From Bradyrhizobium sp. BTAi1 (GTDB taxonomy: Bacteria > Pseudomonadota > Alphaproteobacteria > Rhizobiales > Xanthobacteraceae), in assembly GCF_000015165.1 (NCBI RefSeq), contig NC_009485.1:7335501-7399500 (forward strand): a stretch of DNA of 64,000 bases, written 5' to 3'. The number at the start of each line of letters is the position of its first letter. The first letter of the stretch is position 1. Made by a program: the position numbers and the translations under genes. The notes beneath the pieces are model-generated. The model was not told the DNA's origin. It was given only the letters and a program-made list of their open reading frames with translations, and did no database searches. This document shows positions 1 through 64,000 of the stretch, piece by piece.

Positions 1-97
1 ATCATCAGGCGTTTCAGATGCGGCGATCACCTGCAGCAAGCTGATTGCGGAAATAACTCAGCGAGGCCTGTGGGGCTTCCACTTCTTGGTAGGACTA

Positions 98-535
98 TCA
101 GGTTACGCACCGTCCGGGCTGCAGGCGCTTCGCGATCTCGGTCAGAACCGACACTGACGGCTCGCAAGCGACCGGCCGCTTGGCTTCACGCCGCTCGGTT
201 TCGGTCGTGATCAGCTGTGATCCCTGCGGCGACGCCCCCTGCCCGTCGCGCACGCTTGTGGTGGCGAGCGGCAACCGCAACAGGAACGAAGTATCTGCAA
301 ATGCCGCAAGCTTGATCGAGACGGTCTGGGTCGGTGTGGCCTCCGCGATCGAGGCGGCCCGGTCTGTCTTGCTCGCGCGGTTCACATTGGTGGCGACCGA
401 CGCCAAAGCCTGCTCTGGCGCTCGGGCCGACAATTCGGAGGCAAGATCATGCCCGGAGGCCAATTGCATCGCACCGGCCAGCATCGCGGAGGCGGTGACC
501 GCGCCCCAAATGACCAGTTTTCCTGTCTGCGACAT
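98..535 (-). CDS. small exported hypothetical protein
   Basis: This 145-residue protein has an N-terminal hydrophobic stretch (about residues 8-25, rich in Ala, Gly and Met) that looks like a signal peptide or anchor. The rest is low in recognisable motifs and rich in Ala, Ser and Thr. Two cysteines, near residues 123 and 142, could form a disulfide if it is exported. I do not recognise a family. The gene is divergent from the TonB-C protein that starts at 855. A sequence resembling an EcfG promoter with one mismatch lies upstream of the start (see noticed_but_rejected). The open frame has GC-rich codon use typical of its neighbours, so I take it as real but unassigned. Confidence 0.6.
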   Translation of the reverse strand: MSQTGKLVIWGAVTASAMLAGAMQLASGHDLASELSARAPEQALASVATNVNRASKTDRAASIAEATPTQTVSIKLAAFADTSFLLRLPLATTSVRDGQGASPQGSQLITTETERREAKRPVACEPSVSVLTEIAKRLQPGRCVT

Positions 536-854
536 GTCCGTGCTCCCTCACCTTGCCGGCGATCAGCATCTCAACGTGGGTCGCGGGAACTGGGTTCTCG
601 GACGGCCAAATCACTTAAGCGTGTATGAACGGAGGTGAGCCGGGGGCAAAAAAGTTGGTCGGACTGGGAACGACTTCGCGCGACGGGAGTCATCATGACA
701 GCCGGTTATTCCCCCTGCCCCATTGACCGGCGATGCGGGGCACCGCCGTGGTGATGCCGGCGGTGCCCCGCTTCCTTTTGTGCTGCTGGTTCCTGCGCGC
801 ATTCCGTCAGCCTTGATGGCGGGGTATATTGCCGGCGTCCTCGAGACGAGGCCT
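536..854. other. divergent intergenic region with strong hairpin
   Basis: This stretch of about 320 bases between two divergent genes holds no convincing gene. Its main feature is a perfect 13-bp inverted repeat (735-747 with 759-771, 11-base loop) followed on the plus strand by the T-rich sequence TTCCTTTTG. That resembles an intrinsic terminator, although no plus-strand gene ends here. Confidence 0.6.
735..780 (+). terminator. orphan terminator-like hairpin
   Basis: The arms at 735-747 and 759-771 pair perfectly over 13 bases and are followed by a short T-rich tail. The hairpin lies in the 5' region of the gene starting at 855, so it could end a short upstream transcript, such as a small RNA, or attenuate the downstream gene. 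The structure is seen in the sequence; the function is inferred. Confidence 0.45.
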
Positions 855-1334
855 ATGTCGGACTCCCGCATGCACAAGAGATTTGTCGACGGCTCGTTCG
901 CCCTGGCTGTTGCATTGCTGAGCCTGCTCCCGCCCTTCGCAGCGGCGGAGAACTCCAAGGAACTCCTAAAGGGCACTTGGGCCCAGGAGATCGTGGCGCG
1001 TCTGAGGGCGGAACGCCGATATCCTTTGCAGGCTTCAGGCCAGGGCGGTCATGCCAGGGTGATGTTTCATTTGGATGGTGCGGGACATCTCATCTCCGTC
1101 GCGCTGATGGAAAGCACGGGCGACGCCCTCCTCGACCGTGAAGCTCTGGCCATGGTTGAACGCGCTCAGCCCTTCCCTTCCCCACCTGGCGTGCTTGTAG
1201 ATGATGATCTGACATTTGTGCTTCCGGTGGTCTTCGCTCCACGCCAACCCTCGACCGTCCTGGACTTCGAGGAGGCGAAGCGAAACGACGCCGCCCTTAA
1301 AGCGCGGCTCAAAGGCATCTGCCGCGACTGCTGA
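855..1334 (+). CDS. TonB C-terminal domain family protein
   Basis: This 159-residue protein starts with a hydrophobic N-terminal helix (about residues 10-27, ending in PFAAAE), probably a signal peptide or anchor. A TonB-C-like fold follows: a basic segment, then VMFHLDGAGHLISVAL, then STGDALLDREALAMVERAQPFPSPP. These match the pattern of the TonB C-terminal domain (beta strands around the S-G-xx-LD-xA motif). The Pro-rich spacer of classical TonB is absent, so it is better called a TonB-family periplasmic protein than the energiser itself. The frame is open upstream to 723, but ATG 855 gives the expected hydrophobic N terminus. Nearest neighbours are stress-response genes, with no ExbB or ExbD nearby. 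Confidence 0.7.
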   Translation: MSDSRMHKRFVDGSFALAVALLSLLPPFAAAENSKELLKGTWAQEIVARLRAERRYPLQASGQGGHARVMFHLDGAGHLISVALMESTGDALLDREALAMVERAQPFPSPPGVLVDDDLTFVLPVVFAPRQPSTVLDFEEAKRNDAALKARLKGICRDC

Positions 1335-1414
1335 AGGCGATCTCTCCTGCGTGCAAAAAAATCGGCGCGCTCCGCTCGGAACGCGCCGGTAAATGGCTAA
1401 ATCCAAACAGCGTC

Positions 1415-2218
1415 TCAGGCAGCCGGCTTGGGCATCCTGTTGCGCGAATTGCGCTGGAAGAACAGAGCCTGGCTCGCGACAGCGGACACCATTGCCGGCT
1501 GGAACGGCTTGGAAATGAGGAATGCCGGTTCCGGTCGCTCGCCGGTGAGGAACCGTTCCGGATAGGCGGTGATGAAAACCACCGGCACCTCAAAGGTCCG
1601 CAGCAACTCGTTCACGGCATCGAGCCCCGATGAACCGTCCGCAAGCTGAATATCTGCCAGGATCAGGCCCGGCTTCTTGTTCTTTGCGAGCGCGACCGCG
1701 TCCGCATGCGTCCGCGCGACCCCGATGACGTTGTGCCCGAGATTCTTTATCAGGCTCTCAAGGTCCATCGCGATGAAGGTTTCGTCCTCGATGATGAGGA
1801 CATCGGTCGCGATCTCTGCAGCAAGCTCCCGGCCGGCCGCATCCGCAAGTCGCCGCGTCTCTGCGACGTCGATGTCGAGGATGAAAGCCACTTCCTCCTC
1901 GGGGAAGCCCTCCAGCGACAACAACAGGAACGCCTGGCGCGGTAACGGAGTGATATTGGAGAGCCGCCGCTCCGGGGGCATCGGCAAGGTGGCCACCTCG
2001 GCGTCGTCGTTCAGGGCGACCGAATTCCAGATCTGAGTAAACAGCCGGAAAAGACCCGCGCGCGCGCCGTAGCGCTCGTCGAGCAGGGCCGGGTCCTGGA
2101 TCAGAGCCTCCAGCATCGCGCCGACATAAGCATCCCCGGACCCCTGGCTACCGGTGAGGGCACGGGCGTACCGGCGCAACAGCGGCAAATGTTCAGCAAC
2201 TAGCTGTGATCGGCTCAT
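1415..2218 (-). CDS. phyR: PhyR, anti-anti-sigma response regulator of the general stress response
   Basis: This 267-residue protein has the PhyR architecture. Residues 1-135 form an ECF sigma-like domain (sigma2 and sigma4-like helices without DNA-binding function), followed by a receiver domain (about 137-260). The receiver has the acidic pair in IIEDE, the phosphoacceptor Asp189 in LADIQLADG, the FITAYPE motif of the FAT GUY receiver subfamily near 215-221, and the conserved Lys237 in SKPF. In alphaproteobacteria, phosphorylated PhyR binds NepR and frees EcfG. The frame is open to 2299, but the ATG at 2218 gives the N terminus typical of the family. It is divergent from nepR-ecfG, the canonical arrangement. 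Confidence 0.95.
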   Translation of the reverse strand: MSRSQLVAEHLPLLRRYARALTGSQGSGDAYVGAMLEALIQDPALLDERYGARAGLFRLFTQIWNSVALNDDAEVATLPMPPERRLSNITPLPRQAFLLLSLEGFPEEEVAFILDIDVAETRRLADAAGRELAAEIATDVLIIEDETFIAMDLESLIKNLGHNVIGVARTHADAVALAKNKKPGLILADIQLADGSSGLDAVNELLRTFEVPVVFITAYPERFLTGERPEPAFLISKPFQPAMVSAVASQALFFQRNSRNRMPKPAA

Positions 2219-2306
2219 CCCCACTCCATTCGGTATTCTGGGCTTCCGCCCCGGTTCCATGATGAGCTGATTACGCCTGAAACGAAGAAAAGTTCCCAAA
2301 ACGCGT

Positions 2307-2331
2307 GGAACTTTTGTGGGCCGGTTGCATT
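2307..2331 (+). promoter_or_regulatory. EcfG-type promoter before nepR-ecfG
   Basis: GGAAC at 2307-2311 is followed after exactly 16 bases by CATT at 2328-2331. The known EcfG consensus in alphaproteobacteria is GGAAC-N16/17-CGTT, so there is one mismatch. Its position about 80 bases upstream of the nepR start fits autoregulation of the nepR-ecfG operon. Confidence 0.6.
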
Positions 2332-2413
2332 AGTTCCCGACAGACCCCCTCGATGGCGAGGATAATTCTTGAAGCTTCAGGGACTTAACTCTCGGGGAAA
2401 CGTGGAAAAGGTC

Positions 2414-2650
2414 ATGAAAGATGTAAAGTCTCAAGCCAGCAAGAATGCGGCACCGCGCAAGCCCGGCGGACTGAACGCGGAGATCCAATCGAGAATTGGT
2501 CATCAACTTCGCGCGATGTACGATGATGTCGTCCGTCAGGGGGTACCTGACCGGTTCACGGATCTGATCCGCAAGCTTGATGTACCGGCAGCACAGTCCC
2601 ACGTGGAGAACGGCGGGGGATCCACCGACCAGAACGACGGGAGGGAGTGA
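2414..2650 (+). CDS. nepR: NepR family anti-sigma factor
   Basis: From the ATG at 2414 this is a 78-residue protein. It contains the conserved NepR core, with helix 1 (LNAEIQSRIGHQLRAMYDD) followed by VVRQGVPDRFTDLIRKLD. NepR binds and inhibits the sigma factor EcfG and is titrated by phosphorylated PhyR. The frame is open further upstream through a TTG at 2369, but ATG 2414 with the purine-rich GGAAAAG just upstream gives the usual MKD-type start. The stop codon directly abuts the ecfG ATG at 2651, so the two are translationally coupled. The C terminus is short, polar and variable, as in relatives. Confidence 0.93.
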   Translation: MKDVKSQASKNAAPRKPGGLNAEIQSRIGHQLRAMYDDVVRQGVPDRFTDLIRKLDVPAAQSHVENGGGSTDQNDGRE

Positions 2651-3199
2651 ATGCCTCTCACTGATTCCTTGCGGGACGATATCCTTGCGGCCGTCCCAAG
2701 CCTCCGCGCATTTGCGATTTCCTTAAGTGGCAACAGCGATCGCGCCGATGACCTCGTGCAGGAAACCCTGCTGAGAGCCTTGGCGAACATCGACTCATTC
2801 CAACCGGGCTCCAATCTGCCCGCGTGGTTGTTTACGATTTTGCGCAATCTGTTCCGCTCTGATTACCGCAAACGCCGGCGCGAGGTGGAAGATGCCGAGG
2901 GCAACTACGCCAAGACGCTGAAGACGCATCCGTCGCAAGGTGCTCACCTCGAATTCGAGGAGTTCCGGGCGGCGCTCGAGAAGCTGCCTCAGGACCAGCG
3001 CGAAGCGCTCATCCTGGTGGGAGCGTCGGGCTTCTCTTACGAGGACGCCGCCGCGATCTGCGGCTGCGCCGTGGGCACCATCAAGAGCCGCGTGAACCGC
3101 GCGCGCTCGAAGCTCGCTGCGTTGCTGTATGTCGAAGGCGCAGAGGATTTCGGCCCGGACGAGACCGTCCGTGCAGTCATCGGCGGCAGCGGCGGCTGA
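2651..3199 (+). CDS. ecfG: EcfG, ECF sigma factor of the general stress response
   Basis: This 182-residue ECF sigma factor has region 2 at about residues 15-75 (SDRADDLVQETLLRAL, then LPAWLFTILRNLFRSDYRK) and region 4 at about 110-160 (LPQDQREALILVGASGFSYEDAA, then CAVGTIKSRVNRARSKL). This fits the ECF15/EcfG group that drives the alphaproteobacterial general stress response from GGAAC...CGTT promoters. It directly follows its anti-sigma factor gene with no gap and is followed by a strong terminator. Identification is firm from the three-gene phyR/nepR/ecfG context. Confidence 0.95.
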   Translation: MPLTDSLRDDILAAVPSLRAFAISLSGNSDRADDLVQETLLRALANIDSFQPGSNLPAWLFTILRNLFRSDYRKRRREVEDAEGNYAKTLKTHPSQGAHLEFEEFRAALEKLPQDQREALILVGASGFSYEDAAAICGCAVGTIKSRVNRARSKLAALLYVEGAEDFGPDETVRAVIGGSGG

Positions 3200-3225
3200 C
3201 CGGTCTAACCGGGCTCATCAAACAC

Positions 3226-3266
3226 AAGCGGCGGCTCCCTGTGGGGCCGCCGTTTGATTTTTGTTT
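3226..3266 (+). terminator. rho-independent terminator of nepR-ecfG
   Basis: A GC-rich hairpin of about 13 bp (arms 3226-3239 and 3242-3254, AAGCGGCGGC...GCCGCCGTTT) is followed by a T-rich tract, TTTGATTTTTGTTT. It lies 27 bases after the ecfG stop. Confidence 0.85.
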
Positions 3267-3315
3267 GAACATGATCTCTTCGGAAGGCCGGTTCTCGTCT
3301 TTCGGATCATGCTCT
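3261..3315. repeat. GAGCATGATC-type palindromic repeat, copy 1
   Basis: This imperfect palindrome of about 55 bp has outer arms GAACATGATC (3267-3276) and GATCATGCTC (3305-3314). It is closely similar along its length to the element at 20522-20580. The right end (GCTCTA) supplies the TAG stop codon of the minus-strand kinase gene. I recall similar palindromes as dispersed repeats in Bradyrhizobium genomes. Confidence 0.7.
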
Positions 3316-4972
3316 AACGCGATGGATGCACGGGGGCTGAGAACTGCTCGGTGCGATCGCGCTCGGTGATGTCGACGACCGTCTCCATCGGAGCGGTCAG
3401 CTCATAGACATAGCTGGCCTCGGTGAAGAACCGCTTCGACGTGCCACCCAAGGCTTCCGGCGCAACGCGATCGAGCAGGATCAGGCCGAAATCGCTATCC
3501 GGCCGCCGGGTCGCTTCGCTGGTGTTGAACTCTTCCCAGCGGAACTGAAAAACGGCATTCGGCTCCTCGCCAGTCACATCCCATTTCGCAGTGATGTGGG
3601 GATGCTTGCCAACCAGCGACAGCCCCTCGTCGGAGTGGGACGCCAACTCGAAGAACAGCAGCGATAGGCTCTGCGCCGCCCGCGCGCTCACGGTGATGTC
3701 GGGACCGGTGACGGCGATCCGATCCGCATGCGGAATGGCGCGCGACTCGAACAGGCCGCGCAGCTGAACCCCCTGCCACTGGCTCTCGCTCAGCAGCGTG
3801 ACGACGTTGGACATGGCGTGGATACGCCCGATCAGGAGTTCGCGCGCCACATCGATATCACTGCCATGGCGCAACGTGCGCGTCACGATCGACTGGATCA
3901 CCGCCAGGATGTTCTTGACCCGATGATTCAGCTCGTCGATGACGGCCGTCAGGCGGCGTTCAAAGCCGATCCGCACCTGGATCTCACGGCTCAGGCGTAA
4001 ATTGTTATAGGCGACGTAGCCGAACAGGCCGCAGATGATACCGGTCAGGGCTAGCCCGATCACGCCGACGATCGCGGCGGTCTGCTGGGCTCGCCGGACC
4101 GAATTGCTCTTGGCGTAATAGACCAGCGACCAATCATGATTGCCGAAGGTGACAGTCCGCGTTGATGACGGCGCCGGTGCGTCCGCCCCGCGCGTCCTGC
4201 CGGACACGGCACCCTGATCATTGGCGACCAGCTCATCGGAGGCGTTGCGAGGATCCTTGAGCGCCACAGAGAACAGAGAAAGATCGTCATTGGTCAGGAG
4301 CAGCGGGCCGATCTCGTAGGAGAACGTGACGAAGCCGGCCGGTGCCGTCGCCCCCTGCGGGACGACCGGGGCCGCCAGCACAATTCCGATCGGTCCATTC
4401 GCGCGCAACAGGGGCGTCGGGTCGGACGCGACCGGCTTGCCCTCAGCCATGGCGCGCGTCAGCATGGGCCCGACGATCGGCTGCCGGTCCAAAGCCACGC
4501 CGGGAAGCTTCAACGTATCGGCGTTGCGCGGCTCGAGATCCATCAAGACGTCGATCGGACCCGTCAGGGTCGCCGCATCCAACGGCTTATCGTCGTAGTT
4601 GCGAATAGTCGGGTTCGGGAAGCCGGCTTGGCGCAGCTCCGCCTGCGCGATCGGGAGCTCATCGGGCCGCAGCCGTGCGATCCACGACGCCACGACGAAA
4701 TCGGTCTTGAAGGCGTAGATTGAGGAGCGCAGCGGCTCCAGCATGTTCGCCTTGATGACGGACGGAGCCCGGAACAGCCCGGAGGCCACCCGCGCCAGCA
4801 ATTCACGCTCGGTCAGACGGTCCTGGACAAGGCTTGCATGCACGTCGATAGCGCGTGCCAGCGCGATGCGATCGATCGCCAGCTCCTGATCGTGAACCCG
4901 GTAAGCCGCCAAGCCGGATAACGCCGTTCCAATTAGCGCGATCACACCGATGATGACACCCAGCCGGAGCAC
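3314..4972 (-). CDS. CHASE-domain HWE-type sensor histidine kinase with degenerate ATP-binding site
   Basis: This 552-residue membrane sensor has TM1 at residues 1-23, a periplasmic region (about 24-295) resembling a CHASE domain, TM2 at about 297-322, then a HisKA_2/HWE dimerisation helix with the phosphoacceptor His350 in IDELNHRVKNILAVIQSI. The WEE motif at 479-481 fits the HWE family. The N-box, normally ELATNAxKYGAL, reads FELASHSDEGLSLV (441-454) and lacks the conserved Asn. The Gly-rich box is reduced to SDFGLILLDR. HWE kinases are the usual donors for PhyR, and the position next to ecfG suggests a role in the stress pathway. The altered boxes suggest weak or absent kinase activity, perhaps a phosphatase or regulatory role. 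Translation appears to start at GTG. Confidence 0.85.
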   Translation of the reverse strand: MLRLGVIIGVIALIGTALSGLAAYRVHDQELAIDRIALARAIDVHASLVQDRLTERELLARVASGLFRAPSVIKANMLEPLRSSIYAFKTDFVVASWIARLRPDELPIAQAELRQAGFPNPTIRNYDDKPLDAATLTGPIDVLMDLEPRNADTLKLPGVALDRQPIVGPMLTRAMAEGKPVASDPTPLLRANGPIGIVLAAPVVPQGATAPAGFVTFSYEIGPLLLTNDDLSLFSVALKDPRNASDELVANDQGAVSGRTRGADAPAPSSTRTVTFGNHDWSLVYYAKSNSVRRAQQTAAIVGVIGLALTGIICGLFGYVAYNNLRLSREIQVRIGFERRLTAVIDELNHRVKNILAVIQSIVTRTLRHGSDIDVARELLIGRIHAMSNVVTLLSESQWQGVQLRGLFESRAIPHADRIAVTGPDITVSARAAQSLSLLFFELASHSDEGLSLVGKHPHITAKWDVTGEEPNAVFQFRWEEFNTSEATRRPDSDFGLILLDRVAPEALGGTSKRFFTEASYVYELTAPMETVVDITERDRTEQFSAPVHPSR

Positions 4973-5383
4973 TCGTTTACTCTGTAATCAAGGGTTGTGG
5001 GAGGAGGGCACGAGACATCCAATAAATGGGCCTGCTACTCTTTAAACGAGCGCCTCGTTACGAGCAAAAATTGATCGGGAAGACGACCCCCGGGGTCAAG
5101 CAGAACGACCACGCCTGGCGTACGCGTTTTCGGCCAGCCACACTCCGGGCTCAGGAAACCTCGGGCAGATCAAGTTGTTCCGGCCCGGTAAGGCTTTTTT
5201 GCGTCTCGCCGCTTCGGATCGTTAAGGTCCGGAACGCCCGGTCGCCGCGGTTGGATCAGCGCCATGCTCCGGGCGACCGTTCAAGCAGGGACTGCGCGGC
5301 GACGGCCCTGGTCATGCAAGTGCGAAGCACGCCGCCGAAGACGGCAGGCCTGCACATCTCAGATCCTCTGCCGGATGCAGAGC
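4973..5383. other. intergenic region without recognised gene
   Basis: About 410 bases lie between the kinase start and the ureG stop. Open frames here lack family resemblance. I note only a small perfect hairpin (AACGAG-CGC-CTCGTT near 5045-5060). No clear promoter or terminator was found. Confidence 0.5.
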
Positions 5384-6007
5384 TCAAGCGGACGCTGTCA
5401 GCCCCCCCTTCGCTTCGATGAAGCTGACGATCCGGTCGAGCCCCTGGCTCTTCTTCATGTTGGTCATGACGAAGGGACGCTCGCCGCGCATGCGCTTGGC
5501 GTCCGTCTCCATCTTCTCGAGAGAGGCGCCCACATGCGGGGCCAGGTCGATCTTGTTGATCACCAGGAGGTCGGACCGCGTGATGCCGGGGCCGCCCTTG
5601 GAGGGGATCTTGTCGCCAGCCGCGACGTCGATGACGTAGATGGTGATGTCGGCCAGCTCAGGCGAGAAGGTTGCGGCGAGGTTGTCACCGCCGGACTCGA
5701 TCAGAATGAGATCGAGTCCGGGAAACTTCGCCCGCATGTCGGCGACCGCTGCGAGATTCATGGACGCATCCTCGCGGATCGCCGTATGCGGACAGCCGCC
5801 GGTCTCCACACCGGCAATGCGGTCCGGTGTCAACGAGCCGGAGCGGACCAGATACTCAGCGTCCCATTTGGTGTAGATATCGTTCGTGATCGCCGCGATG
5901 TCATAGCGTCCCCGCATCGACTTGCAGAGGAGATCCATCAGCGCGGTCTTGCCGGATCCAACCGGACCACCAACACCCACGCGAAGCGGACCATGCGACG
6001 TAGCCAT
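5384..6007 (-). CDS. ureG: urease accessory GTPase UreG
   Basis: This 207-residue SIMIBI-class GTPase couples GTP hydrolysis to nickel insertion into urease with UreD, UreF and UreE. Visible motifs are the P-loop GGPVGSGKT (residues 13-21), [13 protein letters not shown] with the Cys-Pro-His nickel-binding motif of the UreG family, [10 protein letters not shown], and the guanine-specificity motif NKID. Length is normal for the family. It is the last gene of the urt-ure cluster, 141 bases after ureF. A small hairpin (6025-6043) lies upstream, and an AGAGGA ribosome-binding site lies about 8 bases before the ATG. Confidence 0.97.
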
Positions 6008-6148
6008 ATCAATGTCCTCTTGTCATCCCCGTGGAATGGGGATCGATAACTCATCAGATTCGACCGAAGGCCGTATGAGGCTCGTCCTGCCGCCGCTCAT
6101 GACAACGACTCGCGTTGATCATCCGGCCGAGATGACGATCCAGGCAGC

Positions 6149-6871
6149 TCACGAACGGAACAGCCTCGTATACTGTGTTTCGTGACGCAGACTGGCAAGA
6201 TCGGCCCTGAAGGTCGCACTGCCGATATCATCGAGCGAAGCCGAGATCGCCCGTACCGCGGTGGCGGTCACGACCGGCTCGAGCGCGGCCAGCACGCGCT
6301 GGCTGTCGGTCTGCCCCAGTGGGATCAACCGGCTTCCCGCAGAGATCCAATTCGACGTCACCGCGTGAAGGTAAGCGTGCAGCAGCAGGCTTGACTGAAT
6401 GCCATGGGCAGCGCCCACCACGCCGACGGCGACAGGGTAGACCATGGCCTCGCACTGCGACACGGCGTCGTCGAGACCTGGGGAATTCCACGCCGAACGC
6501 GCGATCTCGATGAAGGCACGGCCTTGCGCGGTCGTCTCCAATTGCCGCTCCCGCGACGGCACGAAAGCAGCGGCAAGCTCCGCAACCTCGCGCAGGCGGT
6601 CGATGTCGCCGAGCTCCATGGCGCGATGCGCATGCACGAGGAAAACCGCATCGCAGAAGCCGGAGCCGTCGGTCAGCATCGTCGAGAGCCAGCCCCGAAG
6701 CGAAGCGGCATCGTCGACATCGCCGGCTTCGACGGCCCATTCGATGCCGCTCGAATAGGCGAAGCCGCCCACCGGGAAGGCCGGCGACAACCACGTCATC
6801 AGACGGTAGAGCGCCGGATGATCCAGCTCGGTCATCGCCGCGGAGACATGCGGCCGCTCACTTGCGGTCAT
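6149..6871 (-). CDS. ureF: urease accessory protein UreF
   Basis: This 240-residue all-helical UreF works as a nickel-insertion checkpoint that bridges UreD and UreG. Typical segments are [20 protein letters not shown] near the N terminus, the middle region with [14 protein letters not shown], and [16 protein letters not shown] near the C terminus. The frame stays open upstream to 7057 only because it runs antiparallel in register with the His-rich tail of ureE. ATG 6871 is the sensible start and overlaps the ureE 3' end by 14 bases, implying translational coupling. Confidence 0.95.
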
Positions 6872-7478
6872 GAGCATGGGCATGGCCGTGATGATGATGG
6901 CCGTGGCCGCAGTGCTCGTCATGCACATGATCGTCATGCGCGTGGCCGTGGTCATGGCCGTGATGCGCGTGCTCGTGCCCGCCATGATCGTGATGATGAT
7001 CGTGGCCATGATGGTGATCATGTTCGTCATGGCCCTGCGCATGGCTGGGCTCGGCATAGGCGCCGCCTTCCGGATCGAACGGCGCCTCGATCTCGATGAC
7101 GCGCGCGCCGAGACCCTTGACCATCGCCTCGATCACGTGGTCACGGCGGATGCGCAGGCTCTTGGCCATGATCTGGGTCGGCAGATGCCGGTTCCCGAGA
7201 TGCCAGGCGAGCCGCACCAGATGGTGTGGATCGCTGGCGCGGATCTCCAGCAGCGGCTCCGCCGCGGCAACGACCTCGACCAGCCGGCCGTCCTCCAGCA
7301 CCAGGGCATCGCCGCCGCGAAGCGCGGTGGCGTGCGCGAGGTCGAGCACGAATGCGAGCCCGCGCGTGCCGGTCATCGCCAGCCGTCGCCGATGCCGATC
7401 GTCGAAATCGAGCAGGACGGAATCGGCGGCCGCCTCTGTCCAACGATGCTGCCCCAGCACACGCGTGGCGCGGATCAT
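6858..7478 (-). CDS. ureE: urease nickel metallochaperone UreE with very long His-rich tail
   Basis: This 206-residue UreE delivers nickel to the urease activation complex. Residues 1-140 carry the UreE N-terminal domain and the metal-binding domain, including the segment [17 protein letters not shown] with the conserved interfacial His. From about residue 141 the protein becomes a tail of roughly 65 residues with about 30 histidines interspersed with Asp, Gly, Ala and one Cys. His-rich tails are known in UreE of several bacteria and bind extra nickel; this one is at the long end. The tail is why long artefactual frames appear here. It overlaps ureF by 14 bases. Confidence 0.96.
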
Positions 7479-7505
7479 GCTGACATCCTCATCTCGTAAT
7501 TCCGC

Positions 7506-7805
7506 TCAGCGGACATCGACCTTCTCAGGCGTAATGATCTCGATCTTCGGCGCCGCCGCCATGCATTTCACCGCGACGCGCCCGAACGTCTTCATGTGCT
7601 CGGTCGCGCGATGCGGCACCAAAGCCTCGGCGTTTTCCCACTGCTCGACAAAGACCATCCGGCTCGGATCGGTGACGCTCTCGTGCAGGTCATAGGCGAT
7701 ATTGCCGGGTTCCTTGCGGGTCCCTGCAATACAGGCGGTCGCCGCAGCAATGAATTCCGCGCGGGTTTCAGGCTTGATGGTCAAGGTGGCAACGACATAA
7801 ATCAC
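7506..7805 (-). CDS. antibiotic biosynthesis monooxygenase (ABM) family protein
   Basis: This 99-residue single-domain ferredoxin-like fold protein of the ABM / YgiN-type quinol monooxygenase family begins VVATLTIKPETRAEF and has the motifs GNIAYDLHES and MVFVEQWENAEAL with a central His (PHRATEHMKTF). Such enzymes act as small cofactor-free monooxygenases or quinol oxidases; the substrate is unknown. It lies within the urease operon between ureC and ureE and is not a known urease factor. Translation seems to start at GTG 7805 with GGGAGG upstream. That Shine-Dalgarno is inside one arm of a 10-bp stem-loop (7815-7848), suggesting translational control. Confidence 0.8.
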   Translation of the reverse strand: MIYVVATLTIKPETRAEFIAAATACIAGTRKEPGNIAYDLHESVTDPSRMVFVEQWENAEALVPHRATEHMKTFGRVAVKCMAAAPKIEIITPEKVDVR

Positions 7806-7814
7806 GAGGCAGTC

Positions 7815-7848
7815 CTCCCGGTACGTTTCTGGTTCTGGGTACCGGGAG
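7815..7848 (-). promoter_or_regulatory. stem-loop covering the monooxygenase ribosome-binding site
   Basis: CTCCCGGTAC at 7815-7824 pairs perfectly with GTACCGGGAG at 7839-7848 (14-base loop). On the minus strand it lies just after ureC, and its second arm contains the GGGAGG Shine-Dalgarno of the next gene. It may stabilise the ureC message end and limit translation of the downstream gene. Confidence 0.6.
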
Positions 7849-7853
7849 CAAGT

Positions 7854-9569
7854 TTAGAACATGAAATAGCGCTGCGCCATGGGCAGCACCTCGGCAGGTT
7901 CGCAGGTCAGGAGCTCGCCGTCTGCGCGCACCTCATAGGTCTCGGGATCGACCTCGATCTCCGGCGTCGCATCGTTGTGAATCATGCTCTTCTTCGAGAT
8001 CTTGCCGCGGGTGTTCTGCACCGCGTAGAGCTTCTTGGAGAGGCCGAGCTTGCGCGCAAGGCCGCCCGCGACCGCCGCCTTCGAGGTGAAGATCACCGAG
8101 GACGCCGTCAACGACTTGCCGAACGCGCCGAACATCGGCTGGTAATGCACCGGCTGCGGAGTCGGGATCGAGGCGTTGGGATCGCCCATCGGCGCCGCCA
8201 CGATCGTACCGCCCTTGATGACGCAGTCCGGCTTGACGCCGAAAAAGGCCGGCGACCACAGCACGAGGTCGGCGAGCTTGCCCTTCTCGACCGAACCGAT
8301 CAACTTGGACACGCCATGCGCGATCGCCGGGTTGATCGTGTATTTGGCGATGTAGCGCTTGACGCGGAAATTGTCATTGTCCTTGCCTTTGTCTTGCGGC
8401 AAGGCGCCGCGCTGCTTCTTCATCTTGTCGGCGGTCTGCCAGGTCCGGATGATGACCTCGCCGAGCCGCCCCATCGCCTGCGAGTCCGACGACATCATCG
8501 AGAGCGCGCCGAGATCGTGCAGGATGTCCTCGGCCGCGATCGTCTCCTTGCGGATGCGGCTTTCGGCGAACGCCAGATCCTCGGCGATCGATGGATCGAG
8601 ATGATGGCACACCATCAGCATGTCCAGATGCTCGTCGATGGTGTTGCGCGTGAACGGTCGCGTCGGATTGGTCGAGGACGGCAGCACGTTCTTCAGCCCG
8701 GCGACCTTGATGATGTCGGGCGCATGGCCGCCGCCGGCGCCCTCGGTGTGGAAGGCGTGGATGGTGCGGCCCTTGAACGCCTTGATCGTATCCTCGACGA
8801 AGCCGGACTCGTTCAGCGTGTCGGAATGCAGCATGACCTGGATGTCGTGATCGTCGGCGACCGAGAGGCAGTTGTCGATCGCGGCCGGCGTGGTGCCCCA
8901 ATCCTCGTGCAGCTTCAGCGCGCAGGCGCCGGCCTTGATCATCTCGACCAGCGCGGCCGGGCGCGACGCGTTACCCTTGCCGGAAATGCCGAGGTTCACC
9001 GGGAACGCATCGAACGACTGCATCATGCGCCCGATATGCCATGGGCCGGGCGTGCAGGTCGTGGCGAAAGTACCGTGCGACGGACCGGTACCGCCGCCGA
9101 GCAGCGAGGTGACGCCGGACATCAGCGCGTGCTCGATCTGTTGCGGGCAGATGAAATGGATGTGGCTGTCGAAGCCGCCGGCGGTGAGGATCTTGCCCTC
9201 GCCCGCGATCACGTCGGTGCCCGGGCCGATCACGATGGTGACGCCGGGCTGGATGTCGGGATTGCCGGCCTTGCCGATCGCGCTGATCATGCCGTCCTTG
9301 ATCGCGACGTCAGCCTTCACGACCCCCCAATGATCGACGATCAGGGCGTTGGTGATGACGGTGTCGGCGGCGCCCTGCTTGTTGGTCGCCTGCGACTGCC
9401 CCATGCCGTCACGGATCACCTTGCCGCCGCCGAACTTCACCTCCTCGCCATAAATGGTGAAGTCCTTCTCGACCTCGATGATCAGATCGGTGTCGGCCAA
9501 CCGGACTTTGTCGCCGGTGGTCGGGCCGAACATGTCGGCATAGACGGAACGCTTGATCTTGACGGACAT
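7854..9569 (-). CDS. ureC: urease subunit alpha UreC
   Basis: This 571-residue catalytic subunit hydrolyses urea to ammonia and carbamate at a dinuclear nickel site. The ligands can be read directly: His136 and His138 (SHIHF), the carbamylated Lys219 and His221 (LKLHEDWG), His248, His274 and Asp362 (MMSSDSQ). The mobile flap has Cys321 and the catalytic His322 in MVCHHLDP. Numbering is offset by +2 from the Klebsiella enzyme, and no key residue is missing. It is separated from ureB by a gene for an HD-domain protein, which is not the common ureABC layout. Confidence 0.99.
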
Positions 9570-9623
9570 CGTTGGCCCCCAATTAGCTCTGCTTGTCGTG
9601 ATGGCGAGACGCCGGCCGTTTGC

Positions 9624-10163
9624 TCACAGCGAGCCCCGCGCATTCGCAACGGTCTCGTCGAATAGCGTATCCAGCCGCGGGTTCACGCCGCGGCAGCCGG
9701 CGACGACCTGCTCGGCCCAGCCGAGATACTCCATGAGTTCGAGCTGCTGCTCGAGATCCGGCTCGAAGAAGATGCGGGCGCGGATGTTGCTGATCTTGTC
9801 GGCGATCTTGATCTGCTTGGCGCCCGCAGACTTGCCGGGAGCGGCGATGACCTGCACGGCGCGGCGCTCGCTCTTCGGCAGCGTCATGTCGTCCGTCACC
9901 TCCTCGACGAGGCCGGCGACGCGCGCACCGAAACGCTGCGTCAGCTCGTCGGCGGTGGTGTCGGTGTCCTCGATGATGTCGTGCAGCCAGCCGGCTGCGA
10001 CCAACTCGGCGTCCGCGCCATCACTGGTCGCCGCGAGGACGCTCGCGACCTCGGCGAGATGATTGACGTAAGGCTCCTCATCACGGCCCTTGCGCTGCTG
10101 GCCGGCGTGGCGGCGGGCCGCGAGCTCGGCGGCTTCGGAGACAAGGCGTAACCCGGTCGGCAT
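9624..10163 (-). CDS. HD-domain (RelA/SpoT-type) metal-dependent phosphohydrolase
   Basis: From ATG 10163 this is a 179-residue protein with HD-domain motifs in the order seen in the hydrolase half of RelA/SpoT and Mesh1: HAGQQRKGRDEEPYVNHLAEVA, AGWLHDIIEDT with the His-Asp pair, and later AKQIKIADKISNIRA (the K-x-AD element). It lacks synthetase, TGS and ACT domains. Small alarmone hydrolases of this kind cleave (p)ppGpp or other nucleotides; the substrate here is not proven. It sits 4 bases after ureB and before ureC, so it is expressed with the urease subunits. That makes it an unusual member of a urease operon. Confidence 0.82.
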   Translation of the reverse strand: MPTGLRLVSEAAELAARRHAGQQRKGRDEEPYVNHLAEVASVLAATSDGADAELVAAGWLHDIIEDTDTTADELTQRFGARVAGLVEEVTDDMTLPKSERRAVQVIAAPGKSAGAKQIKIADKISNIRARIFFEPDLEQQLELMEYLGWAEQVVAGCRGVNPRLDTLFDETVANARGSL

Positions 10164-10167
10164 CGGT

Positions 10168-10473
10168 CTACAGCTTGCCCATGACGTCGCCGCGGAAGCC
10201 GTAGACCATGCGCTTGCCCGCGAGCGCCACCAGCTGCACGTCGCGGGTCTGGCCGGGCTCGAAGCGCACCGCCGTGCCGGCGGCGATGTCCAGCCGCATG
10301 CCGCGCGCTTTCTTGCGGTCAAATTTCAGCGCCGGATTGGTCTCGAAGAAATGGTAGTGCGAGCCGACCTGGATCGGCCGGTCGCCGGTGTTGGCGACCG
10401 AGAGCGTCACCGTCTTGCGGCCGGCATTGAGCTCGATCTCGCCGTCCTGAATAAAGAGTTCGCCGGGGATCAT
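10168..10473 (-). CDS. ureB: urease subunit beta UreB
   Basis: This 101-residue beta subunit of urease is structural within the alpha-beta-gamma trimer and has no catalytic residues. Recognisable segments are [16 protein letters not shown] at the N terminus, [14 protein letters not shown] and [16 protein letters not shown], with GFRGDVMG near the end. It is preceded by an intergenic palindromic repeat that separates it from ureA and is followed after 4 bases by the HD-domain gene. Confidence 0.98.
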
Positions 10474-10497
10474 GTGTTACCTCGCCTATCTCCGCTG

Positions 10498-10583
10498 CGT
10501 CATGGCCGGGCTTGTCCCGGCCATCCACCTCCCACCTTGCGGATCGGAGGGCGTGGATGCCCGGGTCGAGCCCGGGCATGACG
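10498..10583. repeat. palindromic intergenic repeat between ureA and ureB
   Basis: The left part (10499-10528: CGTCATGGCCGGGC, CCCGGCCATCCAC) and right part (10552-10582: GTGGATGCCCGGG, GCCCGGGCATGACG) are inverted copies of each other, and each half is itself a small hairpin. I recall this kind of GC-rich palindrome as a frequent dispersed repeat in Bradyrhizobium. It fills most of the 132-base ureA-ureB gap. Confidence 0.7.
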
Positions 10584-10605
10584 GCCAACAATGTTTGCGC
10601 CTACC

Positions 10606-10908
10606 TCACCGGATCGGCTCGTGCACCGTGACGAGCTTGGTGCCGTCCGGGAATGTCGCCTCGACCTGGATGTCGTGGATCATCTCAGGAATGCCCGGCA
10701 TCACCTGGTCGCGGGTCAGGACCTGGGCGCCGGCCTGCATCAGTTCGGCCACGGTGCGGCCATCACGCGCGCCTTCGAGGATGAAGTCGGAGATGATCGC
10801 GACCGCCTCGGGATGGTTCAGCTTGACGCCGCGCTCGAGCCTGCGGCGGGCCACGATGGCGGCCATCGAGATCAGGAGCTTGTCCTTTTCGCGGGGAGAC
10901 AGGTTCAT
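10606..10908 (-). CDS. ureA: urease subunit gamma UreA
   Basis: This 100-residue gamma subunit of urease has the family-typical sequence: [20 protein letters not shown] at the N terminus, [22 protein letters not shown] in the middle, and VTRD-type [20 protein letters not shown] near the end. It is separated from ureD by 62 bases containing a tandem 28-bp duplication and from ureB by a palindromic repeat. Confidence 0.98.
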
Positions 10909-10916
10909 GCGGGCTC

Positions 10917-10972
10917 TCTGGTGATCGTCGTCTGGTCAACGTCTTCTGGTAATCGTCAGTTGGTCAACGTCT
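10917..10972. repeat. tandem 28-bp duplication between ureD and ureA
   Basis: Two adjacent 28-bp units (10917-10944 and 10945-10972) begin with TCTGGT and end with TGGTCAACGTCT. They match at 24 of 28 positions. The second unit runs into the ureD stop codon. Confidence 0.75.
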
Positions 10973-11807
10973 AATTAAGCCAGAGCCGCGGCAGCGGCAC
11001 GGCGGAGGCGCAGCCGAGCACGGCCATCATGTCGGCGCGCAGGCTCGCGGCATCTTGGGCACAGAAGCGCGCCATTGCAAATCCATTCCAGGCCGACAGC
11101 CCGGCCTCGCCCCGGAACGCCGGCAGGCTCTCCCGGATGCGCTCGACCAGCGCCGCGTCGCCCGGCACGATCAGCGCCGTCCCGATCGCCGCGGCGCCGT
11201 TGGCGATCGCCGGATGCGCCAGTTTGCCGCCGATGTCGCCGTCGAGGCGGACCGTCTCGGCGAACACCAGCCTGCCGCCGCGCCGCAGCCGCCAGCGATC
11301 GACGAACTCGCCCTCGCGCATGCGTTCGCCCATGGCGGTACGGCCGAACACGACGATCTCGCACAGCAGGAGAGACGCGGTTGCGGCGAGATCGATGTCG
11401 ATGCGGCGGTGAATACGGGCGCGATCGAACAGGATGGTCTCCTGCGGCAGCCACGCGATATGCGCGCCCGCCGCGGCGGTCAGCGCAATGTCGAGCTCGG
11501 CCGGCTTGCCCGGGGCGCGATACACCTTCTCGGCGGCGGCGCTTGACAGCGTTACGCGGCTGCCTTCGCCGGCCGCGACCTCGACCGCGAAGCGATCGCC
11601 GCCGGCGATGCCGCCCGCCGTGTTGACGAACATCGCCGATAGGCCGTCATCCTCGGGCGAGGGAAAGCGCACGCGCAGCGAGCCGGATTCATGCAGATGA
11701 TGACGCCGCGTCATGCCATCCTGCAGCCGCACATCGAAACGCACCGCGCCACGGGCGCGGTTGGCCTCGAAGATATCGGCAGCGGCGCTGGCGGGATCGG
11801 CCCGCAT
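10971..11807 (-). CDS. ureD: urease accessory protein UreD
   Basis: This 278-residue UreD/UreH scaffold protein binds apo-urease and recruits UreF and UreG. Family signatures include the HLHESGSLRVRFP region, FVNTAGGIAGGDRF, SSAAAEKVYR, LPQETILFDRARI and ETVRLDGDIGG. It is the first gene of the ure part of the cluster, 59 bases after urtE, with a perfect 8-bp hairpin (11828-11849) in the gap. The urease genes could therefore be read from the urt promoter. Confidence 0.95.
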   Translation of the reverse strand: MRADPASAAADIFEANRARGAVRFDVRLQDGMTRRHHLHESGSLRVRFPSPEDDGLSAMFVNTAGGIAGGDRFAVEVAAGEGSRVTLSSAAAEKVYRAPGKPAELDIALTAAAGAHIAWLPQETILFDRARIHRRIDIDLAATASLLLCEIVVFGRTAMGERMREGEFVDRWRLRRGGRLVFAETVRLDGDIGGKLAHPAIANGAAAIGTALIVPGDAALVERIRESLPAFRGEAGLSAWNGFAMARFCAQDAASLRADMMAVLGCASAVPLPRLWLN

Positions 11808-11827
11808 CGATCCCCTCCCCTGGGACC

Positions 11828-11849
11828 GGACGCGGGCGAGACCGCGTCC
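11828..11849 (-). promoter_or_regulatory. stem-loop in the urtE-ureD gap
   Basis: GGACGCGG (11828-11835) pairs perfectly with CCGCGTCC (11842-11849) around a 6-base loop. No T-tract follows on the minus strand, so an mRNA-processing or stability role is more likely than termination. Confidence 0.5.
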
Positions 11850-11866
11850 ACCAAGCTAAATGACGA

Positions 11867-12562
11867 TCAAAGCGCCATCTGGCGGCTGATCTCGGCCGGA
11901 TCGAGATTGGCGCGGGTGCATGTGAATTTCACCGCGCCGCGATCCATGACGGCGAAGTTGTCGCCGAGTTCGCAGGCAAAGTCGAGATATTGCTCGACCA
12001 GGACGATGGCGATGTTGCCGAGATTGCGCAAGTAAGAGATGGCCCGGCCGATGTCCTTGATGATCGAGGGCTGGATGCCCTCGGTCGGCTCGTCGAGCAG
12101 CAGGACCTTCGGCCGCATCACCATCGCGCGGCCGATTGCGAGCTGCTGCTGCTGGCCGCCGGAGAGGTCGCCGCCGCGCCGGCCGAGCATCGACTGCAGC
12201 ACCGGAAACAGCGAGAACACGTCGTCCGGAATGCTGCGGTCGCTGCGCTTCAGCGGGCCGAAGCCGGTCTTGAGGTTCTCCTCCACCGTCAGCAGCGGAA
12301 AGATCTCACGACCCTGCGGCACGAAGCCGATGCCCTTGCGCGCCCGCTCATAGGGCTTGAGATGGGTGATGTCGGCGCCATCGAAGGTGATGCTGCCGGA
12401 GGCCAGCGGATATTGCCCGACCAACGCCCGCAAGAGCGAGGTCTTGCCGACGCCGTTGCGGCCGAGCACGCAGGTCACCTTGCCCGGCTCAGCCGCAATC
12501 GAGACGCCGCGCAGCGCCTGGGCGGCGCCGTAATAGAGGTTGATGTTGTCGACGGCCAGCAT
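11867..12562 (-). CDS. urtE: urea ABC transporter ATP-binding protein UrtE
   Basis: This 231-residue ABC ATPase of the LivF-like branch has Walker A GRNGVGKTS near residue 35, the signature LSGGQQQQLAIGRA and Walker B VLLLDEPTEG. With UrtD it powers the high-affinity urea importer. UrtE ends with the urt-family C-terminal stretch (PAEISRQMAL). A clear GGAGGT ribosome-binding site precedes the ATG at 12562, giving independent translation after the repeat-bearing gap that separates it from urtD. Confidence 0.95.
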   Translation of the reverse strand: MLAVDNINLYYGAAQALRGVSIAAEPGKVTCVLGRNGVGKTSLLRALVGQYPLASGSITFDGADITHLKPYERARKGIGFVPQGREIFPLLTVEENLKTGFGPLKRSDRSIPDDVFSLFPVLQSMLGRRGGDLSGGQQQQLAIGRAMVMRPKVLLLDEPTEGIQPSIIKDIGRAISYLRNLGNIAIVLVEQYLDFACELGDNFAVMDRGAVKFTCTRANLDPAEISRQMAL

Positions 12563-12584
12563 CAGCGACCTCCGGTCGATGAGG

Positions 12585-12670
12585 GGCGAATGGCGAATAG
12601 CGAATAGCGAATAGAATCTGCCGTTCCGTTCATGTCTCTGCGCTTCCCTATTCGCTACTCGCCTATTCGC
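12585..12670. repeat. heptamer-based palindromic repeat between urtD and urtE
   Basis: Four tandem copies of a 7-bp unit (RGCGAAT, about 12585-12614) face an inverted array (CTATTCGC, TACTCGC, CTATTCGC; about 12648-12670). They can form a stem of about 22 bp with one bulge in the intercistronic RNA. The element lies directly after the urtD stop. Confidence 0.7.
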
Positions 12671-13441
12671 TTATCGACCCAGATACACTTCGATCACCCG
12701 CTCGTTCGACGACACCTGATCGATGGTGCCCTCAGCGAGGACAGTGCCTTCATGCAGGCAGGTGACCTTGACGCCGAGCTCGCGGACGAAGGTCATGTCG
12801 TGCTCGACGACCATGACGGTATGATCCTTGTTGATTTCCTTGAGCAGCTCGGCGGTCTGATGCGTTTCCACATCGGTCATCCCGGCCACCGGCTCGTCAA
12901 CCAGCAGCAGCTTCGGGTCCTGCGCCAGGAGCATGCCGATCTCCAGCCACTGCTTCTGGCCGTGCGACAGGCTGCCGGCGAGCTTGCGCCGGACGTCCTT
13001 CAGCCGCACCGTCTCCAGCACCTTGTCGATCTGCTCAGCCTCGCCCCTCGAGCCGCGCCAGAACAGCGTGCCCTTGACGCTGTGGTCGACGTTGAGCGCC
13101 AGCAGCAGATTGTCCTCGACCGACTGACTCTCGAACACGGTCGGCTTCTGGAATTTGCGGCCGATGCCGAGCTCGGCAATGCGTGTCTCGTCGAGGCGGG
13201 TGAGATCAGTCTTGCCGTCGAACAGCACCGTGCCCTCGTCGGGCTTGGTCTTGCCGGTGATGATGTCCATCATCGTGGTCTTGCCGGCGCCGTTCGGCCC
13301 GATGATGGCGCGCATCTCGCCAGGCTCCAACGCCAGCGAGAGATTATTGATGGCGTGGAAGCCGTCGAAGGAGACGTGCACGCCGTCGAGATAGAGCAGC
13401 GCGGAGGTCGATCTCGTATCCATCACATTCATGCCGCTCAC
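12671..13441 (-). CDS. urtD: urea ABC transporter ATP-binding protein UrtD
   Basis: This 256-residue ABC ATPase of the LivG-like branch has Walker A GPNGAGKTT, the signature LSHGQKQWLEIG (the LSHGQ variant typical of UrtD) and Walker B LLLVDEPVAGM. It partners UrtE on the UrtB-UrtC permease. Translation starts at GTG 13441, overlapping the urtC stop by 4 bases, or possibly at an in-frame ATG a few codons later. The stop codon abuts the heptamer palindrome. Confidence 0.95.
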   Translation of the reverse strand: MSGMNVMDTRSTSALLYLDGVHVSFDGFHAINNLSLALEPGEMRAIIGPNGAGKTTMMDIITGKTKPDEGTVLFDGKTDLTRLDETRIAELGIGRKFQKPTVFESQSVEDNLLLALNVDHSVKGTLFWRGSRGEAEQIDKVLETVRLKDVRRKLAGSLSHGQKQWLEIGMLLAQDPKLLLVDEPVAGMTDVETHQTAELLKEINKDHTVMVVEHDMTFVRELGVKVTCLHEGTVLAEGTIDQVSSNERVIEVYLGR

Positions 13442-14601
13442 TCCGCCATCTTGGGTTCAGTGACGCCGTCCTCGCGGGCGGCGCTGTCGGCGTTCGGCGT
13501 CTTGCTGCTGACATGATCCCACCAGCTGTTGAAGGTGCCGAGGATGCCCTTGGGCAGCAGCAGGGTGACCAGGACGAACAACGCGCCGAGCATGAACAGC
13601 CAATAGGGCGCGAGCACGCCTGACGTGAAGAAGGTCTTGGCGTAGTTGACGACAACCGCGCCGAGCGCCGCGCCGACCAGCGTGCCGCGGCCGCCGACCG
13701 CGACCCAGATCACCGCCTCGATCGAATTGCCCGGCGCGAACTCCGAGGGATTGATGATACCGACCTGCGGCACGTAGAGAGCGCCGGCCACGCCGGCCAT
13801 GCAGGCCGACAGCGTGAACACGAACAGCTTGTAGGACTCGACGCGATAGCCGAGGAAGCGCGTCCGCGACTCGGCGTCGCGGATCGCGATCAGCACCTTG
13901 CCGAGCTTGGACGACACCACGGCGCGGCAGATCAGGAAGGCCAGAATGAGCGCGAGGCAGCTCAGCGCGAACAAGGCGGCGCGGGTGCCCTCCGCCTGGA
14001 CGTTGAAGCCGAGAATATCCTTGAAATCGGTCAGACCGTTGTTGCCGCCGAAGCCGAAATCGTTGCGAAAGAAAGCGAGCAGCAACGCGTAGGTCATCGC
14101 CTGGGTGATGATCGACAGATACACGCCAGTCACACGCGAGCGGAACGCCAGCCAGCCGAAACAGAACGCGAGCAGGCCCGGCACGAACAAGACCATCAGC
14201 GCGGCGAACCAGAACATGTCGAAGCCGTGCCAGTACCACGGCAGCTTGGAGTAGTTCAGGAACACCATGAAGTCCGGCAGAATCGGATTGCCGTAGACGC
14301 CGCGGGTGCCGATCTGGCGCATCAGATACATGCCCATCGCATAGCCGCCGAGCGCGAAGAACGCGCCGTGGCCGAGCGAGAGGATGCCGCAATAGCCCCA
14401 GATCAGATCGATCGAGAGCGCCAGGATGGCGTAGCAGACATATTTGCCCCATAGCGCGACCAGATAGGTCGGCACCTGCAGCGCGGAGCCCGCCGGCAGC
14501 AGCAGGTTCGACAGCGGGATCAGGACGCCGCAGGCGGCCACGATCAGCACGAAGATGGTCGCGGCGCGGTCCAGCGACCTCGTCAGCATATGCGGCATCA
14601 T
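13438..14601 (-). CDS. urtC: urea ABC transporter permease UrtC
   Basis: This 387-residue inner-membrane permease of the LivM/branched-chain family has about ten hydrophobic segments. Recognisable stretches are LSIDLIWGYCGILSLGHGAFFALGG, where the motif GxLSLGHGAF is conserved in this family, and VAVGGRGTLVGAALGA near residue 305. The C-terminal tail is polar. The ATG overlaps the urtB stop by 4 bases, so translation is coupled. With UrtB it forms the urea channel. Confidence 0.95.
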   Translation of the reverse strand: MMPHMLTRSLDRAATIFVLIVAACGVLIPLSNLLLPAGSALQVPTYLVALWGKYVCYAILALSIDLIWGYCGILSLGHGAFFALGGYAMGMYLMRQIGTRGVYGNPILPDFMVFLNYSKLPWYWHGFDMFWFAALMVLFVPGLLAFCFGWLAFRSRVTGVYLSIITQAMTYALLLAFFRNDFGFGGNNGLTDFKDILGFNVQAEGTRAALFALSCLALILAFLICRAVVSSKLGKVLIAIRDAESRTRFLGYRVESYKLFVFTLSACMAGVAGALYVPQVGIINPSEFAPGNSIEAVIWVAVGGRGTLVGAALGAVVVNYAKTFFTSGVLAPYWLFMLGALFVLVTLLLPKGILGTFNSWWDHVSSKTPNADSAAREDGVTEPKMAE

Positions 14602-16211
14602 GCTTCCACCGCCCGGCCCTTGAGCGCGAACAGGCCGCGCGGGCGCTTCTGAATGAACAGGATGATCAGCACCAGGATAGCGATCTTGCCGAGCACGGCG
14701 CCGGCGACCGGCTCCAGGAACTTGTTGGCGATGCCGAGTGTGAAGGCGCCGACCAAAGTGCCCCAGAGATTGCCGACGCCGCCGAACACCACGACCATGA
14801 AGGAGTCGATGATGTAGCTCTGGCCGAGGTTGGGGCTGACATTGTCGATCTGCGACAGCGCCACGCCGGCGATGCCGGCAATGCCGGAGCCGAGGCCGAA
14901 GGTGAGCGCATCGACCCGCGACGTCGCGATGCCCATCGACGCGGCCATGCGGCGGTTCTGCGTCACCGCGCGCATCTCCAGCCCAAGCGCGGTGTAGCGC
15001 AGCATCGCCAGCAGGATCGCGAAGACGGCCATGGTGAAGCAGAGGATCCAGAGCCGGTTATAGGTGATGGTGATCTGGCCGAGCTCGAACGCGCCGCTCA
15101 TCCAGGAGGGATTGCCGACCTCGCGGTTGGTGGGGCCGAAGGCAGAACGCACCGCCTGCTGCAGGATCAGCGACAGGCCCCAGGTGGCCAGCAGCGTCTC
15201 CAGCGGACGACCATAGAGGAAGCGGATGATGGTGCGTTCGATCAGCACGCCGATTGCCCCGGCCACCAAGAAAGCGAGCGGGGCCGCGATCAGCAGCGAA
15301 TAGTCGAACAGCGCCGGGTAGCGCGTGCGGATCACCTCCTGCACGACGAAGGTGGTGTAGGCGCCGAGCATCACCATCTCGCCATGGGCCATGTTGATGA
15401 CGCCCATGACGCCGAAGGTGATGGCGAGGCCGATGGCGGCCAGCAGCAGCACCGAGCCGAGCGACAGACCGTACCAGGCGTTCTGCACGCCGGACCAGAT
15501 CGCGAGCGAACTCTGGATCGCGGCGATGGCGCCGGCCGCGGCCTTGGCAACGCTCGCCGGCTGATCGCCGCCGCTGATCTCGGTCAGCAGCGCCAGCGCT
15601 TCCTGATCGCTGCGCGCCCTGATGGTCGCGACGGCCTCGAGCTTGTCGACCTCGCTGGCATCGGACTTGAACAGGAGAATGGCGGCGCGCGCCTCGGTCA
15701 GCGCCTGTTTGACGCTGCGGTTGGTTTCCTTGGCGAGCGCCGAGTCCACCGTCGGCAGCGTCGCCTCGTCATGCGACTTGAACACGGATTTCGCCGCCGA
15801 CAGCCGCGTGATCACGTCCGGCGACAGCAGGGTCAGGCCGCCCAGCGCGGCGTCGACACTGCGGCGCAGGCGATTGTTGAGGCTCACCGCCGCGGCATTG
15901 TCGGGCAGCTTGTCGACGGCCGCGCCGGTGGCCGCATCGATGATCTTGCCGTCGGCCTGCTTGACATAGACCTTCTTGGTCTCGGCATCGAACATCAGCC
16001 GCTCGTCCTGCAGCGCGCTGATTATCGGATAGGCCAGCGGATTGCCCGACACCGCGATCTCGCCCACCGCATCATCGGTGTCGGAGAAATCGTCATTGGC
16101 GAATTTGGCGACGGACTCTTCGAAGCTGGCGGCGAAGGCCGGAACGGCCGCGACGATCAGGGCAATGGATAGAAGAAGGCTGCGAACAATCGCGAGAACA
16201 ATGGCAAGCAC
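14598..16211 (-). CDS. urtB: urea ABC transporter permease UrtB
   Basis: This 537-residue LivH-like permease has the extra N-terminal periplasmic region typical of UrtB. A signal peptide (about residues 1-28, ending PAFA) is followed by a soluble domain of about 200 residues and then a membrane domain from about 235, with GLAITFGVMGVINMAHGEMVMLGAY and VVFGGVGNLWGTLVGA. Length matches UrtB rather than the roughly 300-residue LivH. Start is GTG 16211. An 81-base gap with an 11-bp stem-loop separates it from urtA, as is common after genes for abundant binding proteins. Confidence 0.95.
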   Translation of the reverse strand: MLAIVLAIVRSLLLSIALIVAAVPAFAASFEESVAKFANDDFSDTDDAVGEIAVSGNPLAYPIISALQDERLMFDAETKKVYVKQADGKIIDAATGAAVDKLPDNAAAVSLNNRLRRSVDAALGGLTLLSPDVITRLSAAKSVFKSHDEATLPTVDSALAKETNRSVKQALTEARAAILLFKSDASEVDKLEAVATIRARSDQEALALLTEISGGDQPASVAKAAAGAIAAIQSSLAIWSGVQNAWYGLSLGSVLLLAAIGLAITFGVMGVINMAHGEMVMLGAYTTFVVQEVIRTRYPALFDYSLLIAAPLAFLVAGAIGVLIERTIIRFLYGRPLETLLATWGLSLILQQAVRSAFGPTNREVGNPSWMSGAFELGQITITYNRLWILCFTMAVFAILLAMLRYTALGLEMRAVTQNRRMAASMGIATSRVDALTFGLGSGIAGIAGVALSQIDNVSPNLGQSYIIDSFMVVVFGGVGNLWGTLVGAFTLGIANKFLEPVAGAVLGKIAILVLIILFIQKRPRGLFALKGRAVEA

Positions 16212-16235
16212 TGGACCACCCCGGCAGGAGGAAGA

Positions 16236-16264
16236 GAGAAGGCGGCACTGATCGCCGCCTTCTC
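16236..16264 (-). promoter_or_regulatory. stem-loop between urtA and urtB
   Basis: GAGAAGGCGGC (16236-16246) and GCCGCCTTCTC (16254-16264) form a perfect 11-bp stem with a 7-base loop just after urtA. There is no strong U-tract. It probably protects the urtA 3' end and lowers readthrough to urtB. Confidence 0.65.
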
Positions 16265-16292
16265 CGGTCGTGATGAAGTCGTCAGGTCGGGA

Positions 16293-17615
16293 TCAGGTGC
16301 CCGAACCCAGGCACTTGTTGGTCTTGACGTTGAAGTTGCCGCACTTCTTGCCGACCCAGTCGCCGATCAGGTCCTTGGAGCCTTCGAGCTCCTTCGACCA
16401 GGCGTCGCCGGGGACCAGGTCCTTGGTCTTGTAGACGACGCTGAACTGGCCATCACCCTTGATCTCGCCGATGAACACCGGCTTGGTGATGTGGTGGTTC
16501 GGCAGCATCTTCGACACGCCGCCGGTCAGGTTCGGAGCCTCGGTGCCGGGCAGCGCATCGATGACCTTGTCGGCGTCGGTCGACTTGACCTTCTCGACCG
16601 CCTTCACCCACATGTTGAAGCCGATCACATGCGCTTCCATCGGGTCGTTGGTGACGCGCTTCGGGTTCTTGGTGTAGGCCTGCCAATCCTTGATGAACTT
16701 CTCGTTGGCCGGGGTCTTGATCGACTCGAAATAGTTCCAGGCGGCGAGATGGCCGACCAGCGGCTTGGTGTCGATGCCGGCGAGCTCTTCCTCACCCACC
16801 GAGAACGCGACCACCGGGATATCCTTGGCCTTGATGCCCTGGTTGCCGAGCTCCTTGTAGAACGGAACGTTGGCGTCGCCGTTAATGGTCGAGACCACGG
16901 CGGTCTTCTTGCCGGCCGAGCCGAACTTCTTGATGTCGGCGACGATCGTCTGCCAGTCGGAGTGACCGAACGGCGTGTAGTTGATCATGATGTCGTCCTG
17001 AGCCACGCCCTTGGACTTCAGGTAGGCTTCCAGGATCTTGTTGGTAGTGCGCGGATAGACGTAGTCGGTGCCGGCCAGCACCCAGCGCTTCACCTTCTCT
17101 TCCTTCATCAGATAGTCGACCGCCGGGATCGCCTGTTGGTTCGGCGCCGCACCGGTGTAGAACACGTTGCGCTCGCTCTCCTCGCCCTCGTACTGGACCG
17201 GGTAGAACAGGATGCTGTTGAGCTCCTTGAACACCGGCAGCACCGACTTGCGCGACACCGAGGTCCAGCAGCCGAACACGACCGCGACCTTGTTCTTGGT
17301 GATCAGCTCGCGCGCCTTCTCGGCGAACAGCGGCCAGTTCGACGCAGGGTCGACCACGACGGCCTCGAGCTTCTTGCCGAGCACGCCGCCCTTCTTGTTC
17401 TGCTCGTCGATCAGGAACAGGATCGTGTCCTTCAGCGTGGTCTCGCTGATCGCCATGGTGCCGGACAGCGAATGCAGAACGCCGATCTTGATGGTGTCGT
17501 CCGCGGCCATCGCCGGGCCGAAGCCGGCAGCGCCAAGTGCCAGGCCGGCAGCAGCAGCCAGCCAGCGACGGCGGCTGAACGGCGCCGTTAATTCCTGAGT
17601 GAGTCGAGTAAGCAT
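16293..17615 (-). CDS. urtA: urea ABC transporter substrate-binding protein UrtA
   Basis: This 440-residue periplasmic binding protein of the Leu/Ile/Val type is specific for urea in this family. The N terminus carries a twin-arginine-like motif (SRRRWLAAAAG, residues 14-24) and a signal peptide ending near AMAA, so Tat export is likely. Typical UrtA stretches are IKIGVLHSLSGTMAISE, FGCWTSVSRKSVLPVFKE, FYPVQYEGEESE and WNYFESI. The C terminus has two cysteines (KKCGNF and NKCLG). It is the first gene of the cluster, preceded by a sigma-54-type promoter. Confidence 0.97.
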   Translation of the reverse strand: MLTRLTQELTAPFSRRRWLAAAAGLALGAAGFGPAMAADDTIKIGVLHSLSGTMAISETTLKDTILFLIDEQNKKGGVLGKKLEAVVVDPASNWPLFAEKARELITKNKVAVVFGCWTSVSRKSVLPVFKELNSILFYPVQYEGEESERNVFYTGAAPNQQAIPAVDYLMKEEKVKRWVLAGTDYVYPRTTNKILEAYLKSKGVAQDDIMINYTPFGHSDWQTIVADIKKFGSAGKKTAVVSTINGDANVPFYKELGNQGIKAKDIPVVAFSVGEEELAGIDTKPLVGHLAAWNYFESIKTPANEKFIKDWQAYTKNPKRVTNDPMEAHVIGFNMWVKAVEKVKSTDADKVIDALPGTEAPNLTGGVSKMLPNHHITKPVFIGEIKGDGQFSVVYKTKDLVPGDAWSKELEGSKDLIGDWVGKKCGNFNVKTNKCLGSGT

Positions 17616-17684
17616 GAGTGAATATCTCCCTGACGCAGACGTGCTTCGCAGCCAAAGCGGCCGGCGGTCTGCGGCGGAAGAATC

Positions 17685-17699
17685 GCAAGAAGCGTGCCA
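17685..17699 (-). promoter_or_regulatory. sigma-54 (-24/-12) promoter of urtA
   Basis: On the minus strand the sequence reads TGGCACG-CTTC-TTGC, matching the RpoN consensus TGGCAC-N5-TTGC with the GG and GC dinucleotides at correct spacing. It lies about 70 bases upstream of the urtA start. Nitrogen-limitation control of urea uptake through RpoN and NtrC is well known in proteobacteria. Confidence 0.75.
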
Positions 17700-17817
17700 C
17701 GCCCCTCACACCGGGTAAGCCATTGAAGGAATATTAAAAATCAGTCCAACCGCGACCGAAGGTCGCAACCGACAGCCCATTTTTTGAGCAGCGAACCTGA
17801 CCAATCGGCCAGCAAGT

Positions 17818-17834
17818 AGCGCCAAATTTGTGCA
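17818..17834 (-). promoter_or_regulatory. candidate NtrC enhancer site
   Basis: The minus strand reads TGCACAAATTTGGCGCT, close to the NtrC consensus TGCAC-C-N5-GG-TGCA (one half perfect, the other with mismatches). It lies about 120 bases upstream of the -24 element, the usual enhancer distance. Suggestive only. Confidence 0.4.
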
Positions 17835-18081
17835 GATTGTTTTGGATGACTAATTTTAAAGCAGCGGGGTACCACCTCGATCGCCACTGCGGTACGCACG
17901 TGGCCTTGAAAGTGGCGCGCAGCTGCTCCATATAGCTGGCAGATCGAGGCGAATCAGCCGGATCTTTGCGAGCCGCGTGTTCTTTAGCTCATCCAGAGCT
18001 TTTGGCTCCGCATCCTCAGCACTCCACAATAGGCGCTCCAAACACGCGGGTGTCTCTAGTCACCCGCCCGCGTCCGGCCCC

Positions 18082-19533
18082 ATGCCGACGAGGGCCTTAT
18101 CCTCATATGGAAAGCCCACGCTTTTGACATCCTTCCAGGATTTTAACCTCGCCGACGCGCTGACGCGCGCGCTGAAGGAAGAAAACTACACCACCCCCAC
18201 CCCGATCCAGGCCCAGACCATCCCGATCGCGCTTCAAGGCCGCGACGTGATCGGCATCGCGCAGACCGGAACCGGCAAGACGGCATCCTTTGCGCTGCCG
18301 ATCCTGCATCGTCTGCTGGAGAACCGCATCAAGCCGCAGCCGAAGACGGCGCGCGTGCTGGTGCTGAGCCCGACCCGCGAGTTGTCGGGCCAGATTCTCG
18401 ACAGCTTCAACACCTATGGCCGTCATATCCGCCTGACCTCGGCGCTTGCCATCGGCGGTGTGCCCATGGGACGCCAGGTCCGCGCTTTGATGCCGGGCGT
18501 CGACGTGCTGGTCGCCACGCCCGGCCGGCTGCTCGACCTCGTTCAGGGCAATGCCCTGAAGCTGACCCAGGTCGAGTTCCTCGTGCTCGATGAAGCAGAC
18601 CGCATGCTCGACATGGGCTTCATCAACGACATCCGAAAGATCGTGGCCAAGCTGCCGATCAAGCGCCAGACCCTGTTCTTCTCGGCGACCATGCCGAAGG
18701 ACATCGCCGAACTGGCCGACGCCATGCTGCGCGATCCCGCGCGGGTGGCGGTGACGCCGGTGTCGTCGACGGTCGAGCGCATCACCCAGCGCGTGATCCA
18801 GGTCGACCACTCCGCCAAGCCGAGCCTGCTGGCCCAGTTGCTCAAGGATGAGCCGGTCAATCGGGCACTGGTGTTCACCCGCACCAAGCACGGGGCCGAC
18901 AAGGTCGTGAAGGGCCTCGAAAAGGCGGGCATTCCGGCTCAGGCCATTCACGGCAACAAGTCGCAGAACCACCGCGAGCGCACCCTGGCAGCGTTCCGCA
19001 CCGGAGAGATCCGCACCCTGGTCGCCACCGATATTGCCGCGCGCGGCATCGACGTCGACGGCGTCAGCCACGTCGTCAACTTCGACCTGCCGAACGTACC
19101 GGAGACCTATGTGCACCGGATCGGGCGCACCGCGCGCGCCGGCGCCGATGGCGTCGCGATCTCGCTGGTGGCGGGAGCGGACGAACTGTCCTACCTGCGG
19201 GACATCGAGCGGCTGACCAAGACCACGCTGCCGCGCGAGGATCGCCGGACGCCGGGTCACCGCGACGCGGCGCCCGCCGGCCAGCCCCAGCGTCCTGGCG
19301 GCCGCCCTGGCATGCAGAATGCGCGGGCCAATGATGGTGGCAACGCCGCAAAAGGCCCTCGCCGTCGTCGGCGTTCCAATGCTAAGATGCCGGCTCTGCC
19401 AGGCAATCGTCAGGAGCCCAACCGACCGTCGCAAGGCGGCGGCAAGTCCGGGTCGATTCAAGGCGTTGCATTCCTGCATCGCGAAGGCAGACCCAAAAAC
19501 CACGCTCATAACCGCAACCAACGGCCAAACTAG
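18082..19533 (+). CDS. DEAD-box ATP-dependent RNA helicase
   Basis: This RNA helicase of the RhlE/CsdA-like group has the full motif set: Q-motif TPTPIQAQTIP, motif I AQTGTGKT, Ia PTRELSGQ, TPGRLLDL, II DEAD, III SAT, then the C-terminal domain motifs ATDIAARGID (V) and HRIGRTARA (VI). A basic, Pro/Gly/Asn-rich tail of about 110 residues follows and probably contacts RNA. The start is uncertain: ATG 18082 is possible, but TTG 18124 with GGAAAG about 10 bases upstream begins exactly at the conserved TSFQDF. It is followed 24 bases later by an IF-1 paralog and then cspA, suggesting a cold-adaptation role. Confidence 0.92.
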   Translation: MPTRALSSYGKPTLLTSFQDFNLADALTRALKEENYTTPTPIQAQTIPIALQGRDVIGIAQTGTGKTASFALPILHRLLENRIKPQPKTARVLVLSPTRELSGQILDSFNTYGRHIRLTSALAIGGVPMGRQVRALMPGVDVLVATPGRLLDLVQGNALKLTQVEFLVLDEADRMLDMGFINDIRKIVAKLPIKRQTLFFSATMPKDIAELADAMLRDPARVAVTPVSSTVERITQRVIQVDHSAKPSLLAQLLKDEPVNRALVFTRTKHGADKVVKGLEKAGIPAQAIHGNKSQNHRERTLAAFRTGEIRTLVATDIAARGIDVDGVSHVVNFDLPNVPETYVHRIGRTARAGADGVAISLVAGADELSYLRDIERLTKTTLPREDRRTPGHRDAAPAGQPQRPGGRPGMQNARANDGGNAAKGPRRRRRSNAKMPALPGNRQEPNRPSQGGGKSGSIQGVAFLHREGRPKNHAHNRNQRPN

Positions 19534-19557
19534 ACGTCTATCGATCTGGAGAGAGAC

Positions 19558-19848
19558 ATGGCTAAGGAAGAGCTGATCCAGTTCGAAGGGCTGGTCACCG
19601 AAATCCTTCCCGACGCGCGCTACCGGGTTCAACTCGATGCGGGGCACGAAATCGTTGCCTACACCGCGGGCAAGATGAAAAAGAATCGCATCAAGACGCT
19701 GGCGGGCGACCGCGTGACCGTCGAGATGTCGCCCTACGATCTGGAAAAGGGCCGCCTCATCTTCCGTCACAAGGATGAGCGGCCCAGCAGCCCAGGCGGT
19801 CCTCCACGTGGTGCGCCGCAGCGCGGCGGGCAGTTCCGCCGCCGCTGA
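19558..19848 (+). CDS. infA: IF-1-like translation initiation factor with Arg/Gly-rich tail
   Basis: This 96-residue S1-fold protein has residues 1-72 matching translation initiation factor IF-1 ([20 protein letters not shown], then [20 protein letters not shown] and [12 protein letters not shown]). It has an extra C-terminal tail of about 24 residues rich in Pro, Gly and Arg that ordinary IF-1 lacks. Such tailed IF-1 paralogs next to DEAD-box helicases are known in rhizobia. It may act as an RNA chaperone or a cold-specific factor rather than the housekeeping IF-1, so the gene symbol is given for the family only. Confidence 0.88.
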
Positions 19849-20147
19849 ACGGTCAGTGCTCAGTCCAGGGTGGAACATTATTTCACCCTCTCGCGGCATG
19901 ATTATCTCTTGCGCAATGAGCGCGCCGGTCCTCGGCCGGCGCGCAAAAAATCGTGCGCGCGCGCGCAGCTCAGGATTGTTTTGCGGCCCCATTTCCAATA
20001 GAATATGCGGCAATCGATTTTCGGCCGGACGAGATTAGCTATTACCGGTACAGCCGGTTCAGACGCTGACGACCCTTCCAAAAATTCGATCTAACCAGCC
20101 CAGGATCCTGGGTTACGCATTTGATATCTGAGAAGGGAACTACCCCC
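19849..20147 (+). other. long cspA leader region
   Basis: About 300 gene-free bases before cspA include a stable hairpin (GCGCGCCGG...CCGGCGCGC, about 19920-19944) and an alternating GC run. Long 5' leaders that refold with temperature are known for cold-shock genes. I infer a leader here but cannot show its start. Confidence 0.45.
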
Positions 20148-20360
20148 GTGAGCATGGGAACCGTGAAGTGGTTTAACGCAACCAAGGGCTACGGCTTCAT
20201 TCAGCCGGATGACGGCGGCAACGACGTGTTCGTGCACATCAGCGCCGTCGAGCGCGCCGGTCTCGGCACGCTGCGCGAAGGCCAGAAGATCTCCTACGAG
20301 ATCGTGGCCGATCGTCGTTCGGGCAAGTCGTCGGCCGACAACCTCCGCGCAGCCAGCTAA
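20148..20360 (+). CDS. cspA: cold-shock protein CspA family
   Basis: This protein of about 70 residues has a single cold-shock domain. RNP1 is [10 protein letters not shown] and RNP2 is VFVHISAV, with the typical [10 protein letters not shown] start. It binds single-stranded RNA and DNA and melts RNA structure. GTG 20148, about 10 bases after AAGGGA, gives the usual MSMGTVKW start; the ATG two codons later is the alternative. A strong terminator follows. It forms a functional set with the upstream helicase and IF-1 paralog. Confidence 0.95.
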
Positions 20361-20433
20361 GCTGGCGACGTTGAAGGCGGCGGGTCAGTTTCGACCCGCT
20401 CGGCCCAGCTGACAAAGCTGCAAGTCAAAAAAA

Positions 20434-20459
20434 GAAGGCCGCGTCGAGCGGCCTTTTTC
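20434..20459 (+). terminator. rho-independent terminator of cspA
   Basis: AAGGCCGC and GCGGCCTT form a perfect stem around a 5-base loop, followed by TTTTT. It is flanked by A-rich sequence on the 5' side, so it could also work for the convergent minus-strand gene. Confidence 0.9.
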
Positions 20460-20521
20460 ATGTTCGATGTTGATGAGGTTGCGAAGGTCGGCCTGCGACG
20501 ACGCGGCGGCTGGCTAAGCGC

Positions 20522-20580
20522 TTTGTTTGAGCATGATATCTGCGGAAAGCCGGTTTCCGCCTTTCCGGATCATGCTCTAG
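20522..20580. repeat. GAGCATGATC-type palindromic repeat, copy 2
   Basis: This imperfect palindrome has arms GAGCATGATA and GATCATGCTC and is closely similar to 3261-3315. As in copy 1, its right end GCTCTAG supplies the TAG stop codon of the convergent minus-strand gene. Confidence 0.7.
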
Positions 20581-21131
20581 CAACTCGTCTTCGGACTGTA
20601 GAACACGCAGGTCGACTGCCGCGGGCGGGTGTAGGCGACATCGCTGAGCTTGATGCCGGTCTTCGCCATCACATAGCCGATCGTCGGCACATATTGATAG
20701 TTGACCTCGCTGAAGATCAGGTAGGTGCCGCTGACCAGCAGGTCGGCCGGCACACCGACCGTGGTGCCTGACGAGCGCGGGGCCGATCCCTTGCTCCACA
20801 TCACGGTGGCCTGCATCGTCTTGGGGTCGACATAGAGCTCAGTGATCGTCGCGTTCACCGGCGTCGTCGAATAGGGGTACATGATGCCAGTCGACGCAGC
20901 GAAGAAATTCGACATGTCGGAGTCCCCGACAGAGGTCGACTGAGAGGTCAGATCGGACAGGGTCCGCGCCATCAACGTGACCTTGCGATCGACGGCGATC
21001 CCCGAGCAGAACTCCACTGTACCGAAGAACATCACCAGCATCAGCGGGACAATGAAGGCGAATTCTGTGGCGGCGATCCCCCGCTTGTCGGCCCCGAAAG
21101 CGCCGAGGCGGCGAAGCAGGCGGTCGCCCAT
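20577..21131 (-). CDS. TadE-like pilus assembly pseudopilin
   Basis: This protein of about 184 residues starts with a short basic segment and the TadE-like motif GIAATEFAFIVPLMLVMFFGTVEF, a single N-terminal helix with the conserved Glu of TadE/TadF pseudopilins. A periplasmic domain follows with two C-terminal cysteines. It assembles with the Tad machinery encoded nearby. Start choice is ambiguous: ATG 21131 with GGGAG six bases upstream, or ATG 21161 with AAGGTG. The TAG stop falls inside a dispersed palindromic repeat. Confidence 0.85.
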   Translation of the reverse strand: MGDRLLRRLGAFGADKRGIAATEFAFIVPLMLVMFFGTVEFCSGIAVDRKVTLMARTLSDLTSQSTSVGDSDMSNFFAASTGIMYPYSTTPVNATITELYVDPKTMQATVMWSKGSAPRSSGTTVGVPADLLVSGTYLIFSEVNYQYVPTIGYVMAKTGIKLSDVAYTRPRQSTCVFYSPKTSC

Positions 21132-21180
21132 CGAAGCTCCCGGTCTTTTTGCACAATGCATGATGGACACCTTGGCGGTC

Positions 21181-21720
21181 TTATGAATACGGCTCGTTCT
21201 TGAAGGCGGCCGTTCCAACCAGCAGCCGCTTGCTGCCCGAGAGGTTTGCGATGTTGTAGCCAAGCCCGGTCACGAAGATCGGCCATTGATAGAACAGCCG
21301 GACCACGACGATGTCTCCGGCGGCGCCTGGGCTGTAGGTCATGTTGTTGACGAAGTTGCCGGAATTATCGATCTGGCTGCTGATCGAGACGTCGGCGAAC
21401 TTCGAGTAGCTCTTCACGTCGATATAGATCTTGTTGCAGTCGAACAGCGCCGGCACCTGGTTGCAGACATAGCTCGCAAACTGGGACTGCGTATACGACC
21501 CCTGCTGCGCCTGCCCGGTGAGGATCATGCGCGCCGAATCCTGCGTGATGGTTTCGAGCACCTGACCGGCAAAGAACATCAGGGCCGTTTCGATGATCGC
21601 GAACAGCAGCGCGAAGAAGATCGGCGCCACCAGAGCGAATTCGAGCGCGGCGGAGGCCCGCCGATTGCGCCGAAAACGTCGCAAAAGGCTGCGCAACGAG
21701 GCGATCGAGGACGATTGCAT
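21181..21720 (-). CDS. tadE: TadE family pseudopilin
   Basis: This 179-residue protein has a basic N terminus followed by ASAALEFALVAPIFFALLFAIIETALMFF, the TadE signature with the conserved Glu at the fifth position of the helix. The periplasmic part contains two cysteines. It lies directly upstream of a second TadE-like gene on the same strand, so the pair probably forms one transcript with the minor pseudopilins TadE and TadF of the type IVb pilus. Confidence 0.88.
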   Translation of the reverse strand: MQSSSIASLRSLLRRFRRNRRASAALEFALVAPIFFALLFAIIETALMFFAGQVLETITQDSARMILTGQAQQGSYTQSQFASYVCNQVPALFDCNKIYIDVKSYSKFADVSISSQIDNSGNFVNNMTYSPGAAGDIVVVRLFYQWPIFVTGLGYNIANLSGSKRLLVGTAAFKNEPYS

Positions 21721-22017
21721 GGGTTCATCCGATTTGAGGGAGGCACGTCAACCTGGGTGAAAGAAATAGCGGAAACTTGTTGGGAAAGAGTTTCCTACGA
21801 AACGGACGAGGTGGGGCGGCGCGTCAACGATCCGCTAACCATGTGTCGAGATTGCCACGATCGTTCGTCATCCCGGCAGGCCTCATTGCGAGAGAAGGTC
21901 TCGCGGCAGAGATTTGCGCGGATCACCCATGCACCACGACGCGCAGCGCAAGGCGGCAATACGCCTCGCGCGATGCAGAACGCTGGTAGCGTGGCGCCGG
22001 CGGCGGCGCTGCTGGCG

Positions 22018-22518
22018 TCAATTGGCCTTGGGGCCGGATGCGGCGCTGCCGCTCGCCGTGCTGGACATCGTTCCGGCCTGCTCGAGCACCGACTTGAAGT
22101 AATTGTCACCGTCTCCCAGCGTCACCCGACGCTGGCACACAGGCATACAGCTATACGTCTCACGATCGACGCCGCGATACACCGTCACCAGCCTGTCGGT
22201 CGGACCAGCCACCTGGATCTGGCGATCGACCAGCACCTGGCCGCCGCGGTCCATCGCAATGAAGTTCGTCGCCCCGTAGCTCTTGCCCGTGACGACGATG
22301 ATGCCGCCGCTCTGCAGAGTGACATCCGCGATCATGGGGTTGCCGACCACCAGGGTGGCGACCCTGTCGGGCAGCTTGACCAGTTTCGCCTGATCGACAT
22401 TCACGGCGATGGCCGGATCGGGATCGGCCGACGCCGCGGCAGGCCACAGCAGCATCGCGGCCACGCAAGCGCGCCATGCCAGGGAAAGATGAGGACGACA
22501 CCACACACTGAACGACAT
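22018..22518 (-). CDS. orphan CpaC/RcpA N-terminal (pilus assembly N-domain) protein
   Basis: This protein of about 166 residues has a signal peptide (ending PAAASA) and one domain matching the N-terminal region of Tad secretins: VDQAKLVKLPDRVATLVVGNP, DVTLQSGGIIVVTGKSYGATNF and a GG-x-VLVDRQIQV strand. The secretin channel part is absent. The C-terminal part has a cysteine pair (SCMPVCQR). The full secretin CpaC is encoded at 25858. This short protein may interact with the secretin ring or act as a periplasmic adaptor. Start at 22518 or six codons earlier. Confidence 0.78.
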   Translation of the reverse strand: MSFSVWCRPHLSLAWRACVAAMLLWPAAASADPDPAIAVNVDQAKLVKLPDRVATLVVGNPMIADVTLQSGGIIVVTGKSYGATNFIAMDRGGQVLVDRQIQVAGPTDRLVTVYRGVDRETYSCMPVCQRRVTLGDGDNYFKSVLEQAGTMSSTASGSAASGPKAN

Positions 22519-22653
22519 TCTGGAACCCCGGGACATTGACGAGCCGTCTCAAGCGATACGCAGCGGTGACGGCGCCCGACGCGGCAAATCTGCGCTCAAT
22601 TGGTGAACGATCTGCAAACGTTGCCCACTCGCCTTAAGCCTGCGGGCCGGCGT

Positions 22654-23493
22654 TCAGCGGCGGAAGGGAAAGACAAGCTGGCCGGCGAATTCGCCAGGCA
22701 TCGCGGCTTCATCCTTGCCGTAGTTCTCCGGCAGTCGACCTTCCGGCATCCGGAACGTCCCGAACAGAATGTCCCAAAGCGGGAAGGTGCCGGCAAAGTT
22801 CGTGTTGCCGCCCTCTTCGATCGCGGTGTGGTGCCAGCGATGGAAGACCGGAGTTGCCAGGACATATTTGAAGGGTCCGAGCGTCCAGTTGAGGTTGGCG
22901 TGCACGAAGGCCGAATGGAACGTCGTGAACGGACCGACCCAGATCATCACATTCGGCGAGATGCCGGCCATCAGCAGGATCACGTCGACGGCGATCGTGC
23001 CGAGGATCAGGTTGATGGGATGAAACCGCGCCGCCGAAATCCATTCAAGGTCCTCGGAGGAGTGATGGACGGCATGATATTTCCAGAACTCGCCGCCATG
23101 GAACAGCCGGTGCGTCCAATACAGCATGAAGTCGGCGAGCACGATGAACAGCAGACCTTGCAGCCATTCCGGCAGCTGAGCCAGCGGCCCATGGCCATTT
23201 TCATAGAACGCGATCAACTCGTCTGCGTCGTGGATCTTGAACACCACGCCTGCCCCGAGCACGAGCAACCCGATGCGCAGCACACGCGCGAACACCGGCA
23301 CGAAGAACCAATAGACCATGTCGGTGACGAGCTCGCGCTTCTGCCACCACGGCTTGCCGGGATTGCAGGCCCAGAAATGGCTCAGGACCGAAAAGACCAC
23401 AGCGAGTGCAAGGGTGATCGGCAGCACCTTCTCGATGGTCTGGCCGAGCATCAGTGCGACTTCCCATGGCAGACCGGACATCACGTGCCTCAT
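22654..23493 (-). CDS. sterol desaturase / fatty acid hydroxylase superfamily protein
   Basis: This 279-residue membrane protein has several hydrophobic segments and the eight-His di-iron pattern of the family: HRLFH, HAVHHS and, near the C terminus, HRWHH, with additional His in FHPIN and FHSAFVHANLNW. Such enzymes hydroxylate or desaturate lipids or sterol-like compounds; the substrate is not deducible. It is transcribed away from the pilin gene and does not belong to the Tad machinery by family. ATG 23493 with GGGAAAG upstream is preferred; ATG 23481 is possible. Confidence 0.88.
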   Translation of the reverse strand: MRHVMSGLPWEVALMLGQTIEKVLPITLALAVVFSVLSHFWACNPGKPWWQKRELVTDMVYWFFVPVFARVLRIGLLVLGAGVVFKIHDADELIAFYENGHGPLAQLPEWLQGLLFIVLADFMLYWTHRLFHGGEFWKYHAVHHSSEDLEWISAARFHPINLILGTIAVDVILLMAGISPNVMIWVGPFTTFHSAFVHANLNWTLGPFKYVLATPVFHRWHHTAIEEGGNTNFAGTFPLWDILFGTFRMPEGRLPENYGKDEAAMPGEFAGQLVFPFRR

Positions 23494-23900
23494 TTCATGA
23501 ACTTTCCCGAGGCGTACTCCGTCGCGCTTAAGGAGCCGTGAACCCACAGCGCGTGGGTGCTCACCGGGAGCGCAAGACGCGGATGGAAGAAATGCCGGAA
23601 AGAAGTGTGCGCATGACGGCGCATCGCATCTCGACATCGCGCTGCGCGAGGCGCCGCCGGCTGCGCGGAACCACCTCATCGAAGATGGACTCAGATGTGA
23701 TTGCGCAATGTTTCAACTTTTCTTCGTGCGCTTCATTCGAAATTTACTCTGCGCAATAACAGGCATTTGTCGCCGTGTTTCATCGACCGAATTAACTACG
23801 CCGAAATGCCTGCTGCCTAGGGTAGCCGCATGGTCACGGTGCTGAGAACGCCGCAACGACCAGATCATGTTCGACCAGCCACGTGTACATGGAGTTACCT
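23494..23900. other. divergent region upstream of the flp pilin gene
   Basis: About 400 bases show no gene that I can support. They contain a perfect 8-bp inverted repeat, AGGCATTT (23761-23768) and AAATGCCT (23804-23811), about 90 bases before the pilin start. This could be a regulator site or the arms of a loop. The region is more AT-rich than its neighbours. Confidence 0.5.
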
Positions 23901-24065
23901 ATGAAGAATCTGCTTGCTCGCTTCGTGAAGGATGAATCCGGCGCGACCGCCATCGAGTACGGCCTGATCGCTGCCGGCATCTCGCTCGCGATCATTGCCG
24001 CCGTGAACGGTCTCGGCACCAGCCTGAGCTCCAAGTTCTCGTCGATCAACTCGTCGCTGAAGTAA
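23901..24065 (+). CDS. flp: Flp/Fap type IVb pilin
   Basis: This 54-residue prepilin has a short basic leader (MKNLLARFVKDESG) and then ATAIEYGLIAAGISLAIIAAV. The cleavage site is Gly-Ala, with the conserved Glu at +5 and Tyr at +6 found in all Flp pilins. Processing by the prepilin peptidase encoded at 24375 would release a mature pilin of about 40 residues. GGAG lies 7 bases upstream of the ATG. A strong terminator follows, consistent with a highly expressed single-gene transcript. Confidence 0.96.
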   Translation: MKNLLARFVKDESGATAIEYGLIAAGISLAIIAAVNGLGTSLSSKFSSINSSLK

Positions 24066-24085
24066 GCGGTCGTCACGATCGAGCA

Positions 24086-24119
24086 AAAAGGCCCCGGCGA
24101 TCCGGGGCCTTTATTGTTT
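24086..24119 (+). terminator. rho-independent terminator after flp
   Basis: AAGGCCCCGG and CCGGGGCCTT form a perfect 10-bp stem with a 4-base loop, followed by TTATTGTTTT. It separates the pilin message from the downstream assembly genes. Confidence 0.92.
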
Positions 24120-24147
24120 TGGCGTTCTTTTCCGGTGGCGTTCAGTC

Positions 24148-24282
24148 ATGCGTAACCACGTTCTGCCGGCCGGCGCGTCCAGGCGCTCCCTTGGTCGGAC
24201 CGATGCGACGATGCGCTGGGTATGTCTCGCACTCGGCCTGTCCATCATCGTTCTCACCGCCCGCATCGTCAGCATCTGGTGA
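24148..24282 (+). CDS. possible 44-residue single-helix membrane protein
   Basis: A short open frame (ATG 24148, stop 24280-24282) has a GGTGG sequence about 9 bases upstream. The N-terminal half is basic and polar. Residues about 24-43 form one hydrophobic helix (WVCLALGLSIIVLTARIV). It lies between the flp terminator and cpaA. It resembles no family I know and could be a small accessory of pilus biogenesis or a chance frame. Confidence 0.4.
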   Translation: MRNHVLPAGASRRSLGRTDATMRWVCLALGLSIIVLTARIVSIW

Positions 24283-24374
24283 AGCCGGCCGCCGTGCTCC
24301 GGCCGTGGCAGCCGTTTTCTGATCATTTAGGTCTTGCCGCTACCGTCGCGTGACCGCCCACCCGCGCCGCTCCA

Positions 24375-24914
24375 ATGCCGTCGGAAGCTATGACCCTTGA
24401 TCTTGCGCGCCTTCTGCTGTTCCCGGCCCTGATGGCGTTCGCCGCGGCGAGCGACCTGTTCACGATGACCATCTCGAACCGCGTCTCATTCGCGCTGCTT
24501 GCGGGATTTCTGGTGCTGGCGCCGCTGAGCGGGATGGGAATGCAGGACATGCTCAGCCATGTTGGCGCCGGCGCACTCCTGCTCGTCGTCGCATTTGCCT
24601 GCTTTGCATTCGGCTGGATCGGCGGCGGCGATGCCAAGGTCGCGTCGGCGGCCGCGCTATGGTTCGGCTTCGCCCATCTGATGAACTACCTCCTCTACGC
24701 ATCGATTTTCGGCGGGGTCCTGACTCTGCTGCTGATGCAGTTCCGGCAATGGCCGCTGCCGTACATGCTGGCCGGACAGCCCTGGCTTGCCCGTCTGCAT
24801 GCCAGGGAGAGCGGCGTGCCCTATGGCATCGCGCTCGCCCTGGGCGCATTGATGGTCTACCCGGACACCGACTGGGTGAAGACGATCGACGCGGCGCGCT
24901 TCGCGATGCCCTGA
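24375..24914 (+). CDS. cpaA: prepilin peptidase CpaA/TadV
   Basis: This 179-residue membrane aspartic protease of the A24 family lacks the methylase domain, as is usual in Tad loci. The two catalytic aspartates are visible in AASDLFTMTISN (near residue 27) and in GGGDAKVASAAALW (the GxGD motif, near residue 80). It cleaves the leaders of Flp and the TadE-like pseudopilins. Start is ATG 24375, or ATG 24390 five codons later. About six hydrophobic segments are present. Confidence 0.94.
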   Translation: MPSEAMTLDLARLLLFPALMAFAAASDLFTMTISNRVSFALLAGFLVLAPLSGMGMQDMLSHVGAGALLLVVAFACFAFGWIGGGDAKVASAAALWFGFAHLMNYLLYASIFGGVLTLLLMQFRQWPLPYMLAGQPWLARLHARESGVPYGIALALGALMVYPDTDWVKTIDAARFAMP

Positions 24915-24958
24915 GACACCGTGTGAACGCGGTGTTAAGGCGATTTAGATACGCCTCA

Positions 24959-24973
24959 TTAACCATGCTTTGA
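24959..24973 (+). promoter_or_regulatory. candidate CtrA box upstream of cpaB
   Basis: TTAA-ccatgct-TTGA matches the CtrA consensus TTAA-N7-TTAA with one mismatch and includes the preferred TTAACCAT half. It lies about 70 bases before the cpaB start. CtrA controls pilus genes in Caulobacter. Confidence 0.45.
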
Positions 24974-25039
24974 CGAATAACTGCTCAACTCCCATCACGG
25001 CGGCGGAAGCGTCGCGGCGTAATGTGGAAAGTGAAGCGT

Positions 25040-25840
25040 ATGAATACCGCACGTGTTGTGGTTCTCACCATCGCTGTGGGCGCTGGCGGCGTGGCCGCAT
25101 ATCTCGCGAGCGGATCCGACGATCGGCCGGCTCCGGTCGCCGCTGTTGCGCCGACCGTGGAGACCGTCGAAGTCCTGGTCGCCAAATCCGACATCAACCT
25201 CGGCCAGTCGCTGAAGCCTGAACACCTGCAATGGCAGAGCTGGCCGGCGGCGACGACGAGCTCCAGCTTCATCCAGCGCAAGGATCGGTCGAAGGGCGAT
25301 GCCGAGGTGACCGGCATGATTGCCCGGGCGCCGTTCATCGCCGGCGAGCCGATCCGCGAGCAGAAGCTGGTCAAGGCCGATGGCTCGGGCTTCATGGCCG
25401 CGATCCTCCCCGCCGGCATGCGCGCCGTCTCCACCGAGATCTCACCGGAGACCGGGGCCGGCGGCTTCATCCTGCCGAATGATCGGGTCGACGTGCTCTT
25501 GTCCAAGCGCGAGCGCAATCCGGAGCAGCCCAATGCCGGCGACGTCATCAGTTCGGAGATCATTCTGTCGAACATTCGTGTCCTGGCGATCGACCAGGCG
25601 CCCAAGGAAAAGGATGGCCAGACCACCGTCGTGGGCAAGACCGTCACCCTGGAACTGAAGCCGGAGCAGGCCGAGACGCTGGCGCGCGCGCGCCAGAGCG
25701 GGACCCTGTCGCTGGCCCTGCGCAGCATTGCCGACATCAACGTCGCCGAGAACCGCTCTGACGAGAACAGCCGCAGGCGCGGCGACAGCGTCGCCGTCAT
25801 CCGCTTCGGCATTCCCAGCACGATGACGACGCAGAAGTGA
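25040..25840 (+). CDS. cpaB: Flp pilus assembly protein CpaB/RcpC
   Basis: This 266-residue periplasmic protein has an N-terminal membrane anchor (about residues 5-25) and a SAF/beta-clip domain (VEVLVAKSDINLGQSL, then APFIAGEPIREQKLV). The RcpC domain follows, with LPAGMRAVSTEISPETGAGGFILPNDRVDVLLS. It associates with the CpaC secretin during Flp pilus assembly. ATG 25040 with GGAAAG 8-9 bases upstream is preferred over ATG 25022. It is the first gene of a long operon that runs to tadC. Confidence 0.94.
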   Translation: MNTARVVVLTIAVGAGGVAAYLASGSDDRPAPVAAVAPTVETVEVLVAKSDINLGQSLKPEHLQWQSWPAATTSSSFIQRKDRSKGDAEVTGMIARAPFIAGEPIREQKLVKADGSGFMAAILPAGMRAVSTEISPETGAGGFILPNDRVDVLLSKRERNPEQPNAGDVISSEIILSNIRVLAIDQAPKEKDGQTTVVGKTVTLELKPEQAETLARARQSGTLSLALRSIADINVAENRSDENSRRRGDSVAVIRFGIPSTMTTQK

Positions 25841-25857
25841 CCGAGAGGACCACCACG

Positions 25858-27330
25858 ATGACATGCAGCGAAAATCAGCGAAAACTGCGGACCGCGATGG
25901 TTCGCGCGCTGTCGTTTTCGGCCGCCGCTGCGCTGACCTTGAATCCGGCGCTGGCGCCGGTGATCGCGGCGGATTACCACCCGGCGGTCACGGCAGCCGC
26001 GGCCGACGGCCAGATCAATGCGCGCTTCCTGGCGCTCGGCGTCGGCAAATCCGTGGTCATCGATCTGCCCCGCGACATCAAGGATGTGCTCGTCGCCGAT
26101 CCGAAGATCGCCAATGCCGTGGTCCGCTCGTCGCAGCGCGCTTACATCATCGGCGCAACCGTCGGCCAGACCAACATCGTCTTCTTCGATGCCCAGGGAC
26201 AGCAGATCGCGGCCTATGACATTGCGGTCAAGCGCGATCTCAACGGGGCGCGTGCCGCGCTGAAGCAGCTGCTGCCCAATTCGGACATCCAGATCGAGGG
26301 CCTCGGCGACAGCATCGTCCTGAGCGGCTCGGCCGCGAGCCAGATCGAGGCTCAGCAGGCCGGCGAGCTCGCGGCGCGACTCGCAGGCGGCGCCGACAAG
26401 GTCGTCAACTCGATCACGGTCAGAGGCCGCGATCAGGTCATGCTCAAGGTGACGGTTGCCGAGGTCCAGCGCTCCGTCGTCAAGCAGCTCGGCATCGATC
26501 TGTCGGGCCAGCTCAATTACGGCACCGCGGTGGTCAAATTCGCCAACTCCAACCCGTTCACCGCCTATGGCAGCAACCTGGTCTCCAACAATGCGATCAA
26601 CGCGTCGTTCGGGTCTTCGGTTCAGGCGACGCTGCGGGCCATGGAGAACGCCGGCGTGATCCGCACGCTGGCCGAGCCGAATCTGACCGCGATCTCGGGC
26701 GAGTCGGCTACCTTCATCGCCGGCGGCGAGTTCCCGGTTCCGGCCGGCTATTCCTGCGATCCGACGACCCATGTCTGTACGACGCAGATCAGCTTCAAGA
26801 AGTTCGGCATCTCCCTCAACTTCACACCGGTCGTGTTGGCCGAGGGCCGGATTTCGCTACGGGTGATGACGGAGGTGTCCGAACTCTCCAACGAGAACTC
26901 CATCACCCTGTCGCAGGCGGTGACCTCATCGACCGTGAACTCGCTCACCGTTCCCTCGATCAAGACCCGCCGCGCCGAGACGACGCTGGAGATCCCCTCC
27001 GGCGGCGCCATGGCGATGGCCGGCCTGATCCAGCAGCAGACCAAGCAGGCGATCAGCGGCATGCCGGGCCTGATGCAGTTGCCGGTTCTCGGCACGCTGT
27101 TCCGCAGCCGCGACTACGTCAACAACCAGACCGAACTGATGGTGCTGGTGACGCCGTTCGTCGTGCGCGCCGTCGCGCAGAAGGATCTCTCACGTCCCGA
27201 CGACGGCTTCGCCGCAGCATCCGATCGGCAAGCCGATCTTCTGGGCAGCATCAATCGCATCTATGGCGTGCCCGGCCGGGTCGAGCCCGGACGCAGCTAT
27301 CGCGGCACCTACGGCTTCATCACGGACTGA
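25858..27330 (+). CDS. cpaC: outer-membrane secretin CpaC/RcpA
   Basis: This 490-residue secretin has a signal peptide region (ending AVPVIAADYH-like, about residues 1-38), the pilus-specific N-domain (LALGVGKSVVIDLPRDIKDVLVADP), a BON-like region and the secretin domain. The secretin domain contains RTLAEPNLTAISGESATFIAGGEFPVP and the C-terminal GGAMAMAGLIQQQTKQ, followed by PVLGTLFRSRDYVNNQTELMVLVTPF. It forms the outer-membrane pore for the Flp pilus. GAGAGG precedes ATG 25858. Confidence 0.96.
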   Translation: MTCSENQRKLRTAMVRALSFSAAAALTLNPALAPVIAADYHPAVTAAAADGQINARFLALGVGKSVVIDLPRDIKDVLVADPKIANAVVRSSQRAYIIGATVGQTNIVFFDAQGQQIAAYDIAVKRDLNGARAALKQLLPNSDIQIEGLGDSIVLSGSAASQIEAQQAGELAARLAGGADKVVNSITVRGRDQVMLKVTVAEVQRSVVKQLGIDLSGQLNYGTAVVKFANSNPFTAYGSNLVSNNAINASFGSSVQATLRAMENAGVIRTLAEPNLTAISGESATFIAGGEFPVPAGYSCDPTTHVCTTQISFKKFGISLNFTPVVLAEGRISLRVMTEVSELSNENSITLSQAVTSSTVNSLTVPSIKTRRAETTLEIPSGGAMAMAGLIQQQTKQAISGMPGLMQLPVLGTLFRSRDYVNNQTELMVLVTPFVVRAVAQKDLSRPDDGFAAASDRQADLLGSINRIYGVPGRVEPGRSYRGTYGFITD

Positions 27331-27352
27331 GCTGGGACAAGGACCTGCAACG

Positions 27353-28087
27353 ATGACAACGAAATCCAGCCCCGCTCGCCGCCTGCCTCTCGCCGCCATG
27401 CTGACCGCGACGGCAGCCCTGCTCGGCGCCTGCAACCACGCCAGGGACGACGCCATGACGGCGAGCATCCCTGACGACTACCGGCTGCGCCATCCGATCG
27501 CCGTCCAGGAAGCGCCCGACTCGCTCGTCGTCTTCGTCGGTCAAGGCCGTGGCGGCCTAACCGCCGAGCAGCGCGCGGAAGTGATGGCGCTGGCGCAGAG
27601 CTGGCTTCGCCAGGGCACCGGCGCGATCAGCGCCGACGTGCCAACCGGCACGCCGAATGCGCGCGCGGCCGGCGATTCCATGCGCGAGATTCAATCGCTG
27701 TTCGCTGCCGCCGGCGTCCCGCCGCATGGCCTCACCGTGCGGAACTATCAGCCCAAGGACCCGCGCCAGATGGCGGCGATCCGCCTGAGCTATCCGAAAA
27801 TGTCGGCGACGGCAGGCCCGTGCGGCGTCTGGCCTGACGATCTCGGCCCCACGATCAAGAACAAGAACTGGTTCGAGAACAAGCCGGACTGGAACTTCGG
27901 TTGCGCCTACCAGCGCAATATGGCCGCGATGGTCGACAACCCCGCCGATCTGGTGCAGCCGCGCGCTGAGACGCCGTCCTACACCACGCGGCGCACCGCG
28001 CTGTTCGACAAATACCGCAAGGGATCGTCAACCGCGATCACCTATCCCGAAGCCGATAAGGCCAAACTCAGCGACACAGGCAAATGA
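27353..28087 (+). CDS. cpaD: pilus biogenesis lipoprotein CpaD
   Basis: This 244-residue protein has a lipoprotein signal peptide with the lipobox LLGAC (Cys about residue 27). A CpaD domain follows, including YQPKDPRQMAAIRLSYPKM and NFGCAYQRNMAAMVDNPADLVQPRAE, the family hallmark. It is thought to act as the pilotin or a stabiliser of the secretin. Start is ATG 27353. The stop overlaps the cpaE ATG by 4 bases, so translation is coupled. Confidence 0.94.
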   Translation: MTTKSSPARRLPLAAMLTATAALLGACNHARDDAMTASIPDDYRLRHPIAVQEAPDSLVVFVGQGRGGLTAEQRAEVMALAQSWLRQGTGAISADVPTGTPNARAAGDSMREIQSLFAAAGVPPHGLTVRNYQPKDPRQMAAIRLSYPKMSATAGPCGVWPDDLGPTIKNKNWFENKPDWNFGCAYQRNMAAMVDNPADLVQPRAETPSYTTRRTALFDKYRKGSSTAITYPEADKAKLSDTGK

Positions 28088-29352
28088 TCAGCTACGCCCG
28101 ACAGACCCCAGAGGAGCAGCCCGACGTCGTGCCGCCGCCGGCCGACGATCATATCGCGCCGGCCCCGCGCGTGTCGGTGCAGGCGTTCTGCGAGACGGTC
28201 GAGACGGCCGCCACGGTTCAGGCCGCCGGTGAGGACCGGCGCCTGGGCAAGGCGCATCTGAAGGTCCAGATGGGCGGTATGGCCGCGGCCATCGAGGCCT
28301 ATCGCTCGGCGCCGACGCCCAACGTGATCATTCTCGAGACCGATGCGCGCTCCGACATCCTCGCCGGCCTCGATCAGCTCGCGACCGTCTGCGATCCGGG
28401 CACCCGCGTCGTCGTGATCGGCCGCGTCAATGACGTCACGCTGTACCGCGAACTGGTGCGCCGCGGCGTCAGCGATTACGTGCTGTCTCCCGTCACGCCG
28501 ATCGATGTCGTGCGCTCGATCTGCAACCTGTTCTCCGCGCCCGAGGCCAAGGCGGTCGGCCGCATCATCGCCGTCGTTGGCGCCAAGGGCGGCGTCGGCG
28601 CGTCGACCATCGCGCATAACGTCGCCTGGGCGATCGCCCGCGACCTCTCGATGGATTCCGTCGTCGCCGACCTCGACCTCGCCTTCGGTACGGCCGGTCT
28701 CGACTACAACCAGGATCCCGCACAAGGCATCGCCGACGCCGTGTTCTCGCCGGACCGAATCGACATCGCCTTCATGGACCGGCTGCTGTCCAAATGCACC
28801 GATCATCTGAGCCTGCTCGCGGCACCTGCCACGCTCGACCGGGTCTACGATTTCGGCGTCGAGGCGTTCGATGCGATCTTCGATACGCTCCGGGCCTCGA
28901 TGCCGTGTATCGTGCTCGATGTTCCCCACCAATGGTCGGGCTGGACCAAGCGGGCGCTGATCAGCGCGGACGACATCCTGATCGTGGCCGCGCCGGACCT
29001 TGCCTCCTTGCGCAACACCAAGAACATCTACGACCTGCTCAAGGCCGCGCGCCCGAACGACCGCATGCCGCTGTACTGCCTGAACCAGGTCGGCGTTCCC
29101 AAGCGGCCGGAGATCAATGCGAGCGAATTCGCCAAGGCGATCGAGAGCCAGCCGATCGCCTCGATACCGTTCGAGCCTCAGGTCTTCGGTGCGGCCGCGA
29201 ACAACGGCCAGATGATTGCGGAGATGTCGCCCAATCATCGGACCACTGAGATGTTTCTGCAGATCGCCCAGCGGCTGACCGGCCGCAGCGAGACCAAGAA
29301 GCCGAAAGGCTCCTTCCTGTCACCTCTGCTCGACAAGCTGAGGTCGAAGTAA
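28084..29352 (+). CDS. cpaE: pilus localisation ATPase CpaE/TadZ
   Basis: This 422-residue protein has a receiver-like N-terminal domain (about residues 40-155) and a MinD/ParA-type ATPase domain from about 160. The deviant Walker A reads KGGVGASTIAHN and lacks the canonical second Lys of KGGxGKT, as is usual for TadZ proteins. In Caulobacter, CpaE marks the pole and recruits the pilus machinery. The C terminus is short and basic. Confidence 0.94.
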   Translation: MISYARQTPEEQPDVVPPPADDHIAPAPRVSVQAFCETVETAATVQAAGEDRRLGKAHLKVQMGGMAAAIEAYRSAPTPNVIILETDARSDILAGLDQLATVCDPGTRVVVIGRVNDVTLYRELVRRGVSDYVLSPVTPIDVVRSICNLFSAPEAKAVGRIIAVVGAKGGVGASTIAHNVAWAIARDLSMDSVVADLDLAFGTAGLDYNQDPAQGIADAVFSPDRIDIAFMDRLLSKCTDHLSLLAAPATLDRVYDFGVEAFDAIFDTLRASMPCIVLDVPHQWSGWTKRALISADDILIVAAPDLASLRNTKNIYDLLKAARPNDRMPLYCLNQVGVPKRPEINASEFAKAIESQPIASIPFEPQVFGAAANNGQMIAEMSPNHRTTEMFLQIAQRLTGRSETKKPKGSFLSPLLDKLRSK

Positions 29353-29373
29353 GCACGCGTGGAGTTCTAGGTC

Positions 29374-30837
29374 GTGTTTGGTAAGCGTAGCGGATTGGAC
29401 AACGATACCAGGGCTCCCAGGCCGGCTGCGCCTGCGCCCGAGCCGGCGCCGGCGGCGCCGCGCGCGGCTGCTCCGACGGTCGCCTCGCCGCCTTTGTCTC
29501 CGGCCCGGCAGGCGCCTCCGCCCCCGCCCCCCGTGGTGGAAGCCCGGCGTTCGGACAATTACTACCAGGTCAAGGCGACGATCTTCGGCGCGCTGATCGA
29601 GGCGATCGACCTCGCCCAGCTTGCCAAGCTCGACGGCGAGTCGGCGCGCGAGGAAATCCGCGACATCGTCAACGAGATCATCGCGATCAAGAATATCGTG
29701 ATGTCGATCGCGGAGCAGGAAGAACTGCTCGACGACATCTGCAACGACGTGCTCGGCTACGGTCCGCTCGAGCCGCTGCTGTCACGCGACGACATCGCCG
29801 ACATCATGGTCAACGGCGCCGGCACGGTCTACATCGAGGTCGCCGGCAAGATCCAGCGCACCGGCATCCGCTTCCGCGACAACCAGCAACTGCTGAACAT
29901 CTGCCAGCGCATCGTCAGCCAGGTCGGCCGCCGCGTCGACGAATCCTCGCCGATCTGCGACGCCCGTCTCGCCGACGGCTCCCGCGTCAACGCCATCGTG
30001 CCGCCGCTGGCGATCGATGGGCCTGCGCTCACCATTCGTAAGTTCAAGAAGGACAAGCTGACGCTCGATCAGCTGGTCAAGTTCGGCGCAATCTCGCCGG
30101 AAGGCGCGGAGATCCTGCAGATCATCGGTCGCGTCCGCTGCAACGTGCTGATCTCCGGCGGTACCGGCTCCGGCAAGACCACGCTGTTGAACTGCCTCAC
30201 AAACTACATCGATCACGACGAACGCATCATCACCTGCGAGGACGCGGCCGAACTCCAGCTGCAGCAGCCGCATGTGGTCCGCCTGGAAACACGGCCGCCG
30301 AACATCGAGGGCGAAGGCCAGGTCACGATGCGCGAGCTGGTCCGAAACTGCCTGCGTATGCGTCCTGAACGCATCATCGTCGGCGAGGTCCGCGGCCCGG
30401 AAGCGTTCGATCTCCTCCAGGCCATGAACACCGGTCACGACGGCTCGATGGGCACCCTGCACGCCAACAACCCGCGCGAGGCGCTGTCGCGCTGCGAATC
30501 CATGATCACGATGGGCGGCTTCTCACTACCATCGCGGACCATTCGCGAGATGATCTGCGCTTCGATCGACGTGATCGTCCAGGCGGCGCGCCTCCGTGAC
30601 GGCTCCCGCCGCATCACCCACATCACCGAGGTGATGGGGATGGAAGGCGACACCATCATCACGCAGGACATCTTCCTCTACGACATGATCGGCGAGGACG
30701 CGAACGGCAAGATCATCGGACGCCATCGCTCCACCGGCATCGGCCGTCCCCGCTTCTGGGAGCGCGCGCGCTATTATGGCGAAGAGAAGCGGCTGGCGGC
30801 GGCGCTCGACGCCGCCGAAGTCGCAAGCAAGGACTAA
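29374..30837 (+). CDS. cpaF: pilus assembly ATPase CpaF/TadA
   Basis: This 487-residue secretion ATPase of the VirB11/TadA family drives assembly and retraction of Flp pili. A Pro/Ala-rich N-terminal linker (residues 10-55) precedes the N-terminal domain. Walker A is [10 protein letters not shown] (about 260-268), the Asp box contains [12 protein letters not shown], Walker B is RIIVGEVRG and the His box is [11 protein letters not shown]. Start is GTG 29374 with GGAG upstream. The gene follows cpaE after 21 bases and precedes tadB after 12. Confidence 0.97.
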
Positions 30838-30849
30838 GGGAGCGGCCCC

Positions 30850-31824
30850 ATGAAGCTTCAGGTTCTCGCCCTGGCCTTTCTCGCCGCCACCGCGATCGGC
30901 GGCATCGCCTGGGTGTTCCTCTATCCCATGCTGTCAGGAGAACGGAAGGCCGAGCAGCGGCGCAGCAGTGTCGCCAAATCGGAACCGGTGGTTCGCCAAG
31001 CGGAACGTAATCAGCGCTCACGCCGCGAGCAGGTCGAGTCCTCGCTGAAGGATCTCGAAGCCAAAGCGCAGAAGCAGAGCAAGGTGCCGCTGAACCTGCG
31101 GATCTCGCAGGCCGGACTTGACTGGACGGTGCAGAAATTCTGGATCATTTCCGGAGTGCTCGGTTTCATGGCCGCCGCAATTGCCTTCTTCGGCGGCGGC
31201 GGCCCGCTCGGCGCCCTGGGTCTCGGCTTCGCCGCGGGCTTCGGTCTGCCGCGCTGGATCCTGAACTTCCTGAAAAAGCGCCGCGAAAAGAAGTTTCTGG
31301 CAGCCCTGCCCGACGCCGTCGACGTCATCGTCCGCGGCATCAAGGCCGGCCTGCCGCTGTTCGAGTCCATCAAGGTGGTCGCGGCCGACGCCCCCGAGCC
31401 GCTGCGCAGCGAGTTCCTCGCCATCATCGAGACGCAGGCGATCGGCATGCCGCTCGGCGAGGCCTGCGCGCGGCTCTATGAGCGCATGCCGCTGCCGGAA
31501 GCCAATTTCTTCGGCATCGTCGTCGCGATCCAGCAGAAGTCGGGCGGCAACCTGTCCGAGGCGCTGGGCAACCTGTCCAAGGTGCTGCGCGACCGCAAGA
31601 AGATGGCCGAGAAGATTCAGGCGATGTCGATGGAAGCGAAGGCCTCCGCCGGCATCATCGGATCGCTGCCGCCGATCGTGATGCTGCTGGTCTATCTCAG
31701 CACGCCCGACTACATCTCCCTGCTGTGGACCCATCCCACCGGCCAGCTGATGCTGGTCGGCTGCGTGGTGTGGATGTCCATGGGCATCTTTGTCATGAAG
31801 AAGATGATCAACTTCGATTTCTGA
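30850..31824 (+). CDS. tadB: pilus assembly platform protein TadB
   Basis: This 324-residue inner-membrane protein of the GspF/TadC-like family has an N-terminal TM helix, two helices near residues 95-140, a cytoplasmic domain with LPDAVDVIVRGIKAGLPLFESIKVVA and AIQQKSGGNLSEALGNLSKVLRDRKKM, and two C-terminal helices. It forms the membrane platform with TadC. It is followed after 8 bases by tadC. Confidence 0.95.
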   Translation: MKLQVLALAFLAATAIGGIAWVFLYPMLSGERKAEQRRSSVAKSEPVVRQAERNQRSRREQVESSLKDLEAKAQKQSKVPLNLRISQAGLDWTVQKFWIISGVLGFMAAAIAFFGGGGPLGALGLGFAAGFGLPRWILNFLKKRREKKFLAALPDAVDVIVRGIKAGLPLFESIKVVAADAPEPLRSEFLAIIETQAIGMPLGEACARLYERMPLPEANFFGIVVAIQQKSGGNLSEALGNLSKVLRDRKKMAEKIQAMSMEAKASAGIIGSLPPIVMLLVYLSTPDYISLLWTHPTGQLMLVGCVVWMSMGIFVMKKMINFDF

Positions 31825-31832
31825 GGTGGACC

Positions 31833-32807
31833 ATGGTCGACTTTCTGGTCACCAAGCTGCACGACCCGCACTTCATGACGATGCTGTTCGCCGCCATCGC
31901 GGCGAGCGCAACCGTCTATACGCTGATCATGCCGCTGTTCGCGGGCGAGAACCTGAACAAGCGCATGAAGGCGGTGGCGAGCGAGCGCGAGCGGATCAAG
32001 CAGCGCGAACGCGAGCGGATGAATGCCGGCGAGAAGGTGTCGCTGCGCCAGACCCCGAAGCAGCTGGTTGCCAAGGTGGTGGATGATTTCAACCTCACCA
32101 AATGGCTGGCGCAGGAGGCGGCGCGCGAGAAGCTGATCATGGCCGGCTATCGCGGTCAGGCGCCCTACATCACATTCCTGTTCGCGCGGCTCGTCACGCC
32201 CGTGGTGTTGTTCGTCGGCTCCGTGCTCTATGTCTTCGTGATCGCCAATCTGCAGAAGTCGTTGCCGATCAAGATCGGCATCTGCATCGGCATGGCCTAT
32301 CTCGGCTTGCAGGCGCCGATGCTGTTCCTGAGCAACGCGATCTCAAAGCGCCAACTGTCGATCAAGCGTGCCTTCCCCGATGCGCTGGATCTTCTGCTGA
32401 TCTGCATCGAGTCCGGCATGTCGATCGAGGCCGCCTTCCGCAAGGTGTCGATGGAGATCGCCAGCCAGTCGATCGCGCTCTCCGAGGAGTTCACGCTGAC
32501 CACCGCCGAGCTCTCTTATCTGCAGGACCGCAAGGTCGCCTATGAGAACCTCGCGCGCCGCACCGGCCTCGAGGGCGTGAAGTCCGTCTGCCTCGCGCTC
32601 CAGCAATCCGAACGCTACGGGACCCCGCTCGGTCAATCGCTGCGGGTGATGGCGCAGGAGAACCGCGACATGCGCATGAACGAAGCCGAGAAGAAGGCTG
32701 CGGCGCTGCCGCCGAAGCTGACGGTGCCGATGATCCTGTTCTTCCTGCCGGTGCTGTTCGTGGTCATTCTAGGACCGACCGGCATCAAGGTCGCCGCGAT
32801 GCAGTAG
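31833..32807 (+). CDS. tadC: pilus assembly platform protein TadC
   Basis: This 324-residue paralog of TadB has the same topology: an N-terminal helix, two helices near 110-165, the cytoplasmic domain FPDALDLLLICIESGMSIEAAFRKVS, and a C-terminal helix. LALQQSERYGTPLGQSLRVMA is the T2SSF-domain motif. The open frame upstream of 31833 is out of register with the family; ATG 31833 with GAGGTGG ahead is the start. It is the last gene of the cpaB-tadC operon. Confidence 0.95.
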   Translation: MVDFLVTKLHDPHFMTMLFAAIAASATVYTLIMPLFAGENLNKRMKAVASERERIKQRERERMNAGEKVSLRQTPKQLVAKVVDDFNLTKWLAQEAAREKLIMAGYRGQAPYITFLFARLVTPVVLFVGSVLYVFVIANLQKSLPIKIGICIGMAYLGLQAPMLFLSNAISKRQLSIKRAFPDALDLLLICIESGMSIEAAFRKVSMEIASQSIALSEEFTLTTAELSYLQDRKVAYENLARRTGLEGVKSVCLALQQSERYGTPLGQSLRVMAQENRDMRMNEAEKKAAALPPKLTVPMILFFLPVLFVVILGPTGIKVAAMQ

Positions 32808-32880
32808 CGGGCGGAGATTTTGCTTGCGGACAACGACGGCAGCTGGAAGCTAGGCGGAGCATGATCGAGGTCTCCGCCTG

Positions 32881-34140
32881 ATGTCCCCCCAGTTCCGCCG
32901 CGCCGATGGCGCCCGCGTCCTCGCCGATCTCAACGCGCTGCGCGCGTTCGGACGCTACAAGACCGGCGTCCACCGTCCGACCTTCTCCGAAGCGCACCGT
33001 CAATCCTTGAGCTGGCTGGCCGAGCGGCTGCCCGACGCGCAGCTCACGCCCACCATCGACGGCATCGGCAATGTGCTCGGCACCAGCGCCAAGCCCGGCC
33101 CGAAGCTGCTGGCGGGATCGCATCTGGAGAGCCAGAACCATGCCGGCTGGCTCGATGGTCCGCTGGGGGTGATCTACGCGCTCGAGGCCGCACGCGTGCT
33201 CAATCCTGATCCGTCGATCCCGGGAGCGGTGGAAGTCGCCTCCTGGTGCGACGAAGAGGGCCATTTCGGCAGCTTCCTCGGCAGCCGCTCCTATGTGGGC
33301 CAGGTCAGCGAGGCCGACATCGACGCCGCCCGCGACCGCAGCAGCCCGCGCAGCATGCGCGAGGCCTTGACCGAGATGGGCCTTGCCGGCCGGCCGCGCC
33401 TGCAGGCCGAGCGCGGCCGCCACATCGGCTATCTCGAGGCTCACATCGAGCAGGGCGACACGCTCGAACACAGCGAGCTCAAGATCGGCATCGTCACCTC
33501 GATCGTCGGCATCTGGCAATACCGCATCGTTTTTACGGGCGAGCAGAACCATGCGGGGACCACGCGGATGGCGGTGCGCAAGGACGCCGGCCTGGCTCTG
33601 GCCAGGTTCTGCGTTGCGATCGACGCCCGCTTTCCGGCCGCCTGCGGCCCGCGCACGGTGTGGACCACCGGGCGCATCACCCTCGATCCCGGCGCGCCGA
33701 GCATCATTCCGGGGCGGGCCGAGATGTTGTTCCAGATCCGCGACGACGATCCCGCCGTCATCGCGCGGCTGGAGCAGTTGCTGCACGCCCTCGCCGATGC
33801 GGACTCCGCTTCAGGCTCCTGTCAGATCGCCGTCGAGCGCATCCGCACCGGTGCGCCGGCGATGATGGATGCCGCGTTCCAGGATACGATCGAGGCTGCG
33901 AGCCGCGATCTCGCCGGCGGCCGGTCGCTGCGGATGCCGAGTGGCGCCGGCCACGACGCGCAGGTACTGGCCACCATCATGCCGGCCGGCATGTTGTTCG
34001 TGCCGTCGATCGGCGGCGTCAGCCATCACTGGACCGAGAACACCGCCGACGCCGACATCGTCACCGGGGCCGATGTGTTCGTCGAGACCTGCCGTCGCCT
34101 GCTCGCGGACGCGGCGTCGATCACTCCTCAGGCTGGCTGA
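32881..34140 (+). CDS. M20-family Zn-dependent amidohydrolase (N-carbamoyl amino acid hydrolase / allantoate amidohydrolase type)
   Basis: This 419-residue metalloenzyme belongs to the hydantoinase/carbamoylase family. Metal-ligand motifs are AGSHLESQNHAGWLDGPLGV (His and Asp), ASWCDEEGHFG (the Glu pair), EAHIEQGDTLE (His), SGAGHDAQ (His and Asp) and near the C terminus SHHWTENT. The central lid domain has TGEQNHAGTTRM. Such enzymes release ammonia and CO2 from N-carbamoyl amino acids or allantoate; the substrate is not decided by sequence. The start overlaps the stop of a six-codon frame (32861-32881), a possible re-initiation point. The 3' end overlaps convergent tadD by 20 bases. Confidence 0.85.
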   Translation: MSPQFRRADGARVLADLNALRAFGRYKTGVHRPTFSEAHRQSLSWLAERLPDAQLTPTIDGIGNVLGTSAKPGPKLLAGSHLESQNHAGWLDGPLGVIYALEAARVLNPDPSIPGAVEVASWCDEEGHFGSFLGSRSYVGQVSEADIDAARDRSSPRSMREALTEMGLAGRPRLQAERGRHIGYLEAHIEQGDTLEHSELKIGIVTSIVGIWQYRIVFTGEQNHAGTTRMAVRKDAGLALARFCVAIDARFPAACGPRTVWTTGRITLDPGAPSIIPGRAEMLFQIRDDDPAVIARLEQLLHALADADSASGSCQIAVERIRTGAPAMMDAAFQDTIEAASRDLAGGRSLRMPSGAGHDAQVLATIMPAGMLFVPSIGGVSHHWTENTADADIVTGADVFVETCRRLLADAASITPQAG

Positions 34141-34939
34141 GCGCCGCGACCGGCGCGCCGGGCCGCGACTTGGCCTTGCCACGGCCTTGGCTCTGCCCCT
34201 GGATCATCTCCTTGAGATAGGCGACGTTGGCGGCGGCCTCGTCGGGCGGCAGGTCGGCACGCGCGATCTGCTCGGCCTCGCTGAAGCGTCCCTGCAGGCC
34301 GACCACGAGGGCAAGGTTCTGGCGCACCCGCGCATCCGCCTGTTGCGAGCCATAGGCCTGACGCAACACTTCCTCCGCCTTTGGCAGCTCCCGCGTCAGC
34401 ATGTAGGACAGGCCGAGATTGGACAGCACCGACGGCTCGCCCGGAACGATCTTGAGCGCGCTCTCATAATAGCGCCGCGCCTCGTCGTGACGGCCCATCT
34501 GGTCGAGCGCGGTGCCCTGCACCGACAGCAGCCGCCAATCGGGGTTGTCGGGCGAGTGCGCGCGGGACAGCACGTCGAAGGCCAGTTTGAAATTGCCGTT
34601 GTCGGCGAGCGCCCGGCCATAGGCGGCGAGCACGGTCTTGTTGCCGGGATTGGCCAACGTCGCCTGCTCCAGAACGGCGACCGCCTGCTCGCGCTGGCCA
34701 TTGTTGCGCAACGCCTGGCCATAGGCGACCGCGGCAACCGCATCCTTCGGGTTGGCGCGATAGCGCTCGCCATACACCTCGGCCGCCCGTTGCGGGGTCG
34801 CCGGTGGCGGCGGCTCGGCACGGCTTTTCAGCGATCCCGTGACGTCGGACACGGTCTGGCAACCGCCGAGGCCGGCAGCGAGAAGTGCGAGGAGTGCGGC
34901 CGACGCAAGGAGCCGGCTGAGGGGAGGTTGCTGACGCAT
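34121..34939 (-). CDS. tadD: TadD-like TPR lipoprotein of the Flp pilus system
   Basis: This 272-residue protein has a lipoprotein signal (lipobox LGGC, Cys about residue 27) and five or so tetratricopeptide repeats between about residues 55 and 240, seen as repeated A-x-x-YG and LG-x-A/S patterns. TadD is required for secretin assembly in the Tad system. The open frame runs to 35260, but ATG 34939 gives the signal peptide. It is convergent with, and overlaps by 20 bases, the amidohydrolase gene, and is separated from the cpa operon by it. Confidence 0.9.
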   Translation of the reverse strand: MRQQPPLSRLLASAALLALLAAGLGGCQTVSDVTGSLKSRAEPPPPATPQRAAEVYGERYRANPKDAVAAVAYGQALRNNGQREQAVAVLEQATLANPGNKTVLAAYGRALADNGNFKLAFDVLSRAHSPDNPDWRLLSVQGTALDQMGRHDEARRYYESALKIVPGEPSVLSNLGLSYMLTRELPKAEEVLRQAYGSQQADARVRQNLALVVGLQGRFSEAEQIARADLPPDEAAANVAYLKEMIQGQSQGRGKAKSRPGAPVAALSQPEE

Positions 34940-35135
34940 GTCACTTGAACTTTGGGGACGAGCGAAATGAACGCGCCAGCAATAAACTGTTAACGCTAAC
35001 AGCCGGTTAATGGCATGAACCGGGCGCGGATGGCAGCTCTGCGTCGACATCCGGGCGATGCCGCCGGTGCGATTGCAGCGGCCGTCAAACTCTGCGAAGT
35101 CTGCCGGCAGCGCGACCGTCAAGGACTTGGAAGAC

Positions 35136-36518
35136 ATGCCGTCGATCTTCGAGACCGCCCCCGCCCCATCGGCCATTCCCATCACCTTCGTGACGAAATC
35201 GAGCTGGCCGGCCCTCCGCGACACGCTGCCGGCGGAAGCCCGTAATTTCGCCGAGGCCAATGCTTACGCGGCCAAGCCCGGCAGCTGCCTGATCCTCCCT
35301 GGTGCGGATGGCCGTATCGCGCAGGTGCTGTTCGGCATCGAGGACAGCGATGCCAAGCACTGCGACCCGTTCCGGGCCGGCAGCCTGCCCGGCCTGCTGC
35401 CCGCGGGCACCTACCGCTTCGACAATGCGCCGCATGATCCGCGGCTGGCCGCGCTCGCTTTCGTGCTCGGCAGCTATCGCTTCGGCCGCTATCGCAAGGC
35501 GGAGAGTCCGGAGGTCCGCCTCGTGCCGCCCGACGGCGTCGCAGCCGCCGAGCTCGATCGGCTGGCAGATGCCGCGAGCCTGGCGCGCGATCTCGTCAAC
35601 ACGCCATCCAACGACATGGGGCCGGAGGAACTGGAAGCGGCCGCAAAACAGGTCGCCGAGCGCTTCGGCGCCCGTTTCACCAGCATCATCGGCGACGACC
35701 TGCTGCAGCAGAATTTTCCGCTCATTCACGCCGTCGGCCGCGCCTCGACCAGGGCGCCACGCCTGATCGAGCTGATCTGGGGCGATCCGGCGCATCCCAA
35801 GGTGACGCTCGTCGGCAAGGGCGTCTGCTTCGACACCGGCGGGCTCGATCTCAAGCCGTCGAGCAGCATGCTGCTGATGAAGAAGGACATGGGCGGCGCC
35901 GCCAATGTGCTGGCGCTGGCGCAGATGGTGATGGACGCGAAGCTCAAGCTGCATCTGCGCGTGCTGATTCCGACGGTCGAGAACGCGGTCGCCGGCAACG
36001 CCTTCCGCCCGCTCGACGTCTTCCCCTCGCGCAAGGGCCTCACGGTCGAGATCGGCAACACCGATGCCGAGGGCCGGCTGATCCTCGCCGATGCGCTGGC
36101 GCTCGCCGACGAGGACAAGCCGGATCTGCTCATCGACATGGGCACGCTGACCGGGGCCGCGCGCGTCGCGCTGGGTCCTGATCTGCCGCCGTTCTACACC
36201 CAGGACGAGACGCTCGCCGCTGATGTCGCGCGCTGCGCGGCTTCCGAGAACGATCCGCTGTGGCGGATGCCACTGTGGGCGCCCTATGACAGCTGGCTCG
36301 ACTCCAAGGTTGCGACCCTCAACAACGCGCCGTCGGGCGGCTTCGCCGGCTCGATCACCTGCGCGCTGTTCCTGCAGCGCTTCGTCGAACATGCCAGGAG
36401 CTGGCTGCATCTCGATATCTTCGCCTGGACGCCGTCGGCCAAGCCAGGACGGCCCGAAGGCGGCGAGTGCCAGGCGGCGCGCGCACTCTACAAGCTCCTG
36501 AGCGAGCGCTATGGCTGA
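35136..36518 (+). CDS. M17 leucyl aminopeptidase family protein
   Basis: This 460-residue aminopeptidase has the two-zinc M17 core: VGKGVCFDTGGLDLKPSSSM (Lys and Asp ligands), MKKDMGGAANVLA (catalytic Lys and Asp) and the signature NTDAEGRLILADAL. The N-terminal domain is divergent, as in the PepB-like members. ATG 35136 follows GGAAG; an upstream in-frame ATG at 35058 would add 26 non-conserved residues. The stop overlaps the next gene by 8 bases, linking it with an NlpC/P60 hydrolase. Together they suggest peptide or cell-wall peptide turnover. Confidence 0.92.
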   Translation: MPSIFETAPAPSAIPITFVTKSSWPALRDTLPAEARNFAEANAYAAKPGSCLILPGADGRIAQVLFGIEDSDAKHCDPFRAGSLPGLLPAGTYRFDNAPHDPRLAALAFVLGSYRFGRYRKAESPEVRLVPPDGVAAAELDRLADAASLARDLVNTPSNDMGPEELEAAAKQVAERFGARFTSIIGDDLLQQNFPLIHAVGRASTRAPRLIELIWGDPAHPKVTLVGKGVCFDTGGLDLKPSSSMLLMKKDMGGAANVLALAQMVMDAKLKLHLRVLIPTVENAVAGNAFRPLDVFPSRKGLTVEIGNTDAEGRLILADALALADEDKPDLLIDMGTLTGAARVALGPDLPPFYTQDETLAADVARCAASENDPLWRMPLWAPYDSWLDSKVATLNNAPSGGFAGSITCALFLQRFVEHARSWLHLDIFAWTPSAKPGRPEGGECQAARALYKLLSERYG

Positions 36519-37350
36519 TCCCCGCCTCACGCCGGCGCGCGGCGACATCGCCGCCAAGCATCTCGAAGGCCAGGTCGTCGCTGATCGCTTCGTCCAAGGC
36601 GAGACGCTTGTCGTCGGCGATCCGATCGCGCCGCTGCGACAGCAGCCCTTCACGGGCGCCGAGTTGGCGACGCAGGCGCTGAAGGGCGAGCGCGTCACGA
36701 TCTACGATCGCAACGGCGAAGGCTGGGCCTGGGGACAGCTCGCAGCCGATCACTATGTCGGCTGGTTGCCGGAAGCTGCGCTGGCTGCGTCCGCTGCCGC
36801 ACCGACCCACAAGATCAGCGCGCTGCGCAGCTTCGCATTTCCCGGACCGTCGATCAAGCTGCCGCCGGTCGAGACGCTGCCGATGGCATCGACGCTCGCG
36901 GTGACGCGCGAGGAGGCGAGCTTCGTCGTGACGCATGAAGGCTGGTTCGTGCCGAAGCAGCATGTAGTTGGTCTCGACCATATCGAGCCCGACTACGTTG
37001 CGATTGCCGAGCGCTTCGTCGGCACGCCCTATCTCTGGGGCGGCAAGACCAGCCTCGGCATCGACTGTTCGGGACTCGTGCAGCTCTCGCTGAATGCTGC
37101 GGGCATGGAGTGCCCGCGCGACAGCGACCTGCAGCTCGCCGCGCTCGGACGCGCGCTTGCGGCCGGCGACCCGCTCCGCCGCGGCGATCTCATCTTCTGG
37201 AAGGGGCACGTCGCCATTATCAAGGATGCCGACACGCTCGTGCACGCCAATGCGTTTCACATGGCGACGGCGATCGAGCCGATCAGTGCAGCGATTGCGC
37301 GCATCAAGGCCAGCCGCAGCGACGTGCTCGCGATCAAGCGGCTCGCTTGA
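36511..37350 (+). CDS. NlpC/P60 (C40) cell-wall peptidase with SH3 domains
   Basis: This 279-residue gamma-D-glutamyl endopeptidase-like protein has two bacterial SH3-like regions (about residues 25-90 and 100-150) followed by the NlpC/P60 domain. The catalytic Cys186 lies in GIDCSGLVQL, His233 in WKGHVAII and the third polar residue near His245/Asn247. No signal peptide is evident, so it may act on imported muropeptides. The N terminus overlaps the M17 peptidase gene by 8 bases in another frame. Confidence 0.92.
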   Translation: MADPRLTPARGDIAAKHLEGQVVADRFVQGETLVVGDPIAPLRQQPFTGAELATQALKGERVTIYDRNGEGWAWGQLAADHYVGWLPEAALAASAAAPTHKISALRSFAFPGPSIKLPPVETLPMASTLAVTREEASFVVTHEGWFVPKQHVVGLDHIEPDYVAIAERFVGTPYLWGGKTSLGIDCSGLVQLSLNAAGMECPRDSDLQLAALGRALAAGDPLRRGDLIFWKGHVAIIKDADTLVHANAFHMATAIEPISAAIARIKASRSDVLAIKRLA

Positions 37351-37412
37351 GGTTATCTCATCGCGCTGACGCGTCCTCGCCCCGATGACCTGAGAGACAC
37401 ACGCTCCTCCCT

Positions 37413-37490
37413 CCGTCATTGCGAGCGCGAGCGAAGCAATCCAGAGTCCTTGCGCAGCCCTGGATTGCGTCGCTTCGCTCGCAACGACGG
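37413..37490. repeat. palindromic intergenic repeat (TCATTGCGAGC type)
   Basis: The left arm (37414-37444) and right arm (37460-37490) are near-perfect inverted copies (GTCATTGCGAGCG...AAGCAATCCAG and CTGGATTGCG...CTCGCAACGACG). I recall this sequence type as a common dispersed repeat in rhizobial genomes. Confidence 0.75.
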
Positions 37491-37589
37491 CGTGGCCTGA
37501 TCAGCGGCGAACGTCGTCGCAGCCAGCGGCTCTCATCACGTCATTTGCCGGGTTCACGTCTCCAACAGCGTAAGCCAAACGTCCGCGTT

Positions 37590-38100
37590 CTCGCGGCCTC
37601 GTGGCCCGAGCTTTGCGGCATCGTCCGCCCTCGAACATGAGAGGGCGCGGGGAAGGCCGGGCGCCGAACGCGCCCGTGGTTGCGTGCAGGAAAGCACGCG
37701 TAGTCGCCACAGGTACGGGCCGAACATCCGGCCTTCCCCGCGCGATGGGCTACGACTTATACGCGCTCTCCCCAGGGACCGGCTGTCTTGCCCCTGTCGG
37801 CCGCAGGCCTCATCCAGGCCCACAGCCTTGACGCCAGCATCGGGGCGCCAGGACCACGCGACTTCGTCGTCCGCATGACGTCGTTCGTCCGTGTGCGCAT
37901 GCACACTGCGACATCACCACGGCCATCGCATCCCGCACCCGACGTCCGTGACGACGCGTACGTCCCTCTCTTGGGGCAGGACGCGGCGGAGTATGCAGGA
38001 TTTCCGAAAATAAGAAACAGGAATATTTCTTCAGGAGGAGCTGGACAGATTTTCGCAGACGCTGCGCGTCGGGCAAATCAGCTCGCCCGTCAATAAGCCG
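37590..38100. repeat. long dispersed rhizobial repeat with branched hairpin core
   Basis: From about TCGTGGCCCGAGC (37600) to GGGCAAATCAGCTCGCCCGTCAA (about 38075-38096) the sequence matches my memory of a repeat of about 500 bp frequent in Bradyrhizobium intergenic regions. Its translations recur as hypothetical proteins. The core 37645-37743 has a perfect 16-bp outer stem enclosing two smaller hairpins. The exact boundaries are not established. Confidence 0.5.
37645..37743. repeat. branched inverted-repeat core
   Basis: GCGCGGGGAAGGCCGG (37645-37660) pairs perfectly with 37728-37743. Inside lie two short stems: GGGCG/CGCCC (37659-37675) and GCGTGC/GCACGC (37682-37699). The layout resembles a three-stem junction. 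Confidence 0.65.
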
Positions 38101-38141
38101 GCGAGACTATCGTCGCGGTCCGCGACTCACGCTCGGTCAAT

Positions 38142-38199
38142 TCGGCGTCTCGCCGTCCTCTCAACGAAACTCGGCGTCTCGCCGTCCTCTCAACGAAAC
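38142..38199. repeat. tandem 29-bp duplication
   Basis: Two identical 29-bp units (38142-38170 and 38171-38199), each starting TCGGCGTCTCGCC and ending CAACGAAAC, stand directly next to each other. They are adjacent with no spacer, so this is not a CRISPR. Confidence 0.9.
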
Positions 38200-38238
38200 G
38201 CCCCGCGCCCCGCAGCCCCCGTCACGGATAAGTTGGAT

Positions 38239-38913
38239 CTAGCGCGCCCGGGCGGCGCCACCGAGAAACAGCTTCCACGCCTTTTCGAAGTACACTGCGC
38301 GCTCCTTCGCGGACGCCAGAGGCCGGTATCCGAACATTGCCAGGGTGGTGGGACCGACAATGATGCTATTCACGAGAAAGTCCGCCAAGAAGGCGACGTC
38401 GCCGGCGACAAGGTGCTGGCCCTCCTGCGCTCTCGAGACCGCCGTCCGCAGCAGCATCAGGATAGCGTCGGGCTCAGGGCTGGCATCGCTTCCCTCGACC
38501 ATCAGCGTTTCGCTCGCAGCGATGCGCTTGAAAGCCACCAGTTCCGGATCGAGGTTGATATCGAGCAGGTAGCGCGCCAGGTCCTTGAGCTGCGCAAGAC
38601 TGCTCTGCCTCGACTGCCCAGCTTCGAGATCGGCGAGGCGCGCCATGATGCGGCTGCGGCTGCGGTCGAGCACGGCATCGAAGATCTCTCGTTTCGAGCC
38701 GTAGCGGCGATAGATCGTATCCTTGCCGGCACCGCACTCCGAAATAACACGCTCCATCGACGTCGCGGCGTAGCCGTCCCTCGCGAACAGCTCCGCCGCG
38801 ACGGCGAGGATGCGCTCCTCGATCGCCTGCGCCTCAGCCCGGGTCGGTCGTCCGCCGCGCCGGGGGCCTGTCCGCCCCTTTGCGCGTGTCTTTGTCGTGA
38901 CTGCCGTCTTCAT
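38239..38913 (-). CDS. TetR/AcrR family transcriptional regulator
   Basis: This 224-residue repressor-type protein begins with a basic, disordered stretch (residues 1-28). The TetR helix-turn-helix follows (RILAVAAELFARDGYAATSMERVISECGAGKDTIYRRYGSKREIFDAVL, about 34-82) and then a helical ligand-binding domain. The ligand is not predictable. It is divergent from the TonB-dependent receptor operon 148 bases away and is a plausible local regulator of it. Confidence 0.9.
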   Translation of the reverse strand: MKTAVTTKTRAKGRTGPRRGGRPTRAEAQAIEERILAVAAELFARDGYAATSMERVISECGAGKDTIYRRYGSKREIFDAVLDRSRSRIMARLADLEAGQSRQSSLAQLKDLARYLLDINLDPELVAFKRIAASETLMVEGSDASPEPDAILMLLRTAVSRAQEGQHLVAGDVAFLADFLVNSIIVGPTTLAMFGYRPLASAKERAVYFEKAWKLFLGGAARAR

Positions 38914-39061
38914 GCCTTCAATCTCGTGCGCCGCCCGGGAATCATCCGTTGAGTTTTAATAATTCTAAATAAGCGAAAACGCCAACCGCTTAACTGGACT
39001 GTTCCGTCCCGTTTTGACTATCCTTCGCCGCGGGATTTCAAGCGAGGTTCGAGGAACGGGG

Positions 39062-41347
39062 ATGTACGAGATTTCGCGTGATGTGAAGCGGGGGTTGGGG
39101 CTCTTGCTTGGGTCTACTGCATTTCTGGCGTTGCAGGTGCCGGCATTCGGGCAAGAGTCGGTGCTGCCTCCGGTCACGGTTGACGCGCCGCAAGTCCAGC
39201 GATCGGCTCGCCCCGTCAATACGCCGCGCCAGCAGAGCGCGACGCGGCGCAGTGCGCGACAGCGCGCAACAGAGACGATGCCAGCGCCCACCGCCGGCGC
39301 GGCCCGGCCAGCCTTCGCGGGCGCGCAAGACACGCGGGAGCGGCTTCTGGCCGATACGCAATCGAGCGCGACCAAGACCTCGACGCCCGTGCTGGAAACG
39401 CCGCAATCCGTCAGCACCGTCACGCGCCGGCAGATCGACGCGCAGAATCCGCAGACCGTCGGCAATGCGCTGCGCTACACGGGTGGCGTGCTCTCGGAAG
39501 TCGACGCGACCACCCGCTATGACAGCGTCTTCATCCGCGGTTTCGGCGGCTTCGGCACGTCGACCAATTTCGTCAGCTTCCTGGACGGGTTGAAGCTGCC
39601 GCGCGGCCAGGCCTTCGCGGTGACCTCGATTGACGCATTCCTGCTCGACCGCATCGAGGTCCTCAAAGGGCCCTCGGCGGTCCTGTACGGACAGATCAGC
39701 CCCGGCGGTCTCGTCAACCTCGCCAGCCGGCAGCCGAGCGACAGCTCCTACAATGAAGCCCGGATTGAAGGCGGCAGCTACGGACGCGTCCAGAGCGGCA
39801 TTACGAGCCAGGGCGCGTTGGACGCCGCGCATCAATGGCTCTACAGCATCAGCGCGATCGGCCGGATGTCCGATACGCGGTATGACGGGGTGCAGGAGCA
39901 ACGCTACGGCGTGGCGCCGGCGATCACATGGCGCCCCGACACCGACACGCAGCTGACCGTGTCGGGCTTCTATCAGCGCGACCCGAAAGGCGGCTATTTC
40001 AACTCGCTCTATCCGCAATCGCTCGCACCGGCAGCGTATCGGCCCTATCTCAATCGCAACCTGAACATCGGCGATCCCGGCTTTGACCGCTTCGAGCGCG
40101 AGCAGTCGGCGATCGGCTATGTGTTCGACCGGCGGCTCAACGACGTCGTGAGCGTCCACTCGGCGCTTCGCTACGCCAAGGTCGACACCGACTTCCAATC
40201 GCTTCAGATGGCGGCCGGCTTGACGGCGGCGGGGACGATCCCCCGGGCCGCCATCCGCTCGATCGAGAGCGTCGACGGCGTTACCGCCGACAACCGGCTG
40301 CGCTTCGATTTCCGGACGGCCAGTGTCGAACATTCAGTGATCGCCGGCTGGGATCAGCAGAATTCGCACAGCTCGTGGATCTACCAGTTTGGTGCGGCGA
40401 CCTCGCTGGACGTGGTCAACCCGGCCTATTATCAGCCGGTCGGAACGCTGTTTCCCTTCATCAACAACGACCAGTCCCTGTCCCAGACCGGCCTCTACGT
40501 GCAGGACCAGATGAAGCTCGGCGGCTTCCGCCTGACCCTCGGAACCCGCCACGACTGGACGGCGCAGACGACGGACAACCGGATCAGCGCGACCAGGCAG
40601 TCGCAGGACAGCGACAAGCAGACCTACCGCGCGGGACTGCTCTATCTGTTCGACAACGGACTCGCCCCCTATGTGAGCTATTCGACCTCGTTCGAACCCG
40701 TGATCGGGGTGGGAAGCAACGGCCTGCCCTTCGTTCCAACCACCGGCGAGCAGTATGAAGGCGGCCTGAAGTACAAGCCGGCTTTCGCCGACATGCTGTT
40801 CACCGCCGCCGCCTTCGATCTTCGCCAGCAGAACACGCTGACACCGTCGTCCGTCAGCGGCTTCAGCGTGCAGCAGGGCGAAATCCGGTCGCGCGGCCTC
40901 GAATTCGAGGCGCGGGGCAAGGTCAACGCCAATATCGAGATCATCGCGGCCGCGACCGTACTCGACACCAGGATCACCCGCTCGACGGATCTCACGGCGA
41001 TCGGCAAGCGTCCGCAGGCGGTGCCGACGCATTTCGAATCGCTCTGGGCCAACTACAGCTTCCTCACCGGCGGTCTCGCCGGCCTGACCGTCGGCGGCGG
41101 AGTCCGCTCGGTCGGCCCGAGCTTCGGCGACGACGTCAACAGCCTGGTGTCCCCGGGATACGTCGTGTTCGACGCGGCGCTCCGCTACGACCTGGTCAAT
41201 TTGACGCGCGGCTGGAAGGGCGCGGAGCTCACGCTCAACGTCACCAATTTGTTCGACAAGAGCTACTACACGAGTTGCAGCTCGAACTTCTATTGCCAGT
41301 ACGGAAACGGGCGGCTCGTGCTCGCAGGGCTGCGTTACAGGTGGTGA
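39062..41347 (+). CDS. TonB-dependent siderophore receptor
   Basis: This outer-membrane receptor of about 761 residues has a signal peptide (ending VPAFGQE), an unusual Arg/Thr/Pro-rich linker of about 60 residues, then the plug domain (LETPQSVSTVTRRQIDAQ, GNALRYTGGV, FIRGF, DRIEVLKGPSAVLYGQ with the GGLVNL motif). A 22-strand barrel follows, ending in the aromatic terminus LRYRW. The family is TIGR01783-type siderophore receptors (FhuA/FhuE/FoxA group); the ligand is unknown. ATG 39062 is used; the frame is open to 39014. The next genes (PepSY protein and a small membrane protein) probably help release or reduce iron. Confidence 0.93.
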   Translation: MYEISRDVKRGLGLLLGSTAFLALQVPAFGQESVLPPVTVDAPQVQRSARPVNTPRQQSATRRSARQRATETMPAPTAGAARPAFAGAQDTRERLLADTQSSATKTSTPVLETPQSVSTVTRRQIDAQNPQTVGNALRYTGGVLSEVDATTRYDSVFIRGFGGFGTSTNFVSFLDGLKLPRGQAFAVTSIDAFLLDRIEVLKGPSAVLYGQISPGGLVNLASRQPSDSSYNEARIEGGSYGRVQSGITSQGALDAAHQWLYSISAIGRMSDTRYDGVQEQRYGVAPAITWRPDTDTQLTVSGFYQRDPKGGYFNSLYPQSLAPAAYRPYLNRNLNIGDPGFDRFEREQSAIGYVFDRRLNDVVSVHSALRYAKVDTDFQSLQMAAGLTAAGTIPRAAIRSIESVDGVTADNRLRFDFRTASVEHSVIAGWDQQNSHSSWIYQFGAATSLDVVNPAYYQPVGTLFPFINNDQSLSQTGLYVQDQMKLGGFRLTLGTRHDWTAQTTDNRISATRQSQDSDKQTYRAGLLYLFDNGLAPYVSYSTSFEPVIGVGSNGLPFVPTTGEQYEGGLKYKPAFADMLFTAAAFDLRQQNTLTPSSVSGFSVQQGEIRSRGLEFEARGKVNANIEIIAAATVLDTRITRSTDLTAIGKRPQAVPTHFESLWANYSFLTGGLAGLTVGGGVRSVGPSFGDDVNSLVSPGYVVFDAALRYDLVNLTRGWKGAELTLNVTNLFDKSYYTSCSSNFYCQYGNGRLVLAGLRYRW

Positions 41348-41351
41348 CGCG

Positions 41352-41408
41352 ATGAGGTCGTTCACGATGGCTGCGGTCGATCCTCCAATTGCGCGGTTCG
41401 CACGATGA
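41352..41408 (+). CDS. possible 18-codon leader frame upstream of the PepSY gene
   Basis: A very short frame (MRSFTMAAVDPPIARFAR) starts 4 bases after the receptor stop and ends with a TGA overlapping the next ATG (ATGA, 41405-41408). It could couple translation of the PepSY gene to that of the receptor. It is too short to judge as a protein. Confidence 0.3.
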   Translation: MRSFTMAAVDPPIARFAR

Positions 41409-42538
41409 CGGCGGCCCGGCTGCGATGGTGGTCGTGGACGCACACATGGAGCAGCCTGATCTGCACGATCTTTGCCCTGCTGCTGTGCCTCACCGGCCTG
41501 CCTCTGATCTTTCACGACGAGCTCGGCCCCAATCCCGCGCTGGAGACCGGCACGGACCGCGGCGTTCGGGCGTCCGTCGACGCCATGATCGCGCAGGCCC
41601 TGGCCGAGCGGCCGGGCGAAATCGTGCCGTACCTGTTCTATGATCGCAACAAGCCGATCGTGAAGATTCCGATCGCCGCCAGCGTGACGTCGTCTCCCGA
41701 CACCTTCTTCTACAAGGTGTTCGACGTCAGAACCGGCACGGCGCTCGGCATCGACCAGCCCAACCAGGGCTTCATGTATGTCATGTTGCGCCTTCACGCC
41801 GACCTGTTCGCCGGCCTCAAGGGCACGTTGTTTCTGGGGGCGATGGGGCTGTTGCTGGCTGTCTCGATCGGGTCCGGCCTGGCGCTCTACGGCCCGTTCG
41901 CGCGGCGCCGGCGCTTCGGCGACGTACGCCAGCGACAGGGCCGGCGCGTGCGATGGCTGGATCTGCACAATGTGCTCGGCATCATCACCCTGGCCTGGTT
42001 CGGCATCGTGACCTTGACCGGCGTGATCAACAGCTTGGCCGCGCCGATCGAGCTGATGTGGCAGTCGGGCCAGCTCGCCGAAATGGCAGCGCAGAGTCGC
42101 GCCGCGGCGGCGCCGACGGACCGGAGAGCTCCGGTCGATCTCGTGCTCGCCAAGGTCCGGGCGGCGGCCCCCGGAATGACGGTGACGACCCTCGCCTTCC
42201 CGGGTACACCGTTTTCGACACCGAGCCACTACGCCGCGTTCTTGTCTGGAGATACGCCGCTTACGAGCCGTATTCTCCAACCTGCCATCATCGATGCGGC
42301 GAGTGGCGAGGTCGTCGCGGTTCGGCAGATGCCCTGGTATGCGGTCGCGCTTTTCGTCTCGCAACCGCTGCACTTCGGCGACTATGGCGGCCTGCCCTTG
42401 AAGATCATCTGGGCGGTGCTCGACGTCGTCACCATCATCATTCTGCTGAGTGGCCTGTATCTCTGGTTCACCAAGCGACGCTCCGGACGTCGGGCTGCGG
42501 CAGGTTCCGCCCCACTTGCCGCCGAGCCCTCGCGATGA
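41405..42538 (+). CDS. PepSY-associated transmembrane protein
   Basis: This 377-residue inner-membrane protein has the four-helix PepSY_TM layout. TM1 is at about 12-34 (after the RWWSWTHTWSS motif with conserved Trp and His), TM2 at about 140-165 (HADLFAGLKGTLFLGAMGLLLAVS), TM3 near 195-215 (WLDLHNVLGIITLAWFGIVTLTG with His) and TM4 near 340-362, with a periplasmic PepSY domain between. Proteins of this family beside siderophore receptors include ferric-siderophore reductases such as FoxB/PiuB types. The His residues in TM1 and TM3 could bind heme. Confidence 0.88.
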   Translation: MTAARLRWWSWTHTWSSLICTIFALLLCLTGLPLIFHDELGPNPALETGTDRGVRASVDAMIAQALAERPGEIVPYLFYDRNKPIVKIPIAASVTSSPDTFFYKVFDVRTGTALGIDQPNQGFMYVMLRLHADLFAGLKGTLFLGAMGLLLAVSIGSGLALYGPFARRRRFGDVRQRQGRRVRWLDLHNVLGIITLAWFGIVTLTGVINSLAAPIELMWQSGQLAEMAAQSRAAAAPTDRRAPVDLVLAKVRAAAPGMTVTTLAFPGTPFSTPSHYAAFLSGDTPLTSRILQPAIIDAASGEVVAVRQMPWYAVALFVSQPLHFGDYGGLPLKIIWAVLDVVTIIILLSGLYLWFTKRRSGRRAAAGSAPLAAEPSR

Positions 42539-42771
42539 CAGGCGCGTCATCCCGCCGCGTCAACTGGACGATCCCGGCCTTGCTGGCACTGACGACATTG
42601 GCAGGGTTGACATCGGCCCTGGTCGGTGAAGGCGGAGCCTGGTGGATGCTGTCCTGGGGTCTGCTCGCCGTGCCCTGCCTTTGCAGCATCCTTTGCCTGC
42701 TCCGCGGGCTGGGGTCGTCTTGTACCGGGCCAAGAGCCCGCCGGGATGAAACGCCGATGGAATGGCGCTGA
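42535..42771 (+). CDS. small two-helix membrane protein
   Basis: This 78-residue protein starts at an ATGA overlap with the PepSY gene stop. It has two hydrophobic helices (about residues 12-32 and 37-57) and a basic C-terminal tail with Cys residues. No family is recognised, although short membrane proteins at the end of PepSY-receptor operons are common. Translational coupling supports that it is real. Confidence 0.65.
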   Translation: MTGASSRRVNWTIPALLALTTLAGLTSALVGEGGAWWMLSWGLLAVPCLCSILCLLRGLGSSCTGPRARRDETPMEWR

Positions 42772-42802
42772 TGTGCCAGCCGGCGCCTCCGTTCGTGGAG
42801 CT

Positions 42803-44149
42803 TCAGGCCGCGGCGATCGATCCTGCATCGGGGGCGCGGGGATCGGACGGCACCGCGTCCGACCGGTCGCTCGCGTCAGCGCGGCCGAGCACGACGCCAC
42901 CGGCCACGCCGACGCCCAGCACATACATCCAGCCCTCGTTGAAATCGAACAGATGCGAGTTGAGGAGCGAGCTGACGAGGTTCTGCACGACGATCGCAAG
43001 TCCGATCCAGGCCGCAGGATGCATACGCCAGAACAGACGCAGATGGACGGCCCACATCGCGTAGAGGACGGCCACGCCGGCCAGTCCCCATTGGATCGCG
43101 ACGTTGAGCGTCTGATTGTGGGGATTGTTCACCACCTCGGCCCGTAGCCCGGTCTGCCCGGCGGCGTCGCTTTCGAACAAGTGCCGGATCGCGCCGGTGC
43201 CGTGTCCGAGCAACGGCGCGTCGGCAAAGAATTTCAGCGACTTGCGCCAGTAGGTCAGCCGCTGCGCGGTCGACGCCGGGACGTTGGCATCATAGGCGCG
43301 ATACTCGATCGCGACATCCGCGACGCGCTGCCGCAGATAGGGCGATGTCGTCCACACCAGGGTGCCCGCAGCGAGCGCAACAGCCACCAGACCGAGCATG
43401 GCGCGGCGGCTCAGATGGCGGACGCCGAACAGCACGAGCAGCACCGGCAGATAGATCAGCGCCGTTCGCGCAGACGCGACGAACAGCATGTTGGCGAGAA
43501 AGCCGGCGATCAACCCGAGCAGGCCCGCGGCCATCAGCAACTGTCGTCGTGTCCAGGCGAGCAGCAGCAACGGGGCGAGCGCAAAGGCGCAGAACGCGAA
43601 TTCCTGGCTCTGGTCGATGTAGTTCTTGACCGGTACGCCGCTCGAGGCCGTCGCGGAGATCTTCCAGGACGGATCGACCACGACGATCCACGACAGGATC
43701 ATCAGCAGCGTGCACGAACCGATGAAGCCGGCGAGAACCCAGGCCGCCCGCGGCGAGCGTCGGAAGTGATAGAGCAGGAACGGAATCAGCAGCAGCTTGG
43801 AAACCGGGTTGAGACCCTTGATGCCGGAGTCCCACGGTCCGCCGGACCACAAGACGCCGATGTCGGCGAGCACGAAGAAGGCCAGCGGCATGGCCGAGAC
43901 GGGTGTGGCCAGGCTGCGGACCAGCTCGTCCCAGTCGATGGTCGGGATCAGCAGGACCAGCCACAGCACAATGAAGAAGGCGGTCGCCGTGGTCGACCAG
44001 GGCAGCGCGACCGCCGTCAGCACCACCATCGTATCGGCAAGCCGGAGATAGAGCGGGGCCTCCACCCAGGGCGTGGCGACGGAGCGCGCCTGCGGCGCAT
44101 CCCGCGATGAACCAGTCTCGAGCGTCATGGGCCAGGCGTCCTGTGCCAT
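42803..44149 (-). CDS. O-antigen ligase family membrane protein
   Basis: This 448-residue inner-membrane protein has about 11 predicted helices and the Wzy_C/WaaL region: a periplasmic loop around residues 280-370 with RLTYWRKSLKFFADAPLLGHGTGAI and NNPHNQTLNVAIQWGLAGV, including the conserved His-Asn. Ligases of this type transfer polymerised glycan to lipid A core or another acceptor. The start follows the upstream glycosyltransferase stop by one base with AGGAGG in front. It is the last gene of the minus-strand polysaccharide locus. Confidence 0.85.
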   Translation of the reverse strand: MAQDAWPMTLETGSSRDAPQARSVATPWVEAPLYLRLADTMVVLTAVALPWSTTATAFFIVLWLVLLIPTIDWDELVRSLATPVSAMPLAFFVLADIGVLWSGGPWDSGIKGLNPVSKLLLIPFLLYHFRRSPRAAWVLAGFIGSCTLLMILSWIVVVDPSWKISATASSGVPVKNYIDQSQEFAFCAFALAPLLLLAWTRRQLLMAAGLLGLIAGFLANMLFVASARTALIYLPVLLVLFGVRHLSRRAMLGLVAVALAAGTLVWTTSPYLRQRVADVAIEYRAYDANVPASTAQRLTYWRKSLKFFADAPLLGHGTGAIRHLFESDAAGQTGLRAEVVNNPHNQTLNVAIQWGLAGVAVLYAMWAVHLRLFWRMHPAAWIGLAIVVQNLVSSLLNSHLFDFNEGWMYVLGVGVAGGVVLGRADASDRSDAVPSDPRAPDAGSIAAA

Positions 44150-44150
44150 A

Positions 44151-45572
44151 TCAGGCCTCCTGCGCTGCAAGTCGTTCATGCCCGGCCGACGTCGCCGCCA
44201 TTGCGCCGTGCGCGCAATCGCTGGCCCCGTCCGCGGGCTGGCCGAGCAGGTCGCGCGCCTGGCTGTGATGGCCGAACCGGGCGGCGAGCTCGCTGCGCCG
44301 CTCGCGAATCTTGTGCCGCCAATGCTCCTGCTGGTGCAGCGCGCGATCGACGGCTGCGCAGATCGAGGCGGTCGAGAACGGATCGAAATATTCGGCGAGA
44401 TCGCCCGCCACCTCACGAAACACGGCAATGTCCGAGCACAGCACCGGCGTGTTCGCGGCGAGCGCCTCGATGATGGGGACACCGAACCCCTCGGCAAAGC
44501 TCGGCATGATCAGGCCATGGGCCTCCGCGATCAGCGCGACCTTGTCCTGCTCCTCCACATAGCCGGCGAAACGGATGTTCGGCGGCAGGTTGCGCGCCTG
44601 ATGCGTCTTGCCGGCATAGCCGATGACGACGAGATCGGCCTGAGGCAGCCGGCGAAAGGCGCGGATCAGCGCATCGAGATTCTTGCGCGGCTCCGCGGAG
44701 ACGATGACGACGAAACTCGGCCGGGCGGCGCCCGCGGCGGTCGCGATGGGCGGCGCAGCCTCGTCGAACCGCGTTCGCGGATAGACCACGCGCGCCGGCA
44801 GATGCGCGTGCTGCGGCATCAATTCCCGGAAGCGCTCCAGGCTGTAGCTGGACACGAAAGCCAGCTCGTCGGCCTGCGCGATGCTGGTGGCCAGCCGCGA
44901 CAGGAACAGCCGCGTCGCGGCATCGCTCAGCTTGAGATCCGTAAGCGGCAGGAGATCATGGACCACGCAGATCACGCGGGTCCCGGCATCGCGTCGGACC
45001 GCGACGCGCGTCGGCGTGTCGATCAGGACGATGTCATACCCGCGCGCGTCGATCCGCGGCGGCGGCAACCTGAAGAACGCCGAGCTGTCCTGGTAGCTGT
45101 AGAAGCCGGGCTCGAGCAGGAACTTTCGGAACAGCCGGAGATGCCGCAGGTCGGGCGGAATGTATTCGAGGCCTTCCGTGCGGTTCTCCAACGCGTCGTG
45201 GCGTGGAAACCAGAATCCCAGCGCCCGGAGGAAGCAGCGGCAGTACTCCGCGGATACCGACACGGTGAGACGGCTCCGCAGCCAGTCCACGCGCTGGCGC
45301 AGACCGCTCCTGCTCGCGGAGGCGTTCATGTCGGCCTCGTCCAGGAAGCGATAGAGCGCCAGCAGCTCGATCAGTCGCGAGTTGGCGGCGAACAGCCGCG
45401 ACTGCTGCTGGCGCTTGCGCAGCTTGCGATAGCGCCTGGTGGTCTCGACCAGCAAAGTGAGCTCGTGCCCTTCCGCGGCGAGCGATCGCAGCAGTTCGCG
45501 GGTGAAATGGAAGATACCGCGCTTGTGATTTGGCTCGCCCAGCGCCTCGCTGATGATCAGGATGCTGGTCAT
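44151..45572 (-). CDS. GT4-type glycosyltransferase
   Basis: This 473-residue GT-B fold enzyme has an N-terminal Rossmann region (ILIISEALGEPNHKRGIFHFTRELLRSL) and a long insertion to about residue 150. The C-terminal GT1/GT4 domain has EPRKNLDALIRAFRRL and the EAHGLIMPSFAEGFGVPIIEALA motif (the E-x7-E donor-binding signature). The ATG overlaps the Wzt-type ATPase stop by 4 bases. The long frame open upstream in this register is an artefact over the ATPase gene. Confidence 0.9.
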   Translation of the reverse strand: MTSILIISEALGEPNHKRGIFHFTRELLRSLAAEGHELTLLVETTRRYRKLRKRQQQSRLFAANSRLIELLALYRFLDEADMNASASRSGLRQRVDWLRSRLTVSVSAEYCRCFLRALGFWFPRHDALENRTEGLEYIPPDLRHLRLFRKFLLEPGFYSYQDSSAFFRLPPPRIDARGYDIVLIDTPTRVAVRRDAGTRVICVVHDLLPLTDLKLSDAATRLFLSRLATSIAQADELAFVSSYSLERFRELMPQHAHLPARVVYPRTRFDEAAPPIATAAGAARPSFVVIVSAEPRKNLDALIRAFRRLPQADLVVIGYAGKTHQARNLPPNIRFAGYVEEQDKVALIAEAHGLIMPSFAEGFGVPIIEALAANTPVLCSDIAVFREVAGDLAEYFDPFSTASICAAVDRALHQQEHWRHKIRERRSELAARFGHHSQARDLLGQPADGASDCAHGAMAATSAGHERLAAQEA

Positions 45573-46309
45573 GCGCAGATCTCCTCCAGTTTCCGAGCCG
45601 ATCGATCCGTCTGACCGCCTCCCTCCGCGCCGACGATGCGGCCGCGATCGAGGGGAACGATCCTGTTGCAGACGCGGCGCAGCAACTCCTGATCGTGCGA
45701 TGCCAGCATCACGATCGCTGCACCATCCACCAGTCCGAGCAGCCGCCGCTCGGCCTTCGCCGAGAAGCGCTCGTCGACGACGCTGAGCCATTCGTCGAGC
45801 AGCAGGATATCGGCGGGGAACGCCGTGGCCGTCGCGAACAGGACCCGCATCAGCATGCCCGACGAGAAGGTGCGCAGCGGCAGCCGGCGCATGCGGTCCT
45901 CGAGCTCGGTGAACGCCCAGATGTCGTCGATGATCGCGGGCGTCGGCCGACGGCCGCCGATCCGCAGCAGCAGGCTGATATTGTCGGTGGCGACCAGGTC
46001 GAGATTGGCCCCCGCGGAGAGACCGAGCAGCGGCATCACCCTGCCCCGGACCTCGATACGGCCGCTGGTCGCCGGATAGACGCCGGCGATCAGCCGCAGC
46101 AGCGTCGATTTTCCCGATCCGTTCGGACCGAACAGTCCGATGCGCGCGCCGGAACGGATGTCGAGCGAGACCTGATCGATCGCCCGTACGGCATGCGCGC
46201 CGTCGGCCTCTCCGAGCAGGCGGTTCATGAGGCGCCGCTTGATCGAGAAGTCGTAGGCTCCGTAGAGCGGGTAGTCGAGACAGACGTTGCTGAGGGTGAT
46301 GCTTGTCAT
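45569..46309 (-). CDS. polysaccharide ABC exporter ATP-binding protein (Wzt/KpsT type)
   Basis: This 246-residue ABC ATPase has Walker A GPNGSGKST, the signature FSSGMLMRVLFATATA (the SSGM variant of polysaccharide exporters) and Walker B ILLLDEWLSVVD. It lacks the C-terminal carbohydrate-binding domain of E. coli O9a Wzt, so it resembles KpsT or RfbE. The partner permease is the C-terminal half of the preceding gene's product, 3 bases upstream. Confidence 0.92.
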   Translation of the reverse strand: MTSITLSNVCLDYPLYGAYDFSIKRRLMNRLLGEADGAHAVRAIDQVSLDIRSGARIGLFGPNGSGKSTLLRLIAGVYPATSGRIEVRGRVMPLLGLSAGANLDLVATDNISLLLRIGGRRPTPAIIDDIWAFTELEDRMRRLPLRTFSSGMLMRVLFATATAFPADILLLDEWLSVVDERFSAKAERRLLGLVDGAAIVMLASHDQELLRRVCNRIVPLDRGRIVGAEGGGQTDRSARKLEEICA

Positions 46310-46312
46310 GGC

Positions 46313-48250
46313 TCAAATCCAGAAGGCGGCTTTGCGCAGCCGGCTCAACGTCACGAGACTCGCGACCACGAGCACCGACAGGCTCATGACCACGTAGAGG
46401 ACGCTCGACATCGGGACCTGCCCGGTTGCCAGCGGCTCGCGCCAGATCGCGAACAGATGCGTCAGCGGATTCACCCGCATGATGAATGACCCGCGGTCGA
46501 TCATCTCGGGGGACCAGATGACGGGCGAGGCCAGGAAGGCGAGCGTCAGGCAGGATTCGATGATCGGCTTGAGGTCGCGAAACCGCGTGGCCAGGGCGCC
46601 GAGCACGAGGCTCGCCGCGAAGGTGAAGGCGATGAACAGCAGCACGCCCGGCAACGCGGCGAACACGCCGCCGACATCCATCGGATCGATCGCGAGCCAC
46701 AGCGCCAGCGGCACACAGGCGTTGTGAAGCGCGAACAGGCCCTGGCGGAAACAGCATTGCAGCAGGAACACGACCGGCGGCAAGGCGCGGTCCTTGATCA
46801 GGCTGGCCGACGCCTGCAGCGCCGTGGTGGCATCGAGCACGACGCCGTTCAGGAACGTCCATGCGGTGAGGCTGAGCGCCAGCATCGGCAGCCGGGACAA
46901 CCCGCCGGCCGGGCCGAAATGACTGATCACCGAGCCGAGCACCGCCACCATGATCGCCATCTGGATCGACATCCAGAACGGGCCGAGCAGCGAGCGCACG
47001 TAGCGATGGCGCAGATCCGACCAAGCCAGCGCGGCGGCGATCCGAACCGAATCGAGCAGTCCGACACCCTGCTCCGATGCGCGATGCGCCGCCGCATGCG
47101 CGGCGACAGCGCGGCGATAGATCCGCTCGATGCCCTGGTCGAATGCCGCGGTCGCAAAATGCGTCGCCGCGCGCTGCCGTGCGGCATCCCCCATGCGGCG
47201 GCGGCGCGCGGGGTCGGCGAGCAGCGCGTTGATCGCTCCGGCGAGCGCCACGGCATCGCTCGGCGGCACGGTGACGGCCTCGCGGCCATCACGGGCGACG
47301 CGGGGCACGCCGGTGTCGAGCGCGGTGTTGACGATCGGACGGCCGGCCGCCATCGCCTCCAACTGCACGAGCCCGAAGGTCTCGGCATTGGTGACCGAGG
47401 GCATGACGAAGACGTCGGCGGCGCCGATCTCGGCCACCATCTCGTCATCGCATAGCGAGCCGAGCAGCCGGACTCGATCCGCGATTCCGAAGCCGTCGAT
47501 CAGCTGCTGCAGATGAGCGCGCTCGCGTCCCTCGCCGATGATCCTGACCTCGAAGTCGTGGTCGGCCGCGGCACGGATCAGCACGTCGAAGCCCTTGTAC
47601 GGCACGAGGCGGCCGCAGGCGACGACGCGCCGGCCGGCGGAGCCCGGCCGCTCGCTGTTTTCCAGCGCCGCGAATTTCCGAAGATCGACGCCGAACGGAA
47701 CGACGTGGCACTTGTTGGCGACGTCGCGCAGCAGCGCGGTCCGCGTCGCGAGCGCGGCATCGGAGACGATGATCGCCTCCGCGCGCTGCAACGTTCGCCG
47801 CATCAGCGGCTCGACCAGCCAGCGCAGCCGGCCATGCGACACGATGTCGGCATGCCAGTGCACGACCAGCGGACGCGCCCGCCCGAGACCGCAGGCGAAT
47901 ACGAGATCGGCCAGCGGAAACGGCGCATGCAGCGCGACCAGATCGTACGCGGCAATGCGGCGCCACAGCCGGAACGGATAGGTCGGCGCAATCGGCAGCG
48001 AGAACAGGTTTCCGAGCGAGCGCACGCGCTCGACCGGAATGCCGTTCACGATCTCGTGGCGGGGCCGCGGCGCGTCCGAGCAGACCAGCACCGACGACGC
48101 GACGGCGTGCGCCAGGCCGGCGCAGATGTCGCGGATCACCGTGAGCGTGCCGCCGAACAGGTCGGGATAGAAGACCTTGAAGACGTGAAGCACCGAGAAG
48201 CGGCGCGAAGAGGCAGGAGCTGCGTCCATGACCGGGCTCGCGGGGCTCAA
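46313..48250 (-). CDS. glycosyltransferase fused to Wzm-type ABC-2 polysaccharide export permease
   Basis: One continuous frame of 645 codons carries two modules. Residues about 17-385 are a GT4 glycosyltransferase (HVFKVFYPDLFGGTLTVIRDI, VVPFGVDLRKF, ACGRLVPYKGFDVLIRAA, MPSVTNAETFGLVQLEAMAAGRPIV). Residues about 400-645 are an ABC-2 permease with six helices, starting at LAWSDLRHRYVRSLLGPFWMS, the usual Wzm/KpsM N terminus, and including SPVIWSPEMI and NPLTHLFAIWREPL. No stop or Met start lies between the modules, so it is a real fusion unless the sequence is wrong. The Wzt-type ATPase follows immediately. I infer that glycan extension and export are coupled in one polypeptide. Confidence 0.85.
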   Translation of the reverse strand: MSPASPVMDAAPASSRRFSVLHVFKVFYPDLFGGTLTVIRDICAGLAHAVASSVLVCSDAPRPRHEIVNGIPVERVRSLGNLFSLPIAPTYPFRLWRRIAAYDLVALHAPFPLADLVFACGLGRARPLVVHWHADIVSHGRLRWLVEPLMRRTLQRAEAIIVSDAALATRTALLRDVANKCHVVPFGVDLRKFAALENSERPGSAGRRVVACGRLVPYKGFDVLIRAAADHDFEVRIIGEGRERAHLQQLIDGFGIADRVRLLGSLCDDEMVAEIGAADVFVMPSVTNAETFGLVQLEAMAAGRPIVNTALDTGVPRVARDGREAVTVPPSDAVALAGAINALLADPARRRRMGDAARQRAATHFATAAFDQGIERIYRRAVAAHAAAHRASEQGVGLLDSVRIAAALAWSDLRHRYVRSLLGPFWMSIQMAIMVAVLGSVISHFGPAGGLSRLPMLALSLTAWTFLNGVVLDATTALQASASLIKDRALPPVVFLLQCCFRQGLFALHNACVPLALWLAIDPMDVGGVFAALPGVLLFIAFTFAASLVLGALATRFRDLKPIIESCLTLAFLASPVIWSPEMIDRGSFIMRVNPLTHLFAIWREPLATGQVPMSSVLYVVMSLSVLVVASLVTLSRLRKAAFWI

Positions 48251-48442
48251 CGGGGCAGAACCAGGAGCATGGCCGGGACGCCGGCGAGCAGCGGCCGGGG
48301 ATGAGATGGATCCGGGCTGCAGCGGAGGGACGCGTCGACGGGGGCGGCGGCTGCAGCGGATCGGACCTGAGAGCAGGGCATGATTGCGAACTCCTGTGCC
48401 TCAACTCCGCCTGCATTACGTGGGAATTTTTCACACGTCAAT

Positions 48443-48469
48443 GGATGTGGGTGGGATTGTGTCCCACAT
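48443..48469. promoter_or_regulatory. palindromic operator-like site upstream of the DUF6502 gene
   Basis: GTGGGA (48451-48456) and TCCCAC (48462-48467) form a perfect 6-bp palindrome with a 5-base spacer. A second overlapping pair, ATGTGGG and CCCACAT (48445-48451 and 48463-48469), extends it. It lies about 25-45 bases before the start codon, suiting a repressor site. Confidence 0.45.
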
Positions 48470-48491
48470 GTGATCTCGCTAGACTTGATTG

Positions 48492-49355
48492 ATGGATCCG
48501 AGTTCCGGACAATCGCCGCCGGCTGCGCCCTCGCCGCTCGCCGCGACACAGCTGCACGCGCCGCTGGCGCGGCTGCTGCGTCCGCTCGTGCGCCTGTGCA
48601 TTCGCAGTGGCATGACGTTTCCGGCGCTGGCGCAGCTGCTCCGCGAGCTGTTCGTGAACGTCGCCGAGCACGACTTCGCGCTGGACGGCAAGCCGCAGAC
48701 CGACAGCCGCGTCAGCCTGCTCACGGGCATCCACCGCAAGGAGGTGGCGCGGCTGCGCGGCGCCGGAGCTCCTGTGAACGAGGTGCCGGCGACCTTGTCG
48801 CGCACCAGCGCCATCATCGCGCACTGGCTGGCCGCGCCGGAATTCACCGATGCCAAGGGCGAGCCGCTGCCGCTGCCGCGCACGGCCGACGGCGATGCGC
48901 CGTCGTTCGAGGCGCTGGTCGCCGCGATCACCAAGGACGTGCGGCCGCGCGCGGTGCTCGACGAATGGCTCGATCGCAGGCTCGTGACGATCGATGCGCA
49001 GGACAACATCGTGCTGGCCGAGACCGGCCTCGTGCCGCGCGGCGACGACGACCGCAAATGGTACTATCTCGGCCGCAATCTGCACGACCACATTGCGGCC
49101 GCAGCGACCAACGTCTCGGGCGATGCGCCGCGCTTCATGGAGCGCGCGGTGCATTATGACGGGCTGTCGCCGAAGCTCGCGCGGCGACTCGAGCAGCGCT
49201 CGCGCGAGCTGGCGATGGAGGCGCTGAAAACGGCGAACCGCGAAGCCAACCGCGCCCTCGCCAAGGACAAGGGCGGCGACGCGCGCTGGAATTTCGGCGT
49301 CTACATTTATCTCGAAGAGCCGCCGGACGCGCCCGGCAAGGGCGGCACGTCATGA
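48492..49355 (+). CDS. DUF6502 family protein
   Basis: This 287-residue soluble protein is mostly helical. The N-terminal part (PLARLLRPLVRLCIRSGMTFPALAQLLRELFVNVAEHDF, then TDSRVSLLTGIHRKEVARLR) resembles a winged-helix DNA-binding region, and the family is known only as DUF6502. The C-terminal half ends in a basic helix. It starts at ATG 48492 after TTG and is followed with a 4-base overlap by the DUF5666 gene. The fixed pair suggests a shared unknown role. Family assignment is from memory. Confidence 0.72.
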   Translation: MDPSSGQSPPAAPSPLAATQLHAPLARLLRPLVRLCIRSGMTFPALAQLLRELFVNVAEHDFALDGKPQTDSRVSLLTGIHRKEVARLRGAGAPVNEVPATLSRTSAIIAHWLAAPEFTDAKGEPLPLPRTADGDAPSFEALVAAITKDVRPRAVLDEWLDRRLVTIDAQDNIVLAETGLVPRGDDDRKWYYLGRNLHDHIAAAATNVSGDAPRFMERAVHYDGLSPKLARRLEQRSRELAMEALKTANREANRALAKDKGGDARWNFGVYIYLEEPPDAPGKGGTS

Positions 49356-50527
49356 GCCGGCCGCCCGGTTTGTCGCGCAGGTCGCTGCTCGCCGGCATCT
49401 GGCTCGCCGGATCGTCGGCTCTGGCGTGGGGACAGACGCGCAAGGGCAATGATCAAGGTCTCGGCGGCACCGGCATCACCGGCGGCCAGGACCAGGGCAT
49501 GGGCGGCACCGGCATCGTCGGCGTGATCCAGCGCTTCGGCAGCATCTTCGTCAATGGCGAACGCGTCAGCTACGCTGCCGACGTGCCGGTGCGGATCGAC
49601 GGCGAGGCGGCCTCGGCCAAGGCGCTCAAGATCGGGCAGCTCGCACGCGTGCTGGCGCAGCGCGACGGCAAGGGCACGCTGACCACACGAAGCATCGACA
49701 TCGTCAGCGAGGTCACCGGACCGATCGAGGCCATCAGGCCCGGCGAGCTCACCGTGCTTGGCCAGACCGTCGTCTCTCCGGGCCAGGAGAGCTGGCGGAA
49801 GATCGGCACGCACGTCGCCGTGTTCGGCCTGCGGCGCAGCGACGGCGTGATCGTCGCGAGCCTGGTCGATCCGCGCCAGACCACGGTCAGCCGAGTCAGC
49901 GGCGTGGTGGTGCGGGATCGCAACGGGCTCGCCCTCGGCGGGCTCCACCTCGCCGGTGTCGATCCGGCCCTGATCGGACGCCGCATCCAGGCCGAGGGCC
50001 GCATGGCGCATGGCGTGCTGCAGGTCACACGTATCAGGCCCGACGATCTCCAGGATTTCGCCCGCGCCAGCCGGCTGCTGGTCGAAGGCTATGTCCGGCG
50101 TGTCGGCAGCGAGCTGCAATTCGGCTCGGGCTATGTCGCGCGTGACAATTCGCGCTTCCAGCCGTCTGGGGAGACACGCGTCGTCGTCAACGCCGTGCCC
50201 GACGGCGCCGGTGGGCTGCGGGTCGAGACCGTGCAGGCGGTGAGCCGATTCCCCGGCGAGTCCGTCCAGGGTCCGCACGCCCCGCCGCGCAGCCAGGGAC
50301 CCATGCACGGACCGGGCGGCCCAGGTGGCGCGAATGCTCCGGGCGGACCGAATGGTCCGGGCGGATCGGGTGGACCGGGTGCTCCCGGCGGCCCGGGCGC
50401 GCCAGGATTCGGCAGGGACAATGGGATGGCGCCGCCCGGCGGATTCAGTCCCGGCGGCCCAACGGATGGGCCGGGCTTCGGCGGCGCCCCAGGCGGTCCG
50501 CCCGGTGGCGGCGGCGGCCGGCGCTGA
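49352..50527 (+). CDS. DUF5666 repeat protein with collagen-like tail
   Basis: This 391-residue exported protein has a twin-arginine-like signal (LSRRSLLAGIWLAG, then ALAWG) and a GGTGI repeat segment (GLGGTGITGGQDQGMGGTGI). Several small beta domains of the DUF5666 type follow (FGSIFVNGERVSY, VEVTGPIEAI-like, GRRIQAEGRM, VEGYVRR). The last 105 residues are a Gly-Pro-rich collagen-like tail of G-x-y triplets. It probably lies in the periplasm or on the surface. The collagen-like end and its coupling to DUF6502 are its odd features. Confidence 0.75.
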   Translation: MSRPPGLSRRSLLAGIWLAGSSALAWGQTRKGNDQGLGGTGITGGQDQGMGGTGIVGVIQRFGSIFVNGERVSYAADVPVRIDGEAASAKALKIGQLARVLAQRDGKGTLTTRSIDIVSEVTGPIEAIRPGELTVLGQTVVSPGQESWRKIGTHVAVFGLRRSDGVIVASLVDPRQTTVSRVSGVVVRDRNGLALGGLHLAGVDPALIGRRIQAEGRMAHGVLQVTRIRPDDLQDFARASRLLVEGYVRRVGSELQFGSGYVARDNSRFQPSGETRVVVNAVPDGAGGLRVETVQAVSRFPGESVQGPHAPPRSQGPMHGPGGPGGANAPGGPNGPGGSGGPGAPGGPGAPGFGRDNGMAPPGGFSPGGPTDGPGFGGAPGGPPGGGGGRR

Positions 50528-50574
50528 TCGAACCCGACCGGCGCCGCGACGGCTCGCTTGCCATCCGCGCCGGT

Positions 50575-52221
50575 TCAGTTCGCCGCCGTGCCGTTCGCCG
50601 CGGTCTCGTTCCTGAATGCGGCCGCGAACAGGGCGCGGGTGTAGTCGGTCTTCGGGGCCTTGAACAGGTCGACGGCCGGGCCCTCCTCGACCACCTTGCC
50701 GTGGCGCATCACGATCAGGTGGCTGGCGAGCGAAGCGACGACGCGCAGGTCGTGCGAGATGAACATGTAGGTGAGGTCGAGCTTGCGCTGCAGGTCGCGC
50801 AGCAGCGCGACCATCTGCGCCTGGAACAGCATGTCGAGCGCCGAGGTCGGCTCGTCCAGCACGACGAAGGAAGGCTCAAGCACGACGGCGCGCGCCACCG
50901 AGATGCGCTGGCGCTGGCCGCCGGAGAATTCGTGCGGATAGCGGAAGCGCGTCGCCGGATCGAGCCCGACCTCGTTCAGCGCCTTGATGACCTTGGCCTC
51001 GCGCTCCTCTTCGCTGAGCCTGGGCTGATGCACGCTGATGCCCTCGGCGATGATGTCGCCGACCGACATGCGCGGGCTGAGCGAGCCGAACGGATCCTGG
51101 AACACGATCTGCATGTCGCGGCGGAACGGCCGGACGTCCTTGAAGGACAGTCCCTGGATCTCCTTGCCGAGAAACACGATCGGGCCGTCGGAGGAGATCA
51201 GCCGCAGCAGCGCCAGGCCGAGCGTGGTCTTGCCGGAGCCGGATTCGCCGACCACGCCGAGCGTCTCGCCCTTGCGCACGGCGACGCTGACACCGTCCAC
51301 CGCCTTGATGTGGCCGACGGTGGAGCGGAACAGGCCGCGCTTGATCGGAAACCAGACCTTCAGGTCTTTCGCCTGCATCACCACCGGCTCATTCGGCCGC
51401 GGCGGCGCCGGGTCCGGCTTCGGCTCGGCCGCGAGCAGCGCCTTGGTGTAGGGATGCGCGGGTGCGGTGAACACCTGCTCGACCGGGCCCTGCTCGACGA
51501 TCTTGCCGCCATTCATCACGCAGACCCGGTCGGCGATGCGGCGGACGATGCCGAGATCATGGGTGATGAAGAGCAGGCTCATGCCGAGCCGCGCGCGGAT
51601 GTCGGCGAGCAGCGCCAGGATCTGCGCCTGCACGGTGACGTCGAGCGCGGTGGTCGGCTCGTCGGCAATCAACAGGTCCGGCTCGTTGGCGAGCGCCATC
51701 GCGATCATGACGCGCTGGCGCTGGCCGCCGGAGAGCTGATGCGGATAGCTGCCGAGCCGCGTCTCCGGCTCAGGGATGCCGACCTGGGTGAGCAGTTCGA
51801 GCACGCGCTTGCGCGCCGCACTGTTCGAGATCGGCTGGTGCAGTTGCAGGATCTCGCTGATCTGCCGCTCGATCGTGTGCAGCGGATTGAGCGAGGTCAT
51901 CGGCTCCTGGAAGATGATCGAGATGTCGCTGCCTCTGATCTCGCGCATCTCGCCTTCGGAGAGAGGCAGCAGATCGCGACCCTTGAAGCGGATGCTGCCC
52001 GAGGGATGCGAGGCGACCGGATAGGGCAACAGCTTCAGCACCGAGAGTGCGCTGACAGATTTGCCCGAACCGGATTCGCCGACCAGCGCAACGCATTCGC
52101 CGCGCTTGATGTCGAACGAGACGTGGTCGACGGCGGTCGTCGCGCGGCCCTGCTGGTGGAAGGCGACCGAGAGATCGCTGACCGATAGAAGCGGCTGGCT
52201 CATCGCATCCATGGCGGTCAC
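50575..52221 (-). CDS. yejF: oligopeptide ABC transporter ATP-binding protein (YejF type)
   Basis: This 548-residue fused ATPase has two ABC domains. The first half has Walker [28 protein letters not shown] and [13 protein letters not shown]. The second half has [28 protein letters not shown] and [13 protein letters not shown] single polypeptide with both domains is the YejF layout, unlike the separate OppD/OppF. It overlaps yejE by 4 bases. Yej systems import peptides such as microcin C in E. coli; the substrate here is not known. Confidence 0.93.
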
Positions 52222-53393
52222 CTGAACGTCTTGCGTGGATCGAAGGCGTCGCGCACGGCCTCACCGACGAAGATCAGCAGCGACAGCATGATCGCGACCG
52301 AGAAGAAACCGGTGAGGCCAAGCCACGGCGCCTGCACATTCGCCTTGGCCTGCGACAGCATCTCGCCGAGCGAGGGTGAGCCCGGCGGCAGGCCGAAGCC
52401 GAGGAAGTCGAGCGCGGTGAGCGTCATCACCGAGCTCGACACGATGAAGGGCAGGAAGGTCATGGTCGCGACCATCGCGTTCGGCAGCAGATGCCGCCAC
52501 ATGATGACGGCATTGGAGACGCCGAGCGCGCGCGCCGCCTGGATGTATTCGAAATTGCGGCCACGCAGGAATTCGGCGCGCACCAAGCCGACCAGCGACA
52601 CCCAGGAGAACAGCAGCATGATCCCGAGCAGCGTGAAGAAGCCGGGCACCAGCACCGCCGACAGGATCAACAGCAGATAGAGATAGGGAATCGCGTTCCA
52701 GATCTCGATGAAGCGCTGGAACAACAGGTCGACCCAGCCGCCGAAATAACCCTGCACGCCGCCGGCGGCGATGCCGATGATCGAGGAGAAGAACGTCAAG
52801 GACAGGCCGAACAGCACGGAGATGCGGAAGCCGTAGATCAGCCGCGCGACCACGTCGCGGCCCTGATCATCCGTGCCGAGCCAATTGTATTCCAGATCCC
52901 GGCAACTCTTCAGCCCCTTCTTCTCGACCACGGGCTTGCACTGCGCCTCGGTCAGCATCCAGGTCGGCGGCGACGGCGCCGGCGTCGGCAGATCGAGATT
53001 GTGGGTGGCGTAGGAATAACGGATCAACGGCCAGATCACGGTGCCGCCCTTGTCTGCGATCAGCTTCTGCAGATACGGATCGCGATAATCGGCCGCGGTC
53101 TCGAAGTCGCCGCCGAACGCCGTCTCCGGATAGGACACAAAGGCCGGCCAATACAGATGGCCGTCGAACTTGATCAGGAACGGCCGGTCGTTGGCGATCA
53201 GCTCGGCGAACAGCGAGACGATGAACAGGAACAGGAAGATCCACAGCGACCAGTAGCCGCGGCGGTTGGCCTTGAAGTTCTGCCAGCGGCGCTGGTTGAG
53301 CGGCGACGGCCGGAATCTGTGCCGCGTCGGCGGCACGGCCTCGCCGAGCGGCGCCTGCGTGGTGGTCTCGACGGGGGGCGCGGTTTTGAGCAT
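52218..53393 (-). CDS. yejE: oligopeptide ABC transporter permease (YejE type)
   Basis: This 391-residue membrane protein has an N-terminal cytoplasmic stretch rich in Pro/Thr/Arg and then TM1 (SLWIFLFLFIVSLFAELIAND). The large periplasmic loop contains a segment typical of YejE (YATHNLDLPTPAPSPP, then NWLGTDDQGRDV). The permease core has the EAA-type motif YIQAARALGVSNAVIMWRHLLPN. ATG 53393 lies 2 bases after the yejB stop. The longer open frame upstream is a shadow. Confidence 0.93.
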   Translation of the reverse strand: MLKTAPPVETTTQAPLGEAVPPTRHRFRPSPLNQRRWQNFKANRRGYWSLWIFLFLFIVSLFAELIANDRPFLIKFDGHLYWPAFVSYPETAFGGDFETAADYRDPYLQKLIADKGGTVIWPLIRYSYATHNLDLPTPAPSPPTWMLTEAQCKPVVEKKGLKSCRDLEYNWLGTDDQGRDVVARLIYGFRISVLFGLSLTFFSSIIGIAAGGVQGYFGGWVDLLFQRFIEIWNAIPYLYLLLILSAVLVPGFFTLLGIMLLFSWVSLVGLVRAEFLRGRNFEYIQAARALGVSNAVIMWRHLLPNAMVATMTFLPFIVSSSVMTLTALDFLGFGLPPGSPSLGEMLSQAKANVQAPWLGLTGFFSVAIMLSLLIFVGEAVRDAFDPRKTFR

Positions 53394-53395
53394 CG

Positions 53396-54508
53396 TCAGA
53401 CCTCCCGCGCCTCGAAGTCGATCCGCGGATCGATCCACATGTAGGTGAGGTCGGAGATCAGATTGACCACCAGGCCCAGCAGCGAGAAGATGTAGAGGTT
53501 GCCGAACACGACCGGATAGTCGCGGTTGAGGATGCTCTCGAACGACAGCAGGCCGAGGCCGTCGAGCGAGAAGATGGTCTCGATCAGCAGCGAGCCGGAG
53601 AAGAAGGCATGAATGAAGGTGCCGGGGAAGCCGGCGATCACGATCAGCATCGCGTTGCGGAACACGTGGCCATACAGCACCTGGGTCTCGCTGCAGCCCT
53701 TGGCCCGCGCGGTCATGACATATTGCTTGCGGATCTCGTCGAGGAACGAGTTCTTCGTGAGCAAGGTCATGGTGGCGAAGGCGCCGAGCGCCATCGACAG
53801 CAGCGGCAGCGTGAGATGCCAGAAATAGTCGATGATCTTCCAGTACCACGGGAAGTCGGCCCAGCCGTCTGAGGTCAAGCCGCGCAGCGGGAAGATGTTG
53901 AAGAACGAGCCGCCGGCGAACAGGATGATCAGCAGGATGGCGAACAGGAAGCCGGGAATCGCGTAGCCGATGATGATCACGGCCGAGGTCCAGACGTCGA
54001 AGCGCGAGCCGTCCTGAACCGCCTTGCGAATGCCGAGCGGGATCGAGATCAGATAGGTCAGCAGGGTCATCCAGATGCCGAGCGAGATCGACACCGGCAG
54101 CTTCTCCTTGATCAGCTGCAGCACGGTCGTGTCGCGGAAATAGCTCTTGCCGAAATCGAAGCGGGCGAAGTTCCAGACCATCAGCGCGAAACGTTCCGGC
54201 GCCGGCTTGTCGAAGCCGAACTGCTGCTCCAGCTTCTTGATGAAGGCCGGGTCGAGTCCCTGGGCGCCGCGATATTTCGAGTTGGTGTCACCGCCGGACC
54301 CCACCTGGCCCGGCGGCCGCGCGCCGAAATCGGAGCCGCTGCCGCCGGAGATGCGCGAGGTGCCGCCAGTGTCGGCGCCGGTCAGCTGCGCGATGACGCG
54401 CTCGACCGGGCCGCCCGGCGCGAACTGCACCACGACGAAGGAGATGAACAGGATCCCGAGCAGGGTCGGGAGCATCAGAAACATACGGCGAGCGATATAG
54501 GCGGCCAT
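53396..54508 (-). CDS. yejB: oligopeptide ABC transporter permease (YejB type)
   Basis: This 370-residue permease of the DppB/OppB group begins [42 protein letters not shown], the classical start of this class. A Gly/Ser-rich loop (about 50-70) follows, and the EAA motif [26 protein letters not shown] lies near residue 270. It follows a tandem pair of substrate-binding genes and precedes yejE by 2 bases. Confidence 0.95.
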
Positions 54509-54511
54509 GAA

Positions 54512-56389
54512 CTACTTCGCTTGCTCCAGCTTTGCGGCCTTGGCGGCATCGTACCACCAGATATCGGGGGCGCCCACGCCGGATGCGTATTTCGGCGGCT
54601 TCGGCGGGTGGCCGAACTGATCCCAATAGGCGATCGGATGGGTCTGGCGATACCATTGCGGTATCCAGTAATGGCCGGCGCGGAACACGCGATCCAGCGC
54701 GCGGCAGGCGAGCGTCAGTTCACCACGGGTGTCGGCGCCGATCGCCTTGGCGACCAGCGCATCGATCGCGGGATTGCTGATGCCGGCGAGATTGTACGAG
54801 CCCTTGGTCTTGGCCGCATCGGAGGTGAAGTACGGCCTCAGGCTGTCGCCGGGGGTCGGCGACATCGACAGCCGCTGCACCGTGATGTCGAAATCGAAAT
54901 CCTCGACCCGCGCGCGGTATTGCACCGCATCGACGATGCGCAGGTCGGCATCGATGCCGAGCGTCTGCAGATTCTTGATCAGGGTGCCGTGATGCGGCTT
55001 GAACGACACCTCGTCGATCAGGAACTCGATGCTGAAGACCTCGCCCGATGGCAGCAGCCGCTTGCCGTCCTTGACCGGAAGACCCGCCTGCTGCAGCAGT
55101 TGCGTGGCCTTGCGGAGCATCGCGCGGTCCTGGCCCGAGCCATCCGAGACCGGCGGCACGAACGGTTCGCCGAAGACGTCGTCAGGCACCTGGCCGCGGA
55201 ACGGCTCCAGCAGCTTCAGCTCCTCCGGCGAGGGCGGCCCGACGGCGACCATGTCGGAGTTCTGGAACGGCGACACCGTGCGCGCATAGGCGCCGTACAT
55301 GATGGTCTTGTTGGTCCATTCGAAATCGAAGGCGTAGGTTAGCGCCTGGCGGACACGGGGGTCCTTGAACTTGTCGCGGCGGGTGTTGACGAACCAGCCC
55401 TGGCCGCCCGATGGCGTCTCGTCCGGCAGCAGCTCGCGCTTGACGCGGCCGTCCTTGATCGCCGGGAAATCGTAGCGCGTCGCCCAGATGCGCGAGGTGA
55501 ACTCCTCGCGAAACAGATAGCTCTTGGCGGTGAAGCCCTCGAAGGCGACGTCGCGATCACGGTAGAATTCGTAGCGCACACTGTCGAAATTGTAGAGGCC
55601 GCGGCTGACCGGCAGGTCGGCGGCCCACCAATCCTTGACGCGCTCGAACTCGACGTAGCGGTTGATCTCGTATTTGCCGACCTTGTACGGCCCCGAGCCG
55701 AGCGGCACGTCCAGCGGATTCTCGTCGAAGGCACGGTTCGCATACCAGGCCTTGGAGAAGATCGGCAGGGTGACGACGTAGAGCGGCACGTCGCGGGCGC
55801 GCTTCTCGACGAAGCTGAGCACGACGGTCGCGTCATCGAGTGCCTCGGCCTTCACGAAGTCGCGCAGCTGCACGACGATCAGCGGATGGCCCTTCTCCTT
55901 CAAGGTGTTCAAGGACCAGACGACGTCCTGCGCCGTGATCTTCGAACCGTCGTGGAAGCGCGCCTCGGGACGCAAGGTGAAGCGATAGGTCAGCTTGTCC
56001 GGCGAGATCGCCACGGACTTCGCGACCAGCCCATACACCGCATCCGGTTCGTCGGTCGCGCGCACCATCAGGGTGGCAAACGTCATGTCCATGCCCTGCG
56101 CGCCCTCACCCTTGAGGACGTAGGCATTGAAGGAATTGAACGTCTGATAGGACTGGTTGTAGGCGCGCACCGAGGGGATCAGCGAGAACATCCCGCCCTT
56201 CGGCGCGTCCGGATTGACGTAATCGAAATGAGGGAAGTCGGCCGGATATTTGAGGTCGCCGAACGCCGACATGCCGTGCGAGTCCGCGCCGAACTCCGCG
56301 GCCATCGCCGGCTTCAGCAGGGGAACGCCGAGCGCGCCGAGGCCAAGCCCGAGCACGCCGCGGCGCGACAGATGCGGGAGCCGGCTCAA
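54512..56389 (-). CDS. extracellular peptide-binding protein (YejA type), second copy
   Basis: This cluster C (family 5) solute-binding protein of about 625 residues begins at TTG 56389, overlapping the stop of the first copy (TTGA). The signal carries a twin-arginine-like motif (SRRGVLGLGLG) and ends in PAMAAEF. Shared marks with its neighbour are DLKYPADFPHFDYVNPDAPKGG and the C-terminal IPQWYRQTHPIAYWDQFGHPPKPPKY. It binds an oligopeptide-like ligand for the YejBEF permease. The two copies align over their full length but are clearly diverged, so they may recognise different ligands. Confidence 0.9.
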   Translation of the reverse strand: MSRLPHLSRRGVLGLGLGALGVPLLKPAMAAEFGADSHGMSAFGDLKYPADFPHFDYVNPDAPKGGMFSLIPSVRAYNQSYQTFNSFNAYVLKGEGAQGMDMTFATLMVRATDEPDAVYGLVAKSVAISPDKLTYRFTLRPEARFHDGSKITAQDVVWSLNTLKEKGHPLIVVQLRDFVKAEALDDATVVLSFVEKRARDVPLYVVTLPIFSKAWYANRAFDENPLDVPLGSGPYKVGKYEINRYVEFERVKDWWAADLPVSRGLYNFDSVRYEFYRDRDVAFEGFTAKSYLFREEFTSRIWATRYDFPAIKDGRVKRELLPDETPSGGQGWFVNTRRDKFKDPRVRQALTYAFDFEWTNKTIMYGAYARTVSPFQNSDMVAVGPPSPEELKLLEPFRGQVPDDVFGEPFVPPVSDGSGQDRAMLRKATQLLQQAGLPVKDGKRLLPSGEVFSIEFLIDEVSFKPHHGTLIKNLQTLGIDADLRIVDAVQYRARVEDFDFDITVQRLSMSPTPGDSLRPYFTSDAAKTKGSYNLAGISNPAIDALVAKAIGADTRGELTLACRALDRVFRAGHYWIPQWYRQTHPIAYWDQFGHPPKPPKYASGVGAPDIWWYDAAKAAKLEQAK

Positions 56390-58278
56390 GAGCGCTTCAC
56401 CTTGGCAGCCTTGTCGGCGTCGTACCACCACAGCGTCGGCCAGCCGGTGCTGGCATATTTGGGGAACGGCTCGAAATGGCTGAAGCGGTCCCAGCGGGCG
56501 CTGCGCGCGAACGGATAGGTGAATTGCGGCACGACGTAGAAATTCCACAGCAGCACGCGGTCGAGCGCATGCGTCGCCGCTTCCAGGCTGGCACGGTCCT
56601 TGGCGAAGATGATCTTCTCGATCAGTTGGTCGATGGCCGGATTCTTGATGCCGGCCGCGTTCTTCGAGCCCTGCTCGTCGGCCGCCTTGGAACCCCAGAA
56701 ATCGCGCTGCTCGTTACCGGGCGACAGCGACTGGCCCCAGGTGTCGGTGATAATGTCGTAATCAAAGGTGCGAACCCTTTGCTCATACTGGACGTTGTCG
56801 ACCTGGCGCACCGTCACGGTGACGCCGAGCCGCTCCAGCGACGGCTTGTAGAACAGCACGATGCGCTCGGACGAGGGATCCTGCACCAGCATCTCGATCG
56901 CGACCGGCTTGCCGGCAGGATCGACCAGCTTGCGGTCCTTGATCTCGTAGCCGGCGTCCTTCAGGAGCTTCGTGGCCTCGCGCAGATTGCCGCGCACGTT
57001 CTCCGGATTGCCGCCGACCGGGTTCTGGTAGGGCGTGGTGAACACCTCCGGCGGCACCTTGTCGCGCAGCGCCTCCAGCAGCTCGAGCTCCTGGCCCTGC
57101 GGCAGGCCCGAGCAGGCAAGATCGGTGCCTTCGAAATAGCTGTTGATCCGCTTGTACTGGCCGAAGAACAGCTGCTTGTTCATCTCCTCGAAATCGAACG
57201 CATAGTTGAAGGCGCGGCGCAGCCGGGCATCCTGGAATTGCGGGCGGCGCAGGTTGAACACGAAGCCCTGCATGCGGCCGGAATCGCGGACCGGGAATTC
57301 CTCCTTGACCGCGCGCTTGTCGACAATCGCCGGGAATTCGTAGGCCGTGGCCCACTGCTTGGCCGAGTTCTCGTTGATCCAGTCGGCCTGATCGGCCTTG
57401 AACGCTTCGAGGGCGACCTGGTTGTCACGGAAGTACTCGTATTGCAGCTCGTCGAAATTGTTCTGGCCGATCCGGACCGGCAAATTGGCGCCCCAATAGT
57501 CCTTGACGCGCTCGACCTTGATCGAGCGTCCCGGCACGAAATCCTTGATCCGGTAGGGGCTGGACCCGAGCGGCGGCTCCAGGGTCGTGGCGGTGACGTC
57601 GCGCTTGCGCCCCTGCGCATCGGTGCCTTCCCAATAATGCTTCGGCAGCACGATCATCTCGCCGACGATGTGCGGCAGCTCGCGATTGCCCGGACCGTCG
57701 AAGGTGAACTTCACCTCGCGGTCGCCGGTCTTCTCGGTCTTGATGACGTGACGGTAGTAGGACGAGTAGAATGGGCTGTTCTTCTTCAACACGTCGAGCG
57801 AGAAGATGACATCCTCCGGCGTGACCGGCTTGCCGTCATGCCAGCGCGCCTCCGGGCGCAGCCGATAGATCACCCACGAATAATCGTCGGGGTAGGACGC
57901 CGCCTCGGCGAGCAGGCCGTATTCGGTCGAGATCTCGTCCTGCGACCGCGTCATCAGCGTCTCGTAGGGGAGCATCGCGGCCGCGGCGATGTTGCCCTTC
58001 ACATACATCACGACGATGTTGAAATTGTCGAACGTCCCGAGCGAGATCATCCGGGCCGTGCCGCCCTTGGGCGCGTCGGGATTGACGTAGTCGAAGCGCT
58101 TGAAGTCGGCCGGGTACTTCACCTCGCCGAACAGCGACAGGCCGTGGCGCCAGACCAGTTGCTCCCCGGCCTGCGCCTGCGCGGCGTCGAGAGGGGCAAG
58201 GCTGGCGGCGGTGCCGAGCGCCGGGACCATCGCAGCGAAGGCGCTGCTCTGCAGGAGCTGTCGTCGGGTAATCGTCAA
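56386..58278 (-). CDS. yejA: extracellular peptide-binding protein (YejA type), first copy
   Basis: This family 5 solute-binding protein of about 630 residues starts at TTG 58278 with AGAGGAAG 6 bases upstream. That fixes the start, because the N terminus then reads TITRRQLLQSSAFAAMVPALG, a Tat-type signal. It includes GEVKYPADFKRFDYVNPDAPKGG and a C terminus with TYPFARSARWDRFSHFEPFPKY. It is the first gene of a five-gene operon with the second copy, yejB, yejE and yejF. Another frame open upstream to 58428 lacks a good start. Confidence 0.92.
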   Translation of the reverse strand: MTITRRQLLQSSAFAAMVPALGTAASLAPLDAAQAQAGEQLVWRHGLSLFGEVKYPADFKRFDYVNPDAPKGGTARMISLGTFDNFNIVVMYVKGNIAAAAMLPYETLMTRSQDEISTEYGLLAEAASYPDDYSWVIYRLRPEARWHDGKPVTPEDVIFSLDVLKKNSPFYSSYYRHVIKTEKTGDREVKFTFDGPGNRELPHIVGEMIVLPKHYWEGTDAQGRKRDVTATTLEPPLGSSPYRIKDFVPGRSIKVERVKDYWGANLPVRIGQNNFDELQYEYFRDNQVALEAFKADQADWINENSAKQWATAYEFPAIVDKRAVKEEFPVRDSGRMQGFVFNLRRPQFQDARLRRAFNYAFDFEEMNKQLFFGQYKRINSYFEGTDLACSGLPQGQELELLEALRDKVPPEVFTTPYQNPVGGNPENVRGNLREATKLLKDAGYEIKDRKLVDPAGKPVAIEMLVQDPSSERIVLFYKPSLERLGVTVTVRQVDNVQYEQRVRTFDYDIITDTWGQSLSPGNEQRDFWGSKAADEQGSKNAAGIKNPAIDQLIEKIIFAKDRASLEAATHALDRVLLWNFYVVPQFTYPFARSARWDRFSHFEPFPKYASTGWPTLWWYDADKAAKVKRS

Positions 58279-58605
58279 ATGAGACTTCCTCTGAATAAGA
58301 CCGCTGAGGAGCAGAGTCCGGCGGTGGACGCCCCTGCTCCCAGATCGAACGTTTGATCGTAACCCGTTTGGCGAGGGCGGGTTGCGCCGGCCGGGCAAGG
58401 GCGCCCGGAACCTGCGACCCCGTTCCATTCAGGGGACCAATATACGGCAAGGTTTCGACGAATAACCTTGCTTTTTCCTCATGATACCGGGTTGTGAACG
58501 GGACGGATGCGACCAAAGGTCCCAAATGGGGCGAAATTGGCCCGCCAAAGCAAAACGGCCGGGCTTGGGGCCCGGCCGTCGAAAACCTGAGAGCTTAGCC
58601 TTGGA
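58279..58605. other. gap between cycM terminator and yejA promoter region
   Basis: About 327 bases hold the cycM terminator (58550-58580) and, closer to yejA, about 270 bases that presumably carry its promoter. I see no gene and no clear consensus promoter. Confidence 0.5.
58550..58580 (-). terminator. rho-independent terminator of cycM
   Basis: ACGGCCGGGC and GCCCGGCCGT form a perfect 10-bp stem. Read on the minus strand it is followed by TTTTGC. It lies about 25 bases after the cycM stop. Confidence 0.85.
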
Positions 58606-59154
58606 TCACTTGGCCGCGGTCGGCAGCGGCGCCGGATTGTCCGACAGCGAGTTCAGATAGGCCAGCACGTCAGCCCGCTCCGAGTCCTTCTGGATGCCGG
58701 CGAAGCCCATCGCGGTGCCCGGGATGTAGCCCTTGGGGTTGGCGATGAACTGGTTCAGCGCGTCGATCGTCCAGGTGCCGCCCTTGGCCTTGATCGCCTG
58801 CGACCAGTTGAAGCCGCGGCCTTCGCCGATCTTGTCGCCGACGACGCCCCAGAGGTTCGGCCCGACGCCGTTCTTCTCGCCCTTCGCGAAGGTATGGCAG
58901 GCCGCGCACTTCTTGGCGGCGGCGGCGCCCTTCTCGACCGAAGCGGTCTGCAGCAGCTTCTCGATCGGCTCGGCGGCGGCCGGCGCAGCGCCACCCTTGG
59001 CGGCGCCCTCGCTCTCCTTGACGGCGATCTCGAAACCCGGCTTCTCGGGCATTTTCGGCGCGAACAGCGCGCCGGCACTGAAGCTCGTCACCAGCACGAC
59101 CAGACAGGCGGCCAGGACGGCGCCGAGGATTTTGTTCAGTTCGAAGGAGTCCAT
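58606..59154 (-). CDS. cycM: membrane-anchored cytochrome c (CycM type)
   Basis: This 182-residue class I cytochrome c has an uncleaved N-terminal membrane anchor (about residues 9-32), an Ala/Glu-rich linker and the heme domain. CAACH is the heme-binding motif (about residues 83-87) and GTAMGFAG provides the axial Met. It matches CycM of Bradyrhizobium, the electron carrier from the bc1 complex to aa3 oxidase. The genes next to it, kdsB and pheA, form a known Bradyrhizobium neighbourhood. Confidence 0.94.
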   Translation of the reverse strand: MDSFELNKILGAVLAACLVVLVTSFSAGALFAPKMPEKPGFEIAVKESEGAAKGGAAPAAAEPIEKLLQTASVEKGAAAAKKCAACHTFAKGEKNGVGPNLWGVVGDKIGEGRGFNWSQAIKAKGGTWTIDALNQFIANPKGYIPGTAMGFAGIQKDSERADVLAYLNSLSDNPAPLPTAAK

Positions 59155-59409
59155 TTTGGAATCAGGCTCCGAGGGCGGATTTCATTGCTTTTGAGGTCGC
59201 GGGGCCGCGACCGTGAATCGCCCCAGGACTCGAAGGCATCGAGACTCGTGAAGGCATCGAGCGGAATCGAGCCGTCGCGCCTCCCCCTGCGGCAGAAGTG
59301 AGATATCGGTTTGCCCGTGCTCTGGCAACCCGTATAAGCGGGCGGTTTTTACTGTCTCCACATCGTCCGGACGCGCTGTTGCGACCGGCTCCGACCTGCC
59401 GTTCCCCGG

Positions 59410-60150
59410 ATGACCCAACCTAAGATCCTGGTGCTGATTCCTGCCCGCATGGCATCCACCCGCCTGCCCGGCAAGCCGCTGCTCGACATCGCAGGCCTGC
59501 CCATGATCGTGCAGGTGCTCCGCCGCGCCCAGGAGGCCAATATCGGCCGGGTCGCTGTGGCCACCGATACGAAGGAGATCGCGGACGCGGTCATTGCCCA
59601 TGGCGGCGAGGCGGTGATGACCCGGCCGGACCATCCCTCCGGATCGGATCGGATCTACGAGGCGTCGTGCAAGCTCGATCCCGCTGGCGAAGCAGAGATC
59701 GTCGTCAACCTGCAGGGCGACTTCCCGACCATCCTGCCGCAGAACATCCGCGACGTGCTGCTGCCGCTGTCCGATCCGGCCGTGGATATCGCCACGCTTG
59801 CAGCCCAGATCCACACCGCCGAGGAGGACGCCGCGCCGAGCGTGGTGAAGGCGGTCGGCTCCCCGATCGGCGAGCGGCGACTGCGTGCGCTGTATTTCAC
59901 CCGCGCCACCGCGCCTCACGGCGACGGACCACGCTACCATCATATCGGCCTCTACGCCTATCGCCGTGCCGCCCTGGAACGCTTCGTCAGCCTGCCGCCC
60001 TCGCCGCTCGAGCTTCAGGAGAAGCTGGAGCAGCTGCGCGCGCTGGAGGCCGGCATGCGGATCGACATCGGCATCGTCGATACCGTACCGCGGGGGGTCG
60101 ATACCCCGCCCGATCTCGAAACCGCACGCCGGCTTTTGTCCAAGGCTTGA
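59410..60150 (+). CDS. kdsB: 3-deoxy-manno-octulosonate cytidylyltransferase KdsB
   Basis: This 246-residue enzyme activates KDO as CMP-KDO for lipopolysaccharide inner-core synthesis. Motifs are [20 protein letters not shown] at the N terminus, [27 protein letters not shown] (the family usually reads NLQGDxP) and [13 protein letters not shown]. The position is divergent from cycM. It is followed 21 bases later by pheA, probably in one transcript. Confidence 0.97.
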
Positions 60151-60171
60151 GCCGCTGCTACAAGGCCCGTC

Positions 60172-61032
60172 ATGAGCAAGATCTTGAAAATCGCATTCCA
60201 GGGCGAGCCGGGAGCCAATTCCCACATCGCCATTTCCGAGGCCTATCCGACCGCAGAGGCCATGCCCTGCCCGACCTTCGAGGATGCGCTGAGCGCAATC
60301 TCCTCCGGCGAGGCCGATCTCGGCATGATCCCGATCGAGAACTCGGTCGCGGGCCGCGTCGCCGACATCCACCATCTGCTGCCGGCCTCCGGCCTCTCCA
60401 TCATCGGCGAGTGGTTCCTGCCGATCCGTCACCAGCTGATGGCGCTGAAGGGCACCAAGCTCGCCGACATCAAGACCGTCGAGAGTCACGTTCATGCGCT
60501 CGGCCAGTGCCGCCGCATCATCCGCCAGCTCGGCGTGCGGCCGATCGTGGCCGGCGACACTGCCGGCAGCGCGCGGGACGTGTCCCAGCGCGGCGACAGG
60601 AGCGTTGCAGCGATTGCCTCGCGCCTGGCCGCGGAGATCTATGGCCTGGAAATCCTCGCCGAGGACATTGAGGACGAGGCCCACAACACCACCCGCTTCG
60701 TCGTGCTGGCGCGCGAGCCGCAATGGGCCGAGCAGAACTCCGGCCCGCTGGTGACGAGCTTCGTGTTTCGCGTCCGCAACCTGCCCGCCGCGCTCTACAA
60801 GGCGCTGGGCGGCTTCGCGACCAACGGCGTCAACATGACCAAGCTCGAGAGCTACATGGTCGACGGCAATTTCTTCGCCACGCAATTCTATGCCGATGTC
60901 GACGGCCATCCCGAAGACAAGGGACTCGCCTTCGCGCTGGAGGAATTGAAGTTCTTCTCGCGCGAGCTGCGTATCGTCGGCGTCTATCCGGCGCACCCGT
61001 TCCGTGCCACGTTCAGCGAACGGATGGAGTGA
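60172..61032 (+). CDS. pheA: prephenate dehydratase PheA
   Basis: This 286-residue monofunctional enzyme converts prephenate to phenylpyruvate in phenylalanine synthesis. The catalytic domain begins KIAFQGEPGANSHIA and contains IPIENSVAGRV and DNTTRF-like HNTTRFVVLA with the catalytic Thr. The C-terminal ACT regulatory domain has LPAALYKALGGFATNGVNMTKLESYM (ESR-type motif altered to ESY) for feedback by phenylalanine. No chorismate mutase domain is present. Confidence 0.96.
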   Translation: MSKILKIAFQGEPGANSHIAISEAYPTAEAMPCPTFEDALSAISSGEADLGMIPIENSVAGRVADIHHLLPASGLSIIGEWFLPIRHQLMALKGTKLADIKTVESHVHALGQCRRIIRQLGVRPIVAGDTAGSARDVSQRGDRSVAAIASRLAAEIYGLEILAEDIEDEAHNTTRFVVLAREPQWAEQNSGPLVTSFVFRVRNLPAALYKALGGFATNGVNMTKLESYMVDGNFFATQFYADVDGHPEDKGLAFALEELKFFSRELRIVGVYPAHPFRATFSERME

Positions 61033-61151
61033 CGCTCTGCTGCCGCCTCGGCGAAGGCCGGGGCCGACGACCGCCGGATCGAATGGTCGCAGCAAAGTCT
61101 CTCCTACCGCTGCCTCACCCAGACATCACGCGGAATGGATCCAGGGCCGGC

Positions 61152-61181
61152 GGCCAGGCAGCGCTGTTGCGCTGCCTGGCC
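61152..61181. repeat. perfect 13-bp hairpin in the convergent pheA-oxidoreductase gap
   Basis: GGCCAGGCAGCGC (61152-61164) and GCGCTGCCTGGCC (61169-61181) pair perfectly around TGTT. No U-tract follows on either strand, so it is more like a palindromic repeat or processing site than a terminator. Confidence 0.65.
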
Positions 61182-61204
61182 TTGCCCGAGACGACGGCAA
61201 AAAC

Positions 61205-62224
61205 TCACGCCGCCGCCTTCCGCTCCAGGCCGAAGGCGTCGGCGAGCAGGCTGTAGGAGCGCTTGCGGGCGTCGTGATCGAAGATCGCGGTGATCACCAT
61301 CAGCTCGTCGGCCTGGCTCGCCGCGATCATCGGGTCGAGCTTGGCGCGCACCGTCGCCGGCGAGCCCACGAACAGGCGCGAGCGGTTGCGCGCGATCGAG
61401 GCGCGATCCGCGTCTGTATACGGATAAGCCGCCGCTTCCTCCGGGCTCGGCAGCGGCAGGAATTGACCGCGGTCGCGCCGCAGGCGGTTCAGATCCATCG
61501 ATGACGCGAGCCGCTCGGCCTCCGCGTCGGTCTCGGCCGTGACCACGGCCACCGCCAGGATGGCATGCGGCTGCGCGCGCCAGCGCGACGCCGTGAAATG
61601 CGCGCGGTAAGTGGTCATCGCATCGATCGCATCATGATTAGCGAAATGATGCGCGAAGCCAAAACCCATACCGAGCTGCGCAGACAGCTCGCTGGAATAG
61701 TCGCTGGAGCCGAGCAGCCAGATCGGCGGCAGCGGCGCATCGTCGGGCATCGCGATGACGTTGTTGTAGGGATGGCCGGCCGGAAACTCGCGGGTCTCCC
61801 ACAACATCAGCTCGTGCAGCCGCTCCAGGAAGTCGTCGCCCTCGCGGCGGTCGAGCCGGCTCCTCAACGCATACGCCGTGGTGCCGTCGGTGCCGGGCGC
61901 CCGTCCCAGGCCGAGATCGATGCGGCCGGGGAAGAGGGCTTCCAGCATCTTGAAGCGCTCGGCGACGACCAGCGGCGCGTGATTGGGCAGCATCACGCCG
62001 CCGGAGCCGACGCGGATGTGCTTGGTGGCGGCCGCGATCTGCCCAATCATGATGTCCGGCGACGGGCTCGCCACCGAGGGCAGGCTGTGATGCTCGGCCA
62101 GCCAATAGCGGACATAGCCGAGCCGATCGACATGGCGCGCCAGATCGATGCTGTTGCGCAGCGCCGCCGACGGAGGCGTCGCCGTGGTGGTGACCGAGAG
62201 GTCGAGGACTGAGAGCGGGATCAT
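61205..62224 (-). CDS. LLM class flavin-dependent oxidoreductase
   Basis: This 339-residue luciferase-like monooxygenase starts [11 protein letters not shown], the beginning of the MsnO8-like subgroup. It has [28 protein letters not shown] and [21 protein letters not shown], which are signature segments, and [13 protein letters not shown]. It uses reduced flavin; the substrate is unknown. The start ATG 62224 is preferred over the upstream frame to 62266. The gene is convergent with pheA and divergent from metF. Confidence 0.9.
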
Positions 62225-62593
62225 GCCGTCAACGTAGTGACTGCACCGCGGGCCACAATGGGCCAATCGCGCCGGTGACCTGCCGCAAACGCAGAGATTG
62301 GCTCGAATATGATTGGGACAGATCGCCTGTATACAATTTGATCTTTCCCTTGTCCCACACGCTCATTCGCGTAGGAATCGGCATTTTTGCTCACAAATCC
62401 CTGGCCTTAAGCATTCTCGTTTTGCCCAACGGCCAGTATTGCCGCCTTTCAAAACACATATCTCTCATAAAAGTGGGCAAAATCCCATTGTTGGTGGGCT
62501 GTATATTGCGTCGCACTTCCCCTATCTTGGCGGCTCCAAGGGACGATCCCCTCTTGAGTTGAAATTTACGCGCCATCGGGAAGCTGCGCCGCC
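62225..62593. other. divergent region upstream of metF, no riboswitch recognised
   Basis: About 370 bases, clearly more AT-rich than the surroundings (notably 62285-62480), must carry the promoters of metF and the oxidoreductase. I looked for SAM-II or SAH riboswitch cores and a B12 box and recognised none. A 7-bp inverted pair TGGGACA...TGTCCCA lies near 62315-62357. Confidence 0.5.
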
Positions 62594-63511
62594 ATGACCG
62601 ACCTCGCCACCGCCATCACCGACGGACATGCCGCGATCATCCGGCCGAAAATCTCCTTCGAGTTCTTCCCGCCGAAGACCGAGGAGATGGAGAGGACGTT
62701 GTGGACCTCGATCGAGCGCCTCGCCCCGCTGGAGCCGAGCTTCGTCTCGGTGACCTATGGCGCTGGCGGCTCGACGCGCGAGCGCACCCACGCCACCATC
62801 GCGCGCATCCTGAAAGAGACCGCGCTCTTGCCGGCGGCGCATCTCACCTGCGTCGGCGCCTCGCGCCACGAGATCGACGAGGTCGTCGACCGCTATCACG
62901 AGGTCGGCGTCCGCCACATCGTCGCGCTGCGCGGCGATCCGCCCGGCGGCATCGGCACGCCCTATTACACCCATGCCGAGGGCTATCAGAGCTCGCCCGA
63001 GCTGATCGCCGGCATCAAGAAGCGTCACCCCGACATCGAGATCTCGGTGTCGGCCTATCCGGAGAAGCACCCCGAGAGCCGCGACTTCGACGCCGACATC
63101 GACATGCTCAAGGCCAAGGTCGATGCCGGCGCGACCCGCGCCATCACCCAGGTGTTCTTCGACAACGATCTCTACTTCCGCTACCTTGATCGCGTCCGCG
63201 CCCGCGGCATCGACATTCCGATCGTGCCCGGCATCATGCCGATGCACAATTTCAAGCAGGCGCGCGGCTTCGTCACGCGCGCCGGCACCACGGTGCCGGA
63301 CTGGCTGGCCGAGAAGTTTGACGGCCTCGATGACGATCCGGAGACCCGCAAGCTGGTCGCGGCGACCGTCGCCGCCGGCCAGGTGCACAAGCTCGCCAAG
63401 CATGGCGTCGACACCTTCCATTTCTACACCATGAACCGCGCCGACCTCGTCTTCGCGATCAGCCATCTGCTTGGCATCCGTCCGAAGTCCGCCAACAAGG
63501 CTGCCGCCTGA
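62594..63511 (+). CDS. metF: 5,10-methylenetetrahydrofolate reductase MetF
   Basis: This 305-residue FAD-dependent TIM-barrel enzyme supplies 5-methyl-THF for methionine synthesis. It shows ISFEFFPPKTEEMERTLW, FVSVTYGAGGSTRERTHATI, LRGDPPGGIG, YPEKHPESRDFDADIDMLKAKVDAGA and TQVFFDNDLYFRY, all hallmarks of MetF. The stop overlaps the metH start by one base (TGATG), coupling the two steps of the methyl branch. Confidence 0.97.
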   Translation: MTDLATAITDGHAAIIRPKISFEFFPPKTEEMERTLWTSIERLAPLEPSFVSVTYGAGGSTRERTHATIARILKETALLPAAHLTCVGASRHEIDEVVDRYHEVGVRHIVALRGDPPGGIGTPYYTHAEGYQSSPELIAGIKKRHPDIEISVSAYPEKHPESRDFDADIDMLKAKVDAGATRAITQVFFDNDLYFRYLDRVRARGIDIPIVPGIMPMHNFKQARGFVTRAGTTVPDWLAEKFDGLDDDPETRKLVAATVAAGQVHKLAKHGVDTFHFYTMNRADLVFAISHLLGIRPKSANKAAA

Positions 63512-64000
63512 TGTCCGCTCCCGTCTCGCCCGCGCGTACCGCCTTTCTCACGGCTGCCCGTGAGCGCATCCTGATTCTCGACGGCGCCATGGGCACGATG
63601 ATCCAGGCGCTGCAGTTCGACGAGGCCGCGTTCCGCAGTGAGCGGTTCAAGGACTTCCATCGCGACCTCCGTGGCAACAACGACCTCTTGATCCTCACCC
63701 AGCCCGAGGCGATCGAGGACATCCACGCGCAATACCTGCGCGCCGGCGCCGACATCGTCGCCACCAACACGTTCTCCGCGACGTCGATCGCACAGGCCGA
63801 TTACGATCTCTCCGACATCATCTACGAGCTCAACCGCGAAGGCGCCCGGCTCGCGCGCAATGCCGCGACCCGTGTCGCCGCCGAGGACGGCAAACAGCGC
63901 TTCGTCGCCGGCGCGATGGGCCCGACCAACCGCACCGCCTCGATCTCGCCTGATGTCTCCAACCCCGGCTACCGTGCCGTCACGTTCGACGACTTGCGCA
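63511..64000 (+). CDS. metH: B12-dependent methionine synthase MetH (5' part only)
   Basis: The window contains the first 163 codons. They form the N-terminal homocysteine-binding domain: LILDGAMGTMIQALQFDEAAFR, NNDLLILTQPEAIEDIHAQYLRAGADIVATNTFSAT and FVAGAMGPTNRTASISPDVSNPGYRAVTFDDLR, matching MetH, which has about 1,200-1,300 residues in full. The window ends inside the gene. The start overlaps the metF stop by one base. Confidence 0.95.
   Translation, partial: MSAPVSPARTAFLTAARERILILDGAMGTMIQALQFDEAAFRSERFKDFHRDLRGNNDLLILTQPEAIEDIHAQYLRAGADIVATNTFSATSIAQADYDLSDIIYELNREGARLARNAATRVAAEDGKQRFVAGAMGPTNRTASISPDVSNPGYRAVTFDDLR

Follow-up and report, generated by a model that had tools for sequence, protein, structure and literature searches.

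Results

The fusion gene and its start

The minus strand of the window, the whole stretch of 64,000 nucleotides of Bradyrhizobium sp. BTAi1 analysed here, carries an open reading frame at 46313-48250 in which a GT4 glycosyltransferase (GT) is followed by a Wzm-type ABC-2 permease. Two starts were considered, a TTG at 48250 giving 645 amino acids without internal stops and an ATG at 48229 giving 638. An ATG lies 11 codons ahead of the motif SVLH(I/V)FK in 25 of 30 same-genus loci (own genome included), and in the remaining five (L015, L024, L027, L036, L038) the candidate starts lie 8 to 19 codons before it. The ATG at the same place in the window is 48229, and the first 7 residues of the 645-residue version are thus probably untranslated. 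Based on the open frame, the starts of homologues and Pfam, we therefore place the gene of the GT4-Wzm fusion protein at 46313-48229 on the minus strand. The preliminary description, which gave no strand, had taken the 645-residue frame; its coordinates and the openness of the frame stand, while its first seven codons probably have to be given up. Residue numbers below refer to the 638-residue version, except for the Pfam domain ranges, which are in 645-residue numbering.

Both halves score above the curated Pfam cut-offs (Glyco_transf_4 at 33-191, Glycos_transf_1 at 208-360 and ABC2_membrane, PF01061, at 407-602 with 41.8 bits against a cut-off of 26.9) with no stop in between, which bears out the earlier proposal of a GT4 domain running into an ABC-2 permease in one frame. 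The GT4 domain, of GT-B fold, comprises residues about 11-386 (47072-48199, minus strand), as delimited by Pfam, AlphaFold2 and alignment with 6kih. Within it, Glu283 and Glu291 (47357-47383, minus strand) form what we take to be the E-x7-E motif. A linker of variable sequence, recognised from dN/dS and its in-frame lengths, covers residues 371-396 (47042-47119, minus strand). The permease domain extends over residues about 391-638 (46316-47059, minus strand) based on Pfam, alignment with 9qfx_A, AlphaFold2, hydropathy and motifs, and consists of an interface helix (391-412), an LG loop (L415-G416) and hydrophobic helices from residue 415.

The operon and its neighbours

The gene of a Wzt-type ATPase of 246 amino acids (45569-46309, minus strand; Pfam ABC_tran) begins 3 bases beyond the end of the fusion frame, at 46309 and 46313 respectively, as had been described before. 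Its residues 2-228 align with 9qfx_C (E 2.3e-40) from the N-terminus of that chain onward, near which ATPases of the Wzt type carry a gate-helix insertion. No Wzt_C domain was found among the Pfam matches of the 246-residue protein at E 0.01. The ATPase thus does not have the C-terminal carbohydrate-binding module that marks exporters of capped O-antigens, and agrees with the cap-independent exporters of the O2a type, which are without it.

The ATPase gene overlaps by 4 bases (45569-45572) with that of a second GT4 glycosyltransferase of 473 amino acids (44151-45572, minus strand; assigned by Pfam, start chosen by homologues). Both genes are present in 62 of the 63 fused loci found in a scan of named genomes (see below), the exception, L140, being cut by a contig end. 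An O-antigen ligase superfamily gene follows (Wzy_C; 42803-44179, minus strand; PF04932 with 65.6 bits), coding for about 458 amino acids with an uncertain start and having no NCBIfam match at E 1e-5. We regard it as accessory: it is found in 57 of the 63 loci, and five uncut ones (L119, L136, L137, L143, L149) have no match. Downstream of the cassette in L136 there is a carbamoyltransferase gene (10264-12276 of that locus; Carbam_trans_N and _C), and a protein similar to it by eye starts at position 13193 of L095.

Neither a nucleotide-sugar gene in the cassette nor a chain-length or polymerase gene in the operon was seen. The cassette holds two GTs only; initiation must come from elsewhere. 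Elsewhere in the genome, three PF02397 and two PF00953 matches are candidate initiating enzymes; one of the latter may, we presume, be MraY.

On the other side of the fusion lies a divergent, conserved DUF6502 gene (48489-49355, plus strand; Pfam) that is matched in 63 of 63 fused named loci. This gene is a marker of the site and stands outside the mechanism discussed below. It is followed at 49352-50527 (plus strand) by a gene for a 391-residue protein with a Gly/Pro-rich tail, which is matched in 59 of the 63 loci and resembles DUF5666 weakly, at 30.6 bits against a cut-off of 27.

Predicted structure and exporter class

Using an alignment of 66 rows, AlphaFold2 predicts the fusion protein with a mean pLDDT of 91 and a pTM of 0.74; this run superseded one with 14 close homologues (pLDDT 61). 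The model comprises a GT-B domain, a helix at 360-386, a four-residue break, a helix at 391-412 and long helices beyond, which are hydrophobic according to hydropathy analysis. Among the Foldseek matches listed, the GT superimposes on 6kih with a VIA-align Z of 40.8 over 362 residues (rmsd 2.5) and on MshA with a Z of 38.9 over 356 residues (rmsd 2.4). The best 50 Foldseek (PDB), VIA and viral-library matches are mostly glycosyltransferases and bear on the GT half, not on the permease half. The Glyco_transf_4 and Glycos_transf_1 domains, the GT-B fold and the catalytic motif are those of the GT4 class.

The permease half was assigned by its sequence match to the permease chain 9qfx_A, which has an E-value of 5.3e-37 and, with a Wzm profile as query, of 5.6e-78. 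Besides the ABC2_membrane domain this half shows features of the Wzm/Wzt exporters, namely the predicted interface helix, the LG loop and an aspartate in the TM4-5 loop (D552). Based on alignment and the available text of PMC6379404, L415-G416 and D552 can be equated with L23-G and D167 of the Aquifex protein. In NCBIfam the top-scoring models describe subunits of galactan exporters, NF050109 for Wzm within the permease half (131.5 bits, cut-off 380) and NF050108 for the ATPase (168.6 bits, cut-off 400), and with scores far below the cut-offs neither subunit is assigned to these equivalogs. For Aquifex WzmWzt, the available text of PMC6379404 places the N-terminal interface helix of Wzm at the interface between nucleotide-binding and membrane domains. 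Judged from this position and from the topology of the predicted model, the fused GT should hang at the cytosolic entrance of the exporter.

Selection and invariant residues

We compared 64 fused sequences, i.e. the window, L080 and 62 of the 63 fused named loci (L128 was left out; L140 is cut by a contig end). For disjoint pairs chosen at an overall dS of 0.15-0.8, the summed dN/dS is 0.180 for the GT and 0.168 for Wzm (29 pairs) and 0.475 for the linker (28 pairs). By this measure both domains are under purifying selection, and the linker is less so. The linker occurs in nine lengths of 25-35 residues and is always in frame in the 64 aligned sequences.

In the GT, residues GG26-27, H101, H124, H126, R207, K212, E283 and E291 are invariant in 64 of 64 sequences; their roles are presumably those of the corresponding residues in GT4 enzymes. 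The same invariance holds in the permease for L415, G416 and D552.

We also searched for starts from which a free Wzm could be made. The window has no in-frame ATG, GTG or TTG within 50 codons before A402. Among the 64 homologous sequences, 35 have an ATG at a distance of 38 codons ahead of the permease motif, and in 5 of them a Shine-Dalgarno-like stretch goes with it. A GTG occurs 39 codons ahead of the motif in 10 sequences, 9 of them with such a stretch, and 42 codons ahead in 7, all 7 with such a stretch. To judge from these codons, some other homologues may produce free Wzm.

Distribution of the fusion

The full-length fusion, in one open frame without stops, is present in 35 of 98 same-genus genomes including the window's own and absent from 63; it is thus widespread but not universal in the genus. 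The scan of named genomes gave 77 loci, with both halves in one open frame in 63 and either a GT alone or a GT with a separate Wzm in the other 14. The two sets are not independent, as many genomes are probably in both. A sequencing error hiding a stop or frameshift near 47080, raised earlier as a caveat, is ruled out by the open frames that cross both halves in so many genomes of either set. In a draw from the family the fusion was found in 10 of 296 genomes, of which nine belong to the window's genus and one to a different genus. It was also found in 3 of 397 order genomes, and in 1 of 385 class and 1 of 398 phylum genomes, both being the own genome; these four draws partly overlap. None of the 64 plasmid records with a match covers 80% of the query.

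Of the 63 fused named loci, 59 carry a Bradyrhizobium label, and the other four are records of Methylocapsa sp. S129, an Alsobacter MAG, a Bradyrhizobiaceae MAG and a 'Frankia'. The last of these (L128, Frankia sp. RB7) has a cassette like those typical of Bradyrhizobium, flanked by the same genes, and is probably a mislabelled assembly. The Methylocapsa and Alsobacter records (L143, L149) contain the cassette with DUF6502 and no Wzy_C match. In L149 the DUF6502 gene is on the opposite side of the cassette, a hint that the block was transferred or rearranged.

All named loci with a Wzm at least 55% identical to that of the window are fused (63 of 63), while the Wzm of unfused named loci is at most 43% identical. 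The expectation that permeases of the Wzm class normally stand alone holds in the phylum draw: when up to 6 candidates were scored in each of its 398 genomes, 105 had a Wzm match, and that of the window was the only one in a fused frame. Five more Wzm matches from four genomes (G496, G1091 twice, G1234, G1305) lie in open frames of 490-610 amino acids. They do not appear to be further GT-Wzm fusions: read by eye, the stretch upstream of the permease shows nothing GT-like and is compositionally biased, apparently a chance translation.

Relatives of the two halves

To trace the two halves we analysed 26 loci chosen for a related GT. In 16 of these (L071-L079, L081-L084, L086-L088) the GT is a gene of its own, followed within about 0.6 kb by a Wzm-Wzt pair; the rest are L080, which is fused, and nine loci with other arrangements. 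The 16 tandem clusters have the gene order of the fusion, GT4 - Wzm - Wzt, and a GT 41-47% identical to the fused GT domain. In contrast to the fusion, GT and Wzm are separate genes, and this Wzm is only 22-36% identical to the fused one and belongs to other clades. Of the clusters scanned for neighbours, L079 and L082 have gmd (GDP-mannose 4,6-dehydratase) upstream and L071 has rmlA; with gmd in two relatives and rmlA in one, the sugar of the fused form cannot be deduced from them.

When 41 Wzm domains were placed in a tree, by a quick method and with several long branches, the 13 from fusions came together in a single clade (SH-aLRT 97), which groups with the stand-alone proteins of L172 and L173 with a support of 99. 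The Wzm genes adjoining related GTs fall elsewhere in this tree, most of them in two other groups. Thus, the GT4 lineage is found upstream of Wzm from at least two further clades. In the GT tree, eleven fused GTs and the GT of L053 form a group with a support of 99, while the window GT and that of L100 branch next to this group at a fork that is not resolved, and two changes are required for the fused label; this tree by itself does not resolve the fused GTs as one clade.

The nearest stand-alone relatives of the fused Wzm, L172 and L173 (41-43% identity), differ from the Wzm adjoining related GTs, and the unfused ancestor of the pair has thus not been seen. In six tandem loci (L071, L073-L077) the GT and Wzm frames are in register, and only one stop codon separates them. 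An origin of the fusion by mere loss of this codon from tandem genes of today is nevertheless not supported, since the tandem Wzm belong to other clades than the fused Wzm. As read from these trees and gene orders, one GT lineage accompanies several exporter lineages, and in one lineage both became a single protein. It looks as though the GT stays the same while its partner exporter can be exchanged.

One Bradyrhizobium genome (G013) carries a diverged free GT of 53-54% identity at the DUF6502 site (L053, 8852-10069). It is followed by an unrelated convergent gene, and its exporter half appears to be lost together with the other genes of the operon. This locus appears to be the remnant of a cassette loss in which the exporter half was deleted.

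Discussion

Based on these results we propose that a single polypeptide would combine a catalytically competent GT4 enzyme with the membrane subunit of a Wzm-Wzt system that exports lipid-linked glycans, encoded in a compact operon with the ATPase, the second GT4 and usually the O-antigen-ligase-like protein. The C-terminal helix of the GT would continue, by way of the short linker, into the interface helix of Wzm on the cytosolic side. GT and permease would be locked in a 1:1 ratio, and a dimeric exporter would carry a pair of GT domains where the channel opens to the cytosol. A Wzt without the carbohydrate-binding module would have nothing to read a terminal cap. The tethered GT would keep synthesis and export of the lipid-linked glycan together, and extension and export may be coupled as in systems of the Klebsiella O2a type. 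If one stable polypeptide is made, synthesis is physically tethered to export, and the conserved fusion suggests that the chain is built at the gate through which it leaves.

We estimate the probability that the GT4-Wzm polypeptide couples lipid-linked glycan synthesis to cap-independent export at roughly 0.6. Counting against it are the absence of the fusion from 63 of the 98 same-genus genomes, the need for initiation from outside the cassette, the lack of an unfused ancestor among the loci analysed, the loss of the exporter half at L053, a GT tree that does not resolve the fused GTs as one clade and, as regards a single protein, the start codons near the joint in other homologues. More tentatively, and with the odds somewhat against it, fusion, Wzt and second GT4 could form a three-gene machine in which the GT acts as a domain of the ABC channel and extension and ATP-driven translocation are one cycle. 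Chain length would then follow from the fixed 1:1 ratio of GT to permease and not from a cap and a carbohydrate-binding module.

The cassette might instead export a short lipid-linked oligosaccharide or glycolipid, the fused GT adding one of the last sugars and the exporter flipping the product. This would fit a core unit of only the fusion, Wzt and one more GT4, an operon in which a chain-length or polymerase gene was not seen, and the five uncut loci without a Wzy_C match. We nevertheless consider it unlikely, as the annotation of the closest solved exporter, 9qfx, is O-antigen/LPS transport, the top NCBIfam models, whose cut-offs are not reached, stand for galactan exporters, and GT4 enzymes can be processive. 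Another explanation is that neighbouring genes were joined incidentally and almost neutrally, and that in the cell the halves work separately or are parted by cleavage. It draws on the 16 of 26 loci in which a related GT directly precedes a separate Wzm gene, the six same-frame loci with one stop between the open frames and the fast evolution of the linker. However, among the 77 named loci the Wzm of the fused clade (at least 55% identity) was never found split from its GT, linker lengths vary yet hold the frame in all 64 aligned sequences, and the loss at L053 removed the exporter half by deletion; such a neutral origin is therefore improbable in our view. A GT that mainly reads the end of the glycan, replacing the missing module of Wzt, would likewise account for a Wzt of this form; glycan acceptors are natural ligands of any GT, and this one would probably sit at the cytosolic entrance. 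A pure reader would, however, be expected to lose some catalytic positions, and those examined are invariant in 64 of 64 sequences, making this explanation very improbable.

The coupling of synthesis to export that we prefer can be compared with known systems. According to the available text of PMC6379404 and PMC9445017, the Aquifex aeolicus Wzm-Wzt exporter (6m96, 7k2t) shares with the fusion the permease family, the interface helix, the LG loop, the aspartate of the TM4-5 loop and the ATPase partner. In Aquifex, however, Wzm stands alone and Wzt has a carbohydrate-binding domain, whereas here Wzm has an N-terminal GT4 domain and Wzt is without such a domain. The chains closest by sequence among solved structures are for both subunits those of 9qfx, annotated as O-antigen/LPS transport with an RfbE-type ATPase; its permease is a separate chain of 307 residues, whereas the permease here is joined to the GT. 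The Klebsiella O1/O2a pathway, as presented in the available text of PMC11231755, has an ABC exporter without carbohydrate-binding module, like the cassette here, and extension and export in O2a are obligately coupled. Exporter and biosynthesis complex are separate components there, in contrast to the GT within the permease found here.

No GT fused to an exporter is mentioned in the available text of PMC11231755, PMC6379404, PMC10951656, PMC9601211, PMC9445017, PMC4743980 and PMC4070871, and searches of the open-licence literature for such a fusion and for Wzm/Wzt of Bradyrhizobium brought up nothing recognisable as a GT-Wzm fusion. The fusion had been put forward as an undescribed arrangement, and with regard to the literature this still applies; it is not a singular case, since a conserved family exists, mostly in Bradyrhizobium. 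The parts are thus of known kinds, while their covalent combination and its conservation appear undescribed. The finding bears on how exporters without carbohydrate-binding module time export and on whether GTs physically engage Wzm-Wzt. For mycobacterial galactan, an interaction of GlfT2 with the exporter has been proposed to control polymer size and is still being explored (available text of PMC10951656). The existence in nature of a conserved protein in which GT and Wzm are covalently joined indicates that contact of this kind does not preclude function. The fusion further offers a system in which cutting the linker is a simple test of coupling, and a defined GT-exporter complex for structural work.

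As to the glycan, another Wzm gene is located at 5.90 Mb of the same chromosome, the cassette being at 7.38 Mb. Around 5.91 Mb there are genes for a Wzy_C protein of 427 amino acids, HldE, a heptose epimerase and heptosyltransferase II. The available text of PMC4743980 describes a like context with a 427-residue RfaL in the photosynthetic Bradyrhizobium ORS285, of which rfaL mutants are without the bradyrhizose O-antigen. The genes that adjoin one another in that context (rfaL, rfaD, rfaE, rfaF) are not found next to the cassette, and position and gene context rule it out as the bradyrhizose O-antigen locus. Located 1.48 Mb from the rfaL-type O-antigen locus, the cassette probably serves a second glycan.
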